A stretch of 64,000 nt of DNA from Maribacter sedimenticola (lineage in GTDB: Bacteria; Bacteroidota; Bacteroidia; Flavobacteriales; Flavobacteriaceae). Where the stretch lies: the NCBI RefSeq assembly GCF_900188415.1, contig NZ_FZNV01000001.1, positions 957,501 through 1,021,500 on the forward strand. The letters run 5' to 3'. Numbering within the stretch: position 1 is the stretch's first letter; the number at the start of each line of letters is the position of its first letter. The notes beneath the pieces are model-generated. The model searched no databases. It worked only from the letters and a program-made list of their open reading frames with translations, and was not told where the DNA came from. Made by a program: the position numbers and the translations under genes. Positions 1-64,000 of this stretch are shown in pieces.

Positions 1-1
1 A

Positions 2-772
2 GCGGGTGTATGGGGATTAACGGATGAACACACCATTCCTATCTATAATATTGAAAAAAACACATTGGTTAAACGCCAAGTTATAGCCAGTGATGTTTTT
101 ACGCTATATGAATGGGCGGATCATATGTTGTCCGTTAGTAATAACGGTGCAGCAAGCATTGTCTGGAGAGAAGTATTGTTGATGGCCGCTTTTGGTGAAC
201 AATATCCTGATCTAACGCAAGAAGAAGCTGATACTTATTTTAAGGAAACCCCTAAGAAGGAACTGACGGATTTAGGAAACGATGTGGTCAATTTACCCTT
301 ACGAGATTTAGGCATTACTGCCGATGAATGGCGTTTAGGGAGCTTTTTTACACGTGGGGCAAATACCTATGTCGGTGATAAAGGGGGCAGTATAGGCTCA
401 CCACAAGGGTTAATGAAATTTTTGGTACAGTTGGAGCAAGGAAAGGTTGTGGATGAAGCGTCTAGTTTGGAAATGAAACGGTTAATGTACATGACCGATA
501 GAAGAATACGCTATGCACAAGCACCTGCCTTAAAGGAAGCTGCGGTGTACTTTAAATCAGGTTCACTTTACAAATGTGATCGTAGCAAAGGAGAGGCATG
601 TGGAAAGTACATGGGTAACGTTACCAATTATATGAATTCCGTTATTATAGTGGAGCATCCTAATAATTGCAGGTATATGGTGGTGCTAATGACCAATGTT
701 TTGCGTAAAAATTCTGCTAGTGACCATATGTATTTGGCCGGAAATATTGATAAGATTATTCAAAAAGGGTAA
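2..772 (+). CDS. Serine hydrolase of beta-lactamase fold, C-terminal part
   Basis: The reading frame is open to the left edge, so the start and N-terminal part lie outside the window. What remains (about 257 residues) resembles the C-terminal part of class A beta-lactamase-like serine hydrolases (PF13354 type). An SNN triplet at nt 137-145 sits where the family has SDN, and a K-S-G motif (FKSGSLYKC) near the end matches the KTG box. The catalytic SxxK would be upstream and cannot be seen. The SDN aspartate is replaced by asparagine. A complete relative with the canonical SDN lies at 10603-11508. The role is probably in the periplasm, as a peptidase or esterase, and not necessarily antibiotic hydrolysis. 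A stem-loop at 822-869 follows. Confidence 0.6.
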   Translation, partial: AGVWGLTDEHTIPIYNIEKNTLVKRQVIASDVFTLYEWADHMLSVSNNGAASIVWREVLLMAAFGEQYPDLTQEEADTYFKETPKKELTDLGNDVVNLPLRDLGITADEWRLGSFFTRGANTYVGDKGGSIGSPQGLMKFLVQLEQGKVVDEASSLEMKRLMYMTDRRIRYAQAPALKEAAVYFKSGSLYKCDRSKGEACGKYMGNVTNYMNSVIIVEHPNNCRYMVVLMTNVLRKNSASDHMYLAGNIDKIIQKG

Positions 773-819
773 AAGTTCTATCTTTAAAAAAGGCGTTTTT
801 ATGGAATATAATCCTTTAA

Positions 820-872
820 TTAAGTCTTATAGTGGAACATTATTTTATCGATGTTTCACTATAAGACTTTTA
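820..872. terminator. Bidirectional stem-loop between convergent genes
   Basis: Arms at 822-840 and 851-869 (aagtcttatagtggaacat against its near-perfect complement, one G.T position) enclose a 10-nt loop and are flanked by A/T. The element lies between two genes that end toward each other (772 and 892), so it probably terminates both. Confidence 0.7.
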
Positions 873-891
873 ATACATAACGTTTTCTTTT

Positions 892-2238
892 CTAACTCAA
901 TACATCCGTAACTCCCGGAGTAGGTATGGGGTAATTGCCATCTGCATTTGGTACACTTGGTGGCGTAGCGTCCCAAGTAAGTTCATTGGGCATAATTTGT
1001 TTTTGTGATGCCATGGCATCTTCCCATGTAATTACTTTTCCAGAATAGGTTGCCATACGGCCCATGATAGCGGTCAAAGTACTTTTTGCTCCATTTTCCG
1101 TATCGCTGATGACTTCCTTGTTTCGGATAGAAGCAAATAATCGGTCGTGCTCTACTTGATACGGATTTGGGTCGTTTCTATTGCGGTAGTCGAATATTTT
1201 TTCTCCATCTAAACCTACAATGGTTGCGGCACCGGCATCTCTCATTTCAATACTGCCTTTTGTGCCTTGAAAATTCTCGCCCACTTTGGACCATGTACCT
1301 GGTTGGTGACGACATTGACTGGCTATTACAGCTCCGCTGGGGTAGGTGAATTCAACGAAATGATGATCAAATATTTCACCATGGTCCTTTCCTGTCCGTA
1401 CCAATCTACCGCCCATTCCTTGGGCAGAAATTGGGTATTCACCAATAAACCAGTTTGCCACATCTATATTATGTATGTGTTGTTCTAAAATATGGTCACC
1501 GCACAACCAATTAAAATAATACCAGTTCCGCATTTGATATTCCAGTTCCGATTGGCCTTCTTGCCGGGGTCTTACCCAGACCCCGGCACTGTTCCAATAC
1601 ACTTGCCCAGAAACTATTTTGCCCACTTCACCTTGCTTGATCTTTTCGGCTATGGCCAGATAATTATTTTGGTAATGGCGCTGTAGGCCAACAACAACGT
1701 TTAATTTTTTCTCCTTGGCAATCTTGGCTACTTCCAATACTTTACGAATGCCGGGAGCATCTACTGCGCAAGGTTTTTCCATGAATACATGCTTTCCAGC
1801 GTTTATGGCATATTCAAAATGATAGGGCCTAAAACCTGGAGGAGTAGCAAGAATTATGACATCGGCTTGGTCTATGGCCTTTTTATAGGCATCAAAACCA
1901 ACATATTTATGGGCATCCTTTACATTCACTTTATTTGTGCCCTCAAATTCTTTCTGTAGGTTACCCAAACTTTTATCCAATTGGTCTTGAAAAGCATCGA
2001 CCATGGCCACTAATTCTATATTGTCATCTGCCTTTAATGCTTGGTTGGCGGCTCCAGTACCGCGCCCTCCACAACCTATTACGGCCAATTTTAATTTTTT
2101 ATCATTAAATACATTTGCCATTACAGGGATATCTAGCCCTGGCAATAATAATCCGGCGCCTGCAAGTGCGGTGTTTTTGCAAAACCCTCGTCTTGAATTT
2201 TCGGTACGTTTTGTGTTGTCATTTTTTGAGTTGATCAT
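892..2238 (-). CDS. Gfo/Idh/MocA family oxidoreductase, exported type
   Basis: A 448-residue NAD(P)-dependent oxidoreductase of the Gfo/Idh/MocA family. Residues 15-19 (SRRGF) followed by a hydrophobic Ala/Gly/Leu stretch resemble a twin-arginine export signal, as is usual for the Bacteroidota and planctomycete members of this family. The Rossmann fold is marked by GCGGRGTG from residue 55, and the catalytic lysine motif EKP lies at 154-156. The C-terminal half is the alpha/beta substrate domain. Family members oxidise or epimerise sugars and cyclitols; the substrate here cannot be read from sequence. It follows the FGE-fold gene at 2267-3241 after 28 nt on the same strand and is probably co-transcribed with it. 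Confidence 0.88.
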   Translation of the reverse strand: MINSKNDNTKRTENSRRGFCKNTALAGAGLLLPGLDIPVMANVFNDKKLKLAVIGCGGRGTGAANQALKADDNIELVAMVDAFQDQLDKSLGNLQKEFEGTNKVNVKDAHKYVGFDAYKKAIDQADVIILATPPGFRPYHFEYAINAGKHVFMEKPCAVDAPGIRKVLEVAKIAKEKKLNVVVGLQRHYQNNYLAIAEKIKQGEVGKIVSGQVYWNSAGVWVRPRQEGQSELEYQMRNWYYFNWLCGDHILEQHIHNIDVANWFIGEYPISAQGMGGRLVRTGKDHGEIFDHHFVEFTYPSGAVIASQCRHQPGTWSKVGENFQGTKGSIEMRDAGAATIVGLDGEKIFDYRNRNDPNPYQVEHDRLFASIRNKEVISDTENGAKSTLTAIMGRMATYSGKVITWEDAMASQKQIMPNELTWDATPPSVPNADGNYPIPTPGVTDVLS

Positions 2239-2266
2239 AATTTTTTGGTTTTAGGTTTGGTAGGGG

Positions 2267-3241
2267 CTATTCGCCCCAATATTTATGTATCTCGTTTTCA
2301 TTGGGTATGTTAGGGTCTCTTACGACCCTAAAGCCCACAAAGGGTGCATCGGTATTCCACCATTTACTTTTTGGAAATTGTGGGTCCCTCATTTTCCAAT
2401 TTTCCGTAGACCCTAACCGTGCGGCACTTCGTACATATTCGGCATCATCATAATATGAACCACCACGTACCGTATGAGGATATGAAGTAGCCAACTGTTC
2501 CCAAGGAGATTGGGTATGTGCCACCCTTGTTGAATATGCCTCTGGTACATAATGGTCCAAGGTCCACTCTGCAACATTTCCGTGCATATCGTACAATCCC
2601 CAAGCATTGGGTAATTTTTGTCCTACAGGATGATAGGTGTCGTTGCTATTTTCATAATACCAGGCGTAATCTTTTAATAAATTGGGGTCGTCACCAAAAT
2701 AATAGGCCGTACTGGTTCCGGCACGGGCACTATATTCCCACTCCGCTTCAGTAGGTAATCTATAAAAATGACCGGTTTTGGCAGATAGCCATTTACAGAA
2801 TTGTGAAGCGGAATAATGCGTTATGTTACCCACGGGTAAACCTTTTCCCGTCCCCATACCTAAACTCATATCTACATAAGGAACGGTGGCCCCGGCAATG
2901 GCGTCCATACCCAATTCCAAGTCCTTAGCCTTATTATTTTGGACGACAGAATCAATGTTTCTGTTAACGAACAGATTATAGATTTCCCAGGTTATTTCGT
3001 ACTTTGATATGTAGAATGCGGATAAGCTTACTTCATGTACAGGACCTTCATCCTTATTTCTATTGTGTTCTAATGCCGGACTTCCCATTAAAAATTTCCC
3101 TGCAGGTATAGCGGCCATTTCCAATTGTAATTGAGAGCCGTCCAAGGGTTGAACATAATCATTTAATCTATCGCCCTGTGCGTTTAATACGTTGAAACCT
3201 ATAATAAAAAACAGGGTTAAGAGCTGGTTGGTAATTTTCAT
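2267..3241 (-). CDS. FGE/SUMF1-fold secreted protein without the catalytic cysteines
   Basis: A 324-residue protein with a signal peptide (about residues 1-21, ending NAQ) and one formylglycine-generating-enzyme (SUMF1) domain. Domain signatures are IPAGKFLMGS near the N-terminus, RLPTEAEWEYSARAG in the middle, MHGNVAEW and a C-terminal RGGSYYDD. In true FGEs the last motif carries two copper-binding cysteines (RGGSxxCxxxxC type). Here those positions are Asp and Val, so sulfatase activation is unlikely. No sulfatase gene is in the window. Gliding proteins GldJ and GldK share this fold, but no lipobox is seen here. It is the first gene of a pair with the Gfo/Idh/MocA oxidoreductase, 28 nt away. 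The function is unknown; binding or scaffolding is an inference. Confidence 0.82.
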   Translation of the reverse strand: MKITNQLLTLFFIIGFNVLNAQGDRLNDYVQPLDGSQLQLEMAAIPAGKFLMGSPALEHNRNKDEGPVHEVSLSAFYISKYEITWEIYNLFVNRNIDSVVQNNKAKDLELGMDAIAGATVPYVDMSLGMGTGKGLPVGNITHYSASQFCKWLSAKTGHFYRLPTEAEWEYSARAGTSTAYYFGDDPNLLKDYAWYYENSNDTYHPVGQKLPNAWGLYDMHGNVAEWTLDHYVPEAYSTRVAHTQSPWEQLATSYPHTVRGGSYYDDAEYVRSAARLGSTENWKMRDPQFPKSKWWNTDAPFVGFRVVRDPNIPNENEIHKYWGE

Positions 3242-3602
3242 CCTTAAATATATGATTTTTTAAAGCATGGAACTGTTAATGGATTAGGACTGTAAGAGCC
3301 CTGCTATTTTCTTAGTAATGGGCTATAAATGATGATATAGGCAAGAATTAATGCTGTACTTCAAGTTCATAAGATTTATTGATTTTATTTTTAAAGTTGA
3401 TGATTTTTAGCACATTTTTTGCCGATTAGGCAATACTGTTCAAATGCGGGTGTAGTTTGACATTCAATTGGAGCTACATGTAGTATTTTTGTTTCTATTT
3501 TTTAAGATTATCATAAATTGTCCAACTTTTTAAGGTTCTATATCGTAAGTGATTACGGAATCTAAATTGGAATTTTTAATAGTAGTAATACATATAGATC
3601 AT
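3242..3602. other. Divergent intergenic region
   Basis: A 361-nt AT-rich gap between divergent genes (FGE-fold on minus, glucosidase on plus). A TATTTTTG at 3484-3491 fits the Bacteroidota -7 box on the plus strand. The nearest upstream TTG (3457-3459) is 24 nt away, slightly wider than usual, so it is only a weak promoter candidate. No RNA gene or repeat was seen. Confidence 0.4.
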
Positions 3603-6230
3603 ATGGCCTATAAAAATGCAGAAGAGGAACGGCTAGCCGTAGAAGATAATTACAAGAACTGGAAAAGATGGGGGCCTTACCTTGCTGAAAGGCAATGGGG
3701 TACCGTAAGGGAAGATTATAGCGCTAATGGAAATGCGTGGGATTTTGTAACACATGACAAGGCACGTAGCAATGCATATAGGTGGGGAGAAGAAGGAATT
3801 GGCGGTTATTGTGATTCTAGGGAAATTCTATGTTTGGCACCTGCGTTCTGGAACGGTAAGGACCCAATATTAAAAGAACGCTTATTTGGTTTGACCAATA
3901 ATGAGGGTAATCATGGGGAGGATGTAAAAGAGCTTTATTTTCATCAGGTATCTACTCCTACACATTCCTATTCCAAGTATTTATATAAATACCCGCACAA
4001 AAAATTTCCATATGTAGAACTGTTGAAGAAAAACAGGGAACGTGGTAGGGAAGATGCAGAATATGAAATTTTGGATACCAAGGCGTTTGCCAATAACGCC
4101 TATTTTGATTGTTATATAGAATATGCCAAAGCAGATGTTGGGGATATTTTAATGAAGGTAACCGTCGTAAACAGGGGGCCAAGAGCGGCAAGTATTCATG
4201 TTTTGCCCCATCTTTGGTTTAGGAATTTTTGGAAACATAATAACCGTTTTGAACGTCCGGAGATGAAATCAATTTCTGGTACGGCCGTACAATCCAGAAG
4301 TACCAGAAATGGCAGGTATTATTTTTATCATGAGAACGGTAAGCAACTGTTCTGTGAGAATGAGACCAATAATGAGCGCATTTATAGTGTTCCCAATGAG
4401 GTGGATTATGTAAAGGACGGTATTAATAACCATGTGGTAAAGGGTAAGGCTACCGTTAACCCCAATAATAAAGGGTCTAAATTTGCGGTATGGCACGAGT
4501 TCAAATTAAAATCTGGGGAAGAAAAATCAATTAAGGTTCGTTTGAGCAAAAAGAAAAATGACGATCCATTTGGTGATTTTGATGCGATATTTACAAAGAG
4601 AATAACCGAGTGCGAAGAATTTTATGCCGATATTCTTAAAAAAGAACTGCCGGCAGATCAGCAAGAAATTGCCAAGAAGGCGTTTTCCGGATTATTATGG
4701 ACCAAGCAATTCTATTATTATGATGTATTCAAGTGGTTATTTGGCGGTGCCGGTGAGGCTAAACCTTACCGTACGGATACGCGAAACACCAGTTGGGAAC
4801 ATCTTACGAACAGACATGTAATTTCAATGCCCGATAAGTGGGAGTATCCTTGGTATGCGGCATGGGACCTTGCCTTTCATATGGCCTCTTTTGTAGAGAT
4901 GGACCCATATTTTGCCAAAGAACAATTGCTGTTGGTATTGCGTGAGAACTACATGCATCCCAACGGACAGATTCCTGCTTATGAGTGGAATTTTAGTGAT
5001 GTAAACCCTCCTGTTCATTCTTGGGCGGTATGGACGGTTTATGATAAGGATAAAAAACGTACCGGTAAAGGAGATACGTTATTCTTGGAAAAAGCCTATC
5101 AAAAACTATTGGTCAACTTTACCTGGTGGGTAAACCAAAAGGATAAAAGTGGCACCAATCTTTTTGAAGGCGGATTTCTTGGACTGGACAATATTGGAGT
5201 GTTTGACCGCAACCATATGCCAGACGGTATAACCCGTATGCAACAGGCAGACGCTACTAGCTGGATGGCCATGTTCACCCTTAACATGTTGAGAATGACG
5301 TTGGAGCTGGCCAAGACCAATCCTATCTATGAAGATAGTGTGGCCAAATTCTTCAAACATTTCTTGAATATAGCATGGGCAATGCACCATATAGGCAAGA
5401 AAGATATTTCATTATGGGATGATGAGGATAACTTTTATTACGATGTCGTAGAAATGTCCAACGGTACAACAGATCGGTTAAAGGTGAGATCCTTGGTAGG
5501 GATTATACCACTGTTTGCTGTAGAAATCATCCATAAAGATTTGTTTGAAGAGCTCAAGCATTTTAAAATTAGGGCGGCAGAAATCGTAAGGACTAGACCA
5601 GATTTGGCTTCCCTGGTATCCAATATTGAAGAATATAACCAGGACGGAAATTACCTGTTCTCCATTATGCGTGGTTTTAGGCTGGAAAAGCTTTTGTATA
5701 GAATGTTGGATGAAAATGAATTTTTATCTGAATTTGGTATTCGCTCGTTGTCCAAGTACCATGAAAAGCATCCGTATGTTTTTCAACATAATGGACATCA
5801 TCAGATTCAATATGAGTCAGGGGAAAGCCGTTCCAACATGTTTGGAGGTAATTCCAATTGGCGCGGTCCTATTTGGTTACCTTTAAATTATATGATCGTA
5901 CAATCATTAAGAAAGTATTATTCGTTCTATGGTGAGCAATATGTTTACGAATTTCCAACAGGTTCCGGTGTAAAGATGAACTTGAATGAAATAGCGAACG
6001 AAATCTCCAAAAGATTGATCAAGTTATTTCAGCGCAATGCGGATGGAAAGTTCCAATACCATTCTGATGACCGCCAGCATCTATTCACAAAAGATGAACA
6101 TTTTAAAAACCAGCATTTTTTCTATGAGTTTTTTGACGGGGATTCCGGTAAAGGTTTGGGAGCATCGCACCAAACGGGGTGGACAGCTTTAATTGCTAAT
6201 TTGATCATGGAATTGGAGGAGAATTCCTAA
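3603..6230 (+). CDS. GH63-like glucosidase (MGH1-type glycoside hydrolase)
   Basis: An approximately 875-residue cytoplasmic protein with the sequence style of bacterial GH63/MGH1-like (alpha/alpha)6 glycosidases. The N-terminal region (about 1-400) is a beta-sandwich-like part starting with NWKRWGPYLAERQWGTVRED. The C-terminal toroid contains WEYPWYAAWDLAFH, a Gln-Gln-Ala-Asp segment, and WRGPIWLPLNY near the end. No signal peptide is present. Relatives hydrolyse alpha-glucosides or mannosylglycerate-type solutes; the substrate is not fixed. I chose the ATG at 3603 because homologues start close to it, and the 18 upstream in-frame residues from a non-ATG codon look like untranslated leader. 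An AraC regulator follows 79 nt downstream. Confidence 0.85.
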   Translation: MAYKNAEEERLAVEDNYKNWKRWGPYLAERQWGTVREDYSANGNAWDFVTHDKARSNAYRWGEEGIGGYCDSREILCLAPAFWNGKDPILKERLFGLTNNEGNHGEDVKELYFHQVSTPTHSYSKYLYKYPHKKFPYVELLKKNRERGREDAEYEILDTKAFANNAYFDCYIEYAKADVGDILMKVTVVNRGPRAASIHVLPHLWFRNFWKHNNRFERPEMKSISGTAVQSRSTRNGRYYFYHENGKQLFCENETNNERIYSVPNEVDYVKDGINNHVVKGKATVNPNNKGSKFAVWHEFKLKSGEEKSIKVRLSKKKNDDPFGDFDAIFTKRITECEEFYADILKKELPADQQEIAKKAFSGLLWTKQFYYYDVFKWLFGGAGEAKPYRTDTRNTSWEHLTNRHVISMPDKWEYPWYAAWDLAFHMASFVEMDPYFAKEQLLLVLRENYMHPNGQIPAYEWNFSDVNPPVHSWAVWTVYDKDKKRTGKGDTLFLEKAYQKLLVNFTWWVNQKDKSGTNLFEGGFLGLDNIGVFDRNHMPDGITRMQQADATSWMAMFTLNMLRMTLELAKTNPIYEDSVAKFFKHFLNIAWAMHHIGKKDISLWDDEDNFYYDVVEMSNGTTDRLKVRSLVGIIPLFAVEIIHKDLFEELKHFKIRAAEIVRTRPDLASLVSNIEEYNQDGNYLFSIMRGFRLEKLLYRMLDENEFLSEFGIRSLSKYHEKHPYVFQHNGHHQIQYESGESRSNMFGGNSNWRGPIWLPLNYMIVQSLRKYYSFYGEQYVYEFPTGSGVKMNLNEIANEISKRLIKLFQRNADGKFQYHSDDRQHLFTKDEHFKNQHFFYEFFDGDSGKGLGASHQTGWTALIANLIMELEENS

Positions 6231-6309
6231 GTTTTTATAAAATTTAAAATGTTGTATCTTAGGTTCATCGGGCAATTAATGACCGGTACAATTAACCAAC
6301 ATTTTATTG

Positions 6310-7122
6310 ATGAAAAACGATACCATAACCATATCGAAAATAGTCAAAAATGTTTCCCAAAAATATAACGAAGGCTATTATACCGTATGCTGGGTCAAAG
6401 ATGAGATCAAGGGACTGGAAATTGATGGCGTCCTTTATCCAAACATGTCCAATTCCATATTCTTTTTGGACAAAAAAGTGAATTGGAAACTGTATATCAA
6501 AGATGACAATTCTAATTCTGGCTATATCCTTAATCTTGCGGATGAGGTGCTATCCCACCCATTACTGAGTAAACTGCATATTAGTCAGATAAGGATGTTC
6601 AATACCGGTACGGTACCATTACTTAAATTAAGTCCGGGAATTGAAAAACGAACACAGGCTATCTTGGAAATGATAGATGAGCTCTTGGGTTCACATCTAA
6701 ATAATAAGGAAGATGCATTGATATCGCTTTTAAATACCTTTTTCGTTTATTGTGATGGGCAATGTAATATAAAGACGATTGTAGATAAAAACCATACCAA
6801 GGCCAATATTGTATATGCTTTTAAACAAATGGTGGATCAACATTTGGCAAAATCGCACGAAGTATCTTTTTATGCTTCCTTATTGAATATTTCCACCAGA
6901 TACTTAAATGAGTGCGTTCAGGAAGTTCTGAACGTAAGTTCCAAGAATATCATAATTGAACAATTATTGATCCGTTCCAGACATGCGTTAAAATTCACGA
7001 ATAAAACCATTAAGGAAATTGGATATGAACTGGGTTTTTCTACCCCGGATTATTTTAGTTATTTCTTTAAATCCCAAACAGGAGTTAGTCCATCTGAACT
7101 AAGAAAGAGCGTTACTTCCTAA
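6310..7122 (+). CDS. AraC-family transcriptional regulator
   Basis: A 270-residue regulator. The C-terminal 100 residues form two helix-turn-helix units typical of AraC/XylS: VSFYASLLNISTRYLNECV, then the well-kept second signature IKEIGYELGFSTPDYFSYFF and GVSPSELR. The N-terminal part resembles a cupin-like effector domain only loosely. An ATG at 6310 is preferred over the TTG three nucleotides upstream. It lies between the glucosidase and a cupin gene on the same strand, so it may control either; no operator was identified. Confidence 0.88.
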   Translation: MKNDTITISKIVKNVSQKYNEGYYTVCWVKDEIKGLEIDGVLYPNMSNSIFFLDKKVNWKLYIKDDNSNSGYILNLADEVLSHPLLSKLHISQIRMFNTGTVPLLKLSPGIEKRTQAILEMIDELLGSHLNNKEDALISLLNTFFVYCDGQCNIKTIVDKNHTKANIVYAFKQMVDQHLAKSHEVSFYASLLNISTRYLNECVQEVLNVSSKNIIIEQLLIRSRHALKFTNKTIKEIGYELGFSTPDYFSYFFKSQTGVSPSELRKSVTS

Positions 7123-7196
7123 ATTCTAGGGTTATACCGTGATTTTCACATTTCTCCCATAACGTTTTATGGGTAATTTGGTTGAAAATTATATTC

Positions 7197-7742
7197 ATGG
7201 ACAGAAAAAAATTTATACAACAGTCAGGTAATGGGGTGGTTTTCACTTTATTGTCAGGGGTTATGTTCGGTCAAAAAAAAGGTATGGCGGTCAACTTGCC
7301 CAAGATGAATGATCCCAAAGTAATTAGGGATGCGGATGGCGATGTGTTCAATGTGATCGGGGATATACAGACCCATAAGTTATTGGGCGCAGAAACCGGG
7401 AATCAAATATTTGAATGGGTGGACAATGTGGAACCCGGGGTAGGTATACCTCCGCATATACATACCAAGGAAGATGAAATTTTTAGGGTGGTAAAGGGTG
7501 AGGTTGAAATTACCGTAGGTGGCAAGAGCGAAGTGCTTAAGGCCGGTGATATTGCTTATGCACCAAAAAATATACCCCATACATGGAAGGTAGTAGGTAC
7601 GGAAAAAGCAAAAATGATAACTTCCGCACTGCCCGCAGGAATAGAACTTATGTTTCAAGAATTAGCAGCATTACCGCCAGGACCTCCAAATTTTGAAAAA
7701 GTGGCCGAAATTTGTGCCAAACAGGGTATACGCTTCGTGTAA
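7197..7742 (+). CDS. Cupin domain protein
   Basis: A 181-residue single-domain cupin. Motif 1 is PPHIHTKEDEIFRVVKGE, with two His and one Glu as metal ligands. Motif 2 is AYAPKNIPHTWKVVG, with the fourth ligand His. The N-terminus (DRKKFIQQ, then a short hydrophobic stretch) resembles a short export or anchor signal. The ATG at 7197 is chosen over an in-frame TTG 15 nt upstream. Small exported cupins of this kind occur widely in Bacteroidota; the ligand is unknown. It ends 15 nt before the convergent carrier gene. Confidence 0.85.
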   Translation: MDRKKFIQQSGNGVVFTLLSGVMFGQKKGMAVNLPKMNDPKVIRDADGDVFNVIGDIQTHKLLGAETGNQIFEWVDNVEPGVGIPPHIHTKEDEIFRVVKGEVEITVGGKSEVLKAGDIAYAPKNIPHTWKVVGTEKAKMITSALPAGIELMFQELAALPPGPPNFEKVAEICAKQGIRFV

Positions 7743-7757
7743 TCCTGTAAAAAATAC

Positions 7758-10574
7758 TTACGGTTTTTGTGGAGATAACGAGGTAAATGCATTTAAGGCA
7801 AAACTTCTGATCTTTGGGTCCGGGTCATTAAGATGACCTTCAACCATGGGCAGGAATTTAGGTTCTTTCTGTTGGGCTATGAGGTACAGAACGGCCAACT
7901 TAATCTTTAGGTCATTGCCCTGTAACAATAATTTAAAGCATTCCAATTCCGTTGGAATCTTATGCTTTATTTTTTGCAACTCCTCTTCGGACGATATATC
8001 CATGGCACTTTCCTCTATTATGGGAAGCAATTTGCGCTTTAGCTCTCCGGTCAGCAAATTGTCCAAGAATTCTATGGCGTTTTGTTGGGCTTCTTGCTTT
8101 TGGCTCAGTAGCCCTTCATAGGCAATGGCGACATCCTTTTGTTGGTACCTTAGGCCCAAGAGTTTAAAAATGCGTTCCAGTCCTGTATCCAAACGGCGTT
8201 CCAAAAGTTCCAAAAGACTGGTACGGGCATCTCTCTCCGCATCAGTGATTTCCTTTTTGGATTTTGTTCTATTGCGATAGGAAATAATTATTTGGGTATG
8301 CATGGCAGATAAGGTTTGATGGTGCAATTTGCATTCATCAAATATTACGGAAACCACTTTATACCTATTAAATTTTAAATACGGATGACTGGCCCGTATG
8401 GCACTCAAGGCCCGTACCACTTCTACGCGTACCGTTAGGTCATTATCCGTCAATATACCCAGCAATTGATGGACGGATTCCTTGGAATGGAACGATTGTA
8501 TTGCCGCTGGTATAAAACGCAGAACCTCCAAGGGCTGTTTGCGATCTTGAACCTGTTTGCCCAGAAGGGGAATAATAGTAGGACCAAAAAGTTTAAACGC
8601 TTCCATGACCGTTGACCTATACTTTTTTTGGACCAGAAAAGGTATGATAAGTTGCACCAAAAACGAATCTGTTGCCGTGCCAATAGCCTTTATGGTCGTC
8701 CGTACCACATGCTCATTGTCATCGTACAGGTACGTACCCAATGTGTTGTAAAATAGGGGTAAATTGGCAATGCCTAAAATTTCAATTACCGCCTCTTTAT
8801 AGCTGTCATCCCTATCATTTATTTTGTCGATAGCCTTGGAAATGCGGTCAACCAAACCATAACGCTGTTTAAGGGAATAATTATTTTTGGCCGCCCTTGC
8901 TAGACAATAAAGCGCCGCCATGGCTATTCGTTCATTGGAATGTTCCAAATAGGCATCGAACACAAACGATTTGTCCTTGTGGGCAAAGCTAAGGATATAG
9001 GCCAAGGTTGCAATAGTGAGTTCACGATCATCAATAAGCAACAGTTCGGAAACCTTGGCGGTCATTGTTTTGGAATTTAAAAAGTATAGGTTTTGAATAG
9101 CGGATAATTTAACCTTATTGCTTGGGTGTCCTAACAACTGTTCCACATCTGCGCCAAAACGCTTGTCATTGATTTCCATGAGTTTGTCCAACATGAACAG
9201 AATTTGAGCTTCTGTACCGTTCGCAAATACCGTTCGCATTCCCGAGACAACGGAAACTTTGGTGGTTGAAATCTTTTTGGTCTTTTTTGAGGAGTCCGTA
9301 AGCATTTCCAAATTGGACCTGAAGGTCTTGTAATACTCTATACGTACCTTGTAAATAAAGTACAGCCAAAGGCATACCAGTGCAATGATGAGTGCCCCGA
9401 TATAGATTGAAGGTAGGTCCAGCCCACGGACAACAAATATCAAAAGGCATCCGGCAATACCGGTGGCCAAACTATCAACGACAACATCTATGAACGACTT
9501 GGTCCTATTTTTTAAATAGAAAGGCAGGGGTAGTGTCAGTAATTCTGATGCGCTTTTATGAATGGACTGTTTTAGGACTCCATCCATCGCCTTGATGACC
9601 ACAACGGCAGAAAGTTCAGGAAGCATTAAAAACAACATGCTTCCGCCAAAAATGCCCAATGGTAATAATAGTAAGGAAAAGCCAACGCCCCAAATACCTA
9701 CGATCCTATGTGTAAAAAAAAGTTGAATGACCAAGGACAGCAGGTTGAAGGTAGAAAACCAAAATGCAAAAAATGCGGTCAATTCGTCTGCGTCCGTAAA
9801 GGCTGTGGAGGCAAATTCACTAAAGAGGTAATCTACTAATTTGGCCACCACTACACTTACCGCTACAATGCAAGCTATATAGGTAAGGTGTTTTGATTTA
9901 AGAATAAGCCGTAAGGGTGCCTCACTAATATTAGAGGCAGTTTTGTGTTTTTTGACGCTACCGTTCTTTTTTACCCGTATATGCCAGATTTTACGTAATA
10001 GGGGAATACAGAAAAAAAGGAGTAGGGACGCTACGAACATGAGGTTTTCATTGCCAATGAGCGGAGCTAGAATAGAGGTAAGGTAACCCCCAAAAATACC
10101 ACCGATGATGGCACCTGAACCTATAAAACCAAACAACCTTTTAGCTTCCCTGATATTGAAGACCAAGTTGGCCAACACCCAAAATTGGGAAGCGGACAGA
10201 ACGGCATATATGGCCACCCAGATATAGAAAAAATAGAGTAATATACCGCTAACCACATTTAATGACAGTAGTATTCCCAACCCTATCAAGATGATTATGG
10301 AACTGATCAGGGTGGTCTCAATGACCTTTTTTAAGGGAAATTTGGATACTGCCCTAGAATAGAAATAGGACGTTGCCACGGCCGTAACGGCCACTAAAAG
10401 AAAGGCGAACGGTAATTGTTCAATACCCAATTCAGACAGGAACAGGGCATTAACGGTGGGTTTAATGATCAGTAATACGGCAATGACCAAAAAAATGTAG
10501 GCGAGCATCCAAAGTGAAACCTTGAACTCGCCTTCACGTACATCGAATATTTTTTTGATCAGTCTTTCTACCAT
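7758..10574 (-). CDS. NTT/MFS-like membrane carrier with C-terminal HEAT-like repeats
   Basis: A 938-residue two-part protein. Residues 1 to about 420 hold around 12 membrane helices and resemble the nucleotide-transporter (NTT, Npt1/Npt2-like, TLC) branch of the MFS fold, including the segment REAKRLFGFIGSGAIIGGIFGG. Residues about 440-938 are soluble alpha-helical repeats of HEAT type (examples: VKLSAIQNLYFL, VRTTIKAIGTA, VRVEVVRALSAI, IRSFALNAFTSL). Classical NTTs of plastids and intracellular bacteria lack such a tail. NTT-HEAT fusions are annotated in free-living Bacteroidota, but their substrate is not known to me. It is the second gene on this strand after the beta-lactamase-fold hydrolase, 28 nt away. 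Confidence 0.8.
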   Translation of the reverse strand: MVERLIKKIFDVREGEFKVSLWMLAYIFLVIAVLLIIKPTVNALFLSELGIEQLPFAFLLVAVTAVATSYFYSRAVSKFPLKKVIETTLISSIIILIGLGILLSLNVVSGILLYFFYIWVAIYAVLSASQFWVLANLVFNIREAKRLFGFIGSGAIIGGIFGGYLTSILAPLIGNENLMFVASLLLFFCIPLLRKIWHIRVKKNGSVKKHKTASNISEAPLRLILKSKHLTYIACIVAVSVVVAKLVDYLFSEFASTAFTDADELTAFFAFWFSTFNLLSLVIQLFFTHRIVGIWGVGFSLLLLPLGIFGGSMLFLMLPELSAVVVIKAMDGVLKQSIHKSASELLTLPLPFYLKNRTKSFIDVVVDSLATGIAGCLLIFVVRGLDLPSIYIGALIIALVCLWLYFIYKVRIEYYKTFRSNLEMLTDSSKKTKKISTTKVSVVSGMRTVFANGTEAQILFMLDKLMEINDKRFGADVEQLLGHPSNKVKLSAIQNLYFLNSKTMTAKVSELLLIDDRELTIATLAYILSFAHKDKSFVFDAYLEHSNERIAMAALYCLARAAKNNYSLKQRYGLVDRISKAIDKINDRDDSYKEAVIEILGIANLPLFYNTLGTYLYDDNEHVVRTTIKAIGTATDSFLVQLIIPFLVQKKYRSTVMEAFKLFGPTIIPLLGKQVQDRKQPLEVLRFIPAAIQSFHSKESVHQLLGILTDNDLTVRVEVVRALSAIRASHPYLKFNRYKVVSVIFDECKLHHQTLSAMHTQIIISYRNRTKSKKEITDAERDARTSLLELLERRLDTGLERIFKLLGLRYQQKDVAIAYEGLLSQKQEAQQNAIEFLDNLLTGELKRKLLPIIEESAMDISSEEELQKIKHKIPTELECFKLLLQGNDLKIKLAVLYLIAQQKEPKFLPMVEGHLNDPDPKIRSFALNAFTSLSPQKP

Positions 10575-10602
10575 GCAGAAAAGGGGTTCTTTGTTCCAAG
10601 TC

Positions 10603-11508
10603 CTAAAGTACAGGCTTTTTCAACACCTTTTCAATAGGTTTTACCAAATCCCTTATAATTTGTTCCCCATTGGCGTCATCTATCAACGCTACCAATATGT
10701 ATCTTCTGTTATTGTCTTCTCCCCAAACCAATATGGAATCTGAATGGTAGGTTCTCCATGAACCTGATTTTCTGAACAAACGGGCATTGGGTGCGATCTG
10801 GTCCAGGGTATTGACAAATTTATGGTGCAGTTCCGGATCTTCCATAATATCCAACATTTGTTTGGACCTTTTACGGTTTACCAATTTACCATTGGCTAAA
10901 AGATAATAGTACCTGCATACCTGGGTAACCGATGCCGCATGGCTTAAATTTTTTAGGGGTTCACGATTGGTGTCCCCGCCACTTCCATAACGTTTTCCAA
11001 CCCATAGTCCGCCACCTTTTTGCTCATCATAAAAGGCATATTTAGGATCTGTCATCACCGCTTCCAATTTTTCATAACCTACGCGATCGATCATACGGGT
11101 AGAAGCCGCATTGTCAGATTTACTGATCATTAAGCGCATATCCTTTTTAATTTCCGTAGTTTCCTTTAATTCCCCTTTTTCAATAGCATCCATAGAGGCC
11201 AATAGTATGGCAATCTTGGGAAGGCTTGCCGCATACATCATATGGTTGCCGTTAACGCGGGCAAAACGAACTTTTTCCGGATTACTTAGATCAACCAAAC
11301 CAACCGCCATTTTCTTTTGTACAATAAGGTCGTTCCATTCTGGATGCGAGGTAAGTTCATCCCTTAAATTGGTCTGCAATGAGCTATCCAATAATTTTTG
11401 CAAGGGCCTGATCTTGGAATTGTCTATACGAAGAGGTAACTCATCTTGGGCATACAATAACGCGTTGGACAAAAGGGTAAAAAGAAAAATTAACGAGGTT
11501 GATTTCAT
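10603..11508 (-). CDS. Class A beta-lactamase-fold serine hydrolase
   Basis: A 301-residue exported protein (signal peptide about 1-20, LLYAQ). All three active-site boxes of the serine beta-lactamase/DD-peptidase superfamily are seen: SLPK at 95-98 (nucleophile Ser95), SDN at 131-133, and KSG at 247-249 in place of KTG. No clear omega-loop Glu166 motif (ExxLN) was found, so efficient beta-lactam deacylation is doubtful. The family (PF13354) also includes murein-peptide hydrolases. A TAATTTTG on the minus strand (11545-11538) may be its -7 box. It is divergent from the PLP/DUF1611/epimerase operon. Confidence 0.87.
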   Translation of the reverse strand: MKSTSLIFLFTLLSNALLYAQDELPLRIDNSKIRPLQKLLDSSLQTNLRDELTSHPEWNDLIVQKKMAVGLVDLSNPEKVRFARVNGNHMMYAASLPKIAILLASMDAIEKGELKETTEIKKDMRLMISKSDNAASTRMIDRVGYEKLEAVMTDPKYAFYDEQKGGGLWVGKRYGSGGDTNREPLKNLSHAASVTQVCRYYYLLANGKLVNRKRSKQMLDIMEDPELHHKFVNTLDQIAPNARLFRKSGSWRTYHSDSILVWGEDNNRRYILVALIDDANGEQIIRDLVKPIEKVLKKPVL

Positions 11509-11537
11509 TGATTTGTTGCCTATTTTAAAAAAGTAGT

Positions 11538-11545
11538 CAAAATTA
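11538..11545 (-). promoter_or_regulatory. Candidate -7 box for the beta-lactamase-fold hydrolase
   Basis: Read on the minus strand this is TAATTTTG, matching TAnnTTTG of Bacteroidota promoters, 30 nt before the ATG at 11508. No TTG is seen at the proper -33 distance, so support is partial. Confidence 0.35.
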
Positions 11546-11775
11546 GCTAAAGCGCTTATTGTGCTACTGTTAAAATTTGAATTAATTGAGAACAGGTTTC
11601 ACTTAATAAAATCGCCTATTGGCAAGTGCCACCATAAATATTGATGTTAATTTTTCAATTTATTTCGATTATTGGAGTACCTATGCAAGCTTAAATTATG
11701 GTATTTTAATACTATTATTCTAAAGGGATAATCAAATTAATTACCGTATCTTAAAAAAAGAATTGTTATATAGGT

Positions 11776-12837
11776 ATGAATCTTAAAGACGGTGTAAAAA
11801 CTGCTGAAAATAAAGTGTCCGCAGAGGCACGTAGGCTCAGTGATATGGTCAAGGATACCCGTAAATCCTTGGTAGACCGTTTGGAATGTTTTGAGGATAT
11901 CATAAGTTTAGAGGTAGGTGATACAGGGCTTCACCGTGCAAAAACCTTAGAGCGGGAGTTTGATGTACGTCAATTGTACCTAAAGTATGAAGGAGATAAT
12001 CCTACCGGAACGCAAAAAGACCGCATAGCCTTTGCTCAGTTATACGATGCGTTGAGAAGGGAGTTTGCTATTGTAAGTTTGGCTACTTGTGGCAATTATG
12101 GCGTAGCTATGGCCCTTGCTTCTGATTTGGCGGGCATTGCTTGTAAAATATACATACCGGAGAGTTACCATACGGACCGTGTAATGGAAATGGAGGCCTT
12201 GGGTGCGGAAATAATTCGTATACCGGGAAGTTATGAGGATGTGGTAACGGAAAGTTCTAGGTTGGCGATTGAGAATGGTTGGTATGATGCCAATCCCGGA
12301 GGAGCCAATACCCCATTACAAATATCGGCCTATGCGCAGATTGCCCAAGAGATTTTTGAGGATTTGGGCGATGCACCTAAGTACTGCGCCATACCGGTAT
12401 CCAACGGAACCTTGTTCGCCGGGGTTTATAGGGGCTTTGTAAATTTGTATAAACGAGGCAAGACATCACGAATACCAAAAATGATCGCTGCATCTTCGTC
12501 CCATAAAAATCCTATTGTTGAATCCTATCTGCAGGGATTGTGCCATTGTAAAGATTTAAATCCCACGGTTATCAAGGAGACCAAATACAATGAACCTTTG
12601 ATCAATTGGCATAGTTTTGACGGGGAGGAGGCGCTTTATGCATTATGGGAATCTGAAGGAGAGGCATTCAATATCAGTGACAAAAAATTAAGGGAAATGA
12701 CTTCCCTATTATATAAAAAGGAAGGGTTCAGAATTTTACCGGCATCCACTGCGGGGTTGATCGGTCTTCTGGAACTGGATGAAAAAATGAATTTTGAGCC
12801 TGACCGTTTTGTGGCCGTGCTCACCGCAAAAAATTAA
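11776..12837 (+). CDS. PLP-dependent enzyme of threonine synthase/tryptophan synthase beta type
   Basis: A 353-residue fold-type II PLP enzyme. NPTGTQKDR places the Schiff-base lysine at residue 81, as in threonine synthase (NPTGSFKDR style). The phosphate-binding loop is CGNYG at 105-109, where relatives have SSGNxG. It is shorter than bacterial threonine synthase and lacks its N-terminal extension. Likely chemistry is beta-elimination or replacement, or racemisation, on an amino acid; the substrate is unknown. It is the first gene of a compact operon: 8 nt separate it from the DUF1611 gene, which overlaps the epimerase gene. That context suggests a role in D-amino-acid or peptide-derived amino-acid metabolism and not threonine synthesis. 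Confidence 0.82.
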   Translation: MNLKDGVKTAENKVSAEARRLSDMVKDTRKSLVDRLECFEDIISLEVGDTGLHRAKTLEREFDVRQLYLKYEGDNPTGTQKDRIAFAQLYDALRREFAIVSLATCGNYGVAMALASDLAGIACKIYIPESYHTDRVMEMEALGAEIIRIPGSYEDVVTESSRLAIENGWYDANPGGANTPLQISAYAQIAQEIFEDLGDAPKYCAIPVSNGTLFAGVYRGFVNLYKRGKTSRIPKMIAASSSHKNPIVESYLQGLCHCKDLNPTVIKETKYNEPLINWHSFDGEEALYALWESEGEAFNISDKKLREMTSLLYKKEGFRILPASTAGLIGLLELDEKMNFEPDRFVAVLTAKN

Positions 12838-12845
12838 TACAAGAG

Positions 12846-13919
12846 ATGAAAAAAGTGATAGATGGTAAGGCTCTGGTGTACTGTGAAGGTGCCTTTAATA
12901 CGCCCAATGGAAAAACCGCCCATGGTTTGGTCCGTTTTACGGAGCGCTACGAGATAGTTGGAGTCCTAGACGAAAAATATGCGGGTAGGGATGCCGGTGA
13001 TGTATTGGACGGTAGACCTAACGGAATACCCGTTTTTAAAGACATTGAAACGGCCATTTCAACACTTGGCGCAACCAATCAGTTGCCTAGTTATTTGGTC
13101 ATTGGCCTTGCGCCAGATGGAGGCCGATTGCCTCTAGTGGCCAAATTTACGATCAAGGCAGCATTGCAACAGGGTTGGAACGTGGATAGCGGACTACATG
13201 ATTTTTTGACCAATGACCCGGAATTGGTGGCTTTGGCCAACGAGAAAAAAGTAACGATCAGGGATATCAGAAAAACGCCGGATCGCGATAAACTCCATTT
13301 TTTTACCGGGGATATCGAAAAAGTGGAATGTTTAAAATTAGCGGTATTGGGTACCGATTCTGCTTTAGGCAAACGGACCACAGCTTGGATTTTGGTACAT
13401 GCATTCCGTAAGGCGGGCAAAAAGGCCGAAATGATCGGAACGGGACAAACCGGCTGGATGCAAGGTGCAAAATACAGTATGGTCATGGATAGCTGTATCA
13501 ATGATTTTGTTTCTGGCGAGATAGAACATGCCGTGGTGAGTGCCTACAAGAATGAGGATCCGGATGTTATTGTAATAGAAGGCCAAGGTAGTCTTATGAA
13601 CCCGGCGTATCCAGGTGGTTTTGAAATTCTGGCCGCAGGAAGACCGGATTATGTCATTCTGCAACATGCGCCCAAACGTATGGAATATGACGGTTTTCCC
13701 GGATATAAAATGCATTCGCTAGAAGAACAGATCAATGCAATACAGGTAATTTCAGGTAAGGAAGTCATTGCCATTACCGTGAATCATGAAGGAATGGAAA
13801 AAAGTGAAATCTTGGACGTTTGCAAGGCAATTACCCTAGAGACCAAATTGCCGGCCTATGATGTGTTGGAGTATGGGGCAGAAGACCTGATTGCACTTTT
13901 AATGACCAAACTTAAATGA
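12846..13919 (+). CDS. DUF1611 protein, DgcN-like (candidate D-amino-acid N-acyltransferase)
   Basis: A 357-residue DUF1611 protein. The N-terminal half is Rossmann-like. The C-terminal half begins with a P-loop-like motif GTDSALGKRTT at 169-179 and continues with GTGQTGWMQG and IEGQGSLMNPAYPGG, all hallmarks of the family. Members are often labelled NAD-dependent epimerase/dehydratase. In marine Proteobacteria and haloarchaea a DUF1611 protein (DgcN) was reported to N-acetylate D-glutamate, working with an epimerase-family partner (DgcA). Here the gene overlaps an epimerase-family gene by 4 nt (ATGA), matching that pairing. The catalytic role here is inferred from family and neighbours. Confidence 0.82.
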   Translation: MKKVIDGKALVYCEGAFNTPNGKTAHGLVRFTERYEIVGVLDEKYAGRDAGDVLDGRPNGIPVFKDIETAISTLGATNQLPSYLVIGLAPDGGRLPLVAKFTIKAALQQGWNVDSGLHDFLTNDPELVALANEKKVTIRDIRKTPDRDKLHFFTGDIEKVECLKLAVLGTDSALGKRTTAWILVHAFRKAGKKAEMIGTGQTGWMQGAKYSMVMDSCINDFVSGEIEHAVVSAYKNEDPDVIVIEGQGSLMNPAYPGGFEILAAGRPDYVILQHAPKRMEYDGFPGYKMHSLEEQINAIQVISGKEVIAITVNHEGMEKSEILDVCKAITLETKLPAYDVLEYGAEDLIALLMTKLK

Positions 13920-14983
13920 GAATAACCCATATTTCATATGAGCGTTTAGATCTTAAACTTTCCGATCCTTATACCATTGCGTATGAGACTATTGATCGCA
14001 CCAGTAATTTTATCCTGAAAATTGAAACCGATGGTAAAATTGTTGGGTATGGTTGTGCCGCTCCCGATCCTGTGGTTACCAATGAATCTCCGGCAGAGGT
14101 TACCCATGCCATTAAAAACATCATTATTCCTTATTTGATAGGGAAAGACCCGTTTACTTATGCCTTATTGTTGTTGGAGTTAAAACAGTTATTGGGCAAA
14201 CGTTCTTCTGCCTTGGCCATGGTAGACTTGGCATTGTTTGATATAATGTCCAAAAAGGCAGAAGTACCTTTGTATAAATTTTTGGGAGGATACCGTAACC
14301 ACATTGCCACAAGCATTACCATTGGTATAATGGGGGTAAATGAAACCTTGGCCTATGCGGGTACATTTATTGAGCAGGGTTTTACGATTTTGAAAATTAA
14401 AGGCGGTACCGATCTTGAAGAGGATATTGCTAAAATGCGGATGCTGCATGAAAAATACCCGGCTATAGCTTTACGATTTGATGGTAACCAAGGATATTCC
14501 GTTAAGGAATCGGTTGATTTTGTCAAAGCGACCGCAGCGATCGGGATTGAAATTTTTGAACAACCCACCAAAGTGGAATCAGAGGAACGATTGGGTGAAG
14601 TTACCGATCAAGTTAGTATTCCTGTTATGGCAGATGAAAGCCTAAAAACATTGACAGATGCCTTTCGTTTGGCACAGAACGAACGTGTGGATATGGTCAA
14701 TATCAAACTTCAAAAAGTTGGGGGTATCTGGGTAGGAATGCATATTAATTCCGTGGCAAAGGCGGCCAAGCTAGATGCCATGGTTGGTTGTATAGACGAG
14801 TGCGGATTAGGTATAGCTGCAGGTTTGCATTTTGCCCTATCAAGGCCAAACATAGTATATGCAGATTTAGACGGTCATTTAGATATTATAGATGACCCTT
14901 TCCACGCTATTTTTAAGTTGGAAAAAGGAATTTTATATCCTACCGAGCAATATGGATTGGGTTTTTCGGAAGCTAATTTATAA
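13916..14983 (+). CDS. Dipeptide-epimerase/DgcA-like enolase-superfamily enzyme
   Basis: A 355-residue member of the muconate-lactonizing subgroup of the enolase superfamily. All catalytic residues are visible: KIK at 160-162, metal ligands D189 (RFDGNQ), E215 (EQP) and D240 (MADES), and the second base K264 (NIKLQK). A DLD motif at 318-320 matches the DxD that binds the free amino group of the substrate in L-Ala-D/L-Glu epimerases. Two roles fit: epimerisation of murein dipeptides, or racemisation of N-acyl-D-glutamate as in DgcA. The start codon overlaps the DUF1611 stop (ATGA), implying translational coupling. It is the last gene of the operon. Confidence 0.9.
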   Translation: MRITHISYERLDLKLSDPYTIAYETIDRTSNFILKIETDGKIVGYGCAAPDPVVTNESPAEVTHAIKNIIIPYLIGKDPFTYALLLLELKQLLGKRSSALAMVDLALFDIMSKKAEVPLYKFLGGYRNHIATSITIGIMGVNETLAYAGTFIEQGFTILKIKGGTDLEEDIAKMRMLHEKYPAIALRFDGNQGYSVKESVDFVKATAAIGIEIFEQPTKVESEERLGEVTDQVSIPVMADESLKTLTDAFRLAQNERVDMVNIKLQKVGGIWVGMHINSVAKAAKLDAMVGCIDECGLGIAAGLHFALSRPNIVYADLDGHLDIIDDPFHAIFKLEKGILYPTEQYGLGFSEANL

Positions 14984-15017
14984 TGGTTGAAACTGGTAGT
15001 TTTATACCCGTTAAAAT

Positions 15018-15701
15018 TTATACCGCTCTCTGTACCACCTCAAACACCTTATTGGCATCACATTTAATCGTCTTTGCCGGGTATTTAAGAATTAGGGCAT
15101 AATCATGCGTTGCCATAAGAATGGTCCTGCCAGATTTATTGATTTCCTGTAAAACTTTCATGACCTCTACACTGGTTTGTGGATCCAAGTTTCCGGTAGG
15201 TTCATCGGCAATGATCAATTCCGGGTCATTTAATAAAGCACGTGCTATGGCAATTCGTTGTTGCTCACCACCAGAAAGTTCATGCGGAAATTTAAAGCCC
15301 TTTGTCTTCATGCCCACTTTTTCAAGCACGTTCAATACCTGGGTGTCCATTTTGGCCTTGTCCGTCCATCCGGTTGCTTTTAGGACAAACAACATATTTT
15401 GATTAATGTTCCGGTCTGGTAAAAGTTTAAAATCTTGAAAAACAATTCCCAATTTTCTTCGTAAAAACGGAATATCCTTTTCCTTTAAGGTCTTTAGATC
15501 GAACTCCACAATATGGCCTTCCCCTTTTTGCAACGGTAGATCGCCGTACAAGGTTTTCATAAAGCTACTTTTGCCACTTCCGGTTTTACCGATCAGGTAT
15601 ACAAACTCTCCTTTTTCTATTTTTAAACTTACTTCGCTCAATACCAAACTCTCCTTTTGAAATATAGAGGCATCCTTAAGTTCTAAAACAATCTCTCCCA
15701 T
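15018..15701 (-). CDS. ftsE: Cell-division ABC ATPase FtsE
   Basis: A 227-residue ABC ATPase. Walker A is GKTGSGKS at 38-45, the signature LSGGEQQR at 142-149, and Walker B LIIADE at 162-167, followed by PTGNLD. Length and the segment PFLRRKLGIVFQDFKLL fit FtsE, which with membrane partner FtsX activates periplasmic murein hydrolases at the septum. ftsX is not adjacent, unlike in Proteobacteria. The gene converges on the epimerase gene (34-nt gap) and is divergent from the TPR-protein gene. Related LolD/MacB-type ATPases are the alternative. Confidence 0.83.
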   Translation of the reverse strand: MGEIVLELKDASIFQKESLVLSEVSLKIEKGEFVYLIGKTGSGKSSFMKTLYGDLPLQKGEGHIVEFDLKTLKEKDIPFLRRKLGIVFQDFKLLPDRNINQNMLFVLKATGWTDKAKMDTQVLNVLEKVGMKTKGFKFPHELSGGEQQRIAIARALLNDPELIIADEPTGNLDPQTSVEVMKVLQEINKSGRTILMATHDYALILKYPAKTIKCDANKVFEVVQRAV

Positions 15702-15857
15702 AGTGCTAATGTTGATATAAAAGTAATAAGTATCTATTGATTATAATGAACCCTTTTTCAAATTCTTTTCTTTTGCAGTGGTATTGCACATACTTAGGAA
15801 CAATTTTTGCCGTTATCACATGTGATAACCGGTATATTTAAATAGTAACAGAACACT

Positions 15858-18800
15858 ATGTTTAAAAAAATCACCGCTTTCTTTCCAATGGTGTTGGGTT
15901 TGGTTGCTTTGGCCACTGCCCAAGAGACTAAAATTTACACGCACGAACAGAAAGCTTTTCAAGACGCCTTAGCGCTTTACAACAACGAACAGTACCAAGC
16001 GGCACAGACCATTTTCAATAAGGTCAAAGTGTCCACAAAAGATGAGGAGACCGCTGCCAATAGTGCCTACTATGCAGCCAATGCGGCAGTGCGGTTAAAT
16101 CAAATTGGTGCAGATAGATTAATGGAGGATTTTGTTGAAAAATATCCTACCTCTACTAAACGGAATTCCGCTTTTGCCGATGTGGCCGAATACTATTTTC
16201 AAACGGGAAAGTATCCGTATGCCTTAAAATGGTACGATAAGGTGGACCAAGGTTCATTATCACGTGGAGAAATGGACAAGTTCAATTTCAACTACGGGTA
16301 TTCCCTGTTTTCATCACGCAAAACAAAACAGGCCGAAAAATACCTTGAAAAAGTCACCACATCACCTGTTTATGGTTCGCAGGCCAAATATTACCTAGGC
16401 TATATCTCATATCAGGAAGATGATTATGAAACGGCCAATGAACGTTTTGACCAAATTACCGATCAAAACCTATTAGAGGAAAAACTGAGCTACTATCAGG
16501 CAGATATGAATTTTAAGCTCGGTAAATTTGAGGAAGCCATTGCCTTGGCCAAAAAACAATTGCCAAAATCTGACAGAAAGGAAGTTTCTGAACTCAACAA
16601 GATCATTGGTGAAAGTTATTTTAACCTTGATCAGTATGAAAACGCCATTCCCTATTTAAAGGAATATAACGGCAAAGGGGGTAAATGGAGCAATACGGAC
16701 TATTACTATCTTGGATATGCCTATTACAAAGGTGGGGACTATGCAAATGCCATTGCCCAATTCAATAAAATTATAGGCGGTACCAACAGCGTGGCTCAAA
16801 ATGCATACTACCATTTGGCGGAATGTTATTTGAAACTGGATAAAAAACAGGAAGCATTGAATGCCTTTAGGAATGCTTCGCAAATGGACTATAGTGTAGA
16901 GATTCAGAAAGATGCATTTTTGAATTATGCACGTTTAAGTTATGAAGTGGGTAATGCTTACGAGGCGGTACCTGCGGTAATAACAAATTATTTGAAAACC
17001 TATCCTAATGATGAGCATCAACAAGAAATGCAAACTTTGCTTGTAGATTCTTACATCACATCCAAAAACTTTGCGGGCGCAATGCAGTTATTGGAGGATA
17101 ACAGAAATTATGCCAGTAAGACCGTTTACCAAAAAGTGGCATATTACAGGGGTATTGAACTGTATATGGAGGGCGATTATATGGCAGCTTCGGATAGTTT
17201 TGGCAAATCACTTGCAAGTGCGGAAGATATGCTGTTCAAGGCAAGGGCAAATTATTGGAAGGCCGAAGCCGATTATAACAGCAATAAATTTGATGAAGCG
17301 GCAAAGGGTTTTATGGCCTTCAAAAACAATCCATCCGCAAAAAACACCGAAATGTACAAGGATATAGACTATAATTTGGCCTATGCCTTTTTTAAGCAAA
17401 AGGAGTATACCAATGCTATTACCTATTTTGGGTCATTTGTAAAAAACAGGGATGTAGAGGTAGAAAAATTGCACGACGGGTTTTTAAGGTTGGGAGATAG
17501 CTACTATGCTACCAGTAAATATTGGCCGGCAATAGAAACTTATAACAAGGCCCTGGAACTGACCGGACCGGAGAAAGATTACGCTGCTTACCAAAAAGCC
17601 ATGAGCTATGGTTATGTTGACCGTAGTGCCAGTAAAATTGAAAGCTTAGAAATGTTCGTGGCACAATATCCACGTTCCAGTTTTAAGGACGATGCGCTTT
17701 TTGAACTTGGAAACACCTATGTTGCCCAAGGTAAGGAAAGTGACGGATTGGAAGCTTACGATAGATTGATCAAGGAATATAGGGGTAGTTCATTAGTGCC
17801 ACAAGCCTTGATGAGGCAAGGTTTGGTGAATTACAATGCCAACCGCAACGATGCCGCATTGGTAAAGTTTAAAACGGTTGTTCGTGATTTTCCAAAAACG
17901 CAAGAGGCTATACAGGCAGTGGCTACCGCAAAATTGGTCTATGTAGATCTGGGCAGGGTAGATGAGTATGCAGAATGGGTTCGCGGTCTTGATTTTGTAG
18001 AAGTGACCGATGCCGAGCTGGACAATGCAACCTTTGATGCCGCACAAAAACAAAATCTGGACAGAAATATAGATGCGGCCATACGTGGGTATACCAATTA
18101 TATTCAACAATTTCCAAACGGTCTACATGCGCTTGATGCCAACTTTAGTTTGGCCCAACTCTACTTTGGTAAAGGAGAAAAAGATAAGGCACTTCCTTAC
18201 TATAAATATGTGGCGGACCGTAGTACTAGTGAGTATGCCGAACAAGCCTTGACAAGGGTCTGTGAGGTATATATTGGTAAGGATGATTATGCAACCGCAA
18301 TGCCGTATTTGTTAAAATTGGAAAACCAGGCCAACATTCAACAGAACAGGACTTTTGCTCGTTCCAATTTAATGAAAGGCTATTATGGACAGCGCAACTA
18401 TGAAAAAACGTTGGAATATGCGGATAAGGTTTTGGCCACTTCAAATATTGATAACCGTATTAAGAGTGATGCGCAAATTATGATCGCACGTTCCGCCATA
18501 GCTACCAATGACGAGACAAAGGCCAAAGCTGCATATGCAGAAGTATTAAAGATTGCATCTGGAGCCACTGCTGCAGAGGCATTGTATTATGATGCCTATT
18601 TTGAGCATAAGGAAGGATCGTATGAAAACTCTAACATTGCCGTACAAAAATTGGCAAAGGACTACGCTACCTATAAGGAATGGGGCGGTAAAGGTTTGGT
18701 TTTAATGGCCAAAAACTACTATGCCCTTAAAGATGCCTACCAGGCTACCTATATTTTGGAAAGTGTCATAAACAATTTTGGACAGTATCCGGAAATCGTG

Positions 18801-18875
18801 GAAGACGCCAAAGCGGAGTTGGCAATCATTAAATCTAAAGAGTCCCAAAGTAATTCATCGGTTAATCCTAATTAA
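15858..18875 (+). CDS. Large exported TPR-repeat protein
   Basis: A 1005-residue protein with a signal peptide (ending LATAQ near residue 22) followed almost entirely by tetratricopeptide-like helical repeats. Recurrent units such as YYLGYISYQEDDYETA, YYHLAECYLKLDKKQEA and LFELGNTYVAQGKESDG extend to the C-terminus. It is probably periplasmic or outer-membrane associated and mediates protein-protein contacts. The outer-membrane barrel gene begins 5-29 nt downstream, so the two are likely one transcriptional unit and possibly one complex. The partner proteins are not known from sequence. The extreme C-terminus is Ser/Asn-rich. Confidence 0.85.
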   Translation: MFKKITAFFPMVLGLVALATAQETKIYTHEQKAFQDALALYNNEQYQAAQTIFNKVKVSTKDEETAANSAYYAANAAVRLNQIGADRLMEDFVEKYPTSTKRNSAFADVAEYYFQTGKYPYALKWYDKVDQGSLSRGEMDKFNFNYGYSLFSSRKTKQAEKYLEKVTTSPVYGSQAKYYLGYISYQEDDYETANERFDQITDQNLLEEKLSYYQADMNFKLGKFEEAIALAKKQLPKSDRKEVSELNKIIGESYFNLDQYENAIPYLKEYNGKGGKWSNTDYYYLGYAYYKGGDYANAIAQFNKIIGGTNSVAQNAYYHLAECYLKLDKKQEALNAFRNASQMDYSVEIQKDAFLNYARLSYEVGNAYEAVPAVITNYLKTYPNDEHQQEMQTLLVDSYITSKNFAGAMQLLEDNRNYASKTVYQKVAYYRGIELYMEGDYMAASDSFGKSLASAEDMLFKARANYWKAEADYNSNKFDEAAKGFMAFKNNPSAKNTEMYKDIDYNLAYAFFKQKEYTNAITYFGSFVKNRDVEVEKLHDGFLRLGDSYYATSKYWPAIETYNKALELTGPEKDYAAYQKAMSYGYVDRSASKIESLEMFVAQYPRSSFKDDALFELGNTYVAQGKESDGLEAYDRLIKEYRGSSLVPQALMRQGLVNYNANRNDAALVKFKTVVRDFPKTQEAIQAVATAKLVYVDLGRVDEYAEWVRGLDFVEVTDAELDNATFDAAQKQNLDRNIDAAIRGYTNYIQQFPNGLHALDANFSLAQLYFGKGEKDKALPYYKYVADRSTSEYAEQALTRVCEVYIGKDDYATAMPYLLKLENQANIQQNRTFARSNLMKGYYGQRNYEKTLEYADKVLATSNIDNRIKSDAQIMIARSAIATNDETKAKAAYAEVLKIASGATAAEALYYDAYFEHKEGSYENSNIAVQKLAKDYATYKEWGGKGLVLMAKNYYALKDAYQATYILESVINNFGQYPEIVEDAKAELAIIKSKESQSNSSVNPN

Positions 18876-18904
18876 ACATCATGTACACCAGTAAAAGAAC
18901 ACCT

Positions 18905-20662
18905 ATGTACAATAAATATATTATTGCCTTAATTTTTCTGTCCCTTGGCATGCAAATTGGTTTTGCCCAAGATGATAAGGACAATGATTTGGGCACGGAG
19001 ACAGTAACGGTTACAAAAGCATATACACCAACCGTGTCAGACGCATTTAAAATTAAATCGGTTCCCAATTTGAACGATTCTATCGTTTTGCAAAAGAAAC
19101 CCATTACCTATAGTATTTTTTCGGTACCTGTAGCATCTACCTTTACACCTTCAAAAGGAACGGCATCTACCGTAGAAAAACTACCACCACCACAGTTATA
19201 TAATTCTTATGCCTCTTTTGGAGCAGGTAACTATGGCAATGTGTTAGGTGAGTTTTACACAAGTAGGACCATTAATAGGGATGAGAATTTTGATATAGGT
19301 TTTAATCACCTATCATCTCGCGGTGGAATTAAAAATGTAGAATTGAAAGATACCTTCTACGATACAAGATTGGATGCATCATATGCAAAACGTGACCGTG
19401 ATTTGGATTGGGGAGCGGCTATTGGTCTGCAACATCAATTATACAATTGGTACGGAATACCTGAAGGAGAATTTAGCGATAGTGAGCTGAGCGGTATAGA
19501 TGAAACACAAAACTATTTTATGGGTGAAGCAGGTGCCCATATAAATGTAGAGGACGCTTATTTCAAGAGAGCGGATATAAAGTACCGTAGGTTTTTTGAT
19601 GCGTTAAGTTCAGGAGAAAATAGGGCGATTTTGACGACTGGTTTTGAATTCCCCATGAATGAAGAGGCTTTTGGCGTTAAGCTAAAAGTTGATTATGTTG
19701 GGGGTTCTTTTGCTAACGATGGCTATGGCCCTGCCGTTAATTCTTCACCAATTGACTATAGTAATTTACAGGCAGGTATCAATCCGTCATTAAAAATGCT
19801 CCGTGATGATTTGTCTTTAAATCTTGGTATAAATGTGGTTTACGGAATGGATTTGGAAAACAGCGAAAGCAACTTTTATATCTATCCAGCGGTAACGGCA
19901 TCATACAGATTATTAGATGAATCTGTTATTACTTATGGTGGTGTAACCGGAGAATTAAAGCAAAACTCGTATTATGATTTTGTGGAAGCCAACCCGTTTG
20001 TGTCACCAACATTGCTTGTAGCACCTACCGATAGTCAATATAATGCCTATGTTGGATTTAAAGGGCAGCTGTTACCTAATTTAAGTTATAACATTAAAGG
20101 ATCGTATGCGGCAGAAAATAGAAAACCGTTATTTATATTAAACCCACAAGAAGATTCTAGAAGTGATGATAACGGATATTTTTTAGGGAATTCCTTCAGG
20201 GTGTTTTATGACGATATAAAAACCCTTGGAATCTTTGGGGAACTAAATGTAGATGTGAACCGTAATTTTACCTTAGGTGTCAATGCTGAAGTGTATGACT
20301 ATACCACGGAAACGGGTAACCCCGCTTGGAACTTACCTAATTTAAAAGCCTCATTATTCATGGATTATCAAATTGGCGAACAATGGTTTATGGGGGCCAA
20401 TCTCTTTTATGTTGGTGAAAGAGAAGATTTTGCAAGCGATACAAATTCTGGTGCGGCCATTCCACAACCAGGTATAGATACCCCAATTACATTAGAAGGG
20501 TATTTTGATGCCAATGCACATGTAGGTTATAGATTTAACGACCAGCTTTCTTTTTTTGTAAAAGGGGCTAACCTATCAAACAATCAGTATCAGCGTTGGG
20601 CCAATTTTCAGGTCCAAGGTATTCAAGTGCTTGGAGGAGCTACTTATAAGTTCGATTTTTAG
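18905..20662 (+). CDS. Outer-membrane beta-barrel protein, TonB-receptor-like without a plug
   Basis: About 585 residues with a signal peptide (MYNKYIIAL to GFAQ). After a short acidic linker, a TVTVTKAYTPTVSDAF segment resembles the start of Bacteroidota TonB-dependent receptors. No recognisable full plug domain follows, and the protein passes directly into alternating amphipathic strands that end in ATYKFDF, a typical barrel end with a terminal aromatic. An in-frame ATG at 18881 would add eight residues; I prefer 18905 because it starts directly at the signal peptide. It is co-oriented with the TPR gene. Porin or receptor function is inferred. Confidence 0.78.
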   Translation: MYNKYIIALIFLSLGMQIGFAQDDKDNDLGTETVTVTKAYTPTVSDAFKIKSVPNLNDSIVLQKKPITYSIFSVPVASTFTPSKGTASTVEKLPPPQLYNSYASFGAGNYGNVLGEFYTSRTINRDENFDIGFNHLSSRGGIKNVELKDTFYDTRLDASYAKRDRDLDWGAAIGLQHQLYNWYGIPEGEFSDSELSGIDETQNYFMGEAGAHINVEDAYFKRADIKYRRFFDALSSGENRAILTTGFEFPMNEEAFGVKLKVDYVGGSFANDGYGPAVNSSPIDYSNLQAGINPSLKMLRDDLSLNLGINVVYGMDLENSESNFYIYPAVTASYRLLDESVITYGGVTGELKQNSYYDFVEANPFVSPTLLVAPTDSQYNAYVGFKGQLLPNLSYNIKGSYAAENRKPLFILNPQEDSRSDDNGYFLGNSFRVFYDDIKTLGIFGELNVDVNRNFTLGVNAEVYDYTTETGNPAWNLPNLKASLFMDYQIGEQWFMGANLFYVGEREDFASDTNSGAAIPQPGIDTPITLEGYFDANAHVGYRFNDQLSFFVKGANLSNNQYQRWANFQVQGIQVLGGATYKFDF

Positions 20663-20681
20663 GACAAGTTCCAAACATTTC

Positions 20682-20728
20682 AAAACCGCTAAACCGTATG
20701 GTCTCCATCTAAGTTTAGCGGTTTTTTC
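20682..20728 (+). terminator. Rho-independent terminator after the barrel gene
   Basis: Arms aaaaccgctaaac (20682-20694) and gtttagcggtttt (20713-20725) form a 13-bp stem followed by a T-run. Confidence 0.85.
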
Positions 20729-20822
20729 TTTTAATAAATATTTAACAATTGGATTAAAACCTTGCTTGCGTATTCTCGTAGGTAGGGGTGCCCAACTATT
20801 AATTAATATAATCCAATTAAGT

Positions 20823-22829
20823 ATGAAAAGATCAGTTTATTTATGTGCAATGTTAATTACATTGTTATTTGTTGCATCATGCAGTGATGATGATAATATG
20901 GAAATTCCAACCGCGGAAACTTGTGACGACGGCGTTATGAACGGTGACGAGACCGGTGTGGATTGTGGAGGTTCTTTATGTGAACCTTGTGAGGACGGTA
21001 TGACCGTTTTAGGTCGTAGAACAGACCTTTTTGTTACCAATAACGATAATGGTAACATTTCAAAATTTAGTATTACAGGAGATTCGTTGGTTACCTTGGT
21101 CACTACCACTACAGCGGCAGAAGGTATCTATTATGACGCATCTTCGGATATTGTTGTACAGGCATCAAGGTCCGCTTTGTTATTGGAAGCTTTTTCAGAA
21201 GTATCTACGCTTATGGACGGTACAGTCGTAACACCAAGTGGTACGGGTAGTGCAGATCTGGAAAGCCCAAGGGAACTGGCAGTTAATGGTTCTACCTACG
21301 TAGTGGCAGATAATGGTTCCAATAGATTTTTTGTTTATGAAATGAACGGTACGGGATTTTCCTTAACGAACACTGTTGAGGTACCATTTCCGGTATGGGG
21401 TGTTGCCTTTAAAGGAGATGACCTATATGCCGTAGTGGATACAACAGGAGATTTGGCCGTATTCTATAACTTTCTTTCAAATGCTACGGATGGTATAGTT
21501 AGACCATCAAAAAGAGTTACAATTGAAGGTATTGTAAGAACGCACGGTATTGTGTACGATGGGTCTGATGATGTTATGGTCTTGACCGATATTGGTGATG
21601 CTGCAAATACTTTAGATGATGGCGGATTTCATGTTATTACCGATTTTTCTTCCAAATTTGATGCACTTTCAGATGGGGAATTGCTACCGGTAGGAATGCA
21701 GGTACGTGTTGCCGGTCCATCTACTTTAATGGGTAACCCAATTGACGTTGCTTATGATTCAGAAACTGATGCAGTGTATATTTCAGAAATTGGTAATGGA
21801 AAAGTTTTAGGTTATACAGATATAGGCTCCGGTGGTAATCTAACCCCTTCTTTTAATAAGGATTTACCGTCCGCATCCTCTATCTATTTCAGTAGTGATG
21901 AAACTGATGGTAATACTGGCGATTCTACTACTGCTAAGTCAACTAGCTTATATGTAACAAGTACTGCAAATGGTAATGTTAGTGTCTATAATGCCAACGG
22001 AATGTTGACTAAAACAGTAATTACAGGTTCAGATTCTTCTGAAGGTATTTATTACAACGCCATGAACGATGCTATTATACAAGCGTCAAGGTCAGGCATG
22101 GCTTTGGAGTATTATGGAAGTTTTGCTGCGGTTACAGATTTAGCAAATTTAGTTGCTGATTTTACCGGTGGTTCAGATTTAGAGAGCCCAAGGGAGATTG
22201 CCGTTTTTGGTAATAAGGTAGTTGTTTCCAGTAATACTGAAAACAAGTTTTATGTATACGAGTATAATGGTTCAAGCATTAATTTGTTGAATACGTTCGA
22301 TGCAGGTTTCAATACTTGGGGCATAACCTTTATGGGGAACACTTTATTGGCTGTAGTGGATTCTACGAGTGATCTGGCGGTCTATGAAGACTTTTTGGCT
22401 ACGAATATTACAGACGGGGCCATTACACCTACTAAACGAATTACTGTTGATGGTATAGTTAGAACACATGGTGTCGATTATAGTGAAGCTGATGATGTAT
22501 TGGTAATGACGGATATAGGGGATGCTGCTGATGCCAATACCGACGGTGGTTTTCAGGTAACCCAAGATTTTTCAACTAAATTGGGTGCTATTGAAAATGG
22601 AGGTGCACTGGCACTTTCTGAGCAGACAAGGGTAGCAGGTTCATTGACACAGATGGGTAATCCTATAGATGTGGCCTATGATCATAATACAAAAACGGTG
22701 TTCATTGCCGAAATTGGTAATGGTAAGGTTCTCGGATTTTCAGATGCCTTGAATGCAAATGGTAATATTGCGCCAGCGGTCAGTAACGACCTTGCTTCTG
22801 CTGCATCGTTATATCTGTACAATAACTAA
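20823..22829 (+). CDS. Lipoprotein with two tandem ~290-residue beta-propeller-like repeats
   Basis: A 668-residue lipoprotein. I start at the ATG 20823, which gives a signal peptide with lipobox FVASC (Cys20); the open frame extends further upstream through the terminator of the previous gene. A Cys-rich motif CDDGVMNGDETGVDCGG (about 34-50), common in flavobacterial surface proteins, precedes two homologous halves (about 67-355 and 373-668). Both halves contain an EGIYY, a QASRS, a DLESPRE, an IVRTHG, a DIGDAA, a GNPIDVAYD and an IGNGKVLG segment. The pattern suggests NHL/SMP-30-like propeller blades. The function is unknown. A terminator follows. Confidence 0.82.
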   Translation: MKRSVYLCAMLITLLFVASCSDDDNMEIPTAETCDDGVMNGDETGVDCGGSLCEPCEDGMTVLGRRTDLFVTNNDNGNISKFSITGDSLVTLVTTTTAAEGIYYDASSDIVVQASRSALLLEAFSEVSTLMDGTVVTPSGTGSADLESPRELAVNGSTYVVADNGSNRFFVYEMNGTGFSLTNTVEVPFPVWGVAFKGDDLYAVVDTTGDLAVFYNFLSNATDGIVRPSKRVTIEGIVRTHGIVYDGSDDVMVLTDIGDAANTLDDGGFHVITDFSSKFDALSDGELLPVGMQVRVAGPSTLMGNPIDVAYDSETDAVYISEIGNGKVLGYTDIGSGGNLTPSFNKDLPSASSIYFSSDETDGNTGDSTTAKSTSLYVTSTANGNVSVYNANGMLTKTVITGSDSSEGIYYNAMNDAIIQASRSGMALEYYGSFAAVTDLANLVADFTGGSDLESPREIAVFGNKVVVSSNTENKFYVYEYNGSSINLLNTFDAGFNTWGITFMGNTLLAVVDSTSDLAVYEDFLATNITDGAITPTKRITVDGIVRTHGVDYSEADDVLVMTDIGDAADANTDGGFQVTQDFSTKLGAIENGGALALSEQTRVAGSLTQMGNPIDVAYDHNTKTVFIAEIGNGKVLGFSDALNANGNIAPAVSNDLASAASLYLYNN

Positions 22830-22857
22830 AAGGTTTTTGGTTAGGTTTTGGATTGTT

Positions 22858-22898
22858 GAAAATGCCTTTTCCATATTTGGGAAGGGCATTTTTTTGTT
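22858..22898 (+). terminator. Rho-independent terminator after the duplicated lipoprotein gene
   Basis: aatgccttttcc (22861-22872) pairs with gggaagggcatt (22879-22890), with several G-U pairs that work only in the plus-strand RNA, followed by T7. It is therefore directional for the upstream gene. Confidence 0.8.
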
Positions 22899-22959
22899 TT
22901 AGGTATAGAAAACTTTCCTATGGACACTTTTTACTACTTTAGGGTGCAATACCGACCCA

Positions 22960-24042
22960 ATGTTGTTGAACACACTAAATAAGATAATAGTTCTACTCTT
23001 GTTATTTGGCAGTACTACTGTTCTTGGCCAGAACGTAGTGGTAAATCCAAGTTTTGAAAAATTTGTTCAATGCCCGGTCAAGCTTGGAAACCTAGCTCAG
23101 GATGTTAGCGATTGGAATATGCCTACCCTTGGTTCTACTGATTATTTTAATGGCTGTAGTACCGCAATGGGGACACCCAAAAATTTTAACGGTCAACAGT
23201 CCGCAGATTTTGGGAAGGGCTATGTAGGGTTTTATATGTTTGCCCCGGATAATTATAGGGAATATATTCAGGGCAAGCTGTTTTCTACCTTGGATAAGGG
23301 CAGACGTTATACGGTTACGTTTTACATTAGTCTGGCAGAACGGTCAGATTTTGCTGTGAAGCAATTTGGTATACGTTTTTCTGAATTTCCGGTGTCCATA
23401 GAGACCTCAAAAGTGCTATCAAATATGCATTTTTCAAAAGTAGAAGGGGATACTTCCAATAAACTGGAAATTAAGTATTCCAAATTTTTTGCGGATGAGG
23501 TTGAATGGGTAAAACTTTCAAAGGAATTCGTTGCTAATGGAACAGAAAACTTTATCATCATCGGTAATTTTTACAACGATCGGAGAACACAAAAATATCA
23601 GACCAAAAGAAAATTGACCAAGGGGTCTTATTATTATCTTGATATGGTTTCGGTTACACCTAACGATAGCTTGGACCAGTCCACTCCCAATTATGAATTG
23701 GATAGTGTTCATGTTTTCAAGGATGTTCATTTCAATTTTAATAAAAGCACCTTTAAAACCGAGTATCAGCAAGAATTGAATGGTATTGTGCAGTATTTAA
23801 AAAACAATCCTAATTTAAAAATCACCATCACCGGCCATACAGATTCCATTGGAACAGAGATATTCAATAAGGAATTGTCCCTAATGAGGGCAAAGGAGGT
23901 AGGTCGCTTCTTAACCGTAAATGGAATTCAAGGAGATAGAATTCATATTCTTGGTCATGGTAGTGCTAAACCTATAGCTTCTAATAAAACAAAAGCCGGT
24001 AGATTGCTCAACCGGCGTGTAGAATTTATTTTGGAAAATTAA
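22960..24042 (+). CDS. OmpA-family peptidoglycan-binding outer-membrane protein
   Basis: A 360-residue exported protein (signal peptide ending TTVLGQ). The N-terminal 220 residues look like a carbohydrate-binding or jelly-roll domain (VVNPSFEKF start). The C-terminal ~110 residues are an OmpA domain: VHFNFNKSTF, ITGHTDSIGTEIFNKELSLMRA and LLNRRVEF contain the peptidoglycan-binding Asp and Arg region. It probably tethers the outer membrane to murein. The stop codon is immediately adjacent to the stop of the convergent NIPSNAP gene, leaving no room for a terminator. Confidence 0.88.
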   Translation: MLLNTLNKIIVLLLLFGSTTVLGQNVVVNPSFEKFVQCPVKLGNLAQDVSDWNMPTLGSTDYFNGCSTAMGTPKNFNGQQSADFGKGYVGFYMFAPDNYREYIQGKLFSTLDKGRRYTVTFYISLAERSDFAVKQFGIRFSEFPVSIETSKVLSNMHFSKVEGDTSNKLEIKYSKFFADEVEWVKLSKEFVANGTENFIIIGNFYNDRRTQKYQTKRKLTKGSYYYLDMVSVTPNDSLDQSTPNYELDSVHVFKDVHFNFNKSTFKTEYQQELNGIVQYLKNNPNLKITITGHTDSIGTEIFNKELSLMRAKEVGRFLTVNGIQGDRIHILGHGSAKPIASNKTKAGRLLNRRVEFILEN

Positions 24043-24825
24043 TTAATAATCAGAATACGGGGTTGGGTACAACAAATCTTTATCTAATTTGTTCATATTG
24101 TTCTGGTATTTTTTCATGGATGAAATTTCTTTCCACTTGGGTGAATCGCTAAAATTTTTCCACAAGGCATTTCGTTTGCTCATATCCGAAAATGTAGTCA
24201 TATACATAAGATTGGGCATGCGGTCACCAGAAATCACTTCTGCATAAAAAACGGCATTAAAGCCCAAACTTTCAAAAAGTTCAACCTCTCCACCTTCATT
24301 GAACATATGTACCTTGTTTTTGTACAGGGCTTCAGTAGGAGATTCGTAACTTCTTAGTTCATAGACTCTGTCCTTCCTTGGGCCTTCAACGGTAGTAGGT
24401 CTCATTTGGGGCATATCAGGGAAAGCACGCATTAACACGGAATTAATGCGTTCGTAAGGTGGATTGTCAAAACTAGCATTAATATAATCTGCACCTTGGG
24501 TTAAATGGGCTTTGTCCAATGCCAATAATTTCTCGGTGCTTTCAAATTCGGCAAGTGATTTATAAGGTATTAAAATGTATATTTTATTGCTAGGTATAAA
24601 CTTGTCGTTATGCATTTTAAATACACCTATGTGGGGTATACCCATTCTTTTTAAAGCAGGTAGGTACGCGTTTTCCAAATAGTGGTCCATACGTTGTTCT
24701 TGATCCTCGTTTTTTATGGTATAGGTTTTAAGTTCGTAGAACTCCCTTGCCTGTGCGTACCCTTGATTGGAACACGCCATAATAATGATTGTTGTTAATA
24801 GTAAGAATGATTTCCAAGTATTCAT
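24043..24825 (-). CDS. Exported NIPSNAP family protein
   Basis: A 260-residue protein with a signal peptide (about 1-25; a Cys at 18 is not in a convincing lipobox). It has two ferredoxin-like NIPSNAP domains: one beginning FYELKTYTIKN, the second beginning RVYELRSYESPTE and containing NLMYMTTFSDM. Bacterial exported NIPSNAP proteins are common in Bacteroidota and often lie in sugar or envelope clusters; their biochemical role is not established. Its gene converges on the OmpA-like gene with zero spacing. Confidence 0.88.
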   Translation of the reverse strand: MNTWKSFLLLTTIIIMACSNQGYAQAREFYELKTYTIKNEDQEQRMDHYLENAYLPALKRMGIPHIGVFKMHNDKFIPSNKIYILIPYKSLAEFESTEKLLALDKAHLTQGADYINASFDNPPYERINSVLMRAFPDMPQMRPTTVEGPRKDRVYELRSYESPTEALYKNKVHMFNEGGEVELFESLGFNAVFYAEVISGDRMPNLMYMTTFSDMSKRNALWKNFSDSPKWKEISSMKKYQNNMNKLDKDLLYPTPYSDY

Positions 24826-24986
24826 AGTTGAAATTTGTGTTGTTAGGTTTAGAAAGTTAGGTATAAAATCTTAGACCTTAAATCTACCTTGTTTAAACTT
24901 TTTATAACGATTTTCTCAAGTTTCCTTAGGCCGTTAATTTTATGGGCTAGTGGCTATGGTGTATTTTTACTGTCAGTAACCAGCAT

Positions 24987-26294
24987 ATGTTTAACCACCT
25001 GTTTCAAAAGCAACTAATAGATCCCGCTAAAAGTCCCGTTTTTTATGGGTATGTTATTCTTGTAATAGGGACCATTGGTATTTATTGCAGTATACCCGGG
25101 CAGACTATTGGTGTTTCTGTTTTTACCGATCCGGTTAAAGATGCCTTGGGCCTATCTAGAAATCAGTTTAGTAATGCCTATATGATAGGTACCATTGTTA
25201 GCTCTTTGGTCATTGGTAGGGCAGGAGTATGGTTTGATGTTTATGGCGCGCGCTATGTAGCTTTTTTTGCGGCTCTTACATTAGGGTTGACCCTATTTTT
25301 ATGCTCATGGTCAGCGTCCATGAGTACGTATATTAAGGAGTTGTTATCCGTTGATACCTGGGTTGTGCCGTTTGTATTGATGACTATATTATTTTTTATG
25401 TTACGCTTTGCCGGTCAAGGTGTATTGACAATGGCATCCAGGAATGTAATAATGATCTGGTTCGATAAAAATAGGGGTAAAGTCAATTCTTTTAGTAGCG
25501 TTGCCCTTTCTTTTGGTTTTTCGTCTTCACCCTTATGGATCAATGGTTTGATCGAAGGTTATGGATGGTCGCAAACTTGGCAGTTTTTGGCCATAGGATT
25601 ATTGTTCTTTAGCATATTGATATTCCTTTTTTATAAAATATCACCAGAAAAACATGGTTTGCTGCCCGATGGTGTCAATCATTTAAATACGCAAGAGCAA
25701 CGGAAAACTACCGTACCCAAACAATTTACGTTAGAGGAAGCCAAAAAAGAGCGTGCCTTTTGGATGTACGGACTTACCTTGGCCTTTAATAGTTTTTTTA
25801 TCACGGGCCTTACTTTTCATATTGTTTCCATTTTTAACTTACAAGGATTTGTAAAGGAAGATGCCATTGCAATTTTCTTGCCCGGCTCTGTTGTAGCGGT
25901 AACCGTTTCTACTTTGTTTAACTTTTTAAGTGATTATTTACCCTTAAAATTATACCTCTATTTAATGTTATTGGGCGGTATTTTGGCCTCATTGGGGTTT
26001 TTATTGTTATCTACTCCGGTTGGTGTACCTATGCTAATTGCTGGCTTTGGCACACTTGGTGGTTTTTTTGCGGTATTGAATGCAGTAGCTTGGCCTCGTT
26101 TCTTTGGTAGGACACATTTAGGGAGTATAACAGGTAAAATTATGAGTTTTTTGATATTGGCAAGTGCATTGGCACCAAGCGTGTTCAGTTTTTGTCTTTC
26201 TACTTTTGGCTCTTACAAAATGGTCGGCTTTTTAGGATTGGCCTTTTTGCTTTTTTTGGCCATTGGCTCAATTAAGGCTAATAATCCTCAATAA
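24987..26294 (+). CDS. MFS transporter
   Basis: A 435-residue major facilitator protein with about 12 hydrophobic segments split by a central loop (around 225-250, charged and rich in Lys/Glu). The motif-A-like loop between helices 2 and 3 is GRAGVWFDVYGAR. The general look is that of the monocarboxylate/oxalate-formate antiporter branch, but the substrate is unknown. The start ATG at 24987 gives a short cytoplasmic N-terminus. The gap of 187 nt to the next gene suggests it is separate from the signalling operon. Confidence 0.83.
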   Translation: MFNHLFQKQLIDPAKSPVFYGYVILVIGTIGIYCSIPGQTIGVSVFTDPVKDALGLSRNQFSNAYMIGTIVSSLVIGRAGVWFDVYGARYVAFFAALTLGLTLFLCSWSASMSTYIKELLSVDTWVVPFVLMTILFFMLRFAGQGVLTMASRNVIMIWFDKNRGKVNSFSSVALSFGFSSSPLWINGLIEGYGWSQTWQFLAIGLLFFSILIFLFYKISPEKHGLLPDGVNHLNTQEQRKTTVPKQFTLEEAKKERAFWMYGLTLAFNSFFITGLTFHIVSIFNLQGFVKEDAIAIFLPGSVVAVTVSTLFNFLSDYLPLKLYLYLMLLGGILASLGFLLLSTPVGVPMLIAGFGTLGGFFAVLNAVAWPRFFGRTHLGSITGKIMSFLILASALAPSVFSFCLSTFGSYKMVGFLGLAFLLFLAIGSIKANNPQ

Positions 26295-26481
26295 CTTTTT
26301 GTTTAAAGCATTCTTCAAATAATTGAACCTATAGGCATAATAGGTATTTCTTCAATGAATATAGGCATTGAACAGTTAGGGTATTACAACATCTTTTGTA
26401 CTATATTAGTATTTTGTTGTAGGAAAAGGTGAGCGCGATAGAATTGAACCAATTTTCAGTTAAAATTTTAAAAGGTTAAAT

Positions 26482-26961
26482 ATGAATGAAATAATAGCTT
26501 TTTTACAGCAACTTTTTGACACATCTGATTGGCCGCCAAGATGGGTGTGTGGTAAATGGAGCGATTTTCATGGATGGCTGTACGTAGGTAGTGATGTAGC
26601 CATTTGGTTGGCTTACTTTATTATTCCTGTCGTAATAATTTGGTTTGTCCAAAAAAGACCCAAAGTGCCTTTTTTACCTGTTTTTTGGCTTTTTGCCGCT
26701 TTTATAATTTTATGTGGCGCCACTCATATTCTAGATGCAATAATCTTCTGGTGGCCAGCATATAGGTTAAGTGCTTTGGTACGGTTCTTAACGGCAATAA
26801 TAAGTTTTGCGACCGTATTTGCTTTGATCCGTGATTTGCCCAAATTGTTGGATGCGAAAGCACCAAATTCGGTAGATGATTTTGAAAATTCAAGATTAAG
26901 ATTGGAATTGGAAGAAAAGGATGCTGAAATATCTCAGTTGAAAAAACAACTGAAAATATAG
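26482..26961 (+). CDS. Stand-alone ethylene-receptor-like (ETR1) membrane sensor domain
   Basis: A 159-residue protein with three membrane helices that closely resemble the N-terminal ethylene-binding domain of plant ETR1 and cyanobacterial SynEtr1. Residues known to matter in ETR1 are all present at identical spacing with a +13 offset: D38 (D25), A44 (A31), Y45 (Y32), I48 (I35), I75 (I62), C78 (C65) and H82 (H69). C78 and H82 are the copper ligands, in the sequence LCGATH. The protein ends in a short coiled-coil-like tail (about 133-159) and has no kinase, PAS or GAF domain. The histidine kinase starts 9 nt downstream. Copper/ethylene sensing is inferred. Confidence 0.88.
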   Translation: MNEIIAFLQQLFDTSDWPPRWVCGKWSDFHGWLYVGSDVAIWLAYFIIPVVIIWFVQKRPKVPFLPVFWLFAAFIILCGATHILDAIIFWWPAYRLSALVRFLTAIISFATVFALIRDLPKLLDAKAPNSVDDFENSRLRLELEEKDAEISQLKKQLKI

Positions 26962-26970
26962 GTTTCGTTT

Positions 26971-28470
26971 ATGGCCGATCAAAAAGCAACGCCTTTATAT
27001 GTTAAGAATGTCATATTGTTTTCAATTGCGTTCTTAATTGCGGCAATAATTTACATTATAGATATTAATGTGCCTTCCAGCATTGCTATTGGGGCCATTT
27101 ATAGTTTGGTTATATTATACAGTTGGATACTTCCCACAAAAAACATATCTATTTATATAGGAATATTATGTACTATATTGATAATTCTGGGTATGACGGA
27201 AAAATCAACATCTTTGCCTCAAGGAAGTCTAGAAGGGGTCAATACATTTATAGCCATAATCGTAGTTTGGGTATGTGTTACCTTGGTATCTGCGGCAAAA
27301 AGTGGTTATGCAGGTTTGGAAAAAGTATTGTTGCTATTGGAGAAGAAGGTATTTGAGAGGACCAGGGCATTGTTAAAGAGCCAGAAGGAACTAGAGGTCA
27401 GTGAACGTATCTATAGCTCCTTATATGAAAACTCTAATGAGATGCTGGCTAGTATTAAAAACAATAATGAAGTAATTCGTTGTAACGAAACCCTTGCAAA
27501 TAAATTAGGGTACTCCAAAGATGAAATTTTAGGAAGGTCCATAGAGTTTTTGCACCATAAAGATAGTTTGGCCAACTTAAAGAATATCCTTGAGGGTTTT
27601 AGTAAAGGAAAAAGTATTAAAAATGCGGAGCTTAGGTTAAAAACAAATTTAGGTAAGCCCATAGATGTAATTTTAAATGTCTCTTCATCAAAGGAGAATG
27701 ATGGTGCCATAGCCTTTAAGCGATTTAGTTGGACCGATATTACTGAACTCAAGAGAATTGAAAATGAACGGATTGCCTATGCGGAAAAGCTTGAGGCTAA
27801 AAACAAGGAACTGGAACAGTTTGCATTCATAGCTTCACATGACCTACAGGAACCCTTACGTACGGTTACCAGTTTTTCTGAGCTACTATCAAATGAATAT
27901 AGGACTCAATTTGACGAGACAGGAAAGGATAGCTTAAATTTTATTTTGGAAGCTACCGGAAGAATGCAGAATTTGGTCAAGGCATTGTTGGATTATAGCA
28001 GAATTGGAAAAGATGCAGAAATGCAACAAGTTAATTTTATAGAAATAATAGAAGATCTAAAAAAAGACTTAAGTTTAAAAATAACGGAAACCAATACACT
28101 CATTGAATATGATGTTGTGGATGTTGCGGTAATGGGATATAAAGATGAGGTACGCCAACTTTTTTTAAATCTTATTTTGAATGCCATAAAGTTTGGTAAA
28201 AAAGAAGTGAGTCCTATTATAAAGATAAGCTCCTTTAAAAAAGAAAATGAAATACAGTTTTGTATAGCGGATAACGGTATTGGTATTTCCAAGGACCACC
28301 AACATAAAATTTTTAAAATATTCAAAAGATTGCACTCACGAAATGAATACGATGGTACGGGTATTGGCCTGGCCCATTGCCAAAAGATTATTGACTTGCA
28401 TGGAGGCAAAATTTGGGTAGAATCTTCCTTGGGACAAGGAAGTAAATTTTTCTTTACACTTAAAACATAA
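26971..28470 (+). CDS. Membrane sensor histidine kinase with PAS domain
   Basis: A 499-residue hybrid-free kinase. Residues 1-108 hold about four membrane helices. A coiled-coil linker (about 115-145) and a PAS domain (about 145-262) follow. The HisKA dimerisation domain carries the H-box FIASHDLQEPLRT with phospho-acceptor H290. The HATPase domain contains the N-box NLILNAIKFGKK and G-boxes DNGIGIS and GTGIGLAHCQKI. The short periplasmic loops leave little room for a ligand domain of its own. Position between the ETR1-like protein (9 nt) and the response regulator (5 nt) suggests the ETR1-like subunit supplies the input. Confidence 0.92.
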   Translation: MADQKATPLYVKNVILFSIAFLIAAIIYIIDINVPSSIAIGAIYSLVILYSWILPTKNISIYIGILCTILIILGMTEKSTSLPQGSLEGVNTFIAIIVVWVCVTLVSAAKSGYAGLEKVLLLLEKKVFERTRALLKSQKELEVSERIYSSLYENSNEMLASIKNNNEVIRCNETLANKLGYSKDEILGRSIEFLHHKDSLANLKNILEGFSKGKSIKNAELRLKTNLGKPIDVILNVSSSKENDGAIAFKRFSWTDITELKRIENERIAYAEKLEAKNKELEQFAFIASHDLQEPLRTVTSFSELLSNEYRTQFDETGKDSLNFILEATGRMQNLVKALLDYSRIGKDAEMQQVNFIEIIEDLKKDLSLKITETNTLIEYDVVDVAVMGYKDEVRQLFLNLILNAIKFGKKEVSPIIKISSFKKENEIQFCIADNGIGISKDHQHKIFKIFKRLHSRNEYDGTGIGLAHCQKIIDLHGGKIWVESSLGQGSKFFFTLKT

Positions 28471-28475
28471 CCATT

Positions 28476-28901
28476 ATGATACCTTTAAAAAAGAAACTAA
28501 GCTGCATTTTGCTGATAGATGATGACCATGCTACCAACTATATCCATAAACGCGTAATCGACAAGGCAAAGATTACCGAGAAAATTGTTGATTTGGAAAG
28601 TGGATATGATGCCTTAAAGTATTTGGAGCAAACGGATTTTGACGCATATCCAAGACCAGATATTATATTTCTTGACATTAACATGCCCGGCATGGATGGA
28701 TGGGAGTTTTTGGAAGGTTATGAGAAGTTAAGCCCTGAGCATAGAAGTAAGATAGTATTGGTAATGCTGACCACATCCTTAAACCCAGATGATAAAAATA
28801 AATCAGATTCCATTTCAACGATTGACGGATTTAAAAATAAACCGTTGACCTATCAAATTCTTCAGGATATTATAGATGAATACTTTGCCGATCATAAATA
28901 A
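28476..28901 (+). CDS. Single-domain response regulator (Rcp1-like)
   Basis: A 141-residue receiver domain without an output domain. The acidic pocket is LLIDDDHA (residues 13-19), the phospho-acceptor is D67 in FLDINMPGMDGW, the switch Thr is in MLTTS, and the conserved Lys is in KNKPLT. It resembles Rcp1-type regulators that pair with phytochrome-like and bacterial sensor kinases. The start lies 5 nt after the kinase stop, so it is the cognate partner. The downstream target is unknown: it may act by protein contact or as a phosphorelay carrier. Confidence 0.92.
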   Translation: MIPLKKKLSCILLIDDDHATNYIHKRVIDKAKITEKIVDLESGYDALKYLEQTDFDAYPRPDIIFLDINMPGMDGWEFLEGYEKLSPEHRSKIVLVMLTTSLNPDDKNKSDSISTIDGFKNKPLTYQILQDIIDEYFADHK

Positions 28902-29041
28902 ATTAGGCTAAAGTTTAAAATCATGGAGTGCGTATGTCCCAACACCGCATATTAGCCAATGGCGGCATGTTAAATTAAGAATCAATTTTATAACGTTATT
29001 TAATACAGGGTAAACCGCTTATCTTTACATAAAACAATCTT

Positions 29042-29803
29042 ATGGATTTAAATTTGGCAGTATTGATAGATGGTGATAATATACCATCTGCATATGTAAA
29101 GGAAATGATGGAGGAAATTGCCAAATATGGTAATCCAACCATAAAAAGGATTTATGGGGATTGGACCAATCCGCGTTTGGGAAAATGGAAAAACGTGCTA
29201 CTTGAAAATGCTATTACCCCGATCCAGCAATATGGATATACCCAAGGTAAGAACGCAACGGATTCGGCCATGATTATAGATGCCATGGATATTTTGTATT
29301 CAGGTAAGGTCAATGGTTTTTGTATTGTTAGTAGTGATAGTGATTTTACCCGTTTGGCAACAAGGTTAAGAGAGGCCGGTATGCAGGTATTTGGTATTGG
29401 CGAGCGTAAAACGCCTAATCCGTTTATTGTTGCTTGTGACAAGTTTATTTATATAGAAATATTGAAGAGTAGAACAGAGGAAGAGTCTATAGATACCAAA
29501 AACGAAACCCCGGCTACTAAAAATACGGTAGATAAGATTACGCCAAAAGCACTACGTTTTATAGCAACCACCATAGATGATGTCGCTGACGATGATGGGT
29601 GGGCCTTTTTAGGTGATGTAGGTAGTTTGCTGCAAAAAAAGCAACCCAATTTTGACTCTAGAAACTATGGTTTTCAAAAGTTGACCCCATTGATCAACTC
29701 CATTCCTCATTTTGAAATTGAACGCAGGGAAGATTCTAAAGGACGTAAAAAACTTATTTACGTAAAGATTAAGGAAAAAAAAGCCCCTAAGTCTAAAAAA
29801 TAA
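29042..29803 (+). CDS. NYN-domain putative RNase with C-terminal LOTUS (OST-HTH) domain
   Basis: A 253-residue protein. Residues 1-150 form a NYN (PIN-like) nuclease domain with the acidic set D10, D12 (VLIDGDN), D74 (NATDSA), D99 and D101 (SSDSDF), which would bind metal. Residues about 170-250 form an OST-HTH/LOTUS domain (ALRFIATTIDDVADDDGWAF, then FDSRNYGFQKLTPLI), which binds RNA or G4 structures in other systems. The pair is known as LabA/DUF88-type proteins. RNA cleavage or RNA-linked regulation is inferred. It is monocistronic by spacing (140 nt before, 86 nt after). Confidence 0.87.
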   Translation: MDLNLAVLIDGDNIPSAYVKEMMEEIAKYGNPTIKRIYGDWTNPRLGKWKNVLLENAITPIQQYGYTQGKNATDSAMIIDAMDILYSGKVNGFCIVSSDSDFTRLATRLREAGMQVFGIGERKTPNPFIVACDKFIYIEILKSRTEEESIDTKNETPATKNTVDKITPKALRFIATTIDDVADDDGWAFLGDVGSLLQKKQPNFDSRNYGFQKLTPLINSIPHFEIERREDSKGRKKLIYVKIKEKKAPKSKK

Positions 29804-29889
29804 CCGCTCCTAGCATCCGTATAGCGTCTTATAAAGCAATTGGTACATAAAATATTATGTTAAAACATACGTTTTAAGAACATAATTGA

Positions 29890-30342
29890 ATGTTGAATCC
29901 AATGCTTATATCGCACACTGTAATTAAAATTATCATTTTTCTTCAAGTTATACTTCTTGCTCCATCTGTAATGAATGATAGTTTAAATTTAAAAAACGAA
30001 GATAAAATTGTAGCTGCCGGCAAGCATTCACCGGACAGTGCTTTGGGAGTTTGGCGCTTTTCATTTGGTAACGAAAATATCAGTGAAGTATATAAGGACG
30101 GCGTATTGTTCGTAACCAAACAAAATGGTAACTATGATGTTGCCATGAAATTTAAAAATGGGGTTTTAACTGGTCAAGATGTTGAAATCAATGAGAACGC
30201 CATCAAATTTAATGTCAATATTGATGGGCTTGAACGAGTTTCATTTGTACTTCTTTTGGATGGCAATCGTATAGTTGGGGAAAGTTATTCCGCAAAAGGC
30301 GCTAGCAAGATTTATGGTAAACGCCAAGTACCTGTGCGTTAA
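29890..30342 (+). CDS. Hypothetical exported protein
   Basis: A 150-residue protein not recognised. The N-terminal 25 residues are hydrophobic (IKIIIFLQVILLAPS), probably a signal peptide. The remainder is beta-rich with a repetitive YKDGVLFVTKQNGNYDV type pattern, reminiscent of small lipocalin-like periplasmic domains. No catalytic motif is apparent. The next gene begins about 98 nt downstream and a shared transcript is possible. Confidence 0.6.
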   Translation: MLNPMLISHTVIKIIIFLQVILLAPSVMNDSLNLKNEDKIVAAGKHSPDSALGVWRFSFGNENISEVYKDGVLFVTKQNGNYDVAMKFKNGVLTGQDVEINENAIKFNVNIDGLERVSFVLLLDGNRIVGESYSAKGASKIYGKRQVPVR

Positions 30343-30440
30343 AGATTTAAATCTTTTTTAAAATTTCCTTAGTTTTCAATATTATTTTGACATCTTTAAA
30401 TGATGTTAACTATATTGTTGTTCAACTAAACTTCCCAATT

Positions 30441-32069
30441 TTGAAAAAACTTATTCTTCTTCTTCTATTCGTTGTGATATCCGGATGTGAACATTTTAAA
30501 GAGAAGGTAGACCTTATCATCGTAAATGCCAATGTGTATTTGGTTGATGAAAATTTTGGTAAAGCCCAAGCCTTTGCGGTTCATGATGGTAAATTTTTGG
30601 CTGTGGGCACTAATGATGAAATTAGGGATATATATACCTCTGATCAACTGATCGATGCGGATGGCAGAACAATTACACCGGGACTTATTGATGCACATTG
30701 CCATTTTTATGGTTTAGGGCTAAATCAGCAGGTGGTGAATCTAGTGGGGACCACAAGTTTTGATGAAGTATTACAAAAAGTCAGGGCATTCCATAACGCA
30801 AATCCTAAATCATTTTTAAGGGGCAGGGGATGGGACCAAAATGATTGGGAGGAAAAGAAATTTCCTACCAAAGCGGAATTGGATACCATTTTTCCCGATA
30901 TACCTGTTGTTTTGGAACGGGTAGATGGTCATGCCTATTTGGTAAACCAAAAAGCGTTGGACATGGCCGGTATAGACTGGAGTACAAAGGTAGATGGCGG
31001 GGAAATTCAAAAAAAATGGAAAGATGGCTTTTCCGGTATTACCGGAGTTCTTATTGATAATCCTATGTTGCTTATAGATAGTATTATGCCTTTGCCGACC
31101 AAACAGGAAAAAATAAAAGCATTAAAGGATGCCGAACGAATTTGTTTGAATCATGGACTCACTACGGTAAACGATGCCGGTATAGATAGGGAAACAATAG
31201 AATTGATCGATAGTTTACAACAGGCCGGTGATTTGTCCATCAGAATATATGCCATGGTTAGCAATAACAAGGAAGATGTTGATTATTTTATCAATAAAGG
31301 ACCTGTAAAGACCGATCTGTTGAACGTCCGTTCCGTAAAAGTCTACGGAGATGGAGCTTTGGGTTCTAGGGGTGCGGCATTAAAACAACCATATAGCGAT
31401 TTGCCCGCACACTATGGTGCTATGGTAACCTCTGTAGAGGAATTAAATCGTTTGGCCAATAAATTGGCAATTTCAGAATACCAAATGAATACCCATGCTA
31501 TTGGTGATTCAGCAAATATTGCGGTTTTACGGGCCTATAAAAAAGTATTGGAAGGAACTACCGACAGAAGATGGAAAATAGAACATGCCCAAGTGTTGGA
31601 AACAACGGATTTTGACCTTTTTAAAGAAGGTATAATTCCTTCGGTACAGCCAACACATGCTACGAGCGATATGTATTGGGTAGAAGACAGATTGGGCGAT
31701 CGTGTTAAAGGTGCCTATGCCTATAAGACCCTTTTGAATAAGGCGGGCATGGTTGCCTTAGGGACTGATTTCCCTGTCGAGGATGTGAGTCCGTTTTTGA
31801 CCTTTTACGCAGCAGTAGGTAGAAGGGATACCAGTGGTTACCCAGAAGATGGTTTTCATATGGAAGAAGCGTTGACCAGGGAAGAAGCTTTAAAGGGCAT
31901 GACCATCTGGGCGGCATACTCCAATTTTGAAGAGAACGAAAAGGGAAGTATTGAGCCCGGTAAATTTGCGGACTTTGTCATTTATAGTGAAGATTTAATG
32001 ACGGCCCCATTAGAAAATATACCCAATATTCGTGCGGAGCAGACTTTCGTAAACGGTATAGTCCGTTAA
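30441..32069 (+). CDS. Lipoprotein amidohydrolase (amidohydrolase-3, YtcJ-like)
   Basis: About 542 residues. The TTG at 30441 gives a clean lipoprotein signal (KKLILLLLFVVISGC, lipidated Cys16); a TTG at 30387 would add an 18-residue extension that breaks the signal. The metal centre is marked by DAHCHF (H86, H88), then HAIGDSAN, IEHAQ and GTDFPVEDV. This matches the amidohydrolase-3/YtcJ family, whose members hydrolyse N-formyl or amide substrates. The precise substrate is unknown. The enzyme would face the periplasm. A bidirectional terminator separates it from the convergent DUF2911 gene. Confidence 0.88.
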   Translation: MKKLILLLLFVVISGCEHFKEKVDLIIVNANVYLVDENFGKAQAFAVHDGKFLAVGTNDEIRDIYTSDQLIDADGRTITPGLIDAHCHFYGLGLNQQVVNLVGTTSFDEVLQKVRAFHNANPKSFLRGRGWDQNDWEEKKFPTKAELDTIFPDIPVVLERVDGHAYLVNQKALDMAGIDWSTKVDGGEIQKKWKDGFSGITGVLIDNPMLLIDSIMPLPTKQEKIKALKDAERICLNHGLTTVNDAGIDRETIELIDSLQQAGDLSIRIYAMVSNNKEDVDYFINKGPVKTDLLNVRSVKVYGDGALGSRGAALKQPYSDLPAHYGAMVTSVEELNRLANKLAISEYQMNTHAIGDSANIAVLRAYKKVLEGTTDRRWKIEHAQVLETTDFDLFKEGIIPSVQPTHATSDMYWVEDRLGDRVKGAYAYKTLLNKAGMVALGTDFPVEDVSPFLTFYAAVGRRDTSGYPEDGFHMEEALTREEALKGMTIWAAYSNFEENEKGSIEPGKFADFVIYSEDLMTAPLENIPNIRAEQTFVNGIVR

Positions 32070-32076
32070 AGAAATA

Positions 32077-32107
32077 AAAACCCCGGTTAAAACTTTAACC
32101 GGGGTTT
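32077..32107. terminator. Bidirectional terminator between convergent genes
   Basis: Arms ccccggttaaa (32081-32091) and tttaaccgggg (32094-32104), preceded by an A-run and followed by a short T-run, between genes ending at 32069 and 32131. Confidence 0.85.
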
Positions 32108-32130
32108 CTAAATAGTATGGATAATTTACT

Positions 32131-32670
32131 TTAAAGCATAATAGGTACGGCTACCCTGGTTTTATCCCAACCCATTACCATATGGGCACCACCTTCAACC
32201 TCTTTAAAGGCAATTGAAAATTCCTCTATTGAAGAGGTGTCGCTACCATTTGGAACTTTAATACGGGCAACATCTGCACTTTCATCATAAAAATAAGAAC
32301 CCCATTGATTTAATTTTTTGTTCAAAATTACGGTCCATTCCTTTTCACCTGGCATGGTGAACAAGGCGTAAGTCCCGGCTTTAATGTCCTTTCCGCCAAA
32401 GTTTACATCCTTATAGAATGTAATTTCAGGGGCTTCATTGGCACCGGTTCTCCATACTTTATTGGCAGGAGCAAGTTCTGCCATAGAACGGCCTTTTAAT
32501 TGTGGTCTACTGTAAATAATACGTACAGCTTTATCCGCTACTTTGTAATCAGTAGGAAAAGCGGCCATGTCCATAGGACTTTTGTCCATTCCTGAAAAAT
32601 CTTGCGCCGTAGCTACCGTTGTTAGTAGAAGCGCAAACATTGAAGTTGCTAGTAAAGTTAGTTTTTTCAT
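32131..32670 (-). CDS. Exported DUF2911 domain protein
   Basis: A 179-residue protein with a signal peptide (MKKLTLLATSM to TATAQ) and a single DUF2911 domain, recognised by IIYSRPQLKGR, VWRTGANEAPEITF, GTYALFTMPG and WTVILNK. This family is abundant in Bacteroidota; it is probably periplasmic. No biochemical function is established. Confidence 0.92.
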   Translation of the reverse strand: MKKLTLLATSMFALLLTTVATAQDFSGMDKSPMDMAAFPTDYKVADKAVRIIYSRPQLKGRSMAELAPANKVWRTGANEAPEITFYKDVNFGGKDIKAGTYALFTMPGEKEWTVILNKKLNQWGSYFYDESADVARIKVPNGSDTSSIEEFSIAFKEVEGGAHMVMGWDKTRVAVPIML

Positions 32671-32911
32671 AATTCTATTTGTTTTAAGTGGCCTAAAATT
32701 AAGGAGATTCCACTAGTTTGAATAGTATAAGGAGGTTAAATTTTTATTATTACAATATTGAATGAAGTGGCAAGTTTTTTGTAAGCTTTTATTTTAATCA
32801 TAAGTAAAAATAGAATTTATTGTTTTAAATTGTAAGTATATATGTCTTATCTGTTTGTTATGTGAAAGTATAAATAGATATTTGTATTCGAAATGTTATA
32901 ATAATCAGATT

Positions 32912-34576
32912 ATGTGTGGAATAGTATGTGCATTTGATGTTAAGGAAAGTACTGAAGTACTTAGGCCTCAACTATTGGAAATGTCAAAGAAAATAAGACA
33001 TAGAGGTCCGGATTGGAGTGGAATCTATGCAGATGATAAGGCAATATTGGCGCATGAGCGTTTAGCCATTGTAGATCCGGCTTCGGGTAAGCAACCATTA
33101 TTGAGTCCAAACGGTAAATTGATACTGGCCGCAAATGGCGAAATTTATAACCATAGGGAATTACGTAAGCAATTTGAAGGTACCTATGATTTTAAGACCG
33201 AGTCTGATTGTGAGGTTATTTTGGCTCTGTATCAGGAAAAGGGTGTCGATTTTATTGATGAAATGAACGGTATTTTTGGATTTACCATTTATGATGCCGA
33301 AAAAGATGAATATTTCGTTGCCCGTGATCATATGGGGATTATTCCTTTGTACATGGGTTGGGACAAGAACGGTACGTTTTATGTTGCCTCTGAGTTAAAA
33401 GCCCTAGAAGGTACATGTACAAAAATAGAACTTTTTCCTCCGGGACATTATTTACATAGTTCTGACGGGGAATTAAAAAGATGGTATAAAAGGGATTGGA
33501 TGGAGTATGATGCGGTTAAGGAAAACGAAACCAGCATTCAAAAAATAAAAGAAGCCCTTGAAGCTGCGGTGCACAGGCAATTAATGTCAGATGTTCCCTA
33601 TGGCGTATTGTTGTCAGGAGGTCTTGATTCTTCCGTTACTTCCGCCATTGCCAAGAAATATGCTCAAAAGCGTGTGGAAAGTGGAGATACAACAGATGCT
33701 TGGTATCCACAATTGCACTCATTTTCCGTAGGTTTGGAAGGTTCTCCAGATTTGGCTGCTGCCCAAAAGGTTGCGGACCATATTGGTACCGTACACCATG
33801 AGATAAAGTTTACCATACAAGAAGGGTTGGATGCCATTAAAGATGTGGTATACAACTTGGAAACATATGATATTACCACCATACGTGCTTCTACACCAAT
33901 GTACTTAATGGCGCGTGTCATTAAATCTATGGGTATAAAAATGGTATTGTCCGGTGAAGGTGCAGATGAATTGTTTGGGGGTTACCTATACTTTCATAAA
34001 GCACCCAACGCACAGGAGTTTCATGAAGAGACTGTACGTAAGTTAAGCAAATTGCATATGTATGACTGTTTAAGGGCCAACAAATCCTTGGCGTCTTGGG
34101 GTATTGAAGGTAGGGTGCCGTTCTTGGACAAAGAATTTATGGATGTGGCCATGAGCATTAATCCACAGGATAAAATGATCAATGGGGAACGTATGGAGAA
34201 ATGGGTGGTACGTAAAGCCTTTGAAGATATGCTGCCGGAAAGTGTGGCATGGAGACAAAAGGAACAATTCTCTGACGGAGTAGGGTATAGTTGGATTGAT
34301 ACGCTGAAAGAAGTGGTAAACCAAGAGGTGAGCGATGAGCAATTGGCCAATGCCAAATTCAGGTTTCCATTACAAACGCCTACATCAAAAGAGGAGTTTT
34401 ACTACCGTTCAATTTTTGAAGAGCATTTTCCGTCGGATGCAGCGGCACTTTGTGTTCCTCAGGAAGCTTCCGTGGCTTGTAGTACCCAAATTGCTTTAGA
34501 ATGGGATGAGGCATTTAAAAATATGAACGATCCATCTGGAAGGGCGGTCGCCAATGTACATACAGATGCGTACTAA
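32912..34576 (+). CDS. asnB: Asparagine synthetase B (glutamine-hydrolysing)
   Basis: A 554-residue enzyme, the same length as E. coli AsnB. The ATG at 32912 exposes the catalytic Cys2 (MCGIVCAF) after methionine removal; the frame runs upstream from a 5' ATG that would hide it. The N-terminal class II glutaminase domain (RHRGPDWSG, NGEIYNH) releases ammonia. The C-terminal synthetase domain has the PP-loop SGGLDSS and GEGADELFGGY. It makes asparagine from aspartate, glutamine and ATP in the cytoplasm. It is monocistronic: 241 nt of upstream sequence and a terminator just downstream. Confidence 0.96.
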   Translation: MCGIVCAFDVKESTEVLRPQLLEMSKKIRHRGPDWSGIYADDKAILAHERLAIVDPASGKQPLLSPNGKLILAANGEIYNHRELRKQFEGTYDFKTESDCEVILALYQEKGVDFIDEMNGIFGFTIYDAEKDEYFVARDHMGIIPLYMGWDKNGTFYVASELKALEGTCTKIELFPPGHYLHSSDGELKRWYKRDWMEYDAVKENETSIQKIKEALEAAVHRQLMSDVPYGVLLSGGLDSSVTSAIAKKYAQKRVESGDTTDAWYPQLHSFSVGLEGSPDLAAAQKVADHIGTVHHEIKFTIQEGLDAIKDVVYNLETYDITTIRASTPMYLMARVIKSMGIKMVLSGEGADELFGGYLYFHKAPNAQEFHEETVRKLSKLHMYDCLRANKSLASWGIEGRVPFLDKEFMDVAMSINPQDKMINGERMEKWVVRKAFEDMLPESVAWRQKEQFSDGVGYSWIDTLKEVVNQEVSDEQLANAKFRFPLQTPTSKEEFYYRSIFEEHFPSDAAALCVPQEASVACSTQIALEWDEAFKNMNDPSGRAVANVHTDAY

Positions 34577-34596
34577 TAAATTAATGATTAGCTGAT

Positions 34597-34633
34597 AAAA
34601 AAAGCCCGGCCAATATATTTGGACGGGCTTTTA
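34597..34633 (+). terminator. Terminator after asnB
   Basis: aaaagcccg and cgggctttt (about 34600-34608 and 34624-34632) with two more pairs across a mismatch, followed by T-rich sequence. It may also serve the convergent csbD-like gene. Confidence 0.75.
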
Positions 34634-34649
34634 ATTTAATCCTACCACA

Positions 34650-34835
34650 TTATAGGGCATCTATAAAATTCTTTAATTTTTCTTTAGATTCCCCTGTTTT
34701 TTCCTGTATTCTACCAAGTAACTCATCTGATTTTCCTTCGGCATAGGTAAGATCATCATCTGTAAGGTTGCCATACTTTTGTTTTAGCTTACCTTTTGCA
34801 ATGTTCCATTTTCCTTTAAATTGTTCTTCATTCAT
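34650..34835 (-). CDS. CsbD family stress-response protein
   Basis: A 61-residue hydrophilic protein, almost wholly one CsbD domain: MNEEQFKGKWNIAKGKLKQK, YGNLTDDDL and EGKSDELLGRIQEKTG. CsbD-like proteins are general-stress proteins in several bacteria (sigma-B regulated in Bacillus); the molecular role is unknown. It is convergent with asnB. Confidence 0.93.
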   Translation of the reverse strand: MNEEQFKGKWNIAKGKLKQKYGNLTDDDLTYAEGKSDELLGRIQEKTGESKEKLKNFIDAL

Positions 34836-37184
<2,349 letters not shown>

Positions 37185-37203
37185 AAAATACCAGTTACAC
37201 AAC

Positions 37204-37234
37204 AAAAACCTGCGCCTAAAACGCAGGTTTTTTA
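37204..37234 (+). terminator. Terminator after gyrB
   Basis: aaaaacctgcg (37204-37214) and cgcaggttttt (37222-37232) form an 11-bp stem with a T-run; it lies 20 nt after the gyrB stop and 22 nt before the next start. Confidence 0.85.
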
Positions 37235-37255
37235 TTTTTAGCTAAAATTATAAAA

Positions 37256-38272
37256 ATGAAGAAGTTACTAACAGTTTTATGTTTATGCACATCATTGGGC
37301 CTCATGGCGCAAACAAATTTTAACGATGTATTTGCTGCAGGTGTTGAAGATGCGGAGCAGTTTACCACGGACTATATGGAACCCCTTTCCGAAAGTGTGG
37401 TCTATAGTTTGGCCACAGGTTGGTACAATACTGCAGATGCAAAGCCTTTGGGTGGGTTTGAAATTTCAATTATTGGTAATATAACCGGATTTAAAAATAA
37501 GACCGATAAGAAAACCTTTATCCTTGATCCCAACGATTATCAGAATCTGGATTTTGTAGAGAACCCTGGTACGGCTAGAGCGGTTTCTACGGTTTTGGGA
37601 GATATAACCGGTACAAGGGTATATGTAGAAGGTGAAGTAGCTGGCTTTACCACAAGAAAAGAGTTTACACTACCATCCGGACTTTCCGGTGAAGGGGTGG
37701 ATTTTGTGCCATCTGGCTATATTCAAGCAAGTGTAGGCTTAATCAAAGGAATGGAAATAAAGGCGCGTTTTCTGCCCAAAATGGAATATGAAGATGCCTC
37801 TGTAGGTTTAGTAGGTATTGGTTTACAGCATGATTTTACCAAATTGTTACCTGCGGATAAGATATTGCCCGTAGCAATTTCTGCGGTAATTGGGTATACC
37901 AATATTTCCGGGGATTATAATTTGGAAAACATTAATATTGCGGAAGGTGAAAACCAGCGTATTGAATCCAACATCAATAGTTGGAATTTTAGTGCGGTAG
38001 TATCCACAAAACTCCCTATAATAAATTTTTATGGTGGTTTAGGATACGTTTCAGGAAAGTCTGTTACAGACGTTTTGGGTACTTATAGGGTTACGGAAGG
38101 CCCCTTGACTTCAGAGGAATTTATTGACCCATTCTCCATAACCAAAAAAGTAAGTGGTGTAACCGGTACCGTAGGTACAAAACTTAAACTGGGCTTTTTT
38201 AGGCTTAATGCGGAATATAATTTAGGAGAATTCAATACTGCTACCTTGGGTATAAATTTTGGTTTTAGATAA
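37256..38272 (+). CDS. Outer-membrane barrel-like protein (DUF6588-like)
   Basis: A 338-residue exported protein (signal peptide ending GLMAQ). The mature part is rich in amphipathic beta strands, with NLGEFNTATLGINFGFR at the end, suggesting a small outer-membrane barrel. The N-terminal FNDVFAAGVEDAEQFTTDYM and LATGWYNTADAKPLGGFEI segments are typical of a Bacteroidota-specific family annotated DUF6588. The function is unknown. A stem-loop follows the gene. Confidence 0.75.
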   Translation: MKKLLTVLCLCTSLGLMAQTNFNDVFAAGVEDAEQFTTDYMEPLSESVVYSLATGWYNTADAKPLGGFEISIIGNITGFKNKTDKKTFILDPNDYQNLDFVENPGTARAVSTVLGDITGTRVYVEGEVAGFTTRKEFTLPSGLSGEGVDFVPSGYIQASVGLIKGMEIKARFLPKMEYEDASVGLVGIGLQHDFTKLLPADKILPVAISAVIGYTNISGDYNLENINIAEGENQRIESNINSWNFSAVVSTKLPIINFYGGLGYVSGKSVTDVLGTYRVTEGPLTSEEFIDPFSITKKVSGVTGTVGTKLKLGFFRLNAEYNLGEFNTATLGINFGFR

Positions 38273-38314
38273 TGAATGCCAAAAGACCAAAATAAGGTTT
38301 TGTTTTACAGTGAT

Positions 38315-38350
38315 AAAAAATCCTTAAAGAGCAGTCTTTAAGGATTTTTT
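38315..38350 (+). terminator. Terminator after the DUF6588-like gene
   Basis: Perfect 16-bp arms aaaaaatccttaaaga (38315-38330) and tctttaaggatttttt (38335-38350) with loop gcag. Confidence 0.88.
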
Positions 38351-38411
38351 ATGGAGTTTTACAGAGAATCTGATACTGTTTGTTATCATGCTGCCAAAAT
38401 TGGGGTAAAAT

Positions 38412-38448
38412 AAAAAAGCCTGCCTAGATTGCTCCAGACAGACTTTTT
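38412..38448 (-). terminator. Terminator of the minus-strand lipoprotein gene
   Basis: In the minus-strand RNA, 38448-38434 pairs with 38426-38412 through about 14 pairs including G-U pairs, ending in U6. On the plus strand the same positions would be C-A mismatches, so the element is directional. Confidence 0.75.
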
Positions 38449-38470
38449 CCCATGGCCCTGTTAAAATCGT

Positions 38471-38851
38471 TTATTCCCTAACGGCCAACGTACTTCCCTC
38501 GTTACTTTCAAGGTAAGTAGTGCCATCATCGGCTTGTACTATGGTAATGATATGGGTTGGTTTACCGTCAAGGCCCCTATATTCTATAGTATAGGTATCT
38601 CCTTGTCTGGACCAGTTAAAATCGGTTTTTAAGGAAATGGTAGTACCGTTGATTTCATGGTATCTACCTAAATAGACATCATTGAATATCCATTCTTTAC
38701 GGATCGTTTGTTTAGATGAATTTTCTGCAGGTACAATTTTGGATTGCGACCATATTCCAATAATGGGATCGTTGTTCTGTTCTATCCTAGAACAGTTGGC
38801 CAAAAATATGACGGCACAAATAGCCACCAAAGAGAGGAACTTTTTAGTCAT
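38471..38851 (-). CDS. Small lipoprotein, lipocalin-like
   Basis: A 126-residue lipoprotein with lipobox LANC (Cys20). The mature part starts with IIGIWSQSK and is a beta-rich pattern of the lipocalin-like type found in many short Bacteroidota lipoproteins. No active site is recognised. It is alone on the strand, with its own directional terminator. Confidence 0.72.
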   Translation of the reverse strand: MTKKFLSLVAICAVIFLANCSRIEQNNDPIIGIWSQSKIVPAENSSKQTIRKEWIFNDVYLGRYHEINGTTISLKTDFNWSRQGDTYTIEYRGLDGKPTHIITIVQADDGTTYLESNEGSTLAVRE

Positions 38852-39063
38852 AAGTAGGTTAATTTATGTTGGATTTGGGATCCACAATTATTAACGCAAT
38901 GCTTTTTGCGTTATTACTAAAATTCGATGTACTGCATCAATTTTCCGATTTCTTCGTTAAAGCGTCTTTTTTTTTAACAACATGTGCATTTAATCGATGT
39001 TTTTACAACCCCTATTCTAGAATTTAATAAGGCGTTCCCGACCGAAATTCGTCAATAAATACC

Positions 39064-39071
39064 TATTTTTG
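39064..39071 (+). promoter_or_regulatory. Candidate -7 box for mdh
   Basis: TATTTTTG, 80 nt before the mdh start. No -33 TTG at standard spacing was found. Confidence 0.35.
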
Positions 39072-39143
39072 AGCTGATATAATCAATATATTAAGATGGA
39101 TCGTTTCCATTTAATAAATACTAATTCATAAAAATAGACATAC

Positions 39144-40070
39144 ATGAAAGTTACAGTAGTTGGTGCAGGCGCAGTAGGTGCTAGTTGTGCGGAATACATT
39201 GCTATCAAGGATTTTGCCTCTGAAGTGGTTATTTTGGACATTAAGGAAGGATATGCTGAAGGAAAAGCGATGGATTTGATGCAAACTGCATCGTTAATGG
39301 GTTTTGACACCAAAATTACGGGCAGTACAAATGATTATGCAAAAACTGCAGATAGTCATATCGCAGTAATTACTTCCGGTATTCCAAGAAAACCGGGTAT
39401 GACAAGGGAAGAGTTGATAGGGATAAACGCAGGTATCGTAAAAACGGTATCCAGTAACTTGTTACAGCATTCACCAAATGTAATTATTATAGTAGTCAGT
39501 AACCCAATGGATACTATGACCTATTTGGTACATAAAACCACCGGTCTTCCAAAAAACAGGATAATTGGTATGGGCGGTGCCTTGGACAGTGCTAGATTTA
39601 AGTATAGATTGGCAGAGGCAATGGAAGCTCCAATATCTGATATTGATGGTATGGTCATAGGTGGCCATAGTGATACCGGTATGGTACCGTTGACCTCACA
39701 CGCCACAAGAAATAGTATCAGGGTCTCTGAATTTTTATCGGAGGAAAGATTACAGCAGGTTGCGGAAGACACCAAAGTTGGTGGTGCAACCTTGACCAAA
39801 TTGTTAGGTACAAGTGCATGGTACGCGCCAGGAGCTGCAGTATCATCTATGGTACAGGCCATTGCATGTGACCAGAAAAAAATGTTCCCATGTTCCTCTT
39901 TGTTGGAAGGTGAGTATGGCCTAAACGATATCTGTATTGGTGTACCGGTGATCTTAGGTAAGGACGGTATTGAAAAAATAGTTGATATTCCTTTAAGCGA
40001 TGCCGAGAAAGCTAAAATGCAGGAGAGTGCCGCAGGTGTAACAAAAACCAATGGGCTTTTAGAGTTATAA
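39144..40070 (+). CDS. mdh: Malate dehydrogenase
   Basis: A 308-residue NAD-dependent malate dehydrogenase of the LDH-like (mesophilic tetrameric) type. The N-terminal VGAGAVGAS binds NAD. The substrate arginines are in GIPRKPGMTREEL, and VVSNPMD and the catalytic His in GGHSDTGMVP are intact. The Arg after IP and the absence of lactate-specific Gln indicate malate. It acts in the TCA cycle, converting malate to oxaloacetate. A terminator follows. Confidence 0.95.
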   Translation: MKVTVVGAGAVGASCAEYIAIKDFASEVVILDIKEGYAEGKAMDLMQTASLMGFDTKITGSTNDYAKTADSHIAVITSGIPRKPGMTREELIGINAGIVKTVSSNLLQHSPNVIIIVVSNPMDTMTYLVHKTTGLPKNRIIGMGGALDSARFKYRLAEAMEAPISDIDGMVIGGHSDTGMVPLTSHATRNSIRVSEFLSEERLQQVAEDTKVGGATLTKLLGTSAWYAPGAAVSSMVQAIACDQKKMFPCSSLLEGEYGLNDICIGVPVILGKDGIEKIVDIPLSDAEKAKMQESAAGVTKTNGLLEL

Positions 40071-40091
40071 CCTTAATAACCTTACTATACG

Positions 40092-40124
40092 GAAAACCCC
40101 CATATTAGAACTATGGGGGTTTTC
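40092..40124 (+). terminator. Terminator after mdh
   Basis: gaaaacccccata (40092-40104) and tatgggggttttc (40112-40124) form a perfect 13-bp stem. Confidence 0.85.
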
Positions 40125-40203
40125 TATTATAAGTGAATAGCCACCAGGTATTTATTGTATGAAATAAACTACCTAGTATAATCTTTCTTTTTATATTTGC
40201 CGC

Positions 40204-40821
40204 ATGAATGCAAAATGGTGCGTAAGTACTTTAATCATTATACTGGCCGTTTTAGGGCTAAGTCAAGGGCATACCAAAGCTTCTAATCAGCAAATTTCAT
40301 TACAATTTACAGATGTAGAACTAGCTTCGGATACTGCTCATGACGAAGTTGTGGCAGCTATCACCAGAAAGTTGAACGTTCTGGGTGTTGAAGCTATTGA
40401 AATTATAGAAAATGACGGAACACAAGTAAGTATCCGTTATTATAGTGATATGGATGCCCCAAGCGTTAAAGCGTTTCTTACGCAAGAAAACTTAGGGGAT
40501 TCTTCTAGTGGCGATAGGTTGCCAATAGACTTTCCAAAGGAAAAAATTCCTGAGGAGTATAAACTTGTAGTATCTGACCTTCATCAACAAGGTGATACCG
40601 TAGTAGTTTTAAACGGTAATCTAGTACCTGTACAAAAGCAGGAGATTACTGACCTTTTTAATCCTGTAGTATTAAATTTCAGTGCACAAATTGTTTTAGA
40701 GCAAGGGATCGTTGAACATACAGCGTATAAAATCAATAAAGATATTGCTATTGCAATTGATCAAACTTTCCAAAATATTCCAGAGGTAAGGGCAGGACCT
40801 TACAATAATGCCAACAGTTAG
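40204..40821 (+). CDS. Hypothetical exported protein upstream of secDF
   Basis: A 205-residue protein with an N-terminal hydrophobic signal (STLIIILAVLGLSQG). The segment EVVAAITRKLNVLGVEAIEIIENDGTQ resembles, in pattern only, the VLRERIDGFGVTQPNIQ region of SecD periplasmic P1 domains, suggesting a ferredoxin-like fold. A gap of 109 nt separates it from secDF on the same strand. A TATATTTG at 40192-40199 ends just 4 nt before its ATG; if used, the transcript would be nearly leaderless. The role is unknown; an accessory to secretion is a guess from position. Confidence 0.65.
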   Translation: MNAKWCVSTLIIILAVLGLSQGHTKASNQQISLQFTDVELASDTAHDEVVAAITRKLNVLGVEAIEIIENDGTQVSIRYYSDMDAPSVKAFLTQENLGDSSSGDRLPIDFPKEKIPEEYKLVVSDLHQQGDTVVVLNGNLVPVQKQEITDLFNPVVLNFSAQIVLEQGIVEHTAYKINKDIAIAIDQTFQNIPEVRAGPYNNANS

Positions 40822-40930
40822 TAATAGTACGTGTACTTACACGGAGCGTATCTACTTTTCGATAAAGTATGATGGGCCAATTTTAAAAAATTTCAGAACC
40901 TTAATCAATACACTTAAATAAATAATTAAA

Positions 40931-43909
40931 ATGCAAAATAAAGGACTTATAAAGCTATTTGCTTTATTATTCGGGTTAGTGAGTATTTACCAGCTATCCT
41001 ACACATTTGTGACCAGCAAGGTAGAAAAAGAATCTACGGTGTTTGCTGCTAGTCAAGTTCCTGAATCAGAGGAAGATTATATAACCAAAAGAGAACAAGT
41101 GGCTATGCGTTATTTGGATTCAATTGGTGATAATTCCGTTTTAGGATATACCTCCTATAATGAAGCCAAAAAGAAAGAACTAAATAAAGGTCTTGACCTT
41201 AAAGGTGGAATTAACGTAACCTTACAAATTTCCGTAAAGGATATCTTGAAAGGCTTGGCCAATAATACAAAGAACCCTGTATTCAACAAAGCTTTGGCAG
41301 ATGCTGATTTAGCGGCCAAAAATAGTGATGATACTTATTTGGATTTGTTCTTTGAAGCATTCGATAATATTAAGGGAGATACCAAATTGGCATCGCCCGA
41401 TATTTTTGCGACCAAAAGTTTGGTAGATGCCAACGAGGTGAACACCCAAATGTCAGATGATGAGGTGAAGCCGATCATCAGAACTAAGATAGATGAATCC
41501 ATAGTATCTGCATTTGAGGTATTAAGAGAGCGTATTGATGGTTTTGGGGTAACACAACCTAATATTCAGAGAGAAGGAAATTCTGGTCGTATTCTGGTAG
41601 AATTACCTGGAGCTAGGGATATTGCCCGTGCACAGGAATTATTGTCAAGTACAGCCCAATTAGAGTTCTGGGAAACTCACAAACAAAGCAATCCAAGCTT
41701 TAGTACCTTTTTGATTCAGGCAAATGAGAAGCTAAAGGAAATTGTGGATGTAGAGCGTCCGGAGCCGGTAAAGGAAGAAACGGAGCTTGACTCTTTATTA
41801 TCGGACGTTTCTGCGGATTCATTGGATTTGGCCACACAGGTTAATCCTTTGTACGAGTTGTTGATTCCTGCCAATCCAGGAAGCAACGCCATGTTTCGTG
41901 CGGCAATTAAGGATACGGCCACAATAGGTTCGTATTTAAGAATGCCGGAAATTAGAAGATTGTTACCTGCTGATATTCAATTTACAAAGTTCTTATGGCA
42001 ACGACCTGCAACAAAAGATGCTGAGGTTATTGATTTGTATGCTTTAAAAAGCAATAGGGAAGGTACTCCTAGAATGAGTGGAGATGTTGTAAGCGATGCT
42101 AGGGCCGAGTTTGATCAATTCAATGATCCTGTCGTTACCATGAACATGAACTCTGCTGGTTCAAAATTATGGCAGAAATTAACGAGTGATGCCAATATTA
42201 ACCAAACGGGTATTGCCGTAGTGTTGGATAACAAGGTGTATACCGCTCCTGGCTGTTCGGTTGTTGGTGGTATTACAGGTGGTAGAACGGAAATTTCTGG
42301 AAATTTCACCATTAACGAGACCAAGGATATTGCCAATGTACTTAGGGCCGGTAAGCTTCCTGCACGTGCAGAAATCATTCAATCGGAAATTGTTGGTCCA
42401 TCATTGGGGCAAGAGGCAATAGACAGTGGATTTATGTCTTTCCTAATTGCTATGGCTATCGTTTTATTATGGATGATCGCTTACTATGGTAAAGCAGGTG
42501 CATTTGCGGATATAGCATTGTTATTGAACATCTTATTGATCTTTGGGGTGTTGACCAGCTTGAACGCCGTATTGACATTACCTGGTATTGCAGGTATCGT
42601 ATTGACCATAGGTATGTCCGTGGATGCCAACGTTCTTATTTTTGAACGTATCAAGGAAGAATTGGCAAAAGGAAAAGGGAAGAGTCAGGCAGTTGCTGAC
42701 GGATTTGGAAATGCGCTTTCTTCTATTCTGGATGCCAACATAACAACAGGCCTTACCGCAATTATACTGTTCATATTTGGTTCTGGACCAATTAAAGGTT
42801 TTGCAACTACATTATTGATAGGTATCATTACATCTTTATTTACGGCCATATTTATAACACGTTTATTGGTAGATTGGTATTTGGAAGGTAAAGGTAGAAG
42901 CCTTGATTTTTCCACAAGTCTAACCAAGAACCTGTTTAAGAATATCAATATAGATTTCTTGATCAAAAGAAAGATTGCTTATGTAATTTCCGCTATTCTT
43001 GTTGCCGTAGGATTGTTTTCACTATTCTTTGGCCCGGGATTACAGCAAGGTGTTGACTTTGTGGGCGGGCGTTCGTATACCGTTCGTTTTGAGCAACCGG
43101 TGAACCCTTCTGAAATTGCATCGGAACTTAATACCGTTTTTGGTAGCGGAACCAATGTAAAGACTTATGGTGAATCTAACCAAGTAAAGATTACTACTCC
43201 TTATAAAGTAGATGTGGAAGGTATTGAAGTAGATACTGAAATTCAGGATAAATTATATACTTCACTTCAAAAATACCTGCCAGATGGCTTTGACAAGGAT
43301 GCTTTTGTCCTTGGAGGTGTAGATGAGGATGCAATAGGTATTTTACAATCTGTAAAGGTTGGGCCAACAATTGCAGATGATATTAAGAACAATGCATTTT
43401 TAGCCATTTTAGGTTCTCTTGCCGTAGTGTTCCTTTATATCTTATTAAGGTTTAGAAGGTGGCAATTCTCTTTAGGAGCGGTAGTAGCCGTTTTCCATGA
43501 TGTATTGATCGTGTTAGGTGTGTTCTCTATATTTGGTAAATTGATGCCTTTTAATATGGAAATTGACCAAGCTTTTATCGCGGCGATTCTAACGGTAATT
43601 GGTTACTCCTTGAATGATACCGTGGTTGTGTTTGACCGAATTCGTGAAACGTTGGCGGAACGTGGTTGGAAAGGTGGTTCCAATATTAATTTTGCGATCA
43701 ATACTACATTAAGTAGAACATTGAATACGTCTTTGACCACCTTAGTGGTGTTATTGGCCATTTTTATTTTCGGTGGTGAATCGTTAAGAGGGTTTATGTT
43801 CGCAATGATCGTAGGTGTTATAGTAGGTACATATTCTTCCGTATTTATTGCAACTCCTGTAATGTTCGATGCTTTGAGCAAAAAAATTACATCAGGAAAG
43901 GAAAAATAG
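40931..43909 (+). CDS. secDF: Fused protein translocase subunit SecDF
   Basis: A 992-residue fusion of SecD and SecF. The SecD part (about 1-660) has an N-terminal membrane helix, the DLKGGINVTLQ motif, a large periplasmic P1 region with VLRERIDGFGVTQPN and an Asp/Glu-rich insert, and helices with GIVLTIGMSVDANVLIFERIKEE. The SecF part (from about 670) starts with a membrane helix, has GVDFVGGRSYTVRF and ends with GYSLNDTVVVFDRIRETL. It drives late steps of Sec export using the proton-motive force. The fusion is normal in Bacteroidota. A terminator shared with the convergent ABC gene follows. Confidence 0.97.
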   Translation: MQNKGLIKLFALLFGLVSIYQLSYTFVTSKVEKESTVFAASQVPESEEDYITKREQVAMRYLDSIGDNSVLGYTSYNEAKKKELNKGLDLKGGINVTLQISVKDILKGLANNTKNPVFNKALADADLAAKNSDDTYLDLFFEAFDNIKGDTKLASPDIFATKSLVDANEVNTQMSDDEVKPIIRTKIDESIVSAFEVLRERIDGFGVTQPNIQREGNSGRILVELPGARDIARAQELLSSTAQLEFWETHKQSNPSFSTFLIQANEKLKEIVDVERPEPVKEETELDSLLSDVSADSLDLATQVNPLYELLIPANPGSNAMFRAAIKDTATIGSYLRMPEIRRLLPADIQFTKFLWQRPATKDAEVIDLYALKSNREGTPRMSGDVVSDARAEFDQFNDPVVTMNMNSAGSKLWQKLTSDANINQTGIAVVLDNKVYTAPGCSVVGGITGGRTEISGNFTINETKDIANVLRAGKLPARAEIIQSEIVGPSLGQEAIDSGFMSFLIAMAIVLLWMIAYYGKAGAFADIALLLNILLIFGVLTSLNAVLTLPGIAGIVLTIGMSVDANVLIFERIKEELAKGKGKSQAVADGFGNALSSILDANITTGLTAIILFIFGSGPIKGFATTLLIGIITSLFTAIFITRLLVDWYLEGKGRSLDFSTSLTKNLFKNINIDFLIKRKIAYVISAILVAVGLFSLFFGPGLQQGVDFVGGRSYTVRFEQPVNPSEIASELNTVFGSGTNVKTYGESNQVKITTPYKVDVEGIEVDTEIQDKLYTSLQKYLPDGFDKDAFVLGGVDEDAIGILQSVKVGPTIADDIKNNAFLAILGSLAVVFLYILLRFRRWQFSLGAVVAVFHDVLIVLGVFSIFGKLMPFNMEIDQAFIAAILTVIGYSLNDTVVVFDRIRETLAERGWKGGSNINFAINTTLSRTLNTSLTTLVVLLAIFIFGGESLRGFMFAMIVGVIVGTYSSVFIATPVMFDALSKKITSGKEK

Positions 43910-43926
43910 AATTTTAGAATTTTAAG

Positions 43927-43963
43927 AAAAAATCGCTATCCTTTTGGGATAGCGATTTTTTTT
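43927..43963. terminator. Bidirectional terminator after secDF and the ModF-like gene
   Basis: aaaaaatcgctatcc (43927-43941) pairs with ggatagcgatttttt (43947-43961). The last T residues overlap the stop region of the minus-strand gene at 43962. Confidence 0.88.
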
Positions 43964-45194
43964 ATGTCTTGCTTATAAGTCCTTTTGAACCGTCATTGGA
44001 GTAGGATAGGCTAAATATATCTTTTGGCTCTAAAAATGGCTCTTTCCTGTGGGAAACAAAAATAATCGCAGTTGTAGTCTCTTCTGCAATTTTATTGACA
44101 AGTTCAACCAGCAGTGTGGCAGAAACATCGTCCATACCAGCGGTAGGTTCGTCCAATATTAACAAAGGTGGGTGTTTTACCATTGCGCGTGCAGTCATGA
44201 CCAATCGTTGTTTTCCCGTGGATAGTTTATTGAAATGAATATCTTTTTCTTCAAAAAGATCTAATAAGTACAACCATTCCCTTACAACCCGTTTCTGGGA
44301 CTCTGTAGGAATAGTATATAGGCCTACAGAATCTGTTAATCCGGATATGAGCATATATTCAATAGTATGCCTTCCACTAAATTTATTGGTCATAGCGGGG
44401 GAGTAGTATCCAATTTTTTCTTTAATGTCCCAAACACTTTCACCGCTTCCCTTTTTAGTGCCAAATAAATAGATGTCTTGTCCATAAGCTTTAGGGTTGT
44501 CTCCTGTTATCATGGAAAGTAGGGTACTTTTACCACTGCCATTTGGTCCCGTCAATTGCCAAAAATCCCCTGGATTAATAGTCCAATTGATATTCTTTAA
44601 GATTGGCCTATTTCCGTAATTGATCGTTACATCCTTAAATTTTACCAATGCATTGTTACATGGTACGGGAATCTTTAGTGGTTTTGGAATGCGGTCAGTA
44701 CTAAATGTATTTCTTGTGCTGGTACGTAAGGCTTCAGGAGATGTTATTTCAGAGAACAATGACCCTTCTAATTTACCAAATTTGTTCATGAATGATAAGG
44801 TATCCGCTGTACGGCTCGCAATTTGTACGAAAGCAATGGAAATGGAGTTTTTAAGAAGTATATGTTGTAATTCTTTTTGAAAACCTATATCCAAATTATC
44901 AAAAGGATTGTCCAAAATTATGTAATCAGGTTTTTGCTGTAACAAGTAATGCAACAACGCTTTTTTTTGTTCACCACTGGACATGGTTTCCAAGCTTTGA
45001 CTTTGAGTACTAATAATTTTCCGGTCATGCCTATCTTCTTCATCAATTAATTTTTCTAGTGTAAATGATGAATATATGCATCCTGTTTTGCCTTGAAATT
45101 CTCTTAGTTCCTTGGGTAGGGAACCCTTATTGAAAAGCTTGAAAAAATCTTTTTTATTAGAATTATTATTGATGTATATAACCCAATGATTCAT
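43962..45194 (-). CDS. ModF-like tandem ABC ATPase with truncated first half
   Basis: A 410-residue soluble protein resembling E. coli ModF (490 residues), a twin ABC ATPase without membrane partner. The C-terminal half is complete: GPNGSGKSTLLSMITGD (Walker A), LSTGKQR (signature), LLILDEPTAGMDD (Walker B) and the SHR switch. Its KGSGESVWDIKEKIGY segment matches ModF. The N-terminal half keeps a signature-like SSGEQKKAL and IILDNPFDNLD but has lost the Walker A region and is shorter, starting abruptly at MNHWVIY. The two halves could still form one composite ATP site. It is last in an operon-like run after lgt, DUF192 and GNAT genes; one base separates it from the GNAT stop. Confidence 0.85.
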   Translation of the reverse strand: MNHWVIYINNNSNKKDFFKLFNKGSLPKELREFQGKTGCIYSSFTLEKLIDEEDRHDRKIISTQSQSLETMSSGEQKKALLHYLLQQKPDYIILDNPFDNLDIGFQKELQHILLKNSISIAFVQIASRTADTLSFMNKFGKLEGSLFSEITSPEALRTSTRNTFSTDRIPKPLKIPVPCNNALVKFKDVTINYGNRPILKNINWTINPGDFWQLTGPNGSGKSTLLSMITGDNPKAYGQDIYLFGTKKGSGESVWDIKEKIGYYSPAMTNKFSGRHTIEYMLISGLTDSVGLYTIPTESQKRVVREWLYLLDLFEEKDIHFNKLSTGKQRLVMTARAMVKHPPLLILDEPTAGMDDVSATLLVELVNKIAEETTTAIIFVSHRKEPFLEPKDIFSLSYSNDGSKGLISKT

Positions 45195-45195
45195 T

Positions 45196-45741
45196 TTATT
45201 TACGAATTCTAAAAATATTGACCGGATTTTTTTTATAAGTTGTACTGCCGTCTATGGACATGCCTATTTTAAGGGCCGTTCGCTGGGAAGGTAGGTTATT
45301 GACCTGTATAATTGAAATTAAGCTTTCTGCCCAGTTGTTTTGGAAGGCTACGTTCTTACAAGCGCTTGCGGCTTCAAAAGCATATCCTTGACGCCAATAT
45401 TTGGGCAAAATTGAATATCCTATTTCCAATTCTTCTTGGTGATTTATATTTTGGATCAGTAGACCGGCTAGGCCAATTAACATATTTGATTCTTTGTGTA
45501 TAAGGGCGTTCATACCACCTGCACCACTGTCATACCGTTCAAAAATTCTATTAAATTGCTCTTGACAAGCTTGAATTGGATCTTTGGGTAAGCCGCTCCA
45601 AAATTGACTACTTAATGGCTCTTTATGAAAAGGAAGCCATTCTTGAAAATGGGACTGAGTGACTTTTTTGATCAATAACCGATCGGTTTCCTCATTCGTA
45701 AGTAGATAATTAGGCTTTATATTGTGCTGTTGTAGAGGCAA
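45196..45741 (-). CDS. GNAT family N-acetyltransferase
   Basis: About 181 residues, a Gcn5-related acetyltransferase of the RimJ/RimL-like group. The acetyl-CoA loop is RQGYAFEAA, preceded by EELEIGYSILPKYW, and a final beta-alpha unit NNLPSQRTALKIGM. No ATG is available at the start; I use the TTG at 45741, 7 nt after the DUF192 stop. A TTG at 45780 would overlap that gene by 32 nt. The acceptor substrate is unknown. Confidence 0.82.
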   Translation of the reverse strand: MPLQQHNIKPNYLLTNEETDRLLIKKVTQSHFQEWLPFHKEPLSSQFWSGLPKDPIQACQEQFNRIFERYDSGAGGMNALIHKESNMLIGLAGLLIQNINHQEELEIGYSILPKYWRQGYAFEAASACKNVAFQNNWAESLISIIQVNNLPSQRTALKIGMSIDGSTTYKKNPVNIFRIRK

Positions 45742-45748
45742 ATTATAA

Positions 45749-46243
45749 TTATTTACGACTATAACTAATACTATCCCCAATTGAAATATTCAATACTTCA
45801 GCTAATCCTCCGTTAATTTCAAGTACATATTTTACGGGAACTATTGAGGAAAGTCCATCTTCATTTAACGGTTGTGCATTTTCCTGCATACTGGCAAGGT
45901 TCAAATCTTCATCTATATACAATATGTCCAAAGGAAACTCCGTATTCTTCATGTAAAATGAGTGCATAGCTTCCGTGGGAAAAATAAATAGCATGGCCTG
46001 ATCGTTCTCCATGCCCTTTCTATACATTAATCCTGTTTGTGTTTCATATGAACTTTCGGCGAATTCTATGTTGAACGACGCCTTAATTGAATCTGTGGTA
46101 CCATGATAAATAAAAAGATCACCTTCATGCGTAAAACTGACTGATGGAGTGGAGATACTTTTTTTTACTTCTTTCTTACAGGAGCATACTGCCAATAACA
46201 TGGCAAATATCATCAGAAGCCGTATAAATTTAGAACCGTACAT
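45749..46243 (-). CDS. DUF192 lipoprotein
   Basis: A 164-residue protein with a lipoprotein signal (LLMIFAMLLAVCSC) and a DUF192 domain, recognised by QTGLMYRKGM, MHSFYMKNTEFPLDILYID and VLEINGG. The family forms small periplasmic beta domains of unknown function. Its start codon follows the lgt stop with no spacing (46243 and 46244), suggesting translational coupling; its own lipidation would depend on Lgt. Confidence 0.9.
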   Translation of the reverse strand: MYGSKFIRLLMIFAMLLAVCSCKKEVKKSISTPSVSFTHEGDLFIYHGTTDSIKASFNIEFAESSYETQTGLMYRKGMENDQAMLFIFPTEAMHSFYMKNTEFPLDILYIDEDLNLASMQENAQPLNEDGLSSIVPVKYVLEINGGLAEVLNISIGDSISYSRK

Positions 46244-47206
46244 CTATGCGGTTTTTGTTTTCTTGAACATAAAGAACAGACCTATTAAAATAAAAGGAAT
46301 GCTAAGCCATTGTCCTGTAGAGAGTACCCCAAGACTTTCTTCAAAGCCACCCTGGCTTTTCTTTACGAACTCCACAAAAAAGCGCACCGTCCATAATAAA
46401 ACAAAGAATAATCCAAAAAGATAACCTGGCTTGTTCTTTTTATCCGTTTTCCAATATAAAAAATAGAGTAGAATAAAAATCAGTAAGTAACAAACCGCTT
46501 CATACAATTGCGCAGGATGGCGATATGGTATTTCCGCTAGATATTGAGAAAATTGAGGGTTGTTCTCAATGGCCGCATAGGCGGCATTTACTGATTTTTC
46601 TTGGGTAATGCCCAATGCTTTTGATGGATGTAGGTCATCTGAATCCCTTATAAATTTTGTAGCGAAAATAAAATTTTCATCTACAACCTTACCATTTATT
46701 TCAGAATTGAAAAAATTTCCAAGTCGCACACAAAAACAACCAATAGCAACAGGTATTACCATTCTATCAAATATCCAAAGCATACTAAATTCTTTATGCT
46801 TTCTTGTATATAGATAAGTACCTATAATAATACCAAGGGTGGCCCCATGACTGGCCAATCCTGTAAATCCTGTAAATTCATAACCATTGATCAAGCCAAA
46901 CAACAGACTGCCGTTTTCACTCTCCCGTATAGGTAGTAGAATTTCAAGTAAATGGTTGGAATAATATGGCCAATCGTAAAAAAACACATGACCCAGTCGA
47001 GCACCCAACATAGTACCAAGAACGGTATAGATAAAGAGTGAATCTAACTGTTCTACCGATTTTTTTTCATTGGTAAATATCTTTTTCATTATGAACCAGC
47101 CCAAAGCAAATGCCGTTATCCATAATAAATTATAATACTTGATCTGTATAAATCCTATGTTGAAAAGGGTTTCATTTGGATTCCAGGTAATTCCTAAGAA
47201 ATGCAT
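46244..47206 (-). CDS. lgt: Prolipoprotein diacylglyceryl transferase
   Basis: A 320-residue inner-membrane enzyme with about seven hydrophobic segments. Motifs include GARLGHVFFYDW, the periplasmic SHGATLG (catalytic-region His, HGG in E. coli), RLGNFFNSEI and HPAQLYEA. It transfers diacylglyceryl from phosphatidylglycerol to the lipobox cysteine of prolipoproteins. It is first in the run lgt, DUF192, GNAT, ModF-like. Confidence 0.95.
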   Translation of the reverse strand: MHFLGITWNPNETLFNIGFIQIKYYNLLWITAFALGWFIMKKIFTNEKKSVEQLDSLFIYTVLGTMLGARLGHVFFYDWPYYSNHLLEILLPIRESENGSLLFGLINGYEFTGFTGLASHGATLGIIIGTYLYTRKHKEFSMLWIFDRMVIPVAIGCFCVRLGNFFNSEINGKVVDENFIFATKFIRDSDDLHPSKALGITQEKSVNAAYAAIENNPQFSQYLAEIPYRHPAQLYEAVCYLLIFILLYFLYWKTDKKNKPGYLFGLFFVLLWTVRFFVEFVKKSQGGFEESLGVLSTGQWLSIPFILIGLFFMFKKTKTA

Positions 47207-47294
47207 GTGTTGTATTTTGTTTGGCTAAGATAATAAATAGCCAACAGACAAATTAAGTTTTGGATTAGAGATATGGGTAATTAAAATTTCCTTT

Positions 47295-47528
47295 TTAAGG
47301 AACTGGATCATATCCTTTACCACCCCAAGGGTTACAGCTAAAAATTCGTTTTGTTGCCAACCATCCACCTTTAAAAAGGCCATGTTTCTTTAAGGCTTCC
47401 AAAGTATATTGAGAACACGTTGGCGAGTACCTACATGTGGCAGGTGTGTAGGGCGATATGGCTATTTGATAAAAGCGGATCAACCATACAAATGGGGCTA
47501 TCACTATTTTTTTAAACGTAATTTTCAA
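47295..47528 (-). CDS. yidD: Membrane protein insertion efficiency factor YidD
   Basis: A 77-residue YidD protein: [20 protein letters not shown], followed by [11 protein letters not shown] and [13 protein letters not shown]. YidD assists YidC/Sec-dependent insertion of inner-membrane proteins. It lies 88 nt upstream of lgt on the same strand and 50 nt after the terminator region of the DUF779 unit. Confidence 0.96.
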
Positions 47529-47578
47529 GACTATGTGTTATAGTAGCAAAGCTACCACAAAAGAAACAATTAAAAATG

Positions 47579-47611
47579 AACAAGTCCGGATACTCACCAT
47601 CCGGACTTGTT
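47579..47611. terminator. Stem-loop downstream of the DUF779 gene
   Basis: aacaagtccggat (47579-47591) and atccggacttgtt (47599-47611) are perfect 13-bp arms. It lies 18 nt past the minus-strand stop at 47629 and upstream of yidD. Confidence 0.8.
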
Positions 47612-47628
47612 AACTATAAAAACCGCAA

Positions 47629-48003
47629 TTAAACCCCTAGTCGTATATCCTCTAAATTTTTGGATTCTTCTTCGGTAAACAATCTGGATTTGATTAAAAA
47701 CCTGACACCTAACGGTATTTCCAATGAAAAACTAGCGCCTCTTCCTGGGGTAACATCAATGGTCAATTGGGTATGTTTCCAATATTCAAACTGATCTTTT
47801 GACATATGAAAATCGCAATTTTCAATATTCCCCAACCAAACATCATTATCATCCAGCATTAAGTCGCCTTTGGTAAAGCACATTGGCGAAGAACCATCAC
47901 AACAGCCCCCGCTTTGATGAAACATAAGTTCACCATGGCGCTCCTTTAATTGTTGGATTATGTGTGCGGCTTTTTCCGTTACCAATACACGTTTAGTTTT
48001 CAT
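47629..48003 (-). CDS. DUF779 protein associated with aldehyde dehydrogenase
   Basis: A 124-residue protein of the DUF779 family. It has QSGGCCDGSSPMCF, a Cys-rich segment that could bind metal, and VTPGRGASFSLEIPLGVRF at the end. In many bacteria DUF779 genes adjoin acetaldehyde dehydrogenase genes, as here: it begins 11 nt after the aldehyde dehydrogenase stop. The function is unknown. Confidence 0.92.
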   Translation of the reverse strand: MKTKRVLVTEKAAHIIQQLKERHGELMFHQSGGCCDGSSPMCFTKGDLMLDDNDVWLGNIENCDFHMSKDQFEYWKHTQLTIDVTPGRGASFSLEIPLGVRFLIKSRLFTEEESKNLEDIRLGV

Positions 48004-48014
48004 GTTTATTCCGG

Positions 48015-49538
48015 TTAAAAGAATCCCATAGGCTTTTTGTCATAGGAAATGAGCATATTTTTGGTCTGACGGTAATGTGCCAACATCATTTTATGGTTTT
48101 CCCGGCCAATTCCCGATTTTTTATATCCCCCAAACGGAGCATGTGCAGGATAAAGATGATAACAATTTACCCAAACCCTACCGGCTTTTATGGCTCTTGA
48201 AATTTGATAGGCCTGGTGGGTGTCCCGTGTCCAAACACCGGCACCTAATCCATATAAGGTATCATTGGCAATGGCTATGGCTTCCGCTTCGTCTTTAAAA
48301 GTGGTTACACAAAGTACCGGACCAAAAATCTCTTCCTGAAAAACACGCATTTTGTTATTGCCCTTTAAAATAGTAGGTTGTATATAGAAACCGCCCTCCA
48401 GTCCTTCGTTATAGGCTTGGCCACCACCGGTAAGCACTTCGCAACCTTCTTCTTTACCAATATTGATGTAACTTAAAATCTTTTCAAATTGATCGTTGGA
48501 TGCCTGAGCTCCCATCATGGTGGAAGGATCTAAAGGATGGCCCATTTTTATGGCCTTGGTACGTTCCAAAACACGTTCAATGAATTTGTCATAAATGCTT
48601 TCCTGTACCAACATTCTTGATGGGCATGTGCAAACTTCGCCTTGGTTCAAGGCAAACATGTTGGCACCTTCCAAACACTTGTCAAAAAAGGCATCATCCG
48701 CATCCATAATGCTTTCAAAGAAAATATTTGGGGATTTGCCACCGAGTTCCAAGGTAACTGGCGTAATATTTTTAGAGGCGTACTGCATGATCAATTGCCC
48801 TGTGGTAGTTTCTCCGGTAAAGGCAATTTTATCTATTCTTGGACTAGAAGCCAAAGGCTTGCCCGCTTCTGCACCAAAGCCATTAACAATGTTCAAAACC
48901 CCGTCCGGTAAAATACCTTCTATCAATTCCATTAGAATTAAAATACCTACAGGGGTCTGTTCGGCAGGTTTTAAGACCACGCAGTTTCCGGCTGCCAATG
49001 CAGGTGCCAGTTTCCAAGTGGCCATTAATAATGGAAAATTCCAAGGAATTATTTGTCCTACTACGCCAAGAGGCTCGGTTACGTTCAATGCAACGGTATT
49101 GGCATCCAGTTCGCTAACGGAACCTTCTTCTGCTCTGATGACACCGGCAAAATATCTAAAATGGTCAATGGCCAAAGGAAGATCGGCCGCTCTTGTTTCA
49201 CGTATAGCCTTGCCATTGTCCCAAGTTTCTGCCCTGGCCAAAACCTCTAAGTTCTGCTCCATTTTGTCCGCAATCTTTAATAGCATATTACTTCGTTCAG
49301 TTGCAGAAGAGGTATTCCAAGAAGGAGCTGCCTGCCAAGCCGCATCTATAGCTTTTTCAATGTCCTCTGCCGTGGAACGTGGTATTTTGGTAAAGGACTT
49401 ACCGTCTACTGGTGAAGTGTTATCAAAATATTCACCTTTGGTAGGGGCTGTCCACTTTCCACCAATATAGTTTTCATACTGATTCTTGAATTTAGGTTTT
49501 TGTAGTACGTCTTTTGCTACGGTTGCTGTTGTGCTCAT
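48015..49538 (-). CDS. Aldehyde dehydrogenase (acetaldehyde dehydrogenase-like)
   Basis: A 507-residue NAD(P)-dependent aldehyde dehydrogenase. The general base Glu lies in LELGGKSPN, the nucleophile Cys in the [10 protein letters not shown] motif, and the PWNFP and FGPVL segments are intact. The NQGEVCT form and association with DUF779 fit the ExaC/AldB/AcoD group that oxidises acetaldehyde to acetate. The AraC regulator lies divergently 189 nt away and is probably its activator. Confidence 0.93.
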
Positions 49539-49727
49539 AATACATGTTTTAAGTTAATATTTGTTGAAATAAGTATAATGTCATCCTGTTACAGCTTAAA
49601 TGTACTCTTCATATTCTCCATTAATCTGACGCATTCTATGAATAATGTGAACTATTCTATCATTTATTGTTAATATCTCTTTTTTACCTATAATATTTTG
49701 TAAATTTCTTAATGTAAATACAAGGGT

Positions 49728-50651
49728 ATGATACAGTTATCTGATGAATTTTTAAAACAAAGACGTCTAGAGACCTTGGTCGAAAACCAAACCTCTTTTA
49801 CAATGAACAATGCTGCCATGCATGTTTTTGAAACCCATGAACAAGCAAGTAGTGTGCTATTGCAATTTGAACAGCCGGTTCTGGCCAGTATGATACAGGG
49901 TAAAAAAATAATGCATTTACGCGATTACGAACGTTTTGATTTTTTGCCAGGAGAATCCTTGGTCCTACCGGCCAATGAACGTATGTGTATAGATTTCCCT
50001 GAGGCTATGTCCAAAAATCCTACGCGTTGTCTTGCCATGGCAATTTCCGAGGGTAAAATCAATAAGGTATTGCAATTCATGAACGAGAACATGCCCAAGG
50101 ATAACAAGGAGGAGTGGGGCCTTATGGATTACAATTTTCATTTTGTGAACGATCGAGGAATCTTTCAGATCATTCAACGGTTGCTGTTTCTTTTTTCCGA
50201 AGATCACCCTTCCAAGGATTATTTTGTGGATAATATGCTTCGTGAACTGATTATTAGAATTTTACAGACCAATGAACGCAAAATTTATAGCAATGCAACA
50301 TTGTCGCTAAAAAAGGAAAGCAGGCTAACGGAGGTCATACGTTATATCAGAAACAATGTGCATAAACCCCTCTCTATAGATGAACTCAGTAAAATGGCCT
50401 GTATGAGCCCTTCTCATTTTTATCGTTTGTTTAAAACGGAGCTGGGTGTGTCCCCTGTGGAATTTATTAATAACGAAAGGATAAAATTGGCCGTAGGTTT
50501 ATTACAGGATCCCAACAGAAGCATTAAAGGAGTTTACTTGGATTGTGGATTTGAAAGCAGATCTTATTTTAATAGGGTATTTAAAAATAGACAACATATT
50601 GCTCCCAAGGAATACCAAGATAAAATTCAAAAAGCCAAATTTTTGGATTAG
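49728..50651 (+). CDS. AraC-family regulator divergent from the aldehyde dehydrogenase
   Basis: A 307-residue regulator. Residues about 20-190 resemble the N-terminal AraC effector domain of the AraC_N type (short DFLPGESLVLPANE segment). The C-terminal two HTH motifs are SIDELSKMACMSPSHFYRLFK and IKGVYLDCGFESRSYFNRVFK, with the GVSPVEFINNER linker. Divergence from the aldehyde dehydrogenase/DUF779 unit suggests it controls that unit. Its stop codon directly abuts the convergent cysS stop. Confidence 0.93.
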   Translation: MIQLSDEFLKQRRLETLVENQTSFTMNNAAMHVFETHEQASSVLLQFEQPVLASMIQGKKIMHLRDYERFDFLPGESLVLPANERMCIDFPEAMSKNPTRCLAMAISEGKINKVLQFMNENMPKDNKEEWGLMDYNFHFVNDRGIFQIIQRLLFLFSEDHPSKDYFVDNMLRELIIRILQTNERKIYSNATLSLKKESRLTEVIRYIRNNVHKPLSIDELSKMACMSPSHFYRLFKTELGVSPVEFINNERIKLAVGLLQDPNRSIKGVYLDCGFESRSYFNRVFKNRQHIAPKEYQDKIQKAKFLD

Positions 50652-52130
50652 TTATAAACTGTACGTAGTACCGTCTTTTCCATCCTTAAGCTGAATGCCC
50701 AAAGCGGACAATTGGTCACGAATTTTATCAGAAGTTGCAAAATCCTTGTTCTCACGCGCTTCTTTACGTAATTGTATGAGTAATTCTACGACTCCGCCCA
50801 GTTTTTCTGAATCCGCATCTGAACTACTTTTATTTTCCAATCCTAAAACATCAAATATAAATGCGTATAAGGTTTGTTCCAATTCTTCCTTGTCTTCTTT
50901 TGTAATGGTTTCATTACCTTCTTTGATCAAGTTAATATGTTTTACGGCGTCGAACAATTTGGCAATTAATATAGGCGTATTAAAATCATCGTTCATGGCC
51001 GTATAACAGGAAGATTTCCATTCGGCCACATTAAAATTACTGCTGCTTGCTACTGGAAGGGATTTTAAGGAATTGATGGCCTCCATTAATTTATTGAACC
51101 CTTTTTCAGAAGCTAAAAGTGCATCATTACTAATGTCCAAAATACTGGTATAATGAGCTTGCATCATAAAAAAGCGTACCATAGAAGGAGAAAAAGCCTT
51201 ACTTAGAATGTCATTTTCACCAGAAAATATTTCACCAGGAAGAATACTGTTTCCTGTAGATTTGGCCATTTTCCTACCATTTAAGGTAAGCATGTTGGTA
51301 TGTAGCCAATAATTTACTGGAGATTTACCATTACTTGCCTCTGCTTGGGCTATTTCACATTCATGGTGCGGAAATTTCAAATCCATTCCTCCGCCATGAA
51401 TGTCAAAGGTCTCCCCCAAATATTTAGTGCTCATTGCCGTACATTCCAGATGCCATCCGGGGAAACCATCTCCCCAAGGTGATGGCCATCTCATTATATG
51501 TTGCGGTTCCGCTTTTTTCCATAGGGCAAAATCCTGCGGATTGCGTTTATCGTCCTGAGCGGTAAGGTCACGCGTATTGGCGATCATATCCTCTAACTTT
51601 CTACCGCTTAGCTTGCCATATTCATGATCAGTGTTAAACTTGGCGACATCAAAATAAACGGACCCATTCGTCTCATAGGCATATCCTTTGTTAAGGATAT
51701 CCTTTATAATCTCTATTTGTTCTATGATATGGCCGGTAGCGGTAGGTTCAATACTAGGGGGTAAAAAATTAAACTTTTCCAAAATATTATGAAAATCTAC
51801 CGTATAGCGCTGTACTACTTCCATAGGTTCAAGCTTCTCCAACCTGGCCTTTTTAGCTATTTTGTCTTCACCATCCTCAGCATCATCTACAAGGTGACCG
51901 GCATCCGTTATATTACGGACATACCGTACTTTATACCCAAGATGTTTAAAGTACCTAAAAATCATATCAAATGACATAAAGGTTCTGCAATTTCCCAAAT
52001 GCACATTGCTGTAAACTGTAGGGCCGCATACATACATGCCTATATGTCCTTTATTGATCGGCGTGAAAATTTCTTTTTTTCCAGTAAGTGAATTGTGAAC
52101 CTTAATTTCTTGATTTTCGTACAACTGCAT
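50652..52130 (-). CDS. cysS: Cysteinyl-tRNA synthetase
   Basis: A 492-residue class I synthetase. [18 protein letters not shown] contains the zinc-ligand Cys and the HIGH-type motif [14 protein letters not shown] and [18 protein letters not shown] hold the other zinc ligands, and KMAKSTGNS is the KMSKS motif. Length is usual. It charges tRNA-Cys in the cytoplasm. Confidence 0.97.
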
Positions 52131-52509
52131 GAAATTATGTGCGTTTAAAATGAGTGTTTAGGGTTTTTGTAAAATATGTCCATACCAGATTATCGCCGAT
52201 AGTTTTGAACGCATTGCTGTCATTTGTAAAATATGCCATGGTAAAGCGAAATGAATTAACGATATAAGACACCTTTTTGTACGTTCATAAAGTTTGCGGC
52301 ATTTATTACCAATAGGTTAAAACCCTGTTTTTTAATGTTGACAATTGATTTGGGCAACTTGACTATTCGTACTTTTTGTTCCCGCTCAATTCAAGCCGTA
52401 AAGATATACAATAAGTGTCACTTTATAACTAAATAGGGGGATTACACAACAATAATTGGTGACAAAGCAAGCTAGGGGTTACTTTTAAAAACCAAATCTA
52501 TTTTGCCTT
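52131..52509. other. Intergenic region, no feature recognised
   Basis: A 379-nt gap between cysS (minus) and the T9SS cargo gene (plus). It is AT-rich, and promoters for both directions are expected in it, but I found no clear -33/-7 pair, stem-loop or RNA gene. Confidence 0.35.
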
Positions 52510-54312
52510 ATGACCCAGCGTGGTTTAGCCATTCTTTTCCTCAGTTTATTTGGTATGTTAACTTGTTTCTCTCAAGTTGCTCCAGATTGTATCAATGCCA
52601 TACCTATTTGTTACAATACCCCGATCAATGCCGGGACCAATGGTTATGGTATAGATGATTTCAATGGGGCCTCCGTTTCAGGTTGTTTTACACAAGCATC
52701 AGGGACAATAGAAACCAATTCTGCATGGTACCGCTTTAGAACAGGAGAATCTGGTCAATTAGGCTTTAATATTGGACATGACTCCAACGAAGATTGGGAT
52801 TTTGCTTTGTATAATACTACAGATTGTAATGATTTAGGTGAGCCTGTAAGATGTAATTATTTCGACAATTCGGACAATAGCGATTTTATTGGAGTGGGGG
52901 TAGACCCCACAGGGGCGGATAATATACAATATGAAGATTGGCTAGAGGTTGAACCCGGACAAGATTATTATTTATTGATCAATAATTATAGCAATAATAA
53001 TTCTGGATTTTCCATTCAATTTTCGGGAAGCATTTTTGTGGAATTTCCTAATAGTGCATTAGATTGTGATATCATTGATAATTTATTGGGGCCACCGATC
53101 ATAGCGTGCGATAACGAGAACGTAGTACTTGATGCAACTACTGATAATGCATTGGGTTATGAGTGGTATATAGATTTGGGAACAGGTTATCAGCGTATAC
53201 CAAATGAAAATGGGGCACAACTTTCCGTGGCGGTTTCTGCAATGTACAGAGTACTTGTAATAAGGCCTCTGGGCAATAATTTGATTAGCGAGACTCAAGT
53301 AGCTTACGCGCCTTCGCCCGTTACATATGAGGTTGCGGATAGTACGGCCTGTTTTGATGGTACGGCCATAGATTTAACATTAAAGGACGAGGAAGCGTTG
53401 GGGGACCAAAGTACTTTTGAATTTCGTGTTACTTACCATTCTTCTGTTGAGGATGCCATTGATGGTATTGATCCATTGCCTAAAAGCTATGTACCTTCTG
53501 CATTAACGGAAACCATACATGTAAGAACCACATCTTTGGAAAATGGTAATTGTTTTGATGTTTCGGAATCTTTTGAAATTAATAGTGTGGCATTGCCGGA
53601 ACTTGATTTTCCTACAAGAATATACGAATGCGGTGAGGCTCCTGTTGCTACAATTGGGGAAGAAACGCCAGATCCAAATTATACGTATGAATGGAGTACG
53701 GGTGAGACTACACCTATGATAACGGTGGATCAGAGTGGGGTTTATACCTTATCCGTTACCAATGCGGCGAACGCATTACAATGTGTAACCGTTAAATCTA
53801 TAGAGGTTGTTTTCTCCAAACCTCCAGTTATTACTGATATTAGTATTGAATATGAGGACGATCTGGCAAATACGGTAAGGGTATATGTAGAGACCGACGG
53901 AAATCTTGCCTATCAATTGGATGGTGAGGAACCACAGGAAAATGCCACTTTTCATGACCTTTTTCCAGGAGAGCATACCATAACGGTAATTGATTTGAAC
54001 GGATGCGGTAGCGATTCCAAAAAAATAGTGGTCCTGGGATTTCCAAAGTTCTTTACCCCTAATGCGGATGGAATAAATGATACATGGCATGTAGCCGGAC
54101 TGGATATTTTGGACAATCCTATTATCAGCATCTATGATCGATATGGAAAATTACTGCATCAACTACATAAAAATTCAAATGGTTGGGACGGCTCTTTTAA
54201 TGGTGTACTATTGCCTGAATCCGATTACTGGTTTAAATTATCCTACACAGATTCGCTTGGCCAAACTACCCATGCGGCTTATATCAACAACCATTTTACA
54301 TTAAAGCGCTAA
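52510..54312 (+). CDS. T9SS type B cargo protein (CHU_C sorting domain)
   Basis: A 600-residue secreted protein. A signal peptide (to CFSQ) precedes DCINAIPICYNTPI and a domain with SAWYRFRTGESGQLGFNI and EDWDFALYNTTDC, repeated in the following paralogue. Ig-like segments follow. The C-terminus (about 505-600) is the CHU_C domain: FFTPNADGINDTW, ISIYDRYGKLL, GWDGSFNG and an end FTLKR. This domain directs export by the type IX system. Function of the N-terminal parts is unknown. Confidence 0.9.
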   Translation: MTQRGLAILFLSLFGMLTCFSQVAPDCINAIPICYNTPINAGTNGYGIDDFNGASVSGCFTQASGTIETNSAWYRFRTGESGQLGFNIGHDSNEDWDFALYNTTDCNDLGEPVRCNYFDNSDNSDFIGVGVDPTGADNIQYEDWLEVEPGQDYYLLINNYSNNNSGFSIQFSGSIFVEFPNSALDCDIIDNLLGPPIIACDNENVVLDATTDNALGYEWYIDLGTGYQRIPNENGAQLSVAVSAMYRVLVIRPLGNNLISETQVAYAPSPVTYEVADSTACFDGTAIDLTLKDEEALGDQSTFEFRVTYHSSVEDAIDGIDPLPKSYVPSALTETIHVRTTSLENGNCFDVSESFEINSVALPELDFPTRIYECGEAPVATIGEETPDPNYTYEWSTGETTPMITVDQSGVYTLSVTNAANALQCVTVKSIEVVFSKPPVITDISIEYEDDLANTVRVYVETDGNLAYQLDGEEPQENATFHDLFPGEHTITVIDLNGCGSDSKKIVVLGFPKFFTPNADGINDTWHVAGLDILDNPIISIYDRYGKLLHQLHKNSNGWDGSFNGVLLPESDYWFKLSYTDSLGQTTHAAYINNHFTLKR

Positions 54313-54436
54313 CCCTCTAAATTTACTACTAAAGGTGTATTTTATCGATTAAAGGTCATATTATTCGATGTAGAATACTAAATATTGGCATGTGTAGTTA
54401 TTATATACGTTACGTAGATTAATAGCCACACCATTT

Positions 54437-55882
54437 ATGAGAACATTCATAGGTTCTATATTTTGTTTACTTTTTTTTGTAACACATGTAGCTGCCCAAA
54501 ATTCTGCAGATTGTAGAACTGCCATTCCTGTGTGTGCAGATCAACCCATAATGGGTATAGCGGAAGGCACGGGTGATGTTGATGATTTTGACCCGGAAAT
54601 TATACGTCAAACAGGTTGTTTGGAAAAAGGTAGTCTTACTTCTGCCAATATTGAACATAATACTTCTTGGTTTGTGTTTAGGGCAGGAACGGGAGGGCAA
54701 GTAGGCTTTGATATAGAAGCCTTGCCTACCAATGGAAGTGGTACCCCTACTGCAGAATGGGATTTTGCCGTATTTGGTCCGGATGTAGATTGTGGGGATA
54801 TAAGCAGTGGTACTGCAGAACCTATCCGTTGTAATTATGAGGTCAATGATACACGTTTTACCGGTTTAGGGGTAAATCCTGAAAATGGCCAGGAGGGAGA
54901 ACCTTCATTGACAGGTAGTCAAAATACATATGATGAGTATCTAGATGTACAGCCGGGAGAGATCTACTACATATTGATCAATAATTTTGCTGATAATTTT
55001 ACCGGTGATCCGGAACCTTTTATGCTAACGTTTACCGGAAGCTCCGTTAATGCTAACCAAGATACTGCATTGGATTGTACGTTACGCGATGAATTTTTAG
55101 GATTGGACATTGTAGCATGTGAAGGGGATGATGACATTACCCTTAGCGCATTAAATTCCCCTGCTGGTGCAGCTATCCAAAATGTGGAATGGTCCGTAGA
55201 TTATGAAGATGACGGTATAGTGGATGATGTTCTCATGGGTTCCGGTGAATTTCAGGCGGAGCTGGTGGTGGTGAGTCCAAATTCAGGTCGTTATTTCGCC
55301 ACGGTATATGCAGACCCTTCCTCAGGCGGACCATCCTCATATAGTGATGACAGTGGTGTGCTTATAACGTTTTTTGGCACACCCATATTAGATAGGGTAG
55401 AAATCTTGGATACCAATTTATCCATAGAACCGGATCAAAACAATATAGAATTTATAGTTACTGGAAACGGGGATTATGAATTTGCTATAAATAATGGGGA
55501 ATTTCAGGATGAGGCCATATTTTTGAACGTGCCACCAGGCCTTAACACCGTTATTATCAATGATAAAAATGGCTGTGGCATTACGGAACCTTTGGAATTT
55601 TTAATTGTAGGCTATCCTAAATTTTTCACTCCCAATGGGGATGGTGTCAATGATGATTGGAATATTAAAGGAATTGAAACCTTGACAAACCCGGTAGTAT
55701 TTGTTTTTGACCGGTATGGAAAGTTGTTAAAGCAACTAGGTGCTGACGGGGGTTGGGATGGAACTTTTAATGGTAGGCCCATGCCTGCTACGGATTATTG
55801 GTTTAGGTTTGAATTTGGAGAAACAGATGATGGCCTTCTCGTCGCCAAAACCAGGAAAACCCATTTTACGTTAAAAAGATAA
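54437..55882 (+). CDS. T9SS type B cargo protein, paralogue of the preceding gene
   Basis: A 481-residue secreted protein with a signal peptide (to VAAQ), an N-terminal domain with DCRTAIPVCADQPI, TSWFVFRAGTGGQVGFDI and EWDFAVFG, and a CHU_C domain (FFTPNGDGVNDDW, VFVFDRYGKLLKQL, WDGTFNGRPMP, HFTLKR). It is shorter than the upstream copy by one or more central Ig-like segments. The two lie in tandem with a 124-nt gap. The stop codon lies inside the left arm of the terminator. Confidence 0.9.
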   Translation: MRTFIGSIFCLLFFVTHVAAQNSADCRTAIPVCADQPIMGIAEGTGDVDDFDPEIIRQTGCLEKGSLTSANIEHNTSWFVFRAGTGGQVGFDIEALPTNGSGTPTAEWDFAVFGPDVDCGDISSGTAEPIRCNYEVNDTRFTGLGVNPENGQEGEPSLTGSQNTYDEYLDVQPGEIYYILINNFADNFTGDPEPFMLTFTGSSVNANQDTALDCTLRDEFLGLDIVACEGDDDITLSALNSPAGAAIQNVEWSVDYEDDGIVDDVLMGSGEFQAELVVVSPNSGRYFATVYADPSSGGPSSYSDDSGVLITFFGTPILDRVEILDTNLSIEPDQNNIEFIVTGNGDYEFAINNGEFQDEAIFLNVPPGLNTVIINDKNGCGITEPLEFLIVGYPKFFTPNGDGVNDDWNIKGIETLTNPVVFVFDRYGKLLKQLGADGGWDGTFNGRPMPATDYWFRFEFGETDDGLLVAKTRKTHFTLKR

Positions 55883-55922
55883 ATATTAAAGGGTCGTCAA
55901 TTATGACGACCCTTTAATATTT
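55881..55922. terminator. Perfect 19-bp bidirectional terminator
   Basis: Arms aaatattaaagggtcgtca (55881-55899) and tgacgaccctttaatattt (55904-55922), loop atta. It lies between convergent genes and overlaps the last two bases of the upstream stop codon. Confidence 0.92.
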
Positions 55923-55941
55923 AGTATACTCTTAAGGAAAA

Positions 55942-57447
55942 TTAAAAATTAATGGTATAACTTAATGTTGCATTGGTGTTAATCCTGTCTATGTTTGCGG
56001 GGGTGGTTAATCCGGCATCGAATAAGCGCTCGTCTACATCTTGCTGAGAACGACTTAAGGCAAAGTCCAACCTACTACCTCCAAAATTATAACCTATACC
56101 ACCAGAAATTGCATTTAAATCACCTACGGTATTGCCATTGGTGTACGGACTTTGTTCAAATCTATATCCAGCACGTAAGCTAACCTGTTCTATACGATAC
56201 TCACCACCTAACCTAAATGTGGAAACTGTACCCAATTCATTAGAAATTTGGTCGTTTACGGTCTGAAAACTTGGGTCATTCGCAGGACGAAGCTCAGTAT
56301 TGGAAAAATCCTGAAAACCATAATCAAAACTCAATAATCCATTTTTGGCAAAAACCATGGCCAAACTACCGGTTAACTTGCTAGGGGTTTTAACGGTATA
56401 TGTTTCAAACACATTAATTATATTGAAATTGATAAAATTGATATCAGAATCTGCTAGATCGGAATTTATTCGTTGCGAAAAATCTTCGTTTAAACGATAC
56501 CAAGTAGGAGATTGATAACTTGCTCCCATTCGTAAGTAATCATTTAGTTTGGCTATGGCACCTAGGCTAAATGAAAAACCGTTTCCTTCGGTATTTAAAT
56601 AATTGTCAAAAGTTGTATTTTGAATTTCCGAATTGCCATCATAACCACTTTCTGTAAACTGATCATATTTAGTATATAGAATATTGTGAAAGTTCAAAGA
56701 AGCTCCCATGTAAATATTTTCTTTAAACTGAGACCCCATGTTCAACGTAAATTTACTGTTGTATCCTGTAGTTCTTCTAATAAAATCTTGATTAACTGAG
56801 CTATATGATGCATTGCTAACGTAATCTGTATTGGCGTCATCGTCTACCAATGGGTCCAAAATACCTCCATAATAACCTAAAAAAGCTTGTTGGTCCCTAA
56901 ATCCTTGTCTGGCACCTATATCGAGATAGGCCTCTTCCAAAAATTCACCATCCTGCAAAAGAATTGAACCAAAAGGGGTGCCCTGTGCATAACTTAAAAA
57001 GTAATTATCAATACCCTGGGTCGTATTGCCTGATGCCCTAAATTCATTATCAAAATTATTGACCACATCATAATTAAAGGCCAATGAAAATTTTTGCCAG
57101 TCAGAATTTTGATCGGTACTTCTAAATACGAACGTTCCCCCAATTTGATTTAATTCCAAATTATTGGTTTTCGTACCAATAGTTGTACCAAAATAGTTGG
57201 TTTCATTATCGACATTATAGGAAGAACCTGAAATGGTAAACAAACTATTATTGAAAACGGCGGAACCGGCAGGGTTGATATTCAATGCGGATAAATCGCC
57301 GCCAAGTGCTCCAAAGGCTCCACCCATAGCTTGAAATCTAGCTGTGCCCTGAAGATTTTCATTGCTATAGCGCAAGGCTTCATTAATATTTTGTGCATTA
57401 CCAACTGCGCATAACAATATGGTTATGAAAGTGATATATCTTTTCAT
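55942..57447 (-). CDS. OmpP1/FadL-family outer-membrane transporter
   Basis: A 501-residue barrel with a signal peptide (to VGNAQ). The N-terminal hatch-like region RFQAMGGAFGALGGDLSALN, followed by NPAGSAVF, is the signature of OmpP1/FadL/TodX proteins; the rest is a 14-strand-like alternating pattern ending NATLSYTINF with a terminal aromatic. Family members move hydrophobic compounds across the outer membrane. The gene is 31 nt downstream of the Gly/Tyr-rich lipoprotein gene on the same strand. Confidence 0.88.
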   Translation of the reverse strand: MKRYITFITILLCAVGNAQNINEALRYSNENLQGTARFQAMGGAFGALGGDLSALNINPAGSAVFNNSLFTISGSSYNVDNETNYFGTTIGTKTNNLELNQIGGTFVFRSTDQNSDWQKFSLAFNYDVVNNFDNEFRASGNTTQGIDNYFLSYAQGTPFGSILLQDGEFLEEAYLDIGARQGFRDQQAFLGYYGGILDPLVDDDANTDYVSNASYSSVNQDFIRRTTGYNSKFTLNMGSQFKENIYMGASLNFHNILYTKYDQFTESGYDGNSEIQNTTFDNYLNTEGNGFSFSLGAIAKLNDYLRMGASYQSPTWYRLNEDFSQRINSDLADSDINFINFNIINVFETYTVKTPSKLTGSLAMVFAKNGLLSFDYGFQDFSNTELRPANDPSFQTVNDQISNELGTVSTFRLGGEYRIEQVSLRAGYRFEQSPYTNGNTVGDLNAISGGIGYNFGGSRLDFALSRSQQDVDERLFDAGLTTPANIDRINTNATLSYTINF

Positions 57448-57478
57448 ATAATCTTTTTAAATTTAAGGATACGTGTAA

Positions 57479-58723
57479 TTAATTTCTTCTTCCGCCACTT
57501 CTGCTGGAAGATGAAGAACCTGAAGAACGAGAGCTACTACCACTTGAACTTCTCATGGATCCGGAACTTCTAGAACTGCTGCCACTTGAACTTCTCATTG
57601 TACCAGAACTTCTGGAACTGCTATTTCCTGAGCTACGAAACGTACTATTAGTAGACCTGCCTGTAGAGTAATTGTTTCCGCTACTTCTGTAGGACGATGT
57701 TCTTGGAGTAGCTATTCTACTACTGGACCTAGTTGTTCCATTATAGTATCTGCTACTTGTATTTGCATTTCTTGAGGAACTATACCTTGGTACGGCCCTT
57801 GTACTTCTACTGGTCCTATATGCCCTATTTTGGTCCACACCTACGGTTCTTCTAGTAGTGGTAGTTCCAGAATACGTTCTTGAACTACGTGTATTGGCAG
57901 AACTACGGGCGGTAGCGGTCCTTGAAGTTGTAGTCCTATATCTGGGGGAATCCCCTCTGGTATTCACGTTAGACCTACCTCTTAAGGCAGTTGCGCTAGT
58001 AGTATTGTTCAATCTAGTATAATTACCCCTCCTTGTATTATTATAGGCATAACTTCTGTTTACAAATCTGTTATTGCGGCTATAATACCTATTTCCATAT
58101 CCATATCCGTAATTGTAATAAGGATAGTTCCAGCCAAAACCAAAACCGGCATAGCCAACACCAAAACCGCGATAACCGAAACCGCCATAATTCCAATTAT
58201 TCCAACGGTTCCATCCCCATGGACTATACCATCCATAGCCATAATAAGGTCCATAACCGTAATTCCATCCCCAAAGCGGACTTGCCCAACCAAAGCCGGC
58301 CACACCCCAATTGTTCCATCCGTTATCATAAAAATTTATGCTAACACTAGTGGCGTTATCTCCCCAACCTCCATAACCTTGATAGTCATTTTCAGTTGAA
58401 TAATAATCCGTTAATTGCCCATCTTCTATATTTAGGGTATCGGTATTGGATGAATAGGAATCAATATCTGTAAAAATCTCATTATCCAATATTTCATCAT
58501 ATTGGGATGCTTTTTCCCCAAAATAAGCACTATAGGTGTTTTCTTCCTGATTTTGAGTCTGAGCAGGTCTTTTTTCTACCATTCTAGGAGCATTATCAGA
58601 ATAAATGCCATCATTGTCATAATAAGAGGCCTGTTCATACGATCCGCATGAAGCTGCTACTATGGCCATGGTTAGCAGCATTGTTAAGTTGCGAATTTTG
58701 TTGTGGGGTATTGAATATATCAT
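57479..58723 (-). CDS. Low-complexity lipoprotein: Gly/Tyr/Trp-rich middle, Ser/Arg-rich tail
   Basis: A 414-residue protein of unusual composition. The N-terminus has a positively charged region and a lipobox AASC (Cys26). Residues about 115-215 are rich in Gly, Tyr, Trp, Asn and Phe in short GYGWY/GFGFG-like units. From about 215 to the end, Arg, Ser and Thr dominate, ending in repeated [18 protein letters not shown] units. The tail is strongly basic. No known fold is evident; it is probably surface exposed and disordered. It is likely co-transcribed with the OmpP1-like gene downstream. An internal Met (58681) is a possible start, but it would lose the charged n-region. Confidence 0.78.
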
Positions 58724-58819
58724 CGGATCAAAATTATATTGTTGAACATATTAAAAATAACTAGTTTTACCCAATTATTATATTATAATATTCACAAAAT
58801 TTGTGCCAAACTCCAAATA

Positions 58820-60295
58820 ATGAGTAAAAATTTGACTAAGAGAAGTGAGGATTATTCCAAATGGTATAACGAATTAGTAGTTAAGGCAGACCTTGCCGAA
58901 AACTCCGGCGTTAGGGGGTGTATGGTAATAAAACCATACGGTTATGGTATTTGGGAAAAAATGCAAGCAGGCTTGGATAAAATGTTTAAGGAAACAGGTC
59001 ATGAAAATGCTTATTTTCCTTTGTTCATTCCTAAATCCTATTTTAGTAGGGAAGCTAGCCATGTGGAAGGTTTTGCTAAAGAATGTGCGGTAGTTACCCA
59101 TTATAGGCTTAAAAATGCGGATGATGGAAGTGGTGTTGTCGTAGATCCTGAAGCAAAATTAGAGGAGGAGTTGATCGTAAGACCAACATCTGAAACCATT
59201 ATTTGGGATACCTATAGAAAATGGATTCAAAGCTATAGGGATTTGCCGTTGTTGATAAATCAGTGGGCAAATGTTGTGCGTTGGGAAATGCGAACCAGGT
59301 TGTTTCTTAGAACATCAGAGTTTTTATGGCAAGAGGGGCATACTGCACATGCAACGGAGCAAGAGGCTATTGCCGAAGCCGAACAAATGATGAACGTATA
59401 TGCGGATTTTGCCGAGAACCATATGGCCGTTCCCGTTATTAAGGGGACAAAGACAGAAAGTGAACGTTTTGCAGGAGCCTTGGAAACATATTGCATAGAG
59501 GCTTTAATGCAAGACGGCAAGGCTTTACAGGCGGGAACATCACATTTTTTAGGTCAAAATTTTGCAAAGGCCTTTGACGTTAAGTTTGCTACCAAAGAAG
59601 GTGGTAAAGAATATGTTTGGGCTACCTCTTGGGGGGTGTCCACTAGATTGATGGGGGCTTTGATCATGACGCATAGCGATGATAACGGCTTGGTAATTCC
59701 TCCAAAATTGGCCCCGATACAAGTTGTGATCGTTCCAATTTATAAAGGTCTTGACCAACTTGACCTCATTTCCGAAAAAGTTATGCCTTTGGTTAAGGAG
59801 TTGAGGGCAAAAGGAATTTCGGTTAAATTTGATAATAGGGATACCCATAAACCTGGGTTTAAATTCAACGAATATGAATTAAGAGGTGTACCGGTAAGAT
59901 TAGCGGTAGGACCAAGGGATCTTGAAAATGGTACATTTGAGGTGGCACGTAGAGATACCTTGGAGAAAGAAACGGTAATGGCGGTAGATGTTGTGGATAA
60001 AATAGTGTTCTTGCTTGATGATATACAGAAAAACCTTTATCAAAAAGCACTGGATTTTCGCACAGGGCACATTACAAAAGTTGATTCTTACGATGAGTTT
60101 AAAAAAGTTTTAAAAGAAAAAGGTGGTTTCATTTCTGCCCATTGGGACGGTACCAAGGAAACCGAGGAACGTGTCAAAAATGAAACAAAAGCCACTATTA
60201 GGTGTATTCCAATTGATGCCGTTGCTGAGGATGGGGTATGTATGGTAAGCGGCAAACCATCTAATAAAAGGGTGTTATTTGCTAAAGCATATTAA
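58820..60295 (+). CDS. proS: Prolyl-tRNA synthetase (short, archaeal/eukaryal-type)
   Basis: A 491-residue class II synthetase of the shorter ProRS form without the bacterial editing insertion. The motifs are [15 protein letters not shown], the motif 2 region [15 protein letters not shown] and [19 protein letters not shown], and the C-terminal anticodon-binding and extension domains. I start at ATG 58820 ([17 protein letters not shown]); an ATG at 58739 would add 27 residues untypical of the family. It charges tRNA-Pro. Confidence 0.96.
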
Positions 60296-60321
60296 TTTTT
60301 TTAAAAAATAATATTCAGGTG

Positions 60322-60351
60322 TTGTGATAGTAAAAAATATTTGTATTTTTG
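60322..60351 (+). promoter_or_regulatory. Bacteroidota-type promoter of the tRNA-Glu pair
   Basis: TTG (60322-60324), 19-nt spacer, then TATTTTTG (60344-60351): exactly the -33/-7 consensus TTG-N19-TAnnTTTG. The first tRNA begins 22 nt downstream of the -7 box. Confidence 0.8.
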
Positions 60352-60373
60352 CATCCGCAATTGCACAAAGTAT

Positions 60374-60445
60374 GGTCCGTTCGTCTAGGGGTTAGGACGC
60401 CAGGTTTTCATCCTGGTAACAGGGGTTCGATTCCCCTACGGACTA
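60374..60445 (+). tRNA. tRNA-Glu (anticodon TTC), copy 1
   Basis: A 72-nt cloverleaf. The acceptor stem is ggtccgt/acggact, the anticodon arm ccagg-ttttcat-cctgg with TTC anticodon, and the T arm aggggttcgattcccct. The CCA end is not encoded. Confidence 0.97.
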
Positions 60446-60504
60446 CTAAGCATTTTTGGATTTAGTTCTTTAATTGCTATTTTTAAGTTCAAGTTTAAGA
60501 TTAT

Positions 60505-60576
60505 GGTCCGTTCGTCTAGGGGTTAGGACGCCAGGTTTTCATCCTGGTAACAGGGGTTCGATTCCCCTACGGACTA
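60505..60576 (+). tRNA. tRNA-Glu (anticodon TTC), copy 2
   Basis: Identical in sequence to copy 1, 59 nt downstream of it, in the same direction. Probably expressed from the same promoter. Confidence 0.97.
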
Positions 60577-60631
60577 CTAAAAAAACATTTTCAGGATTTT
60601 AATAAATCCTATAAACAAATTAAGAGATAAA

Positions 60632-60883
60632 ATGGCAAATCACAAGTCAGCGTTAAAGAGAATCAGAAGAAACGAAGCAGTACGTTTACGTAACAAATAT
60701 CAGCACAAGACAATGCGTAACGCATTGAGAAAATTACGTGCAGAGGAGGATAAAAAGGCTGCTGAAACCTTGTTTCCTACTGTTGTTGGTATGATCGATC
60801 GTTTGGCTAAGCGTAATATTATCCATGATAATAAAGCGGCCAACTTAAAAAGTAAACTAGCTAAGCATGTAGCTGCTTTATAA
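60632..60883 (+). CDS. rpsT: 30S ribosomal protein S20
   Basis: An 83-residue basic protein starting [20 protein letters not shown] with the typical helical S20 pattern. It binds 16S rRNA early in 30S assembly. It lies directly downstream of the two tRNA-Glu genes and ends at a strong terminator, so tRNAs and rpsT may share a transcript. Confidence 0.98.
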
Positions 60884-60900
60884 TACCATATTTTAATAGT

Positions 60901-60938
60901 ATAAAAAGCCTTCCTTTTTTAGGAAGGCTTTTTTTATT
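60901..60938 (+). terminator. Terminator after rpsT
   Basis: aaaaagccttcct (60903-60915) and aggaaggcttttt (60921-60933) with a T-run continuing to 60935. Confidence 0.9.
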
Positions 60939-60992
60939 TACAACCATTATAATAATGTGCGGTTAGCGTTGGTAACCTATATAAAGTTAATT

Positions 60993-61676
60993 CTACCAAC
61001 CGTACCTGGGTGTGACTCTTTTCATGGATATAAAACCTATGATGAAGCAAGTATACATTGCCGCAATAGAAGCGTAATGCAAATTGGTTAGACCAAGTTG
61101 AATATATATGTCATATTTAAACGAAAGTAGATACATGGTTATAGGATAGCAGCTGTAGAAGATTAGTAATCCTGTACTTACCCAAAAGAGTAGTGTAGTA
61201 TAACGTTGTGTTCTTGGAATCTTGGAATTTAATTCCCTCAAATAAGTTAGTGCCCCAAATATAAGTAGTAACGACCCAATAATAATTGCCAAAACTTGTG
61301 GTTCTGTATAAAAATCTTGTATCCATAAATTAATAATACAGGTAAGCAAAAATGCCATACCTCCATATTTGATAATTTCTTTATGTAGAGTATTTGTGGA
61401 TAGTTTGTAGTAGATGTAAAGAAAATAGAGGTAGAAGATGATATCAAATATGTTGAAAATTGGCGTATTATAGTTATAGTATTCTTCTTTGTATATAATT
61501 TGAATATCATCAATATCACGAATAATCATACCAAATAATTCTGTTAACATAGTGTAGGTGAAAAGTATAGGTAAATACTTTAGTATGGAATTGTAATAGT
61601 GTTTATATGTGCCAATGGACAATACTAAGGCCAGTGCATAAAAAAGGATAAAGTAATTATTTATAAGGTATTCCAA
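60993..61676 (-). CDS. Integral membrane protein of unknown function, paralogue 1
   Basis: A 227-residue protein of six to seven hydrophobic helices with many Tyr residues. It shares a pattern with the next gene: NNYFILFYALALVLSIGTYK and KDNYYMLVYAITLFVSLASY start the two; TYTMLTELFG/AYTFFNEVLG, LLFWVSTGLLIFYSCYP/LMFWVSLALFIFYSIFP also align. This indicates tandem duplication and divergence. No domain is recognised. It is last in an apparent three-gene unit, 41 nt after its paralogue. Confidence 0.78.
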   Translation of the reverse strand: MEYLINNYFILFYALALVLSIGTYKHYYNSILKYLPILFTYTMLTELFGMIIRDIDDIQIIYKEEYYNYNTPIFNIFDIIFYLYFLYIYYKLSTNTLHKEIIKYGGMAFLLTCIINLWIQDFYTEPQVLAIIIGSLLLIFGALTYLRELNSKIPRTQRYTTLLFWVSTGLLIFYSCYPITMYLLSFKYDIYIQLGLTNLHYASIAAMYTCFIIGFISMKRVTPRYGW

Positions 61677-61717
61677 TATGTTTTAGCGCTAGGGTAACTA
61701 TGATTATTTATTAATGA

Positions 61718-62392
61718 TTATCTAAATGCCAATTTTCTGCTTTTTAAAAAACCGAAAATGAATAAAGTGTACATTATAACTATTAATACATTTAGTAAGG
61801 AGCGCAAATCATATTTAACCCAAATTTCATATTGAGTGTAGCCTATGACGTATATGACTGGAAAAATGGAATAAAATATGAATAGGGCCAAGCTAACCCA
61901 GAACATAAGGTTATGTGCTTGGTAAATATCTTCATCCAATTCCTTTTTGTCCTTAAAATATAAGACAATGCAAATGACCAATAACCATGAACTAATGGCC
62001 AATGCATAATATAAATTGGTCTCTAGCGGATTTTGAAAAAAGGTGCTGACAATGTATGCAATCAAAAAAATAAAGAAGAATGAAAATATATACTTTTTAT
62101 AACGCTTGTTATGTATGAGCTGCCAATAGACTCGATAAAAAAATGCAAAGAAAATTAAGGCGTATATATTATAAATTACATCGTTGAAATTACTGTATTG
62201 CACATTTTGAAAGAAGGAAATTTCATCATAGGTACGTACCAAATAGCCTAATACTTCATTAAAGAAAGTATAGGCAATAATAATTGGAAAGTATTTTAAA
62301 ACAGTATCGTAATATTTTCTATATGAAGCTAGCGACACAAATAATGTTATCGCATATACCAGCATATAATAATTATCCTTAATGAAAGACAT
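61718..62392 (-). CDS. Integral membrane protein of unknown function, paralogue 2
   Basis: A 224-residue multi-helix protein, the upstream copy of the tandem pair. Conserved features shared with its neighbour are listed there; it starts MSFIKDNYYM and ends with a basic FLKSRKLAFR tail. Charged residues lie in short loops, and no enzymatic motif is seen. The gene lies 21 nt after the lipoprotein gene on the same strand. Confidence 0.78.
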   Translation of the reverse strand: MSFIKDNYYMLVYAITLFVSLASYRKYYDTVLKYFPIIIAYTFFNEVLGYLVRTYDEISFFQNVQYSNFNDVIYNIYALIFFAFFYRVYWQLIHNKRYKKYIFSFFFIFLIAYIVSTFFQNPLETNLYYALAISSWLLVICIVLYFKDKKELDEDIYQAHNLMFWVSLALFIFYSIFPVIYVIGYTQYEIWVKYDLRSLLNVLIVIMYTLFIFGFLKSRKLAFR

Positions 62393-62413
62393 ATGTGATA
62401 TGCATAAGCTAAA

Positions 62414-63079
62414 TTAGAAATCTGTTTTTGGCGGCGGACCACCTTGGCCAAAATTTAAAGCTAAACTTTTACTGTCCTGTAAATTTGAGTTTAAGGTAAA
62501 GGTGGGCATTATACCTGCATGGGCTTTTTGTGTTTGGCCTATATGTACACCAATTCCGTCTGTGCTAGAATCTTTCCAATCCTTTATCAATTCTGCCTTG
62601 CCGTTACTTCCAATAAAAAATCCATAATTAATCCCGCCCTTATCCAAGGTTGGAACCATAAAAATTGAGTTCTGTCTTTTGTGGATTACTTTTTTGCCAT
62701 TAGGAAATTTATCGGAGTTGGGGTAGTTGGCAAAATATAATCTTAATTTAGTTACTTTATTAACTCCCGCATCTTTTGCTTCTTGATCTATGTATGCTAT
62801 GTATTGCTTAATAGTGTCATAATCGAAATCCACAAATCTTCCGGCTGTAAAGTCTTCATCTTGTTCTCTTTGTTGCTCGTATGGTTCAATAAGTGTTACT
62901 CTGTGTTTGGTATAATTGTCATAAATGACATTTGCCTCATCCAAAGAAATGATATTGGCGGGAGCCTCTACTACTGGAGGAACTGGTTTTTCTTTTTTTG
63001 GTTCTTGGTTGCAACTTACTATACTTAACATTAATAATGAACATAACATTAGTGTAGCAATGGAATTTGGTCTTTTCAT
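62414..63079 (-). CDS. Lipoprotein of unknown function
   Basis: A 221-residue lipoprotein with a lipobox LSIVSC (Cys23) and a Lys/Pro-rich linker (EPKKEKPVPPVVEAPAN). The mature domain contains an acidic EQQREQDEDFTAGRFVDFDY segment and a beta-rich C-terminal half ending GQGGPPPKTDF. It is the first gene of a unit with two paralogous membrane proteins. No family is recognised. Confidence 0.75.
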   Translation of the reverse strand: MKRPNSIATLMLCSLLMLSIVSCNQEPKKEKPVPPVVEAPANIISLDEANVIYDNYTKHRVTLIEPYEQQREQDEDFTAGRFVDFDYDTIKQYIAYIDQEAKDAGVNKVTKLRLYFANYPNSDKFPNGKKVIHKRQNSIFMVPTLDKGGINYGFFIGSNGKAELIKDWKDSSTDGIGVHIGQTQKAHAGIMPTFTLNSNLQDSKSLALNFGQGGPPPKTDF

Positions 63080-63217
63080 TTTCCGGGAATTAAGGTTATT
63101 AATGAGAAAATTGTTAAAAGACTGGGGGAGGGATCTTTTATTATTATGTTAAAGATATAAAAAAATAGTAGTGATAACGATTTGCCAAGGGTCAAGAATG
63201 TGTTATTTAAAGAATAA

Positions 63218-63252
63218 AAAAAGCCCGATTTCATTTGAAATCGGGCTTTTTG
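63218..63252. terminator. Stem-loop terminator downstream of rho
   Basis: aaaaagcccgatttca and tgaaatcgggcttttt form a stem around 63218-63251, 15 nt beyond the rho stop (63267, minus). Confidence 0.85.
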
Positions 63253-63266
63253 TTAATTTTTATCAA

Positions 63267-64000
63267 TTACTGATTCATGGTCATTAGGAACTCTTCATTG
63301 TTCTTGGTTTGTTTAAAACGCTGTTCAATAAACTCCATTGCCTCTACCGGATTCATATCTGCAAGGTATTTACGCATTATCCACATACGTTGCAATGTAT
63401 TTTCATCCAGTAACATATCATCTCTTCGTGTACTTGATGAGGTAAGGTCAATAGCAGGGAATATTCTTCTATTGGCAATTTTACGATCCAATTGAAGTTC
63501 CATGTTGCCGGTACCTTTAAACTCCTCAAAGATTACCTCGTCCATTTTTGAACCGGTCTCTGTTAATGCCGTTGCAATGATCGAAAGTGATCCGCCTCCT
63601 TCAATATTACGTGCTGCACCAAAGAATCGTTTAGGTTTGTGCAACGCATTGGCATCCACACCACCACTTAATACCTTACCTGACGCTGGCTGCACCGTGT
63701 TATAAGCTCTGGCCAAACGTGTTATGGAATCAAGAAGGATAACTACATCATGACCGCACTCTACCAATCGCTTGGCTTTTTCCAATACAATATTGGCAAC
63801 GCGTACATGTTCTGTAGGTTCCTTGTCAAACGTAGAGGCGACTACTTCCCCACGAACATTACGTTGCATGTCCGTAACCTCTTCAGGACGTTCATCGATC
63901 AATAATATTATCTGGTAAACTTCTGGGTGATTGGCGGCGATACCATTGGCTATATCCTTTAATAGCATGGTCTTACCAGATTTTGGTTGCGACACGATCA
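63267..64000 (-). CDS. rho: Transcription termination factor Rho, C-terminal part
   Basis: The last ~244 residues of Rho; the frame continues beyond the right edge and the N-terminal RNA-binding domain is outside. Walker A is PKSGKTM, followed by [14 protein letters not shown], the Walker B region [16 protein letters not shown] and SGGVDANAL. It is an RNA-dependent ATPase and helicase that releases transcripts. The last residues include MTMNQ. Confidence 0.96.

Follow-up and report, generated by a model that had tools for sequence, protein, structure and literature searches.

A candidate split ethylene-type sensor in Bacteroidota: the binding domain and a four-helix-module histidine kinase are encoded by adjacent genes

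The microbial ethylene receptors described in the papers cited here are single polypeptides in which the sensor is fused to the kinase. The nearest studied system is AzoEtr1 of Azospirillum brasilense, which has effects on biofilm and which carries, in one polypeptide of 525 residues with three membrane helices, a binding domain with seven key residues, a PAS domain and a histidine kinase; a single-domain regulator of 135 residues follows in a possible operon (PMC11819568). SynEtr1 of Synechocystis (slr1212) includes a kinase, and slr1213 is its regulator gene (PMC6682694). Outputs of bacterial ethylene receptors have been described as ranging 'from simple to complex' (PMC7700396), a range that could cover proteins made up of the domain alone. 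Searches of the open-licence literature on microbial ethylene receptors turned up no paper on such a domain encoded separately and paired with a kinase. Two systems with other sensors or contacts are relevant. LiaFSR, in which a small membrane protein is encoded together with a kinase and a regulator, shows that a three-component layout exists, although LiaF is an inhibitor and not an ethylene-receptor domain (PMC3543457). In rice, the ethylene receptor OsERS2 acts on the separate histidine kinase MHZ1/OsHK1, so an ethylene receptor can control a kinase in trans, although by another contact: OsERS2 touches the kinase through its GAF domain (PMC6981129), and the protein described below has no GAF domain.

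Within the window, i.e., the whole stretch of 64,000 nucleotides analyzed here, three open reading frames on the + strand occupy positions 26482-28901, with gaps of 9 nt and then 5 nt:

26482..26961, + strand: stand-alone ethylene-binding-domain protein, 159 aa (PF25487 ETR1_N, E 6.7e-35; AlphaFold2 pLDDT 89.2)
26971..28470, + strand: histidine kinase, 499 aa (PAS_9 163-259, HisKA 282-346, HATPase_c 391-498)
28476..28901, + strand: single-domain response regulator, 141 aa (PF00072, E 1.3e-12)

The gene upstream ends at 26294 and is read as an MFS-type transporter; the gene downstream starts at 29042 and is read as NYN type. The original prediction had described a separate ETR1-type gene directly before a PAS-containing kinase and then a regulator, and the ORF positions and Pfam matches agree with it. 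Like AzoEtr1, the locus combines a seven-residue binding domain, a PAS domain, a histidine kinase and a single-domain regulator; in contrast to it, the domain and the kinase are two genes, whose proteins have three and four membrane helices, respectively. The domain has the same key residues as SynEtr1 and plant ETR1; in those two receptors it is joined in one chain to a kinase and to cyanobacteriochrome or GAF regions. The two-component elements are complete: the kinase has an H-box (S289-H290) and an ATPase domain, and the regulator, by motif, has the phosphoacceptor D67 together with D15-D17, T99-T100 and K122. The regulator consists of a receiver domain only, and among solved structures it is matched best by 3ilh, a two-component regulator, and by regulators of the Rcp1 type. 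The genome holds a single PF25487 match and a single copy of the kinase membrane module.

PF25487 matches residues 30-124 of the 159-residue protein with 119.7 bits (cut-off 27). Outside the match there are a short N-terminal stretch and a coiled tail, just as the prediction of an ETR1-type domain with a short tail had it. In a comparison with Arabidopsis ETR1, we found ETR1 D25, A31, Y32, I35, P36, I62, C65 and H69 to be identical to D38, A44, Y45, I48, P49, I75, C78 and H82 at a constant offset of 13; the seven identities claimed earlier are thus correct, and that list had omitted the conserved P36. Shuffling of residues 31-125 in 200,000 trials gave at most five of these eight identities. 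Two sites within the domain are referred to below:

26593..26727, + strand: codons of D38, Y45, I48, P49, I75, C78 and H82, counterparts of ETR1 binding residues
26782..26784, + strand: codon of R101, counterpart of ETR1 K91 (R or K in 19/19 split proteins)

The first set corresponds to the seven ETR1 residues that we take to be needed for ethylene binding. Across the 19 split proteins defined below all seven are kept, except that I48 is kept in 18 of the 19. C65 is needed to coordinate copper in ETR1, modelling has D25 positioning H69 for copper, and a bond is predicted between D25 and K91, a helix 3 residue involved in output (PMC11819568); the K91 position is R or K also in 70 of the 71 other aligned rows. 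C23, a cysteine before helix 1, is present in 81/81 aligned rows, and a single cyanobacterial cysteine before helix 1 may serve the dimer-forming role of the plant cysteines (PMC6682694). The subfamily has a nearly invariant motif of its own, WP.RW.CG.W..FHGW before helix 1, with D85-A86 and P92.Y94 after helix 2. These surroundings are not known from ETR1.

The domain core is under strong purifying selection. Compared with the only other carrier in the genus, genome G012, pN is 0.067 for residues 1-126 at a near-saturated pS of 0.76, versus a pN of 0.377 for residues 127-159. For the whole protein, dN/dS is 0.066 relative to the protein of Gramella sp. AN32 (L027), a value given for this pair only because synonymous sites are saturated elsewhere. 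The tail, through which the sensor is supposed to reach the kinase, is the least conserved part:

26875..26952, + strand: C-terminal coiled tail, residues 132-157, helical in the AlphaFold2 model and fast evolving relative to G012

In the AlphaFold2 model of the sensor (pLDDT 89.2, pTM 0.68), three membrane helices (28-58, 65-88 and 94-124) are followed by this separate coil; the mean pLDDT of the helix blocks is 87-95 and hydropathy agrees with the three membrane helices. The model of the kinase N-terminus (165 residues; pLDDT 87.2, pTM 0.65) has helices at 9-33, 39-51 and 59-79 and one long helix at 86-164, joined by loops of 5 to 7 residues. This layout leaves no sizeable loop, so that the expected lack of room for a sensor in the kinase holds true of its membrane part. 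A search of the PDB (177,635 distinct sequences) with a profile of the domain gave no match with an E value of 1 or less, and Foldseek searches of the PDB with the sensor and kinase N-terminus models gave none at E 0.001 or better. The phmmer search of the PDB with the sensor returned weak tail matches to geminin coiled coils only (best E 1.1), which we discarded.

The membrane part of the kinase is a module of its own:

26971..27318, + strand: kinase residues 1-116, the four-helix membrane module, common to 19/19 split systems and without a Pfam family

The window kinase module matched no Pfam family, and across 21 module rows four families each match one row, weakly. A profile built from 10 split kinases recovers the other nine at E 1e-26 or better. 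In a phylum sample of 296 genomes, seven have a module match, the best apart from the window at E 2e-17, and none of these, the window aside, has an ethylene domain within the fetched stretches. The module of the split kinases is thus a distinct subfamily of a wider anchor; the occurrence of distant forms in kinases with no ethylene domain in the fetched stretch also means that the module may be just an anchor. Of the frames compared, 149 carry the domain and 51 the module, many being repeats of one locus; none is a natural fusion of the two. Ten of the 19 split kinases are short (372-389 aa). No PAS domain was found in the three short kinases scanned (L029, L030, L157), so that in these the ethylene domain is the only recognized sensor. 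A receiver gene follows the kinase in 14/19 systems and is missing in four (L028, L029, L062, L164); L034, where the contig ends, is counted apart.

To what extent the domain and the kinase go together was addressed by a census of PF25487-type domains. A contig scan using a four-sequence alignment gave 210 relatives. Among the 80 best of these, which were carried forward, eight are stand-alone domains with a kinase directly next (L027-L032, L034, L062) and four are short without a kinase next (L037, L102, and the broken-looking fused copies L041 and L086). The other 68 lie in frames of at least 373 residues, 65 of them with the kinase core motif. These fused Bacteroidota kinases, e.g., in Spirosoma and Mucilaginibacter, belong to the same subfamily (WPPRW.CG.W..FHGW), and many have next to them a gene of 130-145 aa, a regulator where read; they differ from the split systems in being one polypeptide and in that none has the four-helix module. 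The second sample was the order of genome G817, probably Cytophagales, as the 41 residues before the stop in G817 are those of L086 from Fibrella rubiginis. PF25487 is above cut-off in 85 of 390 genomes of this order, with 15 matches in frames of 155-244 aa plus two fragments in G1019. Twelve of the 15 short frames are followed by a kinase, three of them repeating L029, L030 and L032; the other three are G905 (the L102 protein, Hymenobacter) and G1201 (L166), both without a kinase, and G925, near a contig end.

In total there are 22 distinct intact stand-alone domains, 19 paired with a kinase (two from the window and its genus mate G012, eight from the contig scan and nine from the order of G817) and three unpaired (L037, L102/G905 and L166). 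By their labels, the paired systems include Flavobacteriaceae, Marivirgaceae, Cyclobacteriaceae, Reichenbachiellaceae and Crocinitomicaceae. Because these 19 were selected as paired, the count alone is circular. The independent statement is that a clade defined by sequence holds all 19 paired domains and none of the three unpaired ones, a statement that covers, from the contig scan, the best 80 of the 210 relatives. In 19/19 members of this clade, the membrane-protein gene is conserved beside a kinase, and that kinase, the next gene, has the same four-helix module. The spacing from sensor to kinase is -4 to +12 nt in the 18/19 with a placed kinase start (L028 excepted), and relative to the sensor the kinase is in a different frame in 14/19, in the same frame behind a stop in 4/19 and unsettled in 1/19. 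Because the neighbourhood on either side changes from genus to genus, the adjacency goes beyond synteny, and the same pair in 19 bacterial genomes of several families therefore looks like a real two-piece receptor, in support of the split two-component reading first proposed. Both genome samples are draws from larger groups, and the frequencies apply to the samples.

The three unpaired proteins each have a long tail. L037 (6001-6573), from an unclassified Bacteroidota assembly, encodes a 190-aa ethylene-binding domain without an adjoining kinase. The 222-aa protein of L102 (5890-6558) and L128, from Hymenobacter daecheongensis and G905, has a signal-like N-terminus and again no adjoining kinase. 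L166 (2165-2794, reverse strand; G1201) encodes a divergent 209-aa ETR1_N protein that has phenylalanine in place of Y45 and in which the key cysteine is followed by serine, and it too has no adjoining kinase.

In a tree of the domain (96 rows, 126 columns, tail removed, the broken L086 excluded), the 19 split domains form one branch with support of 100/85, recovered in 200/200 bootstrap trees and with other forms on both sides; in a tree with ten split rows the nearest fused relatives are L035 and L036. With a single split clade nested among fused receptors, the split form thus derives from fused receptors, once among those sampled. The kinase cores present a different picture. A quick tree of low resolution was made from 81 rows (10 split, 70 fused and one other), leaving out L082, L090, L095 and L117, which have no recognized core, and frames under 300 aa. 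Here the split kinase cores (n=10) are not one clade: five changes are needed, at least two of them forced by starred branches, and L034 and L062 lie apart from the remaining split kinases. That the cores are scattered and that module and domain stay together suggests that the catalytic part may have been replaced while the sensor-module pair persisted.

Closer to the window the operon is rare. PF25487 is above cut-off in 2/36 genomes of the genus, six of the 36 being less than 90% complete, and the full-length kinase is in the same two; two further genomes match the kinase query in the PAS or kinase part only. G012 has the whole operon in the same place, with identities of 82, 65 and 63%. The downstream NYN-type gene is present in 35/36 genomes, and 30 such loci were compared: two belong to the window and G012. 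In 15 the MFS gene directly precedes the NYN-type gene, and in 12 there is no operon but an OmpA or NIPSNAP gene lies within 1.5 kb. In the remaining locus, L187 (937-1350; G025, 64% complete), an open regulator gene, 61% identical to that of the window, stands alone at the operon spot between NIPSNAP and NYN-type genes, and kinase and sensor are absent there. The operon is absent from 34/36 genus genomes, some of them incomplete, and is therefore dispensable; the pattern fits an old operon that may have been lost in most species, with gains possible. A PF25487 match in G031 was set aside, as it scored 21.6 bits, below cut-off, in a 230-residue membrane protein read as unrelated. Outside the genus, the one named carrier in Flavobacteriaceae is Gramella sp. 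AN32 (L027), and a protein search of 397 family genomes returned the window's own protein only, plus a 37% match with five internal stops. The original prediction had made its reading depend on the kinase staying beside the ETR1-like gene in relatives: this is borne out in 19/19 clade members, and within Flavobacteriaceae itself the evidence for it is thin.

We consider it rather probable that the locus encodes a three-component sensor whose intramembrane kinase is controlled by an ethylene-type domain in a subunit of its own. In such a sensor, three helices of the 159-residue protein would make up an ethylene site of the copper type, probably as a dimer, in the inner membrane, next to the four-helix module of the kinase; binding of ligand would shift the third helix and the coiled tail, the kinase signalling helix would change in response and autophosphorylation with it, and the regulator would accept the phosphate and, because it has no DNA-binding part, work through protein contact. 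The three genes, the retained ligand residues, the one clade of split domains and its pairing with this membrane module are observed; we infer the physical contact between sensor and kinase, the dimer and the direction of signalling, and ethylene and Cu(I) would be ligand and cofactor by analogy with the family.

Other readings were weighed against this one. The stand-alone domain could sense copper (or silver), CO, O2 or a different alkene in place of ethylene, with the rest as proposed: C78 and H82, by homology the metal ligands, are kept in 19/19, and the near-invariant surroundings are the subfamily's own, not known from ETR1. However, the remaining ETR1-site residues D38, Y45, I48, P49 and I75 are also kept. 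In addition, AzoEtr1, which has the same seven residues as SynEtr1 and the plant receptors, binds ethylene (PMC11819568), and the binding domain of SynEtr1 is functional (PMC6682694). A ligand other than ethylene is in our judgment unlikely, albeit to be reckoned with. Retention of the site likewise speaks against a kinase that is a self-sufficient intramembrane or PAS sensor, with the ethylene-domain protein as a ligand-free accessory brake or scaffold similar to LiaF, since the ligand-site residues would then not need keeping; moreover, 10/19 kinases are short, and a PAS domain is lacking in all three short ones that were scanned. The window kinase does have its own four membrane helices and a PAS domain, and the accessory membrane protein of LiaFSR is a specific inhibitor (PMC3543457), and overall we view this arrangement as improbable. 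Least credible of all is that the split is an artefact or a decayed fused receptor, caused by a sequencing error or a stop codon that is perhaps read through. In the window the two genes do share a frame, separated by one TAG and nine more bases. Against this reading, the second gene is in another frame in 14/19 systems, the kinase brings a membrane module of its own, purifying selection acts on the domain core, and a broken fused copy looks different (L011/L086, with an in-frame TGA).

The three-component sensor can also be framed for the whole Bacteroidota clade: a separable ethylene-receptor subunit would dock on an undescribed four-helix kinase module and switch the kinase via membrane-helix contacts, the catalytic part having been exchanged and the sensor-module pair kept. 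The chances of this wider version we see as evenly poised. With sensor and kinase encoded by separate genes, the effect of the sensor on the kinase can be tested by adding or removing one subunit. The natural 159-residue protein, with its confident model, is also an attractive target for the copper/ethylene site; neither the profile nor the fold search found a solved structure of the domain in the PDB. The locus raises the question of what use such bacteria make of an ethylene-type sensor.

Two further loci were observed in the course of the analysis. In L034 (6528-8114), the kinase of the split system is spread over two reading frames close to where a metagenome contig ends, from either decay or an assembly error. 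L116 (3402-5509; G528) encodes a kinase in which a larger membrane region precedes the four-helix module, and behind it comes a similar single-domain regulator; there is no ethylene domain in the fetched stretch, and G528 has a fused ethylene-domain kinase elsewhere (L021).
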